From a virus: DNA of 30,025 nucleotides. Every line of letters begins with the position of its first letter. The stretch's first letter is position 1. Positions 1 through 30,025 of the stretch are shown here, in pieces. The stretch is taken from IMG/VR virus record IMGVR_UViG_3300021425_000120, positions 1-30,025 of that record, one strand, 5' to 3'. The notes beneath the pieces are model-generated. The model had not been told where the DNA came from. It did no database searches and saw only the letters and a program-made list of their open reading frames with translations. A program made the position numbers and the translations under genes.

Positions 1-911
1 AAACACGCATTAATGCAGTATCAGTTCTTGCTGAAACAAAAGCAAGCGCAGCTACATCTGCTAATCTTGAAACTAGAATTGCAGGAGTATCTAGTACCTT
101 TGCTACTACTTCAGCAACTCTTGAATCTCGTATAGCAACTGTTTCTAATACTATGGCAACTAGTATTGCTACTGTTTCTGCTGCACTTGAAACACGTATT
201 GCAGCAGTATCGGTTCTTACTAAAACTAATCTGGATTCTATTACATCCATTAATACTGTTATTTCGGCAGGAGCTTATGCAAGTGCAGGAACATCTGCAA
301 CTCTTGAAACTAGAATTGCGGGAGTGTCTTCTACATTTGCAGCCACCTCTGCAACACTAGAGACTAGAATCGCAGGGGTATCAAGTACCTTTGCAGCCAC
401 CTCTGCAACACTAGAGACTAGGATTGCGGCAGTATCTGTTCTCACTAAAACTAATCTAGATGCAGTGGCCTCAGTAAATACAATTGCTGTAGCGGCAGCA
501 AGTGCTGCAACATCTGCTAATCTTGAAACTAGAATTGCAGGAGTATCTTCTACCTTTGCGGCTACCTCTGCTACATTAGAAACTCGAATAGCTGCAGTAT
601 CTGTTCTTACTAAAACAAACTTAGATGCTGTTGCTTCAGTAAATACAATCGCTGTAGCTGCTGCAAGCGCAGGGACATCGGCTACACTAGAGACTAGAAT
701 AGCCGCAGTGTCTAGCACATTTGCTGCTACCTCTGCAGCACTGGCAACTAGTATTGGTAATAGCAACTCAGCAATAACTGCATTAAGTGCAACTATGGCA
801 ACAAGTGTTGGAAATAGTAATACAGCAAGAGCAACACTAAGCGCAACTATGGCAACCAGTATTAGCAATGCTAATGCTGCTGCTGTGGCATTTGCTATTG
901 CGTTAGGATAA
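1..911 (+). CDS. Repetitive coiled-coil tail-fibre/stalk protein (5' end outside window)
   Basis: The reading frame is open from base 3, so this is the C-terminal part (about 302 residues) of a longer gene; the ATG at 153 is internal. The protein is made of repeats of an 18-residue unit of the type TLETRIAGVSSTFAATSA. Two longer units of about 37 residues carry an inserted VLTKTNLDAVASVNTIAVAA-like segment, and three degenerate units (ATSIGNSNSAITALSA type) lie near the C-terminus. It is rich in Ala, Ser and Thr and has no Cys. An 18-residue period equals 7 plus 11, which suits a continuous helical coiled coil, so I infer a trimeric fibre stalk. Fibre genes follow directly. The family is not identified; a phase-variable or host-derived surface stalk is an alternative. 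Confidence 0.75.
   Translation, partial: TRINAVSVLAETKASAATSANLETRIAGVSSTFATTSATLESRIATVSNTMATSIATVSAALETRIAAVSVLTKTNLDSITSINTVISAGAYASAGTSATLETRIAGVSSTFAATSATLETRIAGVSSTFAATSATLETRIAAVSVLTKTNLDAVASVNTIAVAAASAATSANLETRIAGVSSTFAATSATLETRIAAVSVLTKTNLDAVASVNTIAVAAASAGTSATLETRIAAVSSTFAATSAALATSIGNSNSAITALSATMATSVGNSNTARATLSATMATSISNANAAAVAFAIALG
57..876 (+). repeat. In-frame 54-base repeat region coding for an 18-residue unit
   Basis: The peptide unit LETRIA(G/A)VS recurs at least eight times at 18- or 37-residue steps. The copies differ at synonymous positions: the Arg codon is aga, agg, cgt or cga in different copies, and Ala and Thr third bases vary. The peptide repeat is therefore better conserved than the DNA repeat, as expected of old copies held by selection on the protein. 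The boundaries given are approximate. Confidence 0.75.
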
Positions 912-926
912 TTTATGGAGTATAAT
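898..926 (+). promoter_or_regulatory. Candidate sigma70-like promoter, possibly leaderless
   Basis: TTGCGT (898-903), a 17-base spacer and TATAAT (921-926) lie just before the ATG at 932. A start site about 6-7 bases after the -10 box would fall on or next to that ATG. The GGAG at 917-920 would then be upstream of the transcript, giving a leaderless message, whereas read-through transcripts would keep the GGAG. The box resembles those at 6535 and 10087. In AT-rich DNA a chance match is possible. Confidence 0.35.
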
Positions 927-931
927 ACGAT

Positions 932-1261
932 ATGGCTAATGCGTTTAAATTAAAGACAGATACTGGAGTAGGCACTGGTGCTGCTACAATTTACACTTGT
1001 CCTAGTTCTACAGAAACAACTATTATTGGTTTGGCAATTGCAAACATAGTTGCATCTCAAATAGCAGTAGATGTTCAAATAGAAAACAATGATGGAGATA
1101 ATATTTACGTAGTTAAGGCTGCTCCTGTTCCTGCAGGAAGCTCACTAGTTGTAGTAGGCGGCGACCAGAAGGTTGTTTTGGAAGCATCAGATGTTCTTAA
1201 GGTAACAAGTGATACTGCAAGCTCTGCAGATGTTTCACTTAGTATTTTGGAGATTACTTAA
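932..1261 (+). CDS. Small virion-associated protein, 109 residues
   Basis: This is a Val/Ala-rich, probably all-beta protein with no Cys-based or catalytic motif. It contains alternating polar/hydrophobic stretches (QIAVDVQIENNDGDNIYVVK) and a PAGSSLVVVGGDQKVVLEASDVLKV segment, the pattern seen in small tail-fibre-associated or baseplate proteins of marine phages, where 'apolar strand plus PAG turn' is common. GGAG at 917-920 is 11 bases before the ATG. Its stop overlaps the next start by one base (TAATG), which implies translational coupling with the fibre gene at 1261. A virion role is inferred from context; no specific function is recognised. Confidence 0.7.
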   Translation: MANAFKLKTDTGVGTGAATIYTCPSSTETTIIGLAIANIVASQIAVDVQIENNDGDNIYVVKAAPVPAGSSLVVVGGDQKVVLEASDVLKVTSDTASSADVSLSILEIT

Positions 1262-2277
1262 TGCCAATTAGTCGAATAGACAATGAGGGACTAACAGGAC
1301 CGATTGGTGGGCGGCGCAACCTTGCGTATAACGGTGCAATGCAGGTGGCACAACGAGGAACATCGGTGGCTGGAAATACCAATGGGGGGTACTTAACCTG
1401 TGACAGAATAAATTTCGTCCACAATACGGGAACTTGGACAGTGACACAGTCTACAGATGCCCCCACGAGCGAAGGTTTTTTAAATGCCTATAGAATAGAC
1501 TGCACAGTTGCTGACACCTCTATTGCTTCATCGCAATATTTGTTAGTTCAACAAAAACTTGAGGGTCAAGACCTAAAACAATTCCGAAAGGGGACAAGCA
1601 GTGCTTTAGCAGTGACACTAAGTTTTTTTGTTAAGTCTAATACTACGGGAAACTTTGTGGTGGAACTGTATGATACAGATAACAACAGGCAAATATCTGC
1701 TTTATATACAATATCATCTGCTAATACTTGGGAGAAAAAAACAGTCACATTCGATGGGGATACATCGGGTGCTTTTGATGACGACAATGCAGAATCTTTA
1801 CAAATAAATTGGTGGCTGGGGGCTGGTTCTGACTATACAAGTGGCACACTTAATACGTCTTGGGCATCTGCGACCACTGCTAATCGTGTAGTAGGCACTC
1901 AAAATTTAGCTTCTAGCACTGCAAACGATTGGGCAATCACAGGCGTTCAACTCGAAGTTGGCTCCGTAGCGACCGAATTTGAGGCGAAAAGTTTTGGTGA
2001 AGAGTTGCAGTTGTGCAAACGGTACTTCCAAAATCATGCAACGACTTCTGCGGTTCAATATATGGGCTTTCCGTTTGGTAGCTTTAGTGGGACGTTTTAT
2101 TTTGATTTAACGTGGCCTGTAGAAATGAGAGCCGCCCCTACAGTTACAGTCAGCAGTTGGCAGGGAACGGCAACGCCTACTGTATATAATGCAAACCAAA
2201 GAGCCTGTACTCTAACGGGTGCCTCTCAACTTTATGCAAATTCAAGTTCGACATTTACAGCCGATGCGGAGTTATAA
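1261..2277 (+). CDS. Tail fibre protein, GRRNL-type with carbohydrate-binding-like domain (copy 1)
   Basis: This 338-residue protein begins with a short head ending in GPIGGRRNLAYNGAMQVAQRGTS, a signature of marine phage fibre proteins. A jelly-roll-like domain follows, with FFVKSNTTGNFVVELY and NTWEKKTVTFDGDTSG, as in carbohydrate-binding modules. Then comes the conserved ITGVQLEVGSVATEFE block, a short CKRYF segment and a variable C-terminal domain ending ADAEL. It is a paralogue of the gene at 5223, sharing the head, the VQLEVGS block and the last residues but differing at the tip. Its likely role is host-surface binding as part of a tail fibre. It is coupled to the upstream gene by a one-base overlap and followed 2 bases later by a small gene that is duplicated along with it. 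Confidence 0.8.
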   Translation: MPISRIDNEGLTGPIGGRRNLAYNGAMQVAQRGTSVAGNTNGGYLTCDRINFVHNTGTWTVTQSTDAPTSEGFLNAYRIDCTVADTSIASSQYLLVQQKLEGQDLKQFRKGTSSALAVTLSFFVKSNTTGNFVVELYDTDNNRQISALYTISSANTWEKKTVTFDGDTSGAFDDDNAESLQINWWLGAGSDYTSGTLNTSWASATTANRVVGTQNLASSTANDWAITGVQLEVGSVATEFEAKSFGEELQLCKRYFQNHATTSAVQYMGFPFGSFSGTFYFDLTWPVEMRAAPTVTVSSWQGTATPTVYNANQRACTLTGASQLYANSSSTFTADAEL

Positions 2278-2279
2278 AA

Positions 2280-2474
2280 ATGGATGACATGAATATTACG
2301 TCTGCTCAATATGTCGAGGTAACAAGCCCCGATGGAGCAACCGAAAAAAGCGGCGTTAAATCTGTGATTGATGGCGTTACTGTGCATGTCCCACTCGACC
2401 CAGCTAACCGCCACTACGCCGAAATACTACGACAAGTAGAGGCTGGTACACTAACAATACAGGATGCAGACTAA
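2280..2474 (+). CDS. Small fibre-associated protein, 64 residues (copy 1)
   Basis: The function is unknown. The protein has a central VIDGVTVHVPLDPANRHYAEI segment and ends VEAGTLTIQDAD. It is clearly homologous to the 60-residue protein at 6329, and each copy directly follows a GRRNL-type fibre gene. Conservation between the copies starts at the internal Met (base 2289), so translation may begin there rather than at 2280. Proteins ending in this short NRHYAEI..QVEAG..TI pattern often lie beside fibre genes in marine phages. A fibre-assembly or small virion role is inferred from position only. The stop overlaps the next start by one base (TAATG). Confidence 0.7.
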   Translation: MDDMNITSAQYVEVTSPDGATEKSGVKSVIDGVTVHVPLDPANRHYAEILRQVEAGTLTIQDAD

Positions 2475-3520
2475 TGGCATATATTGGACATAGCGCAAGC
2501 GGTAACTTTACCACGAAACCATCTAAAGATACCTTTAGTGGTAATGGGTCTACTACTGCCTTTACTTTGTCCGAAGGGGCAACAACAAATACTGTAGATG
2601 TTTTTGTAGAAAATGTAAGGCAAGAGCCTACAACTGCTTATACTGTAGACGGAACTACTCTTACATTTACTGCTGCTCCTGGTTCTGGAACAAACAACAT
2701 CTATGTAGTGAATCGTGGGCCGCTACAACTAAGTGCAACACACCCTGCAGCACAGGCTCTTGAAGCATCAACAGGAACCTTTACTGGCGACCTGACAGTT
2801 GACACCAACACCCTGCACGTTGACACCACCAATAATCGGGTCGGCATTGGCACAGCTTCACCAAGCAGACTTGCTACCCTGTCGGCAAACAGTGGAAATT
2901 CAATTCTTGAATTAGAAAGAGCAAACACCAATACAACTGGCGCAACAGGGGCAATTTCTTTTACCGCCAGTGACACACATTCTATAGCGGCGATTGATGT
3001 TATCGGTGATGGTGATAACGAAGGTGGACATATCCGATTTCTCACCACATCTGCCGCAAGTGCTAATTATTATATCGACAGTACAACAGAGCGTATGCGT
3101 ATCCTTTCAGGCGGTGGTCTAACCTTCAACGGCGATACAGCCGCCGCCAATGCGCTGGATGATTATGAAGAGGGAACTTGGACACCAACGGCAGGAACTA
3201 ATGTTTCTGCAATTTCTGCCAACCAAGGTTTTTATACAAAAATTGGAAACGTAGTGACGGTTCATTTTGTTGCTAATTTAACTCCAACTAGCACTGGTGC
3301 GGCTATGACTATTGGTGGTTTGCCTTATGCCGTATCAGACAAGGCGTCTGGTACTCAAGTTGAGGCAACAGGTGTTGTTTTTGAGGACGCTTCATTGTTT
3401 TTGAGTATAGCATTAGGAGCATCCTCAGACATATCTATTGAGTTTGATAGACCAATCCAAGGCTCAACGCCATCTGGTGTAGAGTTTTACAGAGGAAGCA
3501 TGACTTATTTTACAGGCTAA
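2474..3520 (+). CDS. Tail fibre protein, MAYIG-type
   Basis: This 348-residue protein starts MAYIGHSASG, a head shared with the gene at 3844 and frequent in marine phage fibres, where it probably attaches to the tail. Residues about 20-90 form a Thr-rich beta domain (FSGNGSTTAFTLSEGA, FVENVRQEPTTAYTV). A GDLTVDTNTLHV / NRVGIGTASPS linker, typical of repetitive fibre shafts, follows. The C-terminal part contains DDYEEGTWTPT and a beta-rich tip ending in YRGSMTYFTG. No intramolecular chaperone motif is seen. The likely role is a receptor-binding or decoration fibre. It overlaps the previous stop by one base. Confidence 0.8.
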   Translation: MAYIGHSASGNFTTKPSKDTFSGNGSTTAFTLSEGATTNTVDVFVENVRQEPTTAYTVDGTTLTFTAAPGSGTNNIYVVNRGPLQLSATHPAAQALEASTGTFTGDLTVDTNTLHVDTTNNRVGIGTASPSRLATLSANSGNSILELERANTNTTGATGAISFTASDTHSIAAIDVIGDGDNEGGHIRFLTTSAASANYYIDSTTERMRILSGGGLTFNGDTAAANALDDYEEGTWTPTAGTNVSAISANQGFYTKIGNVVTVHFVANLTPTSTGAAMTIGGLPYAVSDKASGTQVEATGVVFEDASLFLSIALGASSDISIEFDRPIQGSTPSGVEFYRGSMTYFTG

Positions 3521-3565
3521 CCCGTCTGGAAGTCGGGTCGGACAGTCCAGCCACAGGAGATAAAA

Positions 3566-3844
3566 ATGGCACTTACTAAAGAATTTAAATACGACTGCGA
3601 AGTTAGGGGCGAATATAAAAACGTCCAAGTTCGCAAAGCAACAATCATAAAAGATGATGGCGTAGAAATTAGCCGCACTTACCATCGCCACGTTCTGCAC
3701 TGCCGCACCAAGTCTGGCGACACTTGGGGCGATACAGACATATCGGGTGAAGATGCAACCGTTCAAGCGATATGTAATGCGGTCTGGACTGACAGCGTTA
3801 AATCAGCTTACGAAACATTTATGGATGCACAGGATACAATCTAA
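3566..3844 (+). CDS. Small conserved fibre-neighbour protein, 92 residues
   Basis: The function is unknown. This charged protein contains GEYKNVQVRKATIIKDDGVE followed by SRTYHRHVLHC, a pattern I recall in small proteins beside marine phage fibre genes. A GGAG about 6 bases before the ATG (3555-3560 region) supports this start. The stop overlaps the ATG at 3844 by one base (CTAATGG), so it is coupled to the next fibre gene. A role as fibre-assembly helper or small virion protein is inferred from position alone. A 45-base gap separates it from the fibre before it. Confidence 0.65.
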   Translation: MALTKEFKYDCEVRGEYKNVQVRKATIIKDDGVEISRTYHRHVLHCRTKSGDTWGDTDISGEDATVQAICNAVWTDSVKSAYETFMDAQDTI

Positions 3845-4929
3845 TGGCATATATAGGTAAACAACCAGGAACAGGGGTACGTAATAGGTTTTTGTATACA
3901 GCCACGGCTGGACAAACAACTTTTACTACATCTGATTCTAACTTAGCTCTTTCATATTCAGATGCTTTGTATATGGATGTATACCTTAATGGCGTACTTC
4001 TAGACCCTGCAAATGACTATACGGCTACATCAGGTACGTCTGTTGTGTTAGGGTCTGGGGCAACTGCTGGAGATGTTCTTGAAATAGTTGTCTATGATGT
4101 ATTTTCTGTATTCAATAATACAATAGACGGTAACTTTGATGTAGGCGGTGACTTAACCATTAGTGATAAAATAATTCACTCTGGAGATACAAACACTGCA
4201 ATCCGTTTTCCAGCCGCTGATACGGTGACTGTCGAAACAGGTGGGGCAGAGCGTATGAGAATGACCAGCGATGGGATTCTTGGAATTAATACCTCTTCCC
4301 CTTCAAACGCTAATTTAGATGTTGCGGGTCGTGGTCGTTTCTTACAGGATGCCGCTGCAACAACTGGCGCAGTAATTATTCGTGAAAGCTCTGGTGGTGT
4401 TGGCGGTCACTTACAGTTTGTCACCAATGACAACACTGGTCAGCGTGGTTTTATTGCGGTTGATAGTGCAAGCACTATGAATTTGGGCGGTGTGGCTGTT
4501 AAAGCAACAAGCACTCCGGCATTTTTAGCACGCCCTACATCTACTCAAGCAAATATTGCGAATGACAATTCAGTCGTAACAGTTGCTATGGGAACTGAAA
4601 TTTTTGACCAAGGTGGTAATTTTGCAAGTAATACTTTTACAGCACCCGTCACGGGACGATATCAGTTTAATGTAATTGTTTATTTAACACAGGTTGATAG
4701 CACAGCATCCTATTATCAAGTCCGTTTAGACACTTCCAACAGAACATATTTTGGGCTTTTAGATTTTGCATCGACTGACCTTGGTTTAGGATTTCAAACA
4801 ATAGCGATTAGTGTTCTTGCGGATATGGATGCCAATGACACGGCAACTGTAAATATTCAACAAAATGCTGGAAGCCAGCAAACAGATATAAGTACGGGTT
4901 CAGCATTTAGCGGGTTTTTAGCTTGCTAG
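3844..4929 (+). CDS. Tail fibre protein, MAYIG-type with C1q/TNF-like tip
   Basis: This 361-residue protein has the MAYIG head. Residues about 10-85 are a beta domain (FLYTATAGQTTFTTSDSN, YMDVYLNGVLLDPANDY). The shaft has GNFDVGGDLTISDKI, ERMRMTSDGILGINTSSPS and LDVAGRGRF repeats of the fibre-shaft type. Residues about 230-361 look like a C1q/TNF-like trimeric jelly roll: FDQGGNF..NTFTAPVTGRYQFNV, a middle YYQVRLDTSN strand and a hydrophobic SGFLAC end. In bacteria and phages this fold occurs as a trimeric binding head, so host receptor binding is likely. The final Cys is unusual among the fibres here. It is preceded and followed by small genes and lies in a run of fibre genes. Confidence 0.8.
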   Translation: MAYIGKQPGTGVRNRFLYTATAGQTTFTTSDSNLALSYSDALYMDVYLNGVLLDPANDYTATSGTSVVLGSGATAGDVLEIVVYDVFSVFNNTIDGNFDVGGDLTISDKIIHSGDTNTAIRFPAADTVTVETGGAERMRMTSDGILGINTSSPSNANLDVAGRGRFLQDAAATTGAVIIRESSGGVGGHLQFVTNDNTGQRGFIAVDSASTMNLGGVAVKATSTPAFLARPTSTQANIANDNSVVTVAMGTEIFDQGGNFASNTFTAPVTGRYQFNVIVYLTQVDSTASYYQVRLDTSNRTYFGLLDFASTDLGLGFQTIAISVLADMDANDTATVNIQQNAGSQQTDISTGSAFSGFLAC

Positions 4930-4942
4930 TTAGGAGAAAAAA

Positions 4943-5230
4943 ATGGCAGACATTACGATTACAATTACCTTGGATGATACTCAGCAAAAGATATTGCTGA
5001 ATGACATAACCGATATCAATGAGTGGGTTCAAGATGCAACCACTGGCAAGATAAATAATTGCTGGAAACGGATGCAGTCTGATTGGGTCACAAAACTGAT
5101 GAATGATAGTTCATTCACAGACAGCATACCCAGTAATCAAGCGGATTTTGTAACATTGGTGACAGGACGTTCTGACTATGAGACACGGGCAGAACGTGAT
5201 GCTGGTGGAACGGAGCTATCTAATGACTAG
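4943..5230 (+). CDS. Small conserved fibre-neighbour protein, 95 residues
   Basis: The function is unknown. The N-terminus (ADITITITLDDTQQKILLND) is followed by a helical part with INNCWKRMQSDWVTKLMND and a C-terminal SRSDYETRAERD-like tail (TGRSDYETRAERDAGG). Similar small proteins lie between fibre genes in marine phages. The Shine-Dalgarno site is strong (TAGGAG just before the ATG at 4943). The last 8 bases overlap the start of the next fibre (ATG at 5223), so the two are translationally coupled. A fibre-assembly or minor virion role is inference. Confidence 0.65.
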   Translation: MADITITITLDDTQQKILLNDITDINEWVQDATTGKINNCWKRMQSDWVTKLMNDSSFTDSIPSNQADFVTLVTGRSDYETRAERDAGGTELSND

Positions 5231-6326
5231 CAATGCAAGAGAACTAGCACAGATACCCAGCACTCCGTCAGGGCGGCGCAACCTAATTATCAATGGGGCG
5301 GCAGAAGTAAATCAAAGAGCAACTGGGACAGTTAACAACGGCGAATTAATGGGTGCTGTAGATAGGTTTAAAGGTTTTGCCGCCGCAGGTGGGACATTTA
5401 CTCTCGCTCAGTCTACTGACAGTCCTGCTGGGTTTAATAATTCTATTCTTGCAACGGTAACAAGCGCAGATAGTAGCATTGCATCGGGTGACTTTTATGG
5501 GATTACTCAAAGAATTGAAGGTCAAAATATTTATCATCTAGGCTTTGGTAGTTCTGCGGCCAAAACGCTAACGATTTCTTTTTATGTTAAATCGAGTGTG
5601 ACAGGTACGTTTGGTGGGGCTATTCGGAATAATGCGGCAGACCGTTCTTTTAATTTTTCTTACACGATAAATTCAGCAGATACTTGGGAACAGAAGACTT
5701 ACACTATTGAAGGAGACACAAGTGGAACTTGGCTAACCACTAATGGAATTGGTCTAAGAGTAAGCTGGTCTTTAGGTGATGGTTCAAGTCGGTTACAGGC
5801 GGCTGGTCAATGGGGTTCTGGTAATTTTGCTGGTGTAACAGGTCAGACTAATTTGATAAGCACAGGAAGTGCAACACTACAGCTTACGGGCGTTCAACTC
5901 GAAGTCGGCTCAGTAGCTACTGAGTTTGAGCATCAAAAATACTGTGACACTTATTTAGATTGTCAGCGGTATTATTACAAATCAGGCGACAATTCTACGT
6001 CAAGTGAGGAGTGGTTTCCAGGTGTAGCAACAAATGCTGGCAAAGGTCCGTATTATGCCCTTGGATTAGATGGAATTAATGACCGTGCATATCCAGCATT
6101 ACAATGGCCTGTTCAAATGAGGGCTGCTCCCTCTATTACATTTTATCCAGGTCGCAGTGACTCTACGGCTACAGCAGACAGAATTGCTCGATATAATGAC
6201 AGCGCACTGGTTACATTTACACAATCGCCAACCCCATATTCAAATGGACTAACTGGTTATTTTTTGGGAACGAGTGCTGATTCACCTGCTTATACCTATC
6301 AAATTGTAGCAGATGCGGAGTTATAA
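5223..6326 (+). CDS. Tail fibre protein, GRRNL-type with carbohydrate-binding-like domain (copy 2)
   Basis: I chose ATG 5223 (MTSNARELAQIP) over the in-frame ATG at 5178: the longer form would overlap the previous gene by 53 bases, and GGAG lies at the right distance before 5223. This gives 367 residues. The order matches copy 1: PSGRRNLIINGAAEVNQRATG, a jelly-roll-like region with FYVKSSVTGTFGGAIRN and DTWEQKTYTIEGDTSG, then LTGVQLEVGSVATEFE, a CQRYYYK segment and a distinct tip, ending VADAEL. The head and VQLEVGS block are conserved at the DNA level too, while the tips differ. The likely role is receptor or polysaccharide binding with different specificity from copy 1. Confidence 0.8.
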   Translation: MTSNARELAQIPSTPSGRRNLIINGAAEVNQRATGTVNNGELMGAVDRFKGFAAAGGTFTLAQSTDSPAGFNNSILATVTSADSSIASGDFYGITQRIEGQNIYHLGFGSSAAKTLTISFYVKSSVTGTFGGAIRNNAADRSFNFSYTINSADTWEQKTYTIEGDTSGTWLTTNGIGLRVSWSLGDGSSRLQAAGQWGSGNFAGVTGQTNLISTGSATLQLTGVQLEVGSVATEFEHQKYCDTYLDCQRYYYKSGDNSTSSEEWFPGVATNAGKGPYYALGLDGINDRAYPALQWPVQMRAAPSITFYPGRSDSTATADRIARYNDSALVTFTQSPTPYSNGLTGYFLGTSADSPAYTYQIVADAEL

Positions 6327-6328
6327 TT

Positions 6329-6511
6329 ATGGAAAACACTATGAATATTACGTCTGCAAAATATCAAGCCCGTGATGGTGAGAAAACAGCTATTAGAGCA
6401 ACCATAGATGGACTTCCGATGACTGTGCCGCTTGATTCAGGCAACCGCCACTACGCCGAAATTATGCGCCAAGTCGAAGCTGGCACACTTACGATTGCGG
6501 ATGCAGACTAG
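6329..6511 (+). CDS. Small fibre-associated protein, 60 residues (copy 2)
   Basis: This is a homologue of the 64-residue protein at 2280: MNITSAKY, ATIDGLPMTVPLD, GNRHYAEIMRQVEAGTLTI and the same DAD end. As with copy 1 it lies 2 bases after a GRRNL-type fibre. Homology to copy 1 begins at the internal ATG 6341, so the true start could be there. Its function is unknown; the repeated pairing suggests that it acts with, or travels with, the fibre gene. It is the last gene of the fibre block before a promoter-like site. Confidence 0.7.
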   Translation: MENTMNITSAKYQARDGEKTAIRATIDGLPMTVPLDSGNRHYAEIMRQVEAGTLTIADAD

Positions 6512-6540
6512 TTGCTTATTAATAGGTAATGCGGTATAAT
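6512..6540 (+). promoter_or_regulatory. Sigma70-like promoter before the holin-like gene
   Basis: TTGCTT (6512-6517), a 17-base spacer and a perfect TATAAT (6535-6540) sit in the 62-base gap after the fibre block. A start near 6547 leaves a leader of about 27 bases containing AAGGAG (6561-6566), 7 bases before the ATG at 6574. The ten bases GGTATAATAT at 6533-6542 recur at 10085-10094, ahead of another gene. Confidence 0.6.
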
Positions 6541-6573
6541 ATATAATCTGCAAACTTTTCAAGGAGAATAATA

Positions 6574-6738
6574 ATGGAAGAAACAGATAAGCTTGTGCTA
6601 GATTTTAGTGCGCTTGGCGTAACTGCTGGAGCATGGCTTCAGGTTCTGCCTAGCATAACTGCTTTGGCCTCTTTGATTTGGGTTTGCATTAGAATTTATG
6701 AAACAGAAACAGTGCAAAAATATTTAGGAAAAAACTAA
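6574..6738 (+). CDS. Small holin-like membrane protein, 54 residues
   Basis: This short gene encodes MEETDKLVLDFSALGVTAGA, a hydrophobic stretch (GAWLQVLPSITALASLIWVCI, about residues 19-39) and a charged C-terminus (RIYETETVQKYLGKN). AAGGAG at 6561-6566 supports the ATG. One membrane segment, small size and position beside fibre genes match small class II-type holins such as T7 gp17.5, and very similar peptides occur in marine phages as holins or hypothetical proteins. It has its own promoter-like site and ends 1 base before the next ATG. A holin role is inferred. A second holin candidate lies at 17810, so this protein could instead have a different membrane role. Confidence 0.65.
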   Translation: MEETDKLVLDFSALGVTAGAWLQVLPSITALASLIWVCIRIYETETVQKYLGKN

Positions 6739-6739
6739 C

Positions 6740-7660
6740 ATGGCTTCTTCATATAGTTCAAGAATTAGATTAGAAAAACAAGGCACAGGTGAAAATGCTA
6801 ACACTTGGGGTGCTAGGTTAAACTCAAATATGATTGACTTGGTTGATGCAGCAGTTGCAGGTGTAACTGCAGTTGATGTAGATGGTCGGGGCGGGGCTGG
6901 TGTAACACTTACTGCAAATGATGGCTCTGCAGACCAAGCTAGAAGTTTTGGTCTTAGAATGACAGGAGCATTATCAGCAGACGTTACAGTTAGTTATTCT
7001 ACAGCACCAGAAAAAATTTACTTTGTTAATAATGAAACTACAGGCGGTCATAATGTTATCATGGATAATGGTAGCACAAAAGTTACTGTAGGTAATGGAC
7101 CAGCTTTGGTTGCTACAAATGGCTCGAATAGCTATGTACTTAAAGATTTTGACCCAGGAACTAGACTAGCTTTTAACCAAGATTCTGCTCCAAGCGGATG
7201 GACAGTTATTACTTCTGCCTCTCATGCAGGTGCTGCACTTCGTATTGTTAATGCGGCTACTAGTGGCGCACAGGTGGGTGGCTCTAATGAATTTACCAGT
7301 GTATTTAATTCAGGCATTACTGTTTCTATTACAGGTAAATCTACAGAAGCAGCAACTCTTTCAGGAAGCACGGCTGCAACAGCCCTAACTACTGCTCAAA
7401 TGCCAGCCCACAATCATACCTTAACTCTTGATACTACGGATGAGGGTGGATTTATTCCAGGTGCTGTTCGTTATGCTTCATCAAATGCAAATGTAACTCC
7501 AAATGTTACTGGAACAACAAATACAGTAGGTAGTAGTTCAGGTCACAGTCACAGCCTTTCAGGACTAGGTTCTCACTCGCACACAGTAAGCATTGCACAA
7601 GGCAGTGCTTTTAACTTAAATGTTAAATATGTTAACTTTATTGTATGCGAAAAGGATTAA
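6740..7660 (+). CDS. Tail collar/receptor-binding-type fibre protein with HxH metal sites
   Basis: This 306-residue protein has three parts. The N-terminal region (RIRLEKQGTGENANTWGARL) is typical of phage fibre adaptors. The middle is a beta domain. The C-terminal region (about 140-306) resembles phage tail collar domains: FNQDSAPSGWTVI, TAQMPAHNHTL, then GHSHSL and SHSHTVS, ending in NVKYVNFIVCEK. Three His-x-His pairs are visible (residues 224/226, 269/271, 279/281); in the T4 gp37 tip, such motifs bind a row of iron ions in a trimer. I infer a trimeric metal-bound receptor-binding tip. The start is at 6740, one base after the holin-like stop, and the next gene starts 3 bases after its end. 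Confidence 0.8.
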   Translation: MASSYSSRIRLEKQGTGENANTWGARLNSNMIDLVDAAVAGVTAVDVDGRGGAGVTLTANDGSADQARSFGLRMTGALSADVTVSYSTAPEKIYFVNNETTGGHNVIMDNGSTKVTVGNGPALVATNGSNSYVLKDFDPGTRLAFNQDSAPSGWTVITSASHAGAALRIVNAATSGAQVGGSNEFTSVFNSGITVSITGKSTEAATLSGSTAATALTTAQMPAHNHTLTLDTTDEGGFIPGAVRYASSNANVTPNVTGTTNTVGSSSGHSHSLSGLGSHSHTVSIAQGSAFNLNVKYVNFIVCEKD

Positions 7661-7663
7661 TGA

Positions 7664-7954
7664 ATGGAATTAAATGTTAAGAACGGGTGTCCGTTACATA
7701 ACTTTGAACCGTGTAAACAATTAGACTGCGCTTGGTTTACAAAACTTGCAGGTAAAAATCCCCAAGGGGGTAAAGAAGTTGAAGAATGGGGCTGTGCAAT
7801 AACTATGCTGCCTCTTCTGTTAGTTGCTCAAACAAATGCTGCTAGAGGAACTCAAGGGGCTGTTGAGTCATTTAGAAATAAAATGGTTACGCAGCAAGAC
7901 GAGTTGTTGCAACTTGCAAAGCAAGGTGATATAGAAACAAAACTTATTGAATAG
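7664..7954 (+). CDS. Conserved Cys-rich phage protein, 96 residues
   Basis: The function is unknown. The N-terminal half has four Cys in the order CPLHNFEPCKQLDC followed by EEWGC (residues 9, 17, 22 and about 44), which could bind a metal ion. The C-terminal half is helical (AVESFRNKM..QQDELLQLAKQ). Small proteins with this Cys pattern are common next to tail genes in marine phages. Metal binding and a virion-assembly role are inferences. It lies between the collar fibre and the 613-residue tail protein with gaps of only 2-3 bases. Confidence 0.65.
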   Translation: MELNVKNGCPLHNFEPCKQLDCAWFTKLAGKNPQGGKEVEEWGCAITMLPLLLVAQTNAARGTQGAVESFRNKMVTQQDELLQLAKQGDIETKLIE

Positions 7955-7956
7955 AT

Positions 7957-9798
7957 ATGGCATCGACAGAAACACAATTTTTTAGTTTAGACTTTCTTCC
8001 TGGTTTTCATAGAGAATCAACCAAGTATGCTGAAGAGGGTAAATGGTTTGATGGAAACCGTGTAAGGTTTCGTGAAGGTAAGCCAGAAAACTTACGTGGA
8101 TATACTAAATTTTCTACAGATAGTATATCAGGTTTTTCTCGTGACATTCTTACATGGACAGATAATAATACTCGTAAGTATGTAGCCTATGGTACTAACA
8201 TACAACTATATGTTGTTCAAAACGAAGACAGAACAGATTCAACTCCCATTGCAACAACAACTAGTGTTTCTAATAACTTTATTACATCTACAGGAACAAC
8301 TAGAGTTAAAGTAAATTTGGGATATTCACCAAGTCAAAATGTTAGCGCAGGAGACAGAATTGAATTTACTGGCGTAGATAATTTTTCAGGAACAAGTGTT
8401 AACGGAACTTTTGCAATTACGTCTGTTAGCGCACAGGATGCTTTTTTTATTAATGCCAATGTTACTGCCACAGCTAATGCTAATAATGTAGGTGGAACTA
8501 ATGGTAAAATAAATCTTTTAATACCAAATGAACCTGCTAATGATATTCAAGGATTGGGTTATGGTGCAGGTGTGTGGAGTGGTCAACAGGCTTGGAACTC
8601 ACCTGCCTCTTCTTCAGATATTGTTTTCCAAGGCGCACAGTGGTCGCTTGACACATTTGGTGAAGACCTACTAGCTTTACGCCGTAAAAGTAAAATTGCA
8701 TTCCTAGATGTTTCACAAAACAATTATACAATTACTCGTGCAAGTATTGTAGGTACTGCACCATATGCAAACAGCTTTATTGTATCTCCTAATGATGGGC
8801 ATGTTGTTTGCTACGGGGCATCTGTTAGTGCTGATGACCCAACTGTTGTACCACTAAGAGTTGCTTGGTCTGACCAAAATAACTTTAGAGTATGGGAGCC
8901 ATCAGCCACTAATACTGCAGGCTCTGTTAACTTGACAGAAGGTTCTCGTATTATTGGTGCATTGCGTTCACGTAATACAATTAATATCTGGACTGACAAA
9001 GCTATGTACATTCAGGACTTTGTAGGAAGTCCATTTATATTTAGATTTACTCAAGTAGGTTCTAACTGTGGTATGATTGGTCCACATGCGGCTGTTGATA
9101 TTGATGGTGTATCTTACTGGATGGGTGACAATAACTTCTACCTGTATGATGGTCGTGTTAATACTATGCCATGCACCATACGCCGACATCTTTTTGATAG
9201 TTTTAATATGACACAAAAAGATAAAGTATATGCAGGTATCAATAGTGAGTTTAAAGAAATTATTTGGCTCTATCCAGAAAATAGTAGCTTAGAACCCAAT
9301 GCTTATGTAATTTATAATTATGAAGAGCAAACATGGGTATATGGTAATCTATTTGAAAATGGTATTACTACTACATATGCAGACCGCAATGTATTTGATA
9401 CTACTATTCTAACAGGACGTACATCTGCTACAGGTGATATGCTTGTATGGAACAACGAGCCTTCTGACATTTACACAGGCGATGGACAAACCTTGACATC
9501 ATTTATTGAATCCTCAGAGTTTGACCTTGACAAGGGTAAGCAGTTAATGTTTGCAGATAAACTAATCCCTGACTACACATTTAGCACAGGAGAGCAGATT
9601 AAGTTTTCTGTTAAGACACGTAGATATCCAGCAGATGATTTCCAAGAAAAAGGACCATTTACTATTAATGCTAATACTCAAAAAGTAAATATGCGTGCAA
9701 GGGGCAGGCAGTCTGTTGTTCGTGTATCTGCAGATGCTGCAGGTCAGTGGCGGTGGGGTTCTGTAAGATTGGCAATGCAACCTGATGGTGAACGGTAA
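7957..9798 (+). CDS. Tail/head-closure structural protein, 613 residues (P22 gp10-like type, tentative)
   Basis: The N-terminus has FLPGFHRESTKYAEEGKWFD followed by GNRVRFREGKPENLRGY, a motif shared by podovirus 'DNA stabilisation' and tail-hub proteins. The body is beta-rich, with repeated strand pairs (SGFSRDILTWTDNNTRKYVA, DTFGEDLLALRRKSKIAFLD, IIGALRSRNTINIWTDKAMY) in which W/G/F recur at blade-like spacing. I read it as a beta-propeller-like tail or head-closure protein. The C-terminal part (ESSEFDLDKGKQLMFADKLI) fits the same family. It is followed by a TAATG junction, so it is coupled to the next gene. A role in closing the head or holding packaged DNA is inferred from the family, and the exact assignment is uncertain. 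Confidence 0.65.
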   Translation: MASTETQFFSLDFLPGFHRESTKYAEEGKWFDGNRVRFREGKPENLRGYTKFSTDSISGFSRDILTWTDNNTRKYVAYGTNIQLYVVQNEDRTDSTPIATTTSVSNNFITSTGTTRVKVNLGYSPSQNVSAGDRIEFTGVDNFSGTSVNGTFAITSVSAQDAFFINANVTATANANNVGGTNGKINLLIPNEPANDIQGLGYGAGVWSGQQAWNSPASSSDIVFQGAQWSLDTFGEDLLALRRKSKIAFLDVSQNNYTITRASIVGTAPYANSFIVSPNDGHVVCYGASVSADDPTVVPLRVAWSDQNNFRVWEPSATNTAGSVNLTEGSRIIGALRSRNTINIWTDKAMYIQDFVGSPFIFRFTQVGSNCGMIGPHAAVDIDGVSYWMGDNNFYLYDGRVNTMPCTIRRHLFDSFNMTQKDKVYAGINSEFKEIIWLYPENSSLEPNAYVIYNYEEQTWVYGNLFENGITTTYADRNVFDTTILTGRTSATGDMLVWNNEPSDIYTGDGQTLTSFIESSEFDLDKGKQLMFADKLIPDYTFSTGEQIKFSVKTRRYPADDFQEKGPFTINANTQKVNMRARGRQSVVRVSADAAGQWRWGSVRLAMQPDGER

Positions 9799-10058
9799 TG
9801 GCTAGTTATCCTAAGTTTCCTATTATGAAACCGCCTAGTGTAGACGAACTGCACACTGATATAAGTCGTTGGGCTAACGAACTTACACGTGAGCTAGATA
9901 CAGAAGACCTGCGTAAAGATAGCGCACCGTCAACAAAGATATATGCTGTGGTTACTATTACTGATATTGGTAGGCCACAACAAGGGGACGTAGCATTTGC
10001 TATTAGTGCTACAAAATTTAAAGGTTACACTGGTTCTGCATGGGTAGACTTCCATTAG
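9798..10058 (+). CDS. Small virion protein, 86 residues
   Basis: This small protein has an N-terminal helical half (PPSVDELHTDISRWANELTR) and a C-terminal beta half (DVAFAISATKFKGYTGSAWV). The last part resembles the short FKGYTGSAWVDF hairpin often found at the end of phage tail proteins. It overlaps the previous stop by one base. A minor tail or adaptor role is inferred from position; no domain is recognised with certainty. A 40-base gap with a promoter-like TATAAT lies before the next ATG. Confidence 0.6.
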   Translation: MASYPKFPIMKPPSVDELHTDISRWANELTRELDTEDLRKDSAPSTKIYAVVTITDIGRPQQGDVAFAISATKFKGYTGSAWVDFH

Positions 10059-10086
10059 GTAGCTGGTATATTTGATATAAATAAGG

Positions 10087-10092
10087 TATAAT
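10087..10092 (+). promoter_or_regulatory. Promoter-like TATAAT box
   Basis: TATAAT lies within GGTATAATAT (10085-10094), the same ten bases as at 6533-6542. No good -35 box is found 16-18 bases upstream (tggtat at 10064-10069 is the best), so it may use a different activator or be a chance match. If active, transcription would start near 10099, on the first ATG, favouring the alternative start at 10144. Confidence 0.3.
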
Positions 10093-10098
10093 ATTACA

Positions 10099-10761
10099 AT
10101 GTATGAGGGTCTTGCAAATATATTACAATTAAAAGGAATGGGTATGACAGAGGATGCTACTGGTTTTCAGCGTGCCTTTCGTCTTAAAGACATGATTCCT
10201 ATTGTAGCTGCACAGGCTATGCCGCAACCAAGGTTAAACATGACTGCTGCTCCTATGCCGCAACCAAGGTTAAACATGACTGCTGCTCCTATGCCGCCAC
10301 AAATGTCTTCTCCTGTGTATAGAGATGAGGGCGGCAAACTTATTGACGGTGGTAAGGTAGATGGTGATGATTATGTTATTGATGCCTACACTGTGGCTGC
10401 ACTTGGCAATGGGTCATCTGATGCAGGTGGTAAGCTTCTTGACCAGTCACTTCCACAAGTACAAAATACTGATGGCAGTAAAGCAGGGATGGTTCAGGAA
10501 GAGATTGGTGATGGTATGTCAGACAATGTGTCATATGAAGTAGCTAATGGTGGTGACATTACAGAGGCACGTATTAGTCAAGACGAATATATTGTAGATG
10601 CAAATCAAGTCAAAAAGCTTGGTGGTGGAAATGTAGAAGATGGCGTTGAACGCCTTGACAAGCTTAGAGAAGAAATAAGACAACAAGCATATGGCACTAC
10701 AAAACAACCCAAACAAATTAGTGCTGCAAGAACATTGCGTGAATTTATGAAGGAAGTATAG
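10099..10761 (+). CDS. Virion protein with duplicated YVIDA motif, 220 residues
   Basis: Two copies of one motif are seen: GDDYVIDAYTVAALGNG (about 89-105) and QDEYIVDANQVKKLGGG (about 161-177), each followed by GG.LLD or G.ERLD. Residues 41-64 are a perfect MPQPRLNMTAAP x2 repeat. The motif, of the form D(D/E)Y(V/I)(I/V)DA..V..LG.G, is one I recall from marine phage structural proteins. The start is uncertain. ATG 10099 has only AAGG upstream, while ATG 10144 (MTEDATGFQ) has AAGGA at 10133-10137 with good spacing and would give 205 residues. It lies just before the two large ejection-type proteins, which suggests it is an inner virion component. The function is unknown. Confidence 0.65.
   Translation: MYEGLANILQLKGMGMTEDATGFQRAFRLKDMIPIVAAQAMPQPRLNMTAAPMPQPRLNMTAAPMPPQMSSPVYRDEGGKLIDGGKVDGDDYVIDAYTVAALGNGSSDAGGKLLDQSLPQVQNTDGSKAGMVQEEIGDGMSDNVSYEVANGGDITEARISQDEYIVDANQVKKLGGGNVEDGVERLDKLREEIRQQAYGTTKQPKQISAARTLREFMKEV
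10219..10290 (+). repeat. Perfect 36-base direct tandem repeat, two copies
   Basis: Bases 10219-10254 and 10255-10290 are identical and encode MPQPRLNMTAAP twice in frame. A degenerate third start (MPPQM) follows. Identity at every base, including third codon positions, suggests a recent slippage duplication, in contrast to the diverged repeats at the left end of the window. Confidence 0.9.
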
Positions 10762-10763
10762 GC

Positions 10764-12845
10764 ATGGGATTTTTTACAAAATTATTAGGCGGTTCAGAAA
10801 AACCTAAACCTTTTGGGGGTGGTTTTGACCCTGCTGTAAAACCTTTTATTGAAAGAGGATTAAAAAACCTAGAATCAGAATATTTAGCTGGTCCAAGAGT
10901 ATATGAAGGAGAACGTGTAGCTGATTTTGACCCTGCACAATTAGCTGCTCAATCATCACTTATTGCGTTGGCTACTGGACAGCCTGATTATTATGCCCCT
11001 GCCGCAAGAAGTATTGAAGAAGCTATTGCTTTATCAAGACAAGCGGTTAGACCTATTACAGCAGCAGAGATAGCTGCTCAACGTAAGCTTCTTGAGCCTA
11101 CGGCAGAAGCACAGCGTCTTGCACAAAGGCAAGCATTTGAAGAGGCAATTCGTGATATTGGTGTTGGCGCAGTTAGTGGAGGTGTTGGCGCAACCACAGG
11201 CGCACGTGCAGATATTTTACGTGGTGGTGCAGCAGGTGAATATGCTCGTAGTATAGCAGATATTGAAGGTGCATTACAAGAACGCTCAATAGCCCAAACG
11301 GAAGCTGAACGAGAAAGGCAAGCACGGCTACCTAGTCAATTAGCAGCCCTTGCACAACAAGGACTTCAAATTGGTCAAGAAGGTTTTGCTGAACAAATAG
11401 AGCGAACTGGTCTTCAAGCTGGTGTAGGCGCAGAAAGACGAGGATTAGAACAGCAACGCATTGCTGCAGAGATGGCTAAGTTTGGAGAGTATGACCCCTT
11501 CTCTCTTTCTCAAAGATATTTGTCAACTGTATATGGCGCACCTACAAGACAAACACAATATACTCAGGAGCCTTCAACTTTCCAAGAACTTGTTGGTATA
11601 GGTACTGTGGTTGGTGGTTTTATGAATAAAGGTGGAGCAGTGCGTAAAAATGCAGGCGGTCCATTACTCCAATTAATAATGTCTAGTGGTGGTGGCAAAG
11701 ATACGACACTAGATGATATAGATAGTGCTATGGCTTCTGTAGGTTCAGCTAATTATGAAAACGGTGGTGGTATATTAAGTAGATTTACCGAACCATTTAG
11801 AAGGGCTTATAATAATACAACAGGTGAGCAGGGTATATTTAGTGAAGAAGAAGAGGACGAAATTAAAGAGATTGAAGATTTTTCTGACGAAATGTTTGGC
11901 ACAGATTATGCCTCTGAAAGAGAACAAAAGAAAAAGAAAAATATTAACCCATCACAAGCTATGTCTTCTGTTGGTAGCAAGACAATAACTCCTAATGATT
12001 CTGTAATGTTTGCCAAACAACGTGCTGCTCGTCAAGCCTTGAGAATGAGTAAAAATGGCGGTGGCATTGCTTCATTACAAACTGGTTCAACTCCCTCATT
12101 ACAGGGTGGGTCAAGTTTTTCTTCTGGAAATATTCCTAGAAATATAAATGAATTAACAAGGGGTTTAAATGACCCTGAAGTTTTAAGAAAAGTCCAACAA
12201 CAAGCAGGGCTTACGCCTGTTTCTACATCTAATGAACCTAATGCTTTTCAAAGAATATTATCTGGTGTAGGTAGTGGTCTTCAAAGTATTGGCTCTGGTA
12301 TTAGAACAGGCGCAAAATACTATGCAGATAACCTTGACCCCTTTGGTCCTGCTGGTGCTAATCTTTCTAGAGAAGAAAGAATAAGAGTGGGTTTGGGCAT
12401 CTTGGCTGCACAACCTGAACTTGGTGAGTCCCCTCTTATAACAACTGCTCGTGGCGCATTACTTGGTTTAACAACTGTAGACGACCTTGATGATACAATT
12501 ACACCTAGAACTGCTGCTGTTCCTTCATCTGAATATGAAAAAATTGACCAAGGTTTTCTTGGTTTACAAAAAACAAGTACCAAGAAAGGTGCTGATATGC
12601 GAAATCAACTTCGCCGTGCTGCCGAAGGTGAAGCTACTGCTGGTATATATGCAGGAACTGTTAGAAATGACCCTGCATCTTATAGAACAGAAGTATTAAG
12701 AATTTATAAACAGAAACTTGATGATATTTATAATTCCACAGAAGATAAAGATATTAGTGTTGAACCTGTAGGTAAAGGGTCTGCTTCTAAAGCTATAGAC
12801 ACTGCATCAGGATTAGCTTCTATGACTCCAAAAGGTAAACAATAG
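10764..12845 (+). CDS. Internal virion/DNA ejection protein, 693 residues (putative)
   Basis: The N-terminus is MGFFTKLLGG, then a Gly-rich FGGGFDPAVKPFIERGL region. Residues about 80-240 are a long Ala/Gln/Glu/Arg-rich helical segment (AQRLAQRQAFEEAI, AERERQARLPSQLAALAQQG), with a Gly-rich break at about 131-158. Three short glycine motifs, NKGG (288-291), ENGGGI (332-337) and KNGGGI (430-435), separate later helices. An acidic run (EEEEDEIKEIEDF, about 361-373) is followed by KKKKN. Large helical, low-Cys proteins between the tail genes and the endolysin match podovirus ejection proteins, which pass into the host ahead of the DNA. No enzymatic domain is seen. The assignment is from context and composition. 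Confidence 0.6.
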   Translation: MGFFTKLLGGSEKPKPFGGGFDPAVKPFIERGLKNLESEYLAGPRVYEGERVADFDPAQLAAQSSLIALATGQPDYYAPAARSIEEAIALSRQAVRPITAAEIAAQRKLLEPTAEAQRLAQRQAFEEAIRDIGVGAVSGGVGATTGARADILRGGAAGEYARSIADIEGALQERSIAQTEAERERQARLPSQLAALAQQGLQIGQEGFAEQIERTGLQAGVGAERRGLEQQRIAAEMAKFGEYDPFSLSQRYLSTVYGAPTRQTQYTQEPSTFQELVGIGTVVGGFMNKGGAVRKNAGGPLLQLIMSSGGGKDTTLDDIDSAMASVGSANYENGGGILSRFTEPFRRAYNNTTGEQGIFSEEEEDEIKEIEDFSDEMFGTDYASEREQKKKKNINPSQAMSSVGSKTITPNDSVMFAKQRAARQALRMSKNGGGIASLQTGSTPSLQGGSSFSSGNIPRNINELTRGLNDPEVLRKVQQQAGLTPVSTSNEPNAFQRILSGVGSGLQSIGSGIRTGAKYYADNLDPFGPAGANLSREERIRVGLGILAAQPELGESPLITTARGALLGLTTVDDLDDTITPRTAAVPSSEYEKIDQGFLGLQKTSTKKGADMRNQLRRAAEGEATAGIYAGTVRNDPASYRTEVLRIYKQKLDDIYNSTEDKDISVEPVGKGSASKAIDTASGLASMTPKGKQ

Positions 12846-12846
12846 T

Positions 12847-15800
12847 ATGACAATAAGTTTTCGCTCACAAGGCTTTCAAGACTTATTTGAACAAATTGAT
12901 GAAAAATATAAAGCTGGTGAGATTCAATCTTACGAAGACATCAACGAGTTTATAAAGGAAGCTGACACAGATATAACTACAGCAGATTTTTTAGATGCTA
13001 ATCTTAAGTTTGACGCTGCTAGAAAGGCAGGTGAGACAGACTTTCGTGCGCTTCAATTATCTGATGAAGACCTTACACTTATACCAGATAAGCTTGTTGA
13101 GTCCTTGGCTCGTACAGGTGGACGTTTTTTAGGTGAGGCTGGTCGTGGTGCTGTAGAATTTGGAGACACTTTTTTACCTGAATATGTTACAAAAACATTT
13201 AGTGATGCTGCTGATTTAGCAGGCGAGTATATACCTGAACCTGTAAAAGAAGCGGCTAATGAATTGCTTGACCCTTATCATGGTGAAGACTTGTTAGCTA
13301 CTGCTGAAGATGTTGGTGGTACTATTGGTTCAATTTTAGTTGGCGGTGGTTTAATTACCAAAACGGCAACAAAAGGGTATAAGGGTGCAAAAACTTTAGC
13401 CCCTGCTATGCGGTCTGTAGTTACAAGGACTAATAGGAAGCTTGGTCGTAGGCCACGTTCTCTTGTAAAGGATGTAGGAAAGGCTACGGCATATGCAGGC
13501 GCAGCTACTATCGTTGCTCCAGAAGAAAACTTAGCTAATATAATTGAAGAGTTTGTTCCTGAGTTAGAAAATGGACAGGAGTTTCTAGATAATAATCCAA
13601 GATTTAAACAGGCTGTTGAAAGCCTTGCTTTAAATCCTGATGATACTGAGGCAGAAAAATATCTTAAAACATTTGGGGCAAACTTAGGATTAAGTGCAGC
13701 CCTTTCTCCTGCATATCTTGCGGCAGCATATCGTAAGCCTATTGGTGAGGCAGCAACTGCTGTTATGACTGTGCCTAGAAAAGGAGTTGAAGCTGTAGAC
13801 ACGGGACTTAAGGCTGTAGGTATTGAGGCTAGAATGCCTTGGCCTTCTTGGTTGTCTTCTCGCTTGGGAGCAGACGACAAAGTTCTTGAACTCCTTGTTG
13901 AACGTCAGGGGGCAGGTAAGGCTGCATTGACTAGAGCAGAAGGGGTTGCCAAAGATTTAGAAGAAGCTATTAAAAAAGAGTACAAAGGAAAGCCGCCCGA
14001 AAACTTAGATGAACTCCTTGATAAAGCCCTTAGAGGTGAAGCTTTTGCTATGTCTTCTTTAAAGGGAAATGTACGTGATATTGTTTTGCAAATGCGTCAA
14101 GGTGTTGATGATTTATCTAAAGAAATTATAGGTGATGCAAAAGGAGAACTCAAAGGAAGAATTAGTAAAAACTTAGGTGTGTATTTAACACGTAGTTATA
14201 ATTTCTTTGATGACCCTAAGTATGCAAAAAAGATTGCTCGTGATTGGCAAAAATATAAAGAACTTAAGAAAAAAGGAAAAAAAGTTGAAGAGTATGACCC
14301 TGATGGTTTATTTACCAGCGCATTACAAGCTATTAAAGAGTCAGGGGCAGAAGACCCTGTGGGTGTAATAAATAAATTAATTGATAAAAGTGGTGCAGGC
14401 GATAAGGGTATTGCAGATATTTTGGATTCTCTAGTTAGGAAACAAAGAAGAACACAAAGTGTTAAGAGTGGTTTAAAAAGAGATGATGGTTTGCCTGAGA
14501 GTATACGAAATCTTTTGGGAGAAGTAAAAAATCCATTTGAAAACTATGTAAAAACTATGGCTAATCTATCAGAGATTACGGCGCAGCAAAGGTTTACAAA
14601 AGATATTGCCAATCATTTAACGAAAAAAGGTTTAGCAACTAGAAGTTCTGCAGACCCAAAGAAGAATAAATTATTAGCAGAAGCTACTGATGAAAAACTT
14701 AGTATGATTTTTGGTGGTAAGGCCGCAGCCCAACTTGATAATCCATTGCAGGGTTTATATGTAACACCTGCATATAAGAAAGCAATTGAAGAAGGTCTTG
14801 AAGTTCCTATTGTAGATAATTCTGGTGTTTTGGGTTGGACACTAAATAAATTTATACGTGCCAAAGGTTTATCTCAAGTAGCTAAAACTGTATTTAGTCC
14901 TGTTACTCATGGACGAAACGTAATGGGTAATACTTTTATGATGTTAGCTAATGGTATGCTTCCAGGTTCTAAATCGAAAGAAGCACTATCTAGTTTAATG
15001 CCACAACGTGCTGTTAAAAAACTACGTGGAATGTCTAATAAAGAATTATCTGATAGAAATGCTAGATATATTGAGTTAGGAATTGCAAATAGTAATGTTA
15101 ATCTAGGTGTTATTAGACGCAACCTTGAAGCATTTGATAAAGACCCTGAAGGTTGGGTAACAAAAGCTGCTCTTTATGTTCCTAAAAAATTAAATGAAAA
15201 AACAATGGAATTGTATCAGGCAGAAGATGATTTCTTTAAAATTGCACACTTTGAAAAAACTCTTGAATATATTAAAAAGTCTGATAAATATAAAGATTTA
15301 CCATTAAAAGAACAGGAACGTATTGCTGCACAGAGAACACGTGACCTTATGCCTAACTACAATCTTGTTCCTCGTGGTCTAAAGCAGTTAAGAAATGCAC
15401 CAATTGGTGACTTTTTGTCCTTCCCTGCTGAGATGACTCGTATCTCAAAAAATCTTATGAAGTATACTATTGATGACATTACAAGTGGTGATACTACACT
15501 AGCTGCTGAAGGTGCTAAACGCTTGGCAGGTATGACTACTGTAACTGTAGGAATTGATGGGCTTGTTGACCTCAGTAAAAATATGGTAGGATTGAGTGAT
15601 GAACAAGAAAATGCAATTAATAATCTAGTAGCACCGTGGGAGTATAATCAGGATAGAATTTATCTTAGTGGATTGAATGAAGATGAGCGTGGTCATAAAG
15701 GTATTGACTATATAAATCTTGGTCCAATTGACCCATTTGCTTTTATTAAAACAGCAGCCAAAGGCGTACATCAATATATTAATTCACCTGAACCTACTAC

Positions 15801-16608
15801 AGCTAAACAAAATGTAGAAATGAATAACCTTGCTTTGAATACATTTAGAAGTACGGTTAGTCCTTTCCTTGCACCATCAATGATTACAGAGGCTCTTGTA
15901 GAATTATCAAATCCTAAAAGATTTACAGATGAGCAAGACCCTCAAGAAAATATAGTACGTGCGCTTGAGCCATTGACTACTTTGTTTACACCAGCTATAA
16001 TAACTGAATTTACAAAACGAATGGAGTATGAAAAAAGTCTAGAAAAAAATCAAGGGTTATATGCAGAAAAAACTGGTCTATATAATTGGCCTGAAGGTGA
16101 TGTAGATGTTCCTGCTTTCTTTGGTTTAAAAGACCAGCGATTAGATTTAACAGCAGGCACAAACTTTGCTGTTCGTCCTGTATTATATGAGATTGAAGGA
16201 GCAGGGTCATCTTTAAATGAATTATTGCGTGACCCTAATTTAACTCAAGAAGATTCCCCAGAAATTGTTCGTAGATATATGAACGCACAAAAAGAAAGAT
16301 TAGGTGGGTATCAAAAACTTAATAGTTTGATACGTGACTATAAAGTTTTGTATGGTGATACGTTTGAGTCTGATTTTCAAAATGCAATTACATTAAATCA
16401 AATGGGAACATTGAGTCCTAATCTTGATAATCACATACAAAATGCCTTGTATGAAGACCCTAATACAGGTGAAATGATTGGTTACTTTGAGCCGTATGTG
16501 TTGCCTCAAACAGACATGCAAACCAGACTACGCTCTCCTATACCCTTCGATACTTTAATTAACATTTATAACAGTTTAAATGGTACAACTATTGAGGAAA
16601 GCCAATAA
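12847..16608 (+). CDS. Large internal virion/DNA ejection protein, 1253 residues (putative)
   Basis: This is the largest gene in the window. It is mostly helical and rich in Lys and Glu. Hydrophobic or Gly-rich stretches occur near residues 155-175 (EDVGGTIGSILVGGGLITKT) and 275-295 (FGANLGLSAALSPAYLAAAY). Residues about 460-480 form a Lys-rich helix (WQKYKELKKKGKKVEEY). The late region has GLSQVAKTVFSPVTHGRNVM, found in large phage internal proteins of the marine podovirus type. No lysozyme or protease motif is seen. Size, position before the endolysin and composition fit an ejection or channel protein analogous to T7 gp16. The ATG at 12847 follows the previous stop by 1 base, and the stop overlaps the endolysin ATG by one base. 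Confidence 0.65.
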   Translation: MTISFRSQGFQDLFEQIDEKYKAGEIQSYEDINEFIKEADTDITTADFLDANLKFDAARKAGETDFRALQLSDEDLTLIPDKLVESLARTGGRFLGEAGRGAVEFGDTFLPEYVTKTFSDAADLAGEYIPEPVKEAANELLDPYHGEDLLATAEDVGGTIGSILVGGGLITKTATKGYKGAKTLAPAMRSVVTRTNRKLGRRPRSLVKDVGKATAYAGAATIVAPEENLANIIEEFVPELENGQEFLDNNPRFKQAVESLALNPDDTEAEKYLKTFGANLGLSAALSPAYLAAAYRKPIGEAATAVMTVPRKGVEAVDTGLKAVGIEARMPWPSWLSSRLGADDKVLELLVERQGAGKAALTRAEGVAKDLEEAIKKEYKGKPPENLDELLDKALRGEAFAMSSLKGNVRDIVLQMRQGVDDLSKEIIGDAKGELKGRISKNLGVYLTRSYNFFDDPKYAKKIARDWQKYKELKKKGKKVEEYDPDGLFTSALQAIKESGAEDPVGVINKLIDKSGAGDKGIADILDSLVRKQRRTQSVKSGLKRDDGLPESIRNLLGEVKNPFENYVKTMANLSEITAQQRFTKDIANHLTKKGLATRSSADPKKNKLLAEATDEKLSMIFGGKAAAQLDNPLQGLYVTPAYKKAIEEGLEVPIVDNSGVLGWTLNKFIRAKGLSQVAKTVFSPVTHGRNVMGNTFMMLANGMLPGSKSKEALSSLMPQRAVKKLRGMSNKELSDRNARYIELGIANSNVNLGVIRRNLEAFDKDPEGWVTKAALYVPKKLNEKTMELYQAEDDFFKIAHFEKTLEYIKKSDKYKDLPLKEQERIAAQRTRDLMPNYNLVPRGLKQLRNAPIGDFLSFPAEMTRISKNLMKYTIDDITSGDTTLAAEGAKRLAGMTTVTVGIDGLVDLSKNMVGLSDEQENAINNLVAPWEYNQDRIYLSGLNEDERGHKGIDYINLGPIDPFAFIKTAAKGVHQYINSPEPTTAKQNVEMNNLALNTFRSTVSPFLAPSMITEALVELSNPKRFTDEQDPQENIVRALEPLTTLFTPAIITEFTKRMEYEKSLEKNQGLYAEKTGLYNWPEGDVDVPAFFGLKDQRLDLTAGTNFAVRPVLYEIEGAGSSLNELLRDPNLTQEDSPEIVRRYMNAQKERLGGYQKLNSLIRDYKVLYGDTFESDFQNAITLNQMGTLSPNLDNHIQNALYEDPNTGEMIGYFEPYVLPQTDMQTRLRSPIPFDTLINIYNSLNGTTIEESQ

Positions 16609-17072
16609 TGCAAATAACTGCAAACTTTTCATTAGATGAAATGACTAAAAGTCAGACTGCACTACGCAAGGGTATTAACAATATGCCTGACCCAATACAC
16701 TTGCATAACCTACATGGTCTGTGTAAGAATATACTACAGCCAGTGCGTGAGCATTTTGGCAGACCTGTAACTGTTAGCAGTGGCTTTCGCTCAGTCGAGT
16801 TGTGTCTTGCCATAGGAAGTAGCTCTGCAAGCCAACATGCCAAGGGACAGGCTGCAGACTTTGAGGTAATTGGGATAGACAATAAAGAGGTCGCAGAATG
16901 GATTAGAGATAATCTAGACTTTGACCAGCTAATATTAGAGTTTTACAATGAGGGGGAGCCGCAGTCTGGCTGGATTCATTGTAGCTATGCAGGTACAGAT
17001 GAGTTTGGAATAAACCACAACAGAAAAGCTGTGCTAAGATATGATGGTAAAAACTATATGAGTGGATTTTAA
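16608..17072 (+). CDS. Endolysin, peptidase M15 (D,D-/L,D-peptidase-like)
   Basis: This 154-residue protein would cut peptide bonds in host peptidoglycan at lysis. The M15A/VanY-like zinc site is complete: SGFRS (58-62), SQHAKGQAADFEV with H77 and D84, and GWIHCSY with H124. Glu111 (ILEFYNEGE) is a candidate catalytic acid. There is no signal peptide, so it needs a holin to reach the wall; holin candidates lie at 6574 and 17810. The start ATG overlaps the preceding stop by one base. The C-terminal tail (RKAVLRYDGKNY) is the usual end of phage members. Cys residues at 39, 66 and 125 are of unclear use. Confidence 0.9.
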   Translation: MQITANFSLDEMTKSQTALRKGINNMPDPIHLHNLHGLCKNILQPVREHFGRPVTVSSGFRSVELCLAIGSSSASQHAKGQAADFEVIGIDNKEVAEWIRDNLDFDQLILEFYNEGEPQSGWIHCSYAGTDEFGINHNRKAVLRYDGKNYMSGF

Positions 17073-17073
17073 T

Positions 17074-17808
17074 ATGGGACAATATTCAAGTATAACAAGG
17101 ACGGGTAAGGACGAGCCATTTGGACTACATGTAAAGCGTGGTTATGTGCAAGGTCACGAGCATGTACATAAATTTGGATTTAATACATCTGTAACCACAT
17201 CTGCTACACTTATATGGAATGGTGGTGGTGGTTATACTTATCCTACTTCTGCTGCAGTTCTTGGTGTTGTAGGAACCAGCACAACAGATAACTCACAAAT
17301 AACTGTTGAGGGTGTAGACGGTGATTACAATGAGCTTTCTAATGTTGTAACTCTCAATGGTACAACCACAGTTACTACTAGTGGTACATTTTTACGTGCA
17401 TATAGAGCATTTGTGAGCGATGACAATGAGCCTGCTGGAGATGTAACAATTACACACTCAGGAGATACTGTAGCTGTTGTTGCTGAAGGCGAGGGGCAAA
17501 CCCTAATGGCAACATACACTGTGCCTGCTGGTTATACTGCCTTCTTGTATCAAATAGTATTTGGTGGTGCAGCAGAGGTTGCAAATAAGTATCAAACAGT
17601 ACGTCTTAGAATTAGAGAACCTGGAGGTATTTTTAGAACACAAGCAAAGTATACAACTGCTTCACAAACCTTTGAGGAAGTTATGGAGTTTCCTTTAAAG
17701 TTTACAGAAAAAACTGACATTGAAATGACTGCACAATCAAGCTCACAGGTGCAACAAGCATCTGCAATGTTTGATTTACTATTAATTAAAAACGAAAGTT
17801 CAGAATAA
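17074..17808 (+). CDS. Conserved marine-phage virion protein, 244 residues
   Basis: I prefer ATG 17074 (MGQYSSITRTGKDEPFGLHV) over a GTG at 17062, because this N-terminus is the conserved start of the family as I recall it in cyanophages and pelagiphages; the stop before it ends at 17072. The body is beta-rich, with a Gly run (WNGGGGYTYPTSA), EGVDGDYNELSNVVTLNG and GTFLRAYRAFVSDDNE. The C-terminal strand-rich part has YTVPAGYTAFLY and EFPLKFTEKTDIEM. Its role is unknown; a virion component, possibly fibre- or capsid-decorating, is inferred. It lies between the endolysin and the holin. Confidence 0.7.
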   Translation: MGQYSSITRTGKDEPFGLHVKRGYVQGHEHVHKFGFNTSVTTSATLIWNGGGGYTYPTSAAVLGVVGTSTTDNSQITVEGVDGDYNELSNVVTLNGTTTVTTSGTFLRAYRAFVSDDNEPAGDVTITHSGDTVAVVAEGEGQTLMATYTVPAGYTAFLYQIVFGGAAEVANKYQTVRLRIREPGGIFRTQAKYTTASQTFEEVMEFPLKFTEKTDIEMTAQSSSQVQQASAMFDLLLIKNESSE

Positions 17809-17809
17809 T

Positions 17810-18175
17810 ATGATGCAATTTTTAACACCTATAGCCAGCCTTGCAGGTAAATGGATGGAAGGCAGGCAACGCAAAACAGAACTCAAGAGTAAACTTGAGG
17901 AAGCTAAACTACAAGGGCAAATTAAACATGCAGCCAATGATTCGGCATGGGAAGCTAAAGCTATGGATGCTTCAGCAGACTCATGGAAAGACGAATTGTG
18001 GACAATTTTTTTCGTTGGCTTGCTGTGTGCCTGTTTCTATCCCCCAGCACAGCCATACATTGCAGACGGATTTAGATTCCTTAGAGAGGACTGCCCTGAG
18101 TGGTTGTCTTGGGGTATCTTAGTATCAATCGGTGCAAGCTTTGGTGTTAAATCTATTGGTGCATTACGTAAATAA
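17810..18175 (+). CDS. Holin of the GTA/3TM type
   Basis: This 121-residue membrane protein starts with an amphipathic part (MQFLTPIASLAGKWM). A charged helix (RKTELKSKLEEAKLQGQIKH) and SWKDELWTIFF follow, then a membrane segment (about 62-82) with the CFYPPAQPY turn. A C-terminal segment (WLSWGILVSIGASFGVKSIG, 98-117) follows. The SWKDE..T..F pattern with two downstream membrane segments fits the holin family found in gene transfer agents and marine phages (GTA_holin_3TM). The start could be ATG 17810 or 17813. It is close to the endolysin. A holin role is family-based and likely. Confidence 0.7.
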   Translation: MMQFLTPIASLAGKWMEGRQRKTELKSKLEEAKLQGQIKHAANDSAWEAKAMDASADSWKDELWTIFFVGLLCACFYPPAQPYIADGFRFLREDCPEWLSWGILVSIGASFGVKSIGALRK

Positions 18176-18198
18176 ATGATACAAAATGAGAGAGAGAA

Positions 18199-18666
18199 AT
18201 GGAACCTATATCAACCACGCTGGCAGGCATCGCCCTAGTCCAGAAATCTGTGGAGTTTATCAAGTCTAATATTAACACGGCTAATGATATCAAGGATATT
18301 ATAGGTGCTGTTGATGGTATATTTGCTGGTGAACAACAGATACAGCAAAAAAGATTTGGCAGCAAATCCATTATAGGACAAACAAAAGATGTTGCGTCCT
18401 CTGTTATTGATGCTAAACTAGCTCAAGAACAAATGTACGAAATGAAAAAACTAATTAACTATAGGTTTGGGCATGGTACATGGGAGCAGATAGTAGCAGA
18501 AAGAGCAAGGCGTATACGAGAAGAGAAGGAAGCTATAGCTGAACAGAAGCGCATAGCAAGAAGAAAACAAAAAGAGTTTGAAGAGATGTTGCTTGTGGGC
18601 GGCTGTATCTTTATTGGTGTAGTTATTTTCTTTGGTGTAGCCTTTGGAATATTTACTTTAGGTTAA
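18199..18666 (+). CDS. Tail-anchored coiled-coil membrane protein, 155 residues
   Basis: The function is unknown. The N-terminal two-thirds are amphipathic helices (VEFIKSNINTANDIKDIIGA). Residues about 97-129 are highly charged and likely coiled coil (IVAERARRIREEKEAIAEQK). Residues 130-154 form one strongly hydrophobic segment (LLVGGCIFIGVVIFFGVAFG). It is the last plus-strand gene, just after the holin, so a spanin-like or other lysis role is possible, but no signal peptide or lipobox is seen. A GAGAGAGA tract precedes the ATG as a loose ribosome site. The stop overlaps the converging gmd stop by 9 bases. Confidence 0.65.
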   Translation: MEPISTTLAGIALVQKSVEFIKSNINTANDIKDIIGAVDGIFAGEQQIQQKRFGSKSIIGQTKDVASSVIDAKLAQEQMYEMKKLINYRFGHGTWEQIVAERARRIREEKEAIAEQKRIARRKQKEFEEMLLVGGCIFIGVVIFFGVAFGIFTLG

Positions 18667-19674
18667 GGCAGCTTCCATCATTTCATCAATCATAGATTCA
18701 AAGGTGTACTTAGGTTCCCAGCCTAGTACATCTTTTGCTTTTTGTGGATTGCCTAGCAGTAAATCGACTTCGGCAGGGCGATAGAACTCTGGATTAATTT
18801 TAACAACTGTGTTGTCGTATTCATCCATACCAACTTCCCTTAAGCCTGCTTCGCCTTCCCATTTGATTTTCATATCTACTGCATCGAAACATCTTTCAAC
18901 AAGCTCACGCACAGAGTGTAGCTCACCCGTAGCTAATACATAGTCGTCACCCTCTTCCTGTTGCATCATAAGATACATACCTTCTACATAGTCCTTGGCA
19001 TGTCCCCAGTCTCGTTTAGCATCTAGGTTGCCTAGCTCAATGTGTGGCTGCTTTCCCTTTGCAATATTAGCTACGCCCTGCACAATCTTCTGTGTAACAA
19101 ACTCAGCACCCCGCCACGGTGATTCGTGGTTGAATAGAATACCATTAGATGCGTGCATATTGTATGCTTCACGGTAATTTTTTACAGTCCAGAAGGCAAA
19201 TTGCTTGGCTACCCCATATGGACTGCGTGGATAGAAGGGTGTAGTCTCTGATTGAGGTGTTTCTAAAACCCTTCCATATAGCTCTGAGGTGGACGCTTGA
19301 TAGAATTTGGTATGGTCGGATAGGCCAAGTGTACGAATGCACTCTAAGAGCTTTAAAACCCCTATAGCGTCCACATTAGCGGTGTATTCTGGCACATCAA
19401 AAGAAACACGCACATGAGACTGTGCCGCAAGATTGTAAACCTCGTTAAATAGATTGGTATCAAACAGGTGCATCAGGCTACCTGTGTCAGTTAAATCACC
19501 GTAGTGTAGCTTAAAATTAGGGTTATCTATCAGGTGTGCAATACGTTTGGAAGGCTCTGAGGACACACGCCGTTGTAGGCCGTGTACAATATAACCCTTG
19601 TCAAGAAGTAGTTCTGCTAGATATCCACCATCCTGTCCTGTAACACCAGTAACAAGTGCTGTTTTTTTATTCAT
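18658..19674 (-). CDS. gmd: GDP-mannose 4,6-dehydratase
   Basis: This enzyme converts GDP-D-mannose to GDP-4-keto-6-deoxy-mannose, the precursor of GDP-fucose, GDP-rhamnose and perosamine. The short-chain dehydrogenase fold is clear: GVTGQDGGYLAELL NAD(P) loop (from residue 10), NLAAQSHVRVSFD, catalytic Thr129/Glu131 in STSELYG, Tyr153 and Lys157 in SPYGVAK, GILFNHESPWRGAEFVTQKI, and FYRPAEVDLLLGNPQKA. I chose ATG 19674 (MNKKTALVTG, 338 residues) because GAGGA is 8 bases upstream and a longer start adds an unrelated Lys-rich head. It overlaps the terminase gene by 8 bases. No downstream reductase gene is seen here, so the product must be used by host enzymes or by enzymes outside the window. 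Confidence 0.9.
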   Translation of the reverse strand: MNKKTALVTGVTGQDGGYLAELLLDKGYIVHGLQRRVSSEPSKRIAHLIDNPNFKLHYGDLTDTGSLMHLFDTNLFNEVYNLAAQSHVRVSFDVPEYTANVDAIGVLKLLECIRTLGLSDHTKFYQASTSELYGRVLETPQSETTPFYPRSPYGVAKQFAFWTVKNYREAYNMHASNGILFNHESPWRGAEFVTQKIVQGVANIAKGKQPHIELGNLDAKRDWGHAKDYVEGMYLMMQQEEGDDYVLATGELHSVRELVERCFDAVDMKIKWEGEAGLREVGMDEYDNTVVKINPEFYRPAEVDLLLGNPQKAKDVLGWEPKYTFESMIDEMMEAALT

Positions 19675-20116
19675 CTGATACATCCTCTTCTTCTTCAAAG
19701 TCTTCAGGCCAAGTAGACATAAACAGTTGATACATCTTTTCTTTGCCTATAATTTTCATGGCGGCGCATATCTTTCCCTCAAGACCTGCTACGTCCTGTG
19801 GTCCATCGTCCTCTGCATTATTACCACGCACACGAGACAGTAGCTCAAGAGCCTTGAGTGCAGTTTGACCATTGCCATTTGCTTTGGCTTGCTCATACTG
19901 CTTCTCAAGTTCTGAGACAACATCTACATCTGTGCTGTATTCGTCTTCAAGTTCTTCAAGTCTGCGTTGGATAGCAGGCTCTTGCAGTAGTCTGTATCCC
20001 TGATTGTGTGCAGACTTTTCACTATAGCCAGCAGAGATAGCAGACTGAGTAGCATTCTTATTGATAAGATATGCCTGACAAAACTTTTCTTGACGTTCTT
20101 TAAGCTGCCCTGTCAT
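19667..20116 (-). CDS. terS: Terminase small subunit
   Basis: This 149-residue DNA-recognition part of the packaging motor matches the Terminase_2 type: LKERQEKFCQAYLINKNATQ, SAISAGYSEKSAHNQGYRLL, then EPAIQRRLEELEDEY, the HTH-bearing N-terminal region. A central helical part (about 65-100) would form the oligomer. The acidic tail EEEEDVSDE may contact the large subunit. GAGGA lies 8 bases before the ATG. Its 5' end overlaps the fusion gene by 17 bases and its 3' end overlaps gmd by 8 bases. The position inside a sugar cassette, on the strand opposite the virion genes and apart from any large subunit in this window, is unusual. Confidence 0.85.
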   Translation of the reverse strand: MTGQLKERQEKFCQAYLINKNATQSAISAGYSEKSAHNQGYRLLQEPAIQRRLEELEDEYSTDVDVVSELEKQYEQAKANGNGQTALKALELLSRVRGNNAEDDGPQDVAGLEGKICAAMKIIGKEKMYQLFMSTWPEDFEEEEDVSDE

Positions 20117-22382
20117 TCATAAATTCCTCAAAAGTTTGAAACTCTTGATTGTAGTACGACTGCTCAAAGACTTGGTGAGCGAGAGTGTTGTCACCATAGA
20201 AGTTTATGTTTAGTGCTAGGTCTTTTCTTTCAAGCATCTTCTCAAGGTCTTGGGCAAGGGCAAGTAACTCGCCTGTTGTCCAGAACTTAAACCCGCCAGT
20301 TTCTACATGCAAGTATTTTGGCTGTCCTGCTTCGTCTTTTGCTTCTTTATCTACGGCATCTTCTGGTACGCTACAATCAAATCCAAATAGGTGTAGGTTG
20401 CGATAGCCTAATGTTTCAAGCAGGCCGATGGCTCGTGTAGCAGAGGCAGTGCCGCCAGAGATAAACACTGTGCCTGTAGGAATGGGAAGCTTAGTATTGA
20501 TTACAAACTTATCTTCCCTGTCTACGTCACGTACAGCATCTGTAAAGGCATGAAAGCCTTTTACATTATCTGTCTTAGACATAATGTAATCTACTGCAGA
20601 GATGTCTGTCATGCTTGCAATTACAAATAATGTACTTGGGTCAACTTTTTTAAATAGGTCTTTGCGTTTGACACCGTGTGTACTTACACCGTCTACAGGC
20701 CGTGGGTCAAGAATAACGCAAGCTGTAGGTTTAATGCCTGCTTTAAGAAGGCGGGGATATGAATGCTTGACGCACCACACTTCGGCATTGTATTTTTTTT
20801 GAACTCTTTTAATTTCCTTCATGTCAAGCTGACCACCTGATGCAATAATAGCGTGCTTATTATTTGTTTTGTATTGCTTGACCCAATCAAAGTCATTAAT
20901 CTTTTCTACATTGTAGATAATGTTATTATGGATGTCGTCCTGTGGCATTGAGTCTTTTGGTTTTACAAGAATAGGAACACGCATAAACTCTTGGGGTAAA
21001 TCTTTTTCTTTTGTAGAAATAACTACACCAAGATGAACCTTGCCGCCAAAGGCAGTTGGGTCATCTGATGGAAGAACATATTTATTGGTATCTTTAATTT
21101 CTTCAAAGGTTCTTATGATTCCGTTATAGTCAGGGTTATCTAGAAACTCTTTATCTTCATGTGAGTAATAGTCATCGAACACAATAACAGGTACATCCTT
21201 TAAGAAGGTGTAATCGCTTTTAACTGTGTCGTATGAATGACCGCCATCAATGTAGGCAAGGTCTACGTCATCGAATCTTTTGGACTTCATAGTGTCTTTG
21301 GTATCGCCACAGTTTAGATTGTATGTAAACTTCTTGTTGTTTTCTGCCATCTTAACTGCAAACTCTGCAAGTCGGCGGGATACTGCCTCAGTAGGATTGT
21401 GCGCCTTGATGTTTAGTTCTATCTTATCTGTCTCTTCTGTGGCTTCTTCAAACAAATCAAACCCACGATAGTGTACTTCATCTACATTTTCAAATGCAGC
21501 AAGTGCCATCTCAATGGCTCGACCACCGTTCCACGTGCCTGTCTCTACGATGGTAAAGGTGTCACGGTCTTCAGAGTAGAAGCGAACTATATCTGCAAGT
21601 TGTTTGTAACGCTTTGGACCAACAATATCAGGAGATACTTCCTGTTTCTTTTGCCACTTACGATTACCTTTGTTATGAGTGAAGTGTTCGTTTAACATGC
21701 AGTTCTCAAATACCTCTAAGCCACGTACACCCTCTGACAAATTGCGTACCTTTGAACCATGTGCCTCGTATATCTTGAGCAGACGAGTATACACAAATGA
21801 ATCAGTCCACTCACGATAGCTGAATACTTCGTTAGTATCATATGCGCCACGAATGTCTACGATGTGTGAGCAGGCATTGTGATATGCCATGTTCCATGCA
21901 GTGAAGCCTGTTTCGCTATAGTCAATGTCAATGCGACCAAGGTGAACCATGTCTACCTCGTCAAGCATAATCTTGGCTGCGTCTTCTGCAGTAAATCTTT
22001 TCTTTGTAATGGTGTCAGCATCTAGCCATGCCAGCCAACCCTTGTATTCTTCTTCAATCAACTCGAAGGCAAGGTCAGAGTAGGCGTATACTTTATTACA
22101 GAAGCGCACTGCGTCTAGCCTGTAATTGTATGGTGCTTCTGCAAAGCGTCCGTTCTTGTCTGCGTTACGCTTAATAAAATCATTACGTGCTTCTACATCT
22201 TCTATGTGACGGTAAGTAATAAAGCTTGCCTGCGGCAGTCCGTCTGTTTCTCCTTTATAACCTTCAAGATATACGTGTAGTTTAAAATCGGTTGGTTTCC
22301 ACTTGTTTATAACAGACTCCAGCATAGGCAGTCCATATTCTTCTTCGTGTTTTTTAGGAAAGCTTGTTACAAAAGTATACAT
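20100..22382 (-). CDS. Three-domain glycosyltransferase-like / SAM methyltransferase / DUF115 (Maf-like) fusion
   Basis: This 760-residue protein has three parts. Residues 1 to about 240 look like a GT-A-type glycosyltransferase, with WLAWLDADTITKKRF (Asp-Ala-Asp at 121-123). Residues about 260-460 are a class I SAM methyltransferase of the Methyltransf_24 kind: VETGTWNGGRAIEMA (279-293), YRGFDLFEE, YIDGGHSYDTVKSD (377-390) and FDDYYSHED (402-410). Residues about 505-745 match DUF115, the Maf-type domain: HAIIASGGQLD, WCVKHSYPRLLKAGIKP, DPRP (559-562), SGGTASATRAIGLLETLGY and LFGFDCS. DUF115 proteins attach nonulosonic sugars to flagellin in bacteria. I infer glycan building on a phage or host surface protein. 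GAGGA is 7 bases upstream of the ATG. Confidence 0.8.
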   Translation of the reverse strand: MYTFVTSFPKKHEEEYGLPMLESVINKWKPTDFKLHVYLEGYKGETDGLPQASFITYRHIEDVEARNDFIKRNADKNGRFAEAPYNYRLDAVRFCNKVYAYSDLAFELIEEEYKGWLAWLDADTITKKRFTAEDAAKIMLDEVDMVHLGRIDIDYSETGFTAWNMAYHNACSHIVDIRGAYDTNEVFSYREWTDSFVYTRLLKIYEAHGSKVRNLSEGVRGLEVFENCMLNEHFTHNKGNRKWQKKQEVSPDIVGPKRYKQLADIVRFYSEDRDTFTIVETGTWNGGRAIEMALAAFENVDEVHYRGFDLFEEATEETDKIELNIKAHNPTEAVSRRLAEFAVKMAENNKKFTYNLNCGDTKDTMKSKRFDDVDLAYIDGGHSYDTVKSDYTFLKDVPVIVFDDYYSHEDKEFLDNPDYNGIIRTFEEIKDTNKYVLPSDDPTAFGGKVHLGVVISTKEKDLPQEFMRVPILVKPKDSMPQDDIHNNIIYNVEKINDFDWVKQYKTNNKHAIIASGGQLDMKEIKRVQKKYNAEVWCVKHSYPRLLKAGIKPTACVILDPRPVDGVSTHGVKRKDLFKKVDPSTLFVIASMTDISAVDYIMSKTDNVKGFHAFTDAVRDVDREDKFVINTKLPIPTGTVFISGGTASATRAIGLLETLGYRNLHLFGFDCSVPEDAVDKEAKDEAGQPKYLHVETGGFKFWTTGELLALAQDLEKMLERKDLALNINFYGDNTLAHQVFEQSYYNQEFQTFEEFMNDRAA

Positions 22383-22384
22383 AA

Positions 22385-23059
22385 TTATTCCTCTGAGTAT
22401 AGGTTATTAAATATTTGGTTAGTATCAAGAGTATAATCTAGGTCGCTCTTGCTGTAATGTATTTGTGCTGATGGCTTGAAGTCTGGCGCACCTTCACCTG
22501 TAACAAACCAGGCTGGGTGCGTGACCCTGACTCTGTTGTTAGGTAGGGCGACAATGTTTCCTGTCCATTCACCTGCGTCCAGAAGGCAAAGCACGTGGCT
22601 TTGTTTGTGCTGTGCTGGGTCATCAGCTATCTCACTATCTGTGTAGTCCACAGTAAATAGATACTTGGCAGGGTACATATCTCCATCAATCTTTACAAGC
22701 CAAGGGCATGGAGTTGCTCTGTCAATTGTGTACACAGAGTGTGTGCGTGATGCACAATCCCACGGCTGTGCTTGGTGTGTTGCCATTTGTTGAGGCCAGT
22801 CTTCTACGGGGATATCACCCATCAAGCCTGTAATAGGCATCCTTGCCCACATTGCACCACCATGCACCGTATCTTCTTCTTCGCCTTCGGCAGATATGCC
22901 TGTAAATATAATCTGGAAACTAAGACACCTGTTGGGCATTGTCGTAACACCAACAGCCATGCCATGCAGAAACTCTCCGTGATATGCTTCGTGATTGTGC
23001 GTGAAGTCACGGCGCACCCAGCATTTAAAGTGGGGTATGTTGCTATGCAAGAACGCCAC
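22385..23059 (-). CDS. Conserved phage protein of unknown function, 224 residues (GTG start)
   Basis: The start is a GTG at 23059-23057, which overlaps the preceding stop by one base (TAGTG), with GGAG 8 bases upstream. The N-terminus (AFLHSNIPHFKCWVRRDFTH) and GEFLHGMAVGVTTMPNRCLSF segment recall a conserved marine phage family without a known role. The middle has GGAMWARMPITGLMGD and W-rich text. The C-terminal part has PNNRVRVTHPAWFVTGEGAP. No catalytic triad, membrane segment or signal peptide is apparent. It lies in the sugar cassette between two glycosyltransferase genes, so a link with glycosylation is suggested by position only. Confidence 0.65.
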   Translation of the reverse strand: MAFLHSNIPHFKCWVRRDFTHNHEAYHGEFLHGMAVGVTTMPNRCLSFQIIFTGISAEGEEEDTVHGGAMWARMPITGLMGDIPVEDWPQQMATHQAQPWDCASRTHSVYTIDRATPCPWLVKIDGDMYPAKYLFTVDYTDSEIADDPAQHKQSHVLCLLDAGEWTGNIVALPNNRVRVTHPAWFVTGEGAPDFKPSAQIHYSKSDLDYTLDTNQIFNNLYSEE

Positions 23060-23823
23060 TACATATTCTCCAGTATAAGCTGAGTAGTTATTTCTTTTTC
23101 AGTGGCAAGCCATTCTTCTGTGTACGCTTCGTCAATAGGCCGCTTTGGTTTCCAGTCTTTAAACCACGGACCACCTGTCGTAAAGTGAGCATTCTTCGCC
23201 TCAACATGTTCGCTTGAGTGTCCGTCAAGCCAGTTCCATTCTTCATGTATGTCTCCAATCTCGTCATCGTCAAGCCACCCAAAAGAGTGCAGCCAAGAAC
23301 CTGTTTGCAGGTTGACTGCATCAACTGTTAGCTTTTTGTTGCTTGGATGGGAGCAGTTGAACAGCATAAAGCTAGACCAGTTTTTTCTACGATAGCGGGT
23401 TTGTGCAACCCCGTCCATCTTTGCTCCTTCGGGTGGCTCATACTTATGCTTGACACATTGAACAGCAAAGTCTGTTCGCTTGCCATAAACACCAAATATA
23501 CCTTCGATGTCACCACGCACAAACATATCGGCATCCATAAACAATGCCAGTCCCTGATACTGGTTCAATGCAGGAACCAAGAAGCGGGTGAATGTAAAGT
23601 CTGTACTAAAAGGTTTGTTATCGAATACATCGTATCGTTGTTTAGGGTCGTGTTCAAACACACGTGAAGCCCTGCGATACAAACCAATGCGCCGAAGCTC
23701 TGGCTCAAGCAGGGGGATGATGTCATATTTTGTATTGTATTTGCGGATTGAGTGTTCCAGAACTTCGTAAGCTCTTTTATCACGGTCATCATATCCAATA
23801 TAAATAACTGGTCTTCTTTTCAT
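23059..23823 (-). CDS. GT8-like glycosyltransferase
   Basis: This 254-residue protein probably transfers a sugar from a nucleotide sugar. VIYIGYDDRDKRAYEVLEHS at the N-terminus fits the nucleotide-binding start of GT8 family enzymes. ALFMDADMFVRGDIE holds the D-x-D metal motif (near residue 97), and EEWNWLDGH and a late His-rich GHSSEHVEAKNAHFTTG complete the pattern. I chose ATG 23823 (MKRRPVIYIGY) because GGAG lies 7 bases upstream; the ATG at 23886 would add 21 residues unlike the family. It is the first gene after the promoter at 23899-23927. The sugar and acceptor are unknown. Confidence 0.75.
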   Translation of the reverse strand: MKRRPVIYIGYDDRDKRAYEVLEHSIRKYNTKYDIIPLLEPELRRIGLYRRASRVFEHDPKQRYDVFDNKPFSTDFTFTRFLVPALNQYQGLALFMDADMFVRGDIEGIFGVYGKRTDFAVQCVKHKYEPPEGAKMDGVAQTRYRRKNWSSFMLFNCSHPSNKKLTVDAVNLQTGSWLHSFGWLDDDEIGDIHEEWNWLDGHSSEHVEAKNAHFTTGGPWFKDWKPKRPIDEAYTEEWLATEKEITTQLILENM

Positions 23824-23842
23824 AACTGCTCCAATATAAGGT

Positions 23843-23889
23843 GCGGTGGACATGAGAGAGAGAAAGGACTGAAGAACTCTGCCCACCGC
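23843..23889 (-). promoter_or_regulatory. 5' leader with inverted repeat before the sugar cassette
   Basis: The arms GCGGTGG (23843-23849) and CCACCGC (23883-23889) can pair over 7 bases with a 33-base pyrimidine-rich loop on the minus-strand RNA. They sit between the promoter and the GGAG of the first cassette gene. The predicted hairpin is at the very 5' end of the transcript, where it could stabilise RNA or control translation. No poly-U follows, so it is not a terminator. No riboswitch family is recognised. Confidence 0.4.
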
Positions 23890-23898
23890 TTATCTTAT

Positions 23899-23927
23899 AT
23901 TATATTAAATATATGCAATTAAGTCAA
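23899..23927 (-). promoter_or_regulatory. Near-consensus sigma70-type promoter for the sugar/terminase cassette
   Basis: On the minus strand TTGACT (23927-23922), an exact 17-base spacer and TATAAT (23904-23899) are found. Eleven of 12 bases match the sigma70 consensus. The -35 box overlaps the 3' end of the 64-residue gene. The predicted start near 23892 gives a 69-base leader to the ATG at 23823. This would let the glycosylation and terS genes be transcribed apart from the replication genes. Confidence 0.7.
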
Positions 23928-24113
23928 GAACTTTTTTATTGTTTGAATCTTTTCATCGGCGGCAGCAATCTTTTCTACCTGTGTTTCAATGGCTTCGACA
24001 ACATCAGGGTGTTCTCCAATACCAACAGATTGGTTGAGATAAACCTCAACATTGGCTTGCGCTACTGCAATCTCACCCTCTAGTTTTTTAATAAGTGCGT
24101 CTAATAAATTCAT
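23919..24113 (-). CDS. Small helical protein, 64 residues
   Basis: The function is unknown. Two likely helices (MNLLDALIKKLEGEIAVAQA; VEAIETQVEKIAAADEKIQT) with heptad-like spacing flank a NQSVGIGEHPDVV turn. This suggests a small coiled-coil hairpin. No Cys, metal or DNA-binding motif is seen. The start overlaps the glutaredoxin stop by 4 bases (ATGA), so it is translated in the nucleotide operon. It is the last gene before the internal promoter. Confidence 0.65.
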   Translation of the reverse strand: MNLLDALIKKLEGEIAVAQANVEVYLNQSVGIGEHPDVVEAIETQVEKIAAADEKIQTIKKFLT

Positions 24114-24340
24114 AGTGTTAACTCCGCATTCAGTTCAGAAAATCCCCCAATGTATTTACCATCAATCATAATTTGTGGTACTGTCTTCTTGTCAGGGAAG
24201 AGCCTTGAGAACTCTCCCAAGTCTACGTCAACTCCTATCTCATAATAGGTGTAGGGAAGGTCACGTTGCTCACACAGTGACTTTGCTCTTTCGCAGAAGC
24301 CACATCGTTGTTGTCCATATATCTCAATCTTGTACGCCAT
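24110..24340 (-). CDS. grx: Glutaredoxin
   Basis: This 76-residue thioredoxin-fold redox protein has the CGFC active site (Cys13, Cys16) after the KIEIYGQQR strand, the cis-Pro motif TVPQI (53-57) and the GGFSEL glutathione-site end (65-70). Length is normal for phage members. It is likely to reduce the C-terminal Cys pair of the ribonucleotide reductase, whose gene ends 9 bases upstream in the same operon. AAGGAG is 6 bases before the ATG. A role as a general disulfide reductant for the host is an alternative. Confidence 0.9.
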   Translation of the reverse strand: MAYKIEIYGQQRCGFCERAKSLCEQRDLPYTYYEIGVDVDLGEFSRLFPDKKTVPQIMIDGKYIGGFSELNAELTL

Positions 24341-24349
24341 ATTGTCTCC

Positions 24350-26275
24350 TTAAGCTGCAGTTAGGTCAACGACCTCACAGGAATCACCAGAACAGGCCAG
24401 CGTTTGTGTGCCTGCAGTATTATCTTCCTTCTCGTAATCAGAAAGCTTCGACCAGTCGATTGACTTGGGCATAGCCTTTAGTGCCTCAGTGTACACAGCC
24501 TTGTCACAGTCCTGATAAGGTGCTTGTGCATAGGTGTGGTCACTGTGCGGCAGGAAAGATACGCCAGAGCAGATGTCAAAGTTATCGTATACCCATGCGC
24601 CAACCTTTAGCCACTCTTCATCACGAACCGTGATGGTCACTGATGGCTTGTGTTCGCACCACTCAAGGGCATACATCTTCCACAACTCAAGCTGCTCAAT
24701 CGCAGACATGTCGTTGCGTGTAACCGCACCGTCAGGTGAAGCTACTGGAAAACTAAACACCGTTGTGCTTTCTGGCTTCATAACGCAAGGCTCCGCAGGG
24801 ATGCCTGCGTCCTGCATGAACTGTGTCAACGGGTCTTTGTTATCGCCTCGTACAGTTCTAATATAATACGTGCTATGACGAGCATGAATGCCAGAGGCAC
24901 TATCAACAAGCTGCGAAACAGTACCTGAAGGCTTGACACAAGTGATGGCCGCAGATGAACTAATTCCAAGTTGCTGTGCAATCTCGTTGTTTGTTTGTAC
25001 AGCAGTGTCACGAAGCTTGTTAAGTATTTTTGAAGTCGGTTTGTTTGTGATTTCATTGTCCATAATACCTGTCAGGCTTACACCCAACAGCCTTTCCTCT
25101 TCCGTGTTACGTTTCCATACAGGCCGCAGATACGGCATGTGTGTATATGTGGATTGAATCGTACCCAAAATTGTAGCAAGCTTAACCTTGCGTGCTAGAG
25201 TTTTTTCTGTATCGGTTGGGCGAACCACAACCTCTGTCAGATTACAGAACTGATAGGGACGCAGTATGATTTCACTGCACGGGTTTGTACCCCACTCTCT
25301 ACCAGTTTCACGCCGACCATTACGCCCAACGTGTTTGTCTGCTGCGTCACGGCTGAAGATGCCACGCTCACCAGACTTAGACTCGACCAATGCTGTCCAC
25401 TCACGCATGAATGTTTCCATGTCAGGCTTCTCAGTGTAGGCAACAGAGTTGTTAGCCAACGCACGTTGACCCTCATTCTCCCACCACTGCCCCGACTTGG
25501 CGTGACGCATACGGTCATCGGATAGATTGGACAGGCTAATCATTGCACTGCGGCGTACACCGCCAACAACTACAACCTCGCCAATCTTACACATGATGTC
25601 GTGGCACTCAACGCTGTTGAGCTTGCGACCAGTTGCACCCTTGAACTTACCTACAACAAAGTTGAATAGGTCGTTAAGCGGCTCTGGTCCAGAGGCACGC
25701 CCACCAAATGTCTTGAGGCGTGCGCCTGCAGGTCTAATCTTAGACAAGTCCCACTTGGGGATGTCGCCAACGTAGAGCAGAGAGATAAGCTTACGCAAAC
25801 TCTTTGCCCAACCTTCTTTGCTATCCTGTACCACAATAACATCCTCTACCTCTGCGAGGTCTTCGGGTACTTGCGGTAGCTTCTGTATTGCCTGACGCTC
25901 GACTGAGAAGCCTACGCCTGTGCCACACAGAAGAATAAACATAGCCTCGTCAAAGGCACGGGGGTGGTCAACAGGCAGGTAGCTACAGTTATACACGCAT
26001 GTGTTATCACGGTCAGCCGCCTGTCCTGCGGTCATCAAGGCACGCATAGAAGGCATTACCTCTAGGTTGAGGATTGCGTCCTCGATTTCATTGATTGTTT
26101 TGCTGTCGATATCTGCGGGACGCACGATGTTGTCTATGAATCTGCCTACCGTTTCAGCCCATGTCTCTCTACGGTTCTCTTCCTCAATCCATCTAGCGTA
26201 TCTAGATGTAGCAATAAATGTTTGGTAATCGGTTGGTAGGTGGTTAGTCGTAGTCATATTCCTTGTCATCGGCAT
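24350..26275 (-). CDS. nrdJ: Adenosylcobalamin-dependent (class II) ribonucleotide reductase
   Basis: This 641-residue enzyme reduces ribonucleotides to deoxyribonucleotides using coenzyme B12, so no oxygen or metal-cofactor subunit is needed. The radical site is NPCSEII (Cys333, Glu335) with the partner Cys344 in FCNL. The redox pair partner is in NTCVYNCSYL (Cys93/Cys97), and the C-terminal CSGDSC pair is Cys628/Cys633. The type fits the monomeric, triphosphate-using class (Lactobacillus leichmannii-like, though shorter than its 739 residues). ATG 26275 is supported by AGGAG 5 bases upstream and overlaps thyX by 32 bases. The host must supply or import B12. Confidence 0.9.
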   Translation of the reverse strand: MPMTRNMTTTNHLPTDYQTFIATSRYARWIEEENRRETWAETVGRFIDNIVRPADIDSKTINEIEDAILNLEVMPSMRALMTAGQAADRDNTCVYNCSYLPVDHPRAFDEAMFILLCGTGVGFSVERQAIQKLPQVPEDLAEVEDVIVVQDSKEGWAKSLRKLISLLYVGDIPKWDLSKIRPAGARLKTFGGRASGPEPLNDLFNFVVGKFKGATGRKLNSVECHDIMCKIGEVVVVGGVRRSAMISLSNLSDDRMRHAKSGQWWENEGQRALANNSVAYTEKPDMETFMREWTALVESKSGERGIFSRDAADKHVGRNGRRETGREWGTNPCSEIILRPYQFCNLTEVVVRPTDTEKTLARKVKLATILGTIQSTYTHMPYLRPVWKRNTEEERLLGVSLTGIMDNEITNKPTSKILNKLRDTAVQTNNEIAQQLGISSSAAITCVKPSGTVSQLVDSASGIHARHSTYYIRTVRGDNKDPLTQFMQDAGIPAEPCVMKPESTTVFSFPVASPDGAVTRNDMSAIEQLELWKMYALEWCEHKPSVTITVRDEEWLKVGAWVYDNFDICSGVSFLPHSDHTYAQAPYQDCDKAVYTEALKAMPKSIDWSKLSDYEKEDNTAGTQTLACSGDSCEVVDLTAA

Positions 26276-26921
26276 GTAGCTCCTCTCCAGTTAGTGCTTT
26301 CCAGCTATGTTTAAAATCAAATCGTGAGCATTCCTGACTAATCATCTCAGCAATCTCACGTGTTTCTTTCTGTGCCGTGTCGTGTAGTCGTTGGTTAACC
26401 ACACGAGAAAAGGCATACAGAGAACCAGACCAGTACCACTCTGTGTACATGTTCTGCGGTAACACCATGCGTGCAAGCTCTGGTGCTACGCCATCCTCAA
26501 GCATATTGTCGTATGTCTTTAGTGCCTGCGCCATGAATGAGCGAATGTCATACGGTATCTTGTCGCTGGCACTACCCTGTTTTATATTGTCTGCACGCTT
26601 TCTCCACATCTTAGGTATGTAGAATTTGGGTTCATAGTCCACATAGCGGCGGCTGACTTCATTCCAAGCCAACCCCACTTGATGCTTGATAAGCTGTCGT
26701 GCCACAAATAGGGGTGCTTCAATACGAAACTGCAAGAAGCAATGCGAGAACGGCGACCAGTGTGCATGTTCAGCTAAGTAGTTGATAAGCTTCTGGTCTT
26801 TCTCTGAAAGGTCGTAGTAGTTCGCCACCTTGACCCGCTTTGATTCCTTGTTAAAGGAAACACGGGCAGCGTTTACTACTGTAAGGTCGCTGCCCATATA
26901 ATCAATCAATGATACTTTCAT
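26244..26921 (-). CDS. thyX: Flavin-dependent thymidylate synthase
   Basis: ThyX makes dTMP from dUMP with methylene-tetrahydrofolate, FAD and NADPH. Family marks are HAHWSPFSHCFLQFRIEAP (52-70), the signature region RQLIKHQVGLAWNEVSRRY (75-93) and LHDTAQKETREIAEMI (179-194), with Arg178 as the likely dUMP-binding residue. The length of 225 is normal. The usual RHR(x7)S motif is here KHQ(x8)S, which some phage members also show to my recollection. GGAG lies about 11 bases before the ATG. The gene overlaps nrdJ by 32 bases, so the two are coupled in deoxynucleotide supply. Confidence 0.9.
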   Translation of the reverse strand: MKVSLIDYMGSDLTVVNAARVSFNKESKRVKVANYYDLSEKDQKLINYLAEHAHWSPFSHCFLQFRIEAPLFVARQLIKHQVGLAWNEVSRRYVDYEPKFYIPKMWRKRADNIKQGSASDKIPYDIRSFMAQALKTYDNMLEDGVAPELARMVLPQNMYTEWYWSGSLYAFSRVVNQRLHDTAQKETREIAEMISQECSRFDFKHSWKALTGEELHADDKEYDYD

Positions 26922-26942
26922 TAGTCGAAGACTCCAATTATA

Positions 26943-27224
26943 CTACACTTGTTCCAGCGAAGCAATAAGCTTATTAAGATACCACTGACATTTTTTTAGG
27001 TCTTCCACAGGCTTGCCCTTGTACTTGTATCGCCACAAGTATTTCATGCAGTTGCCCTTCAAATATCCTGTAAATTCTTCGGCTGTCATGCTGGCCTCAA
27101 TAGCGTCAATGGCTTCAATTCCCTTGAAGTTGTAGTGCGTTGGGCTGTTTACGACATCTGGTTGTTCAAAATGCTTGAACTTAGTGTCCAAGGATTGCGT
27201 TAATTCGTTTTCTGACATACTCAA
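26943..27224 (-). CDS. DUF3310 protein (T7 gp1.7-like)
   Basis: This 93-residue protein has the DUF3310 pattern: DVVNSPTHYNFKGIEAIDAI, EEFTGYLKGNCMKYLWRYKY and KGKPVEDLKKCQWYLNKLI. In T7 the related gp1.7 is a nucleotide kinase with activity on dTMP and dGMP, so a role in nucleotide supply fits the ThyX and reductase neighbours. Whether this member is active is not shown by sequence. ATG 27224 or 27218 (MSENEL) are both possible. It overlaps the upstream gene. Confidence 0.8.
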   Translation of the reverse strand: MSMSENELTQSLDTKFKHFEQPDVVNSPTHYNFKGIEAIDAIEASMTAEEFTGYLKGNCMKYLWRYKYKGKPVEDLKKCQWYLNKLIASLEQV

Positions 27225-27513
27225 TTTCTCCTGTGTGCAACACCTTGTAGGCGAAGTCTCTCATATAGTTCGGGTCAACACCTGCATTGGTACATACTTC
27301 CTCGAAGTCCTGTGCCGTGGTTCCTATAGAAGCAAAGAACCATGCCGTTGCCCTGTCCCTTTCAATGCGTGCTTCTGATGGCTCACCTTTGTACGGTTGC
27401 TTGGTCGCATCAAGTAATGCCTGCAGTATGACACATAGATACAGCGTCTGTTCAGGCGAGGACAAGTCTGGTCTGAACTCGTCCAAGTGAAGTGTTATTC
27501 TACTATTTGACAT
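27181..27513 (-). CDS. Conserved phage protein of unknown function, 110 residues
   Basis: I start it at ATG 27513 (MSNSRITLHLDEFRPD) because a start at 27549 would overlap the endonuclease gene by 47 bases; neither start has a good ribosome site. The C-terminal half, RATAWFFASIGTTAQDFEEV, CTNAGVDPNYMRDFAYKVL, resembles a helical motif seen in many small phage proteins (F..VC..AG.DP..VR), perhaps HTH-like. No function is known to me. It overlaps the previous gene by 11 bases and the DUF3310 gene by 44 bases. A regulatory or DNA-binding role is only a guess. Confidence 0.6.
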   Translation of the reverse strand: MSNSRITLHLDEFRPDLSSPEQTLYLCVILQALLDATKQPYKGEPSEARIERDRATAWFFASIGTTAQDFEEVCTNAGVDPNYMRDFAYKVLHTGEIEYVRKRINAILGH

Positions 27514-27901
27514 TTGCTTTGTCAAGCCATTCTTGCGGAATGCCCTCATTTAATTTGCAGAACTGGTAGCCATACTTGTTACACCAGTCTGCGTAGGTCA
27601 TCTTCCCGCCCTTGTATAGCTTGCGGTATGGGTTGTCAAACACAAAGCGAATGTCTAGGTCTGGGTACTGGCTTTTAATAAACAGGTGTTTCTTCCTGTC
27701 CTCTGCCATGAACCGACCCTTCACTTCAAGCACAACACCATTAGGTAAGAAGAAGTCTGGCGTATACTTTTTATCCTCACGCCACTCGTATGGTAGCGTG
27801 TCTTTCTCGTACTCGAAGGCTATCTTTAATTTGTGAAGCTGCTGTGCCGCCTCGTATTCTGAATTGGATTTGTATTCGTGTTTATATTTTTTTCTTTTCA
27901 T
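27503..27901 (-). CDS. T7-type endonuclease I (Holliday junction resolvase)
   Basis: This 132-residue enzyme cuts branched DNA and, in T7, breaks host DNA and resolves replication branches before packaging. The active-site arrangement is intact: Glu15/Glu17 in the N-terminal helix (KSNSEYEAAQQL), YTPDFFLPNGVVLEVKGRF with Asp49, Glu59 and Lys61. The PYEW motif just before it is typical too. Length is close to that of T7 gp3 (149). The start overlaps the preceding nuclease stop by 4 bases (ATGA), so the two nucleases are coupled. Confidence 0.9.
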   Translation of the reverse strand: MKRKKYKHEYKSNSEYEAAQQLHKLKIAFEYEKDTLPYEWREDKKYTPDFFLPNGVVLEVKGRFMAEDRKKHLFIKSQYPDLDIRFVFDNPYRKLYKGGKMTYADWCNKYGYQFCKLNEGIPQEWLDKANVK

Positions 27902-28755
27902 AACTCCAGTTCTTCGACATTCGGTGTCTTCGCTACTTGCGTCATGTACCGCACGCCATTAGAATATTTGAATGCACGAAGACCAGCACCACCATTGGCA
28001 TCAGCCCAGCATTTCTTCTTGTATGGACAGAAGACACAGCCAATAACCAGCTTGCGATTGCCTGACTCCCCATCCTTTGTATCGTTGTAGCAACGGGCAG
28101 GTGGTGTATCGCTTGTAACCATACCTTTCAGGTGGCGCACACGGGCAGGAGCATCAATCATCTCAAGCTCATGTACACGGCTTACTGCAAGCTCACCACT
28201 GTTCTTATCAATAGCAAGGAATGCTGCCTCATTGCGGTTGTTCTTTGTTGCGTATGCGCTAATCTGTGCAATGTATCCAAACGGGTCATCGTCTGCCAGC
28301 CTGTTCTCTTTGAACTTCTTGAAGCCAAATGCAGAGGCAGACTTGATATCTGTAAGCACGCCATCAATCACACAGTCCTGATGCCCCAGCACACCCTCTA
28401 CCTCTACGGTGTCCTGCGCCTCTTCAACTGTATGCCCTGATACCTTTGTCAGGCAAATCAGGAGAGCCTCAAGAACATGACCCATCAGGAACTTAATACG
28501 GGTCTGTCCATTAAGAGGCTCTCCGTCTTCACCCTGTACTCCGTACCAGATTTGACGGTCTGGCTTTCCGATTTGAGAAAGTCGTAGGTTAGATGCACCT
28601 GTACGCTCTCCCTCACGAAGCACAGTCTCAGTAGCCTCTCGCACTAGGCTACCAACTTCGTCCAGTGCTTCTTGCACCGAAGGTTGAGACACATCAACAC
28701 CTTTTTCTAGGGTCGAGTAAATGTCCTGTACGAGTGTGTCGAGTGTCTTAGTCAT
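27898..28755 (-). CDS. RecB/Cas4-like PD-(D/E)xK exonuclease
   Basis: This 285-residue nuclease shows the PD-(D/E)xK fold: LMGHVLEALL (His93, Glu96), EGVLGHQDCVIDGVLTDIKS (Asp131, Asp136, Lys138) and YIAQISAY (Gln164, Tyr168). Four Cys at 222, 240, 243 and 249 (RCYND, then CVFCPYKKKC) could bind an iron-sulfur cluster, as in Cas4/AddB proteins; the C-x2-C-x5-C ending is the usual one. Phage members of this kind act as 5'-3' exonucleases in host DNA degradation or recombination, like T7 gp6. It is not part of a CRISPR locus; no repeats or other cas genes are seen. The start follows a 24-residue ORF by 1 base. Confidence 0.85.
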   Translation of the reverse strand: MTKTLDTLVQDIYSTLEKGVDVSQPSVQEALDEVGSLVREATETVLREGERTGASNLRLSQIGKPDRQIWYGVQGEDGEPLNGQTRIKFLMGHVLEALLICLTKVSGHTVEEAQDTVEVEGVLGHQDCVIDGVLTDIKSASAFGFKKFKENRLADDDPFGYIAQISAYATKNNRNEAAFLAIDKNSGELAVSRVHELEMIDAPARVRHLKGMVTSDTPPARCYNDTKDGESGNRKLVIGCVFCPYKKKCWADANGGAGLRAFKYSNGVRYMTQVAKTPNVEELEL

Positions 28756-28756
28756 G

Positions 28757-28831
28757 TTATTTCCTTCCTACCATGTAGGTTATGTAGACCAGCAGTAGTG
28801 TCTGTCCAAGGTCGATTAGTGCGTGCAACAT
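28757..28831 (-). CDS. Tiny hydrophobic ORF, 24 residues
   Basis: The frame encodes MLHALIDLGQTLLLVYITYM followed by VGRK. It has one potential membrane segment and a positive C-terminus. AGGAG (complement of 28838-28842) is 6 bases before the ATG, and the stop is 1 base before the start of the nuclease gene. Such a small gene could be a real membrane peptide or a leader ORF that couples translation. Length is too short to be sure. Confidence 0.45.
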   Translation of the reverse strand: MLHALIDLGQTLLLVYITYMVGRK

Positions 28832-28846
28832 CTGTATCTCCTGTGT

Positions 28847-28923
28847 TGGCGAACACGGCAGGACTTGAACCTGCAACCTGCAGATTAGAAGTCTGCTGCT
28901 CTATCCAGTTGAGCTACGTGTCC
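28847..28923 (-). tRNA. tRNA-Arg (anticodon UCU)
   Basis: A full cloverleaf can be drawn on the minus strand. The acceptor GGACACG pairs with CGTGTTC, with discriminator G and an encoded CCA (28847-28849). The anticodon stem GCAGA/TCTGC encloses the loop CTTCTAA, with anticodon TCT at 28887-28889, and a T-arm with GGTTCAAGTCC is seen. It decodes AGA (and AGG by wobble); AGA is frequent in this window's structural genes, for instance in the left-end repeats. Its first 23 bases lie inside the 75-residue coding gene. Confidence 0.9.
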
Positions 28924-29128
28924 TAGCTTTGCTCTTTATGGTTTTGCGAATGCGTTGTGCCTTGTGTGCAATGTACTCCTCTTCATCTGCGAAGAAGTTG
29001 TGCAGTGATTTGAGGACACGCAACTGAAGTGCTTTCAGGTGTCTGCCTCGTGGCATTGCCCAGCCTATAATAAAACCTGCAAGGCCGAAGCACAGTATCA
29101 CAAGGTATTCGGGTAAGTTTGTTTCCAT
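28901..29128 (-). CDS. Small membrane protein, 75 residues, ending in the tRNA gene
   Basis: The N-terminus is a membrane segment (YLVILCFGLAGFIIGWAM, residues 8-25) followed by PRGRHLKALQLRVLKS and a basic, helical C-terminus. GGAG 7 bases before the ATG supports it as real. The last residues, KARTRSSTG, are encoded by the 5' part of the tRNA-Arg gene, so the C-terminus is probably not under strong protein-level constraint. No function is recognised; position between SSB and the nucleases suggests a link to replication or the membrane. Confidence 0.55.
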   Translation of the reverse strand: METNLPEYLVILCFGLAGFIIGWAMPRGRHLKALQLRVLKSLHNFFADEEEYIAHKAQRIRKTIKSKARTRSSTG

Positions 29129-29218
29129 CTCAGTCTCCTATGTAAGTGATAGCGTTCCCACCCTCGCAGCTATCGCCAGCGACCAAATCCAAATGTCGCC
29201 CCCGTGCTTATCAACTAC

Positions 29219-29686
29219 TTAGAACGGAACCTCGTCATTCAGTTCTGCGGTAGCTGATGGTGCGTCTGAAGCAGTAAAGCCATCTTCGACATCGAAGTCT
29301 TCCCCTGCTTTGTACTCAACCAAGTCCACAACTTGAACCTTTTTGAGCAGTGGTGATACACCTGACTTGCCATTCATCTCCCACGGGAACGGTGTGTACA
29401 TTACATTCACAACGCTACCATTACCAATGAGGCCAGTGAACGGCTGCTTCTGTGCGTCCACAACTGTAGGTGCTTCGTTCTGCGAACCGTCACGGCGTGT
29501 CACCTTCTGACGGATGTGAACAAAGTCACCACGGTCATCACCCTTGTTCTTGATAGTAAGACCATCTGCCTCAAGTGCGGCACGATTGCCATCATCCACA
29601 AGAATGTCGATGCCCCACTCAGGTTCGTAAGTGGTGTTTGGTTGTTGTACTGATGCCCAGTATGCTTTACCTTTTACTACTGTCAT
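29219..29686 (-). CDS. Single-stranded DNA-binding protein, T7 gp2.5-like
   Basis: This 155-residue protein begins MTVVKGKAYWASVQQPNTTY, then EPEWGIDILVDDGNRAALEA. The OB-fold core includes GDFVHIRQKVTRRDG and VNVMYTPFPWEMNGKSG, as in the gp2.5-type SSBs of podoviruses. The acidic C-terminus ends DEVPF, the typical aromatic-tipped tail that binds polymerase and other partners. Position beside DNA polymerase agrees. AAAGG 10 bases before the ATG is the likely ribosome site. It follows a 99-base gap with promoter-like features. Confidence 0.85.
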   Translation of the reverse strand: MTVVKGKAYWASVQQPNTTYEPEWGIDILVDDGNRAALEADGLTIKNKGDDRGDFVHIRQKVTRRDGSQNEAPTVVDAQKQPFTGLIGNGSVVNVMYTPFPWEMNGKSGVSPLLKKVQVVDLVEYKAGEDFDVEDGFTASDAPSATAELNDEVPF

Positions 29687-29739
29687 TTCGTTTTACCTTT
29701 CGTTTTGGTTGTCATGTCGGTGGCGGTATTGCCAACGAC

Positions 29740-29774
29740 CACTATATAGTGCCACATCCAGAATCAAATGTCAA
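29740..29774 (-). promoter_or_regulatory. Candidate promoter with overlapping 12-base palindrome
   Basis: In the 99-base gap between polymerase and SSB the minus strand shows a perfect TTGACA (29774-29769). Downstream is TATATA (29748-29743), at 20-base spacing rather than 17, inside the perfect palindrome CACTATATAGTG (29740-29751). The palindrome could be an operator across the -10 region. A start near 29736 would give a leader of about 50 bases before the SSB ATG. The long spacing makes promoter strength uncertain. Confidence 0.35.
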
Positions 29775-29785
29775 CACTTTTTTTT

Positions 29786-30025
29786 CTAGTGGGTTTCTGC
29801 CCACGTTTTCCCGACCTTGTATTCACTGTCGAGAGGGCAACGAACTTTGAGAGATTGCTCTGTCAGCTTCATCGCCAGCTTTGTAACCTCGCCAAGTTCT
29901 TCGGCGTGGTCTTTACGAACCTCAAACTGGTACTCATCGTGAATACTCGCAACAAGTCTGAAGTCGAGGTTGCGTTTAGTTGCCTGTATGATAATGTGCT
30001 TGAGCCATTCCTTACAGACGATTGC
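29786..30025 (-). CDS. DNA polymerase, family A (C-terminal 79 residues; rest outside window)
   Basis: The frame runs off the right edge with 79 residues visible. It contains motif C of family A polymerases, LVASIHDEYQFEV (His29, Asp30, Glu31 of the visible part), preceded by AIVCKEWLKHIIIQATKRN. The tail has KLTEQSLKVRCPLDSEYKVG, KTWAETH, the usual ending of T7-type phage polymerases, where the catalytic core is followed by a short helix and the final strand. It replicates phage DNA; the SSB is the next gene in transcription order. It ends with TAG at 29788-29786, right before an A-run. Confidence 0.9.
   Translation of the reverse strand, partial: AIVCKEWLKHIIIQATKRNLDFRLVASIHDEYQFEVRKDHAEELGEVTKLAMKLTEQSLKVRCPLDSEYKVGKTWAETH

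Follow-up and report, generated by a model that had tools for sequence, protein, structure and literature searches.

A phage protein with GT-A, methyltransferase and DUF115 domains, and its possible role in building a methylated glycan

Introduction

We describe a single phage gene whose product joins two sugar-transfer folds and a methyltransferase in one protein, and which is carried by hundreds of mostly marine phage contigs. On balance we favour the reading that this product is a cytoplasmic enzyme of three domains which, together with a GT8-like partner encoded nearby, would build a methylated glycan, most likely on a virion protein. The identities of the domains (by sequence or by fold), the conserved gene pair, the conservation of motifs, the purifying selection and an evolutionary exchange of the methyltransferase are direct observations, and they are reported in turn below.

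Glycosylation genes are common in phages, and their substrates are mostly unknown. If the acceptor of the present system is a virion protein, then the system bears on adsorption, or on the evasion of host recognition, by abundant marine phages. That phage glycosyltransferases may glycosylate virions is an existing idea, found for example in PMC11256854. The original prediction for this DNA stated that no described phage system of this composition was known to its author. Our full-text search, whose reach mostly excludes the subscription literature, brought up neither a paper on DUF115 proteins of phages nor such a counterpart; the fusion is, however, widespread in one phage group and not a one-off.

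Results

The fusion gene and its family

The stretch of DNA that we analysed, hereafter the window, covers 30 kb of viral DNA (30,025 nucleotides; IMG/VR record IMGVR_UViG_3300021425_000120). The open reading frame at positions 20100-22382 on its minus strand begins with ATG, is preceded by a ribosome-binding-like sequence, AGAGGA, encodes 760 amino acids, and shares the 17 nt at its 3' end with the small terminase gene. Pfam places two domains of the window protein above cut-off (PF01973 and PF13578), with TylF just below; with structure prediction added, the three domains that had been claimed for this one phage protein are all recovered. The features are as follows.

20100..22382, minus strand: fusion protein of 760 aa, putatively trifunctional (GT-A / SAM methyltransferase / DUF115), in a single ORF
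21648..22382, minus strand: domain 1, residues 1-245, predicted GT-A-fold glycosyltransferase (AlphaFold2, Foldseek, homologue in phage Mosig)
22014..22022, minus strand: DxD motif of domain 1, D121-A122-D123 (kept in 103 of the 133 full-length proteins)
21078..21638, minus strand: domain 2, residues 249-435, predicted class I SAM methyltransferase, Methyltransf_24 / TylF-like (PF13578)
21246..21248, minus strand: D379, predicted metal ligand by alignment with TylF-type methyltransferases (D in 70/133, G in 63/133)
21171..21176, minus strand: D403-D404, at the positions of the DD metal ligands in an alignment with TylF-type methyltransferases
20178..21020, minus strand: domain 3, residues 455-735, DUF115 / MptE-like (PF01973, AlphaFold2, Foldseek)

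The original prediction had called for a search for the same domain order in viral genomes. Scanning IMG/VR with successively broader queries, we obtained 21, 43, 142 and finally at least 536 stretches with relatives; the broadest scan kept the best 80 of at least 536, and the clade proportions given below are not population frequencies. All 133 distinct full-length relatives carry the three domains in the same order within one ORF. Complete ORFs always contain all three, the shorter ones being cut by contig ends, and identity to the window protein extends down to about 39%. Within the clade of the window, the median dN/dS is 0.057 for the glycosyltransferase domain, 0.071 for the methyltransferase and 0.059 for DUF115 (from pairs that are not independent), and such low values imply that all three domains are maintained. 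Because 133 distinct full-length members keep one order in one ORF under purifying selection, we conclude that the fusion is neither a chance event nor an artefact of assembly.

We also looked for a bacterial origin. A scan of 84,980 genomes for close relatives found none, and in an alignment scan of 84,980 genomes the sole match was L121, a contig of phage origin that had been assigned to a Sneathiella metagenome-assembled genome (MAG). A search of a phage collection yielded no DUF115 relative even at an E-value of 1. The carriers of the fusion form a large, mostly marine phage group, apparently undescribed.

Domain 1 is predicted to have a GT-A fold

Sequence searches of residues 1-248 against the PDB and Pfam identified no family, and so the assignment of this domain rests on structure prediction. 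Among 30 relatives, three show a weak Pfam match to Glycos_transf_2 (best E-value 0.012), and the window protein shows none. An AlphaFold2 model computed from 30 relatives (pLDDT 86.7, pTM 0.88) was compared with known structures by Foldseek, which ranked GT6 alpha-1,3-galactosyltransferases and blood-group enzymes first and xyloside xylosyltransferase after them; the best match has an E-value of 1.1e-8, a probability of 1.00 and a TM-score of about 0.5. Judged by this model, domain 1 has the GT-A glycosyltransferase fold, and with its DxD at residues 121-123 it agrees with the glycosyltransferase-like N-terminus originally proposed. The same fold check, suggested together with that proposal, also returned a DUF115 (Maf-like) fold for domain 3. 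A homologue of domain 1 is present in Pelagibacter phage Mosig (29% identity). The DxD motif is absent from 30 of the 133 proteins, which fall into two clades, that is, two losses on the DUF115 tree.

In one clade a separate enzyme has probably taken over from the methyltransferase domain

Residues 279-405 match Methyltransf_24 above the Pfam cut-off (PF13578, E-value 2e-8), as the original prediction had it, and phmmer returns a weak match of domain 2 to the mycinamicin sugar O-methyltransferases 4x7u/4xvz. The residues of the SAM-binding signature (E280, G282 and D309) are near-invariant among the 133 proteins. By sequence, domain 2 is thus a member of Methyltransf_24, with a predicted sugar O-methyltransferase activity. 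It resembles the TylF/mycinamicin-type enzymes both in its Methyltransf_24/TylF similarity and in an aligned D...DD triad, but it is part of a larger protein, and the triad is missing from half of the sampled family.

The state of the triad (residues 379, 403 and 404) divides the family. It reads DDD in the window protein and in 66 of the 133, G...DH or G...DN in 63, and is otherwise altered in four (L097, L098, L105 and L010), none of which has an extra methyltransferase gene. On a tree of 65 representatives built from the DUF115 domain alone, the change to G379 with DH or DN occupies one branch, compared with two for the loss of DxD. In 62 of the 63 proteins with G...DH or G...DN, a gene for a stand-alone SAM methyltransferase lies directly behind the fusion, its open frame overlapping the fusion stop; the corresponding count in all others is 0 of 70. 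The lone exception, L191, is on a contig that ends 121 nt after the fusion stop. Searching the whole records of near-complete genomes gave the same division, with the stand-alone methyltransferase in 6/6 genomes of the altered type and in 0/8 of the unaltered type.

Since the altered clade carries a stand-alone methyltransferase and the others do not, these patterns suggest that methylation is a required step, taken over in this clade by a separate enzyme. The exchange is a single evolutionary event, and therefore does not amount to statistical proof. Within those altered-triad proteins that keep DxD, dN/dS is raised to 0.28 for the glycosyltransferase domain and to 0.19 for the methyltransferase, and less, to 0.09, for DUF115. 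A single protein with two sugar-transfer folds, and with a methyltransferase that is either built in or separately encoded, offers a compact system for direct tests of the glycan as well as of its donor and acceptor.

Domain 3 resembles Maf in fold only

The MptE-like family PF01973 (formerly DUF115) matches residues 487-674 above the Pfam cut-off (E-value 2.2e-12), and it matches all 33 family members that were examined. DUF115 is the most conserved of the three domains among the 133 proteins: H540, D559, D593, G644 and E705 are present in every one, and position 669 is D in 129 and E in four. A PDB search with its sequence gave chance matches only. Its AlphaFold2 model (pLDDT 85.5) finds as the nearest solved structure the Magnetospirillum Maf 5mu5 (Foldseek, E-value 2.3e-8), followed by the M. 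jannaschii HPPK/MptE 8sd5 (2e-5), SteA (1e-4) and, as a weak match, a mammalian sialyltransferase (8e-3).

The central PF01973 fold is what the domain shares with Maf flagellin glycosyltransferases (5mu5, PseD type), and to this extent the description of domain 3 as Maf-like stands. In other respects the phage protein differs from Maf. Its DUF115 domain is fused to a GT-A domain and a methyltransferase, and the Maf N-terminal domain PF20157, which Pfam detects in two alphaproteobacterial Maf controls, is absent. The Maf motifs E-[LI]-E-N and G-T-D...H-A-x-D, as seen in two Mafs, are replaced in the phage family by L-D-P-R and by G-F-D lacking H-A-x-D; the L-D-P that sits in place of E-[LI]-E-N is common to a generic DUF115 protein. 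Domain 3 is therefore Maf-like in fold only and is not a canonical Maf, and since the Maf motifs are missing its chemistry could differ from that of Maf. Canonical Mafs use CMP-nonulosonate donors, and some accept CMP-Kdo (PMC11339370). A nonulosonate pathway is missing from the near-complete phage relatives: NeuB and a CMP-sugar synthetase were found in none of eight, with positive controls detected, and a host could supply the product.

The resemblance to Maf raises the question of whether the phage glycosylates host flagellin. The nearest fold is indeed that of Maf, and one distant member of the family lies in a contig binned to the Sneathiella MAG; but the Maf N-domain and motifs are absent, the nonulosonate genes are lacking in near-complete relatives, the host is unproven, and a lytic phage would have no obvious benefit. 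To this explanation we give almost no credence. The distant member in question, L121, shows a sub-threshold similarity to PseD.

A further possibility is that any glycan is made by the GT8-like enzyme, the GT-A domain and the methyltransferase only, with DUF115 acting as a nucleotide-binding or diphosphokinase-type domain, similar to MptE or SteA, in a regulatory or substrate-supplying role. The domain shares its fold with the 6-hydroxymethylpterin diphosphokinase MptE (8sd5), it carries the generic DUF115 motif L-D-P as opposed to the Maf E-x-E-N, and the fold search returns both that enzyme and SteA. Against this, Maf is the better match (E-value 2e-8 versus 2e-5 for MptE), DUF115 is the most conserved domain, and a GT29 sialyltransferase-like gene adjoins the GT8-like gene in Stenotrophomonas phage DLP_6. 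No pterin gene was seen beside the fusion. We judge such a role for DUF115 to be quite improbable.

The gene neighbourhood

The genes around the fusion in the window are the following.

23059..23886, minus strand: gene for a GT8-like glycosyltransferase, the fusion's conserved partner (phrog_28018, E-value 3e-49)
22385..23059, minus strand: 224-aa gene that separates the fusion from the GT8-like gene (phrog_3704 'ferredoxin', E-value 3e-27; no Pfam match)
19667..20116, minus strand: small terminase subunit, which marks the locus as phage (PF03592, E-value 2e-17)
18658..19698, minus strand: GDP-mannose 4,6-dehydratase, a clade-specific accessory (TIGR01472, 499 bits against a cut-off of 415)

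In loci with enough flanking sequence, the fusion is flanked by the GT8-like gene and the small terminase, and these three genes are the conserved core. The GT8-like gene scores just under the Pfam cut-off (22.4 versus 24.3 bits), and its DxD is intact in 184 of 184 homologous ORFs; its annotated start is probably too early. The dehydratase adjoins the fusion in the window's clade only, ThyX is confined to that clade as well, and the 224-aa gene is variable, being missing from many relatives. As these three genes come and go, we regard the dehydratase as a clade-specific addition. Thus, of the two sugar-related neighbours originally pointed out, both are present and the GT8-like gene is conserved, but the dehydratase stands outside the conserved module.

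In the window, the fusion is transcribed with ribonucleotide reductase, ThyX and terminase genes, and the virion genes are on the other strand. Phages with glycosylated DNA are known, and this company of nucleotide genes would fit a module that glycosylates and methylates modified bases of phage DNA against restriction. We consider that function very improbable: a search of 13 near-complete relatives found no hydroxymethylase of the thymidylate-synthase type (positive controls were detected), ThyX is limited to the window's clade, and known DNA glycosyltransferases are not among the matches of any domain.

Related clusters in described phages

A related arrangement is that of gp186-191 of Mosig (EXVC030M), where the homologue of the GT-A domain adjoins a homologue of the GT8-like protein (39% identity) and two FkbM methyltransferases. 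Unlike in the window, these genes are separate, no DUF115 was found among them, and a sulfotransferase is added. Caulobacter phage C1 has a GT8-like gene side by side with a homologue of the stand-alone methyltransferase, in a cluster that also includes a GT9 and an MptE-like gene scoring below threshold; DLP_6 has the same pair, again side by side, with the GT8-like gene directly next to the GT29-like one (E-value 1.2e-7), and further methyltransferases. The C1 and DLP_6 clusters differ from ours in that they are unfused, have no detected homologue of the GT-A domain and have no DUF115 above cut-off. Profile comparison of the fusion's DUF115 with C1 gp162 and with DLP_6 AAY80_202 was weak, and hence these two genes are leads and not demonstrated homologues. 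C1 gp163 and gp164, considered as counterparts of domain 1, showed no match to it.

Proteins with the DUF115 fold also occur among automatically annotated UniProt/BFVD entries of uncultured Caudovirales (A0A6J7X5Q0, A0A6J5L5C1 and others). The first of these, 714 aa long, is 34% identical over 292 columns with a TM-score of 0.74, and its name, 'Methyltransferase domain containing', implies a methyltransferase. Most of these MptE-like phage entries, which were compared by DUF115 fold, are 16-20% identical. A mention of DUF115 in a BREX paper has no bearing here, since the text that matched was the beginning of DUF1156.

Two further phages bear on the acceptor. In MW202512, a GT8-like/methyltransferase pair is located between the genes for the major capsid and stabilization proteins, and in CRP-9 a methyltransferase homologue adjoins the coat protein gene. 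It is mainly because these homologues sit by virion genes that we propose a virion acceptor.

The module might instead alter a host surface glycan (LPS core, O-antigen or capsule), working at the inner membrane on LPS or on an acceptor linked to a lipid, with a possible gain in blocking superinfection or in releasing progeny from the receptor. In LPS clusters, GDP-mannose dehydratase and sugar methyltransferases typically accompany cytosolic glycosyltransferases, Kdo is itself an LPS sugar, and the Mosig cluster, with its FkbM methyltransferases and sulfotransferase, is similar to the LPS-type islands described in pelagimyophages. No membrane-bound partner, such as a flippase or a Gtr-type protein, was recognised beside the fusion, however, and the GT8-like and methyltransferase homologues just described lie inside the virion gene blocks of other phages. 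We regard a host-surface target as possible, if rather unlikely.

A proposed mechanism

Returning to the virion protein as acceptor, a glycan-building role, as first suggested, is supported by the domain identities and by the conserved GT8-like pairing; the product, the donors, the order of the steps and the acceptor we infer. The GT8-like enzyme and the GT-A domain would transfer hexoses from nucleotide sugars; for the window's clade, GDP-mannose processed by the phage-encoded dehydratase may be the source of one donor. A sugar hydroxyl would then receive a methyl cap from the methyltransferase domain, in a metal-dependent manner similar to TylF-type enzymes. The DUF115 domain would add a further sugar, probably a CMP-activated keto sugar made by the host (CMP-Kdo or a nonulosonate), and the acceptor would most likely be one of the phage's own virion proteins.

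The donor of the DUF115 domain is the least certain of these steps. We propose a CMP-keto sugar because Maf is the closest fold and sialyltransferases are more distant matches; if such a donor is used, it must come from the host, given that both NeuB and a CMP-sugar synthetase are missing from the near-complete relatives. Most Gram-negative bacteria make CMP-Kdo. In its most specific form, the proposal would be of a one-protein O-glycosylation machine, widespread in a marine phage group, that furnishes a virion protein with a methylated glycan and with a host CMP-Kdo or nonulosonate keto sugar; this full form strikes us as unlikely. Among the observations that speak against the favoured reading are the position of the module outside the virion genes in the window and the loss of the glycosyltransferase DxD in 30 of 133 proteins.

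The carrier phages

A 59.7 kb relative of the window, G001, encodes a fusion that is 89% identical to the window's, together with a portal, a major head protein, a DNA polymerase, a primase/helicase and a large terminase. The nearest counterparts of its capsid and large terminase (about 52-57% and 35-41%) are in DSL-LC04, HTVC023P-type pelagiphages and roseophages CRP-901/902, and on this basis the carriers are a distinct podovirus-like group.

As to the host, the class II ribonucleotide reductase is nearest to that of roseophages (75%), which is a weak hint, and the placement of the distant member L121 in a Sneathiella MAG is another.

Exceptions to the methyltransferase swap

In four loci (L097, L098, L105 and L010) the metal ligands of the methyltransferase within the fusion gene have changed to DNN or DNG, and yet there is no stand-alone methyltransferase, so that these loci are exceptions to the swap pattern. 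The exceptions possibly reflect either recent loss or sequence error.

A sialyltransferase-like gene in phage DLP_6

One of the comparison phages with split counterparts carries the following gene, adjoined by GT8-like and methyltransferase genes:

KU682439 (L206, Stenotrophomonas phage DLP_6), 8910-9701: GT29 sialyltransferase-like protein

Its product, deposited as hypothetical, matches PF00777 (GT29 sialyltransferase) above the cut-off (E 1.2e-7), and 2wml/2wnb by phmmer at E 0.003.

Neighbouring genes and other features

The fusion and the GT8-like gene are separated by a gene that is found in some relatives only:

window 22385-23059: 224-aa protein, phrog_3704 'ferredoxin' (E 3e-27), no Pfam family matched

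The GT8-like gene (window 23059-23886) begins with GTG and the GDP-mannose dehydratase gene (window 18658-19698) with TTG; since alignments of relatives begin at about residues 28 and 12, respectively, both annotated starts look too early. In the clade whose methyltransferase is altered, a small protein (cluster u1; L191 4524-5030 and homologues) that looks like an Hsp20-type chaperone is encoded close to the module.

Elsewhere in the window we find:

1261-2277: tail-fibre family gene, phrog_4492 (E 2e-56)
3844-4929: C1q-domain gene
5178-6326: tail-fibre family gene, phrog_4492 (E 1e-50)
28847-28923: tRNA-Arg (TCT) gene

The paired phrog_4492 genes, with the C1q-domain gene between them, may represent receptor-binding variation.

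In some lineages, judged by eye and by clustering, class I-like subunits (clusters u6 and u9) seem to have replaced the class II ribonucleotide reductase at the same position:

L048 1533-3341, also L174, L193 and others: apparent class I-like ribonucleotide reductase

Finally, the 33 kb phage contig PAKP01000072.1 (L121), identical to IMG/VR contig 2788500214_000001, was binned into a Sneathiella MAG, which is either a host hint or binning contamination.
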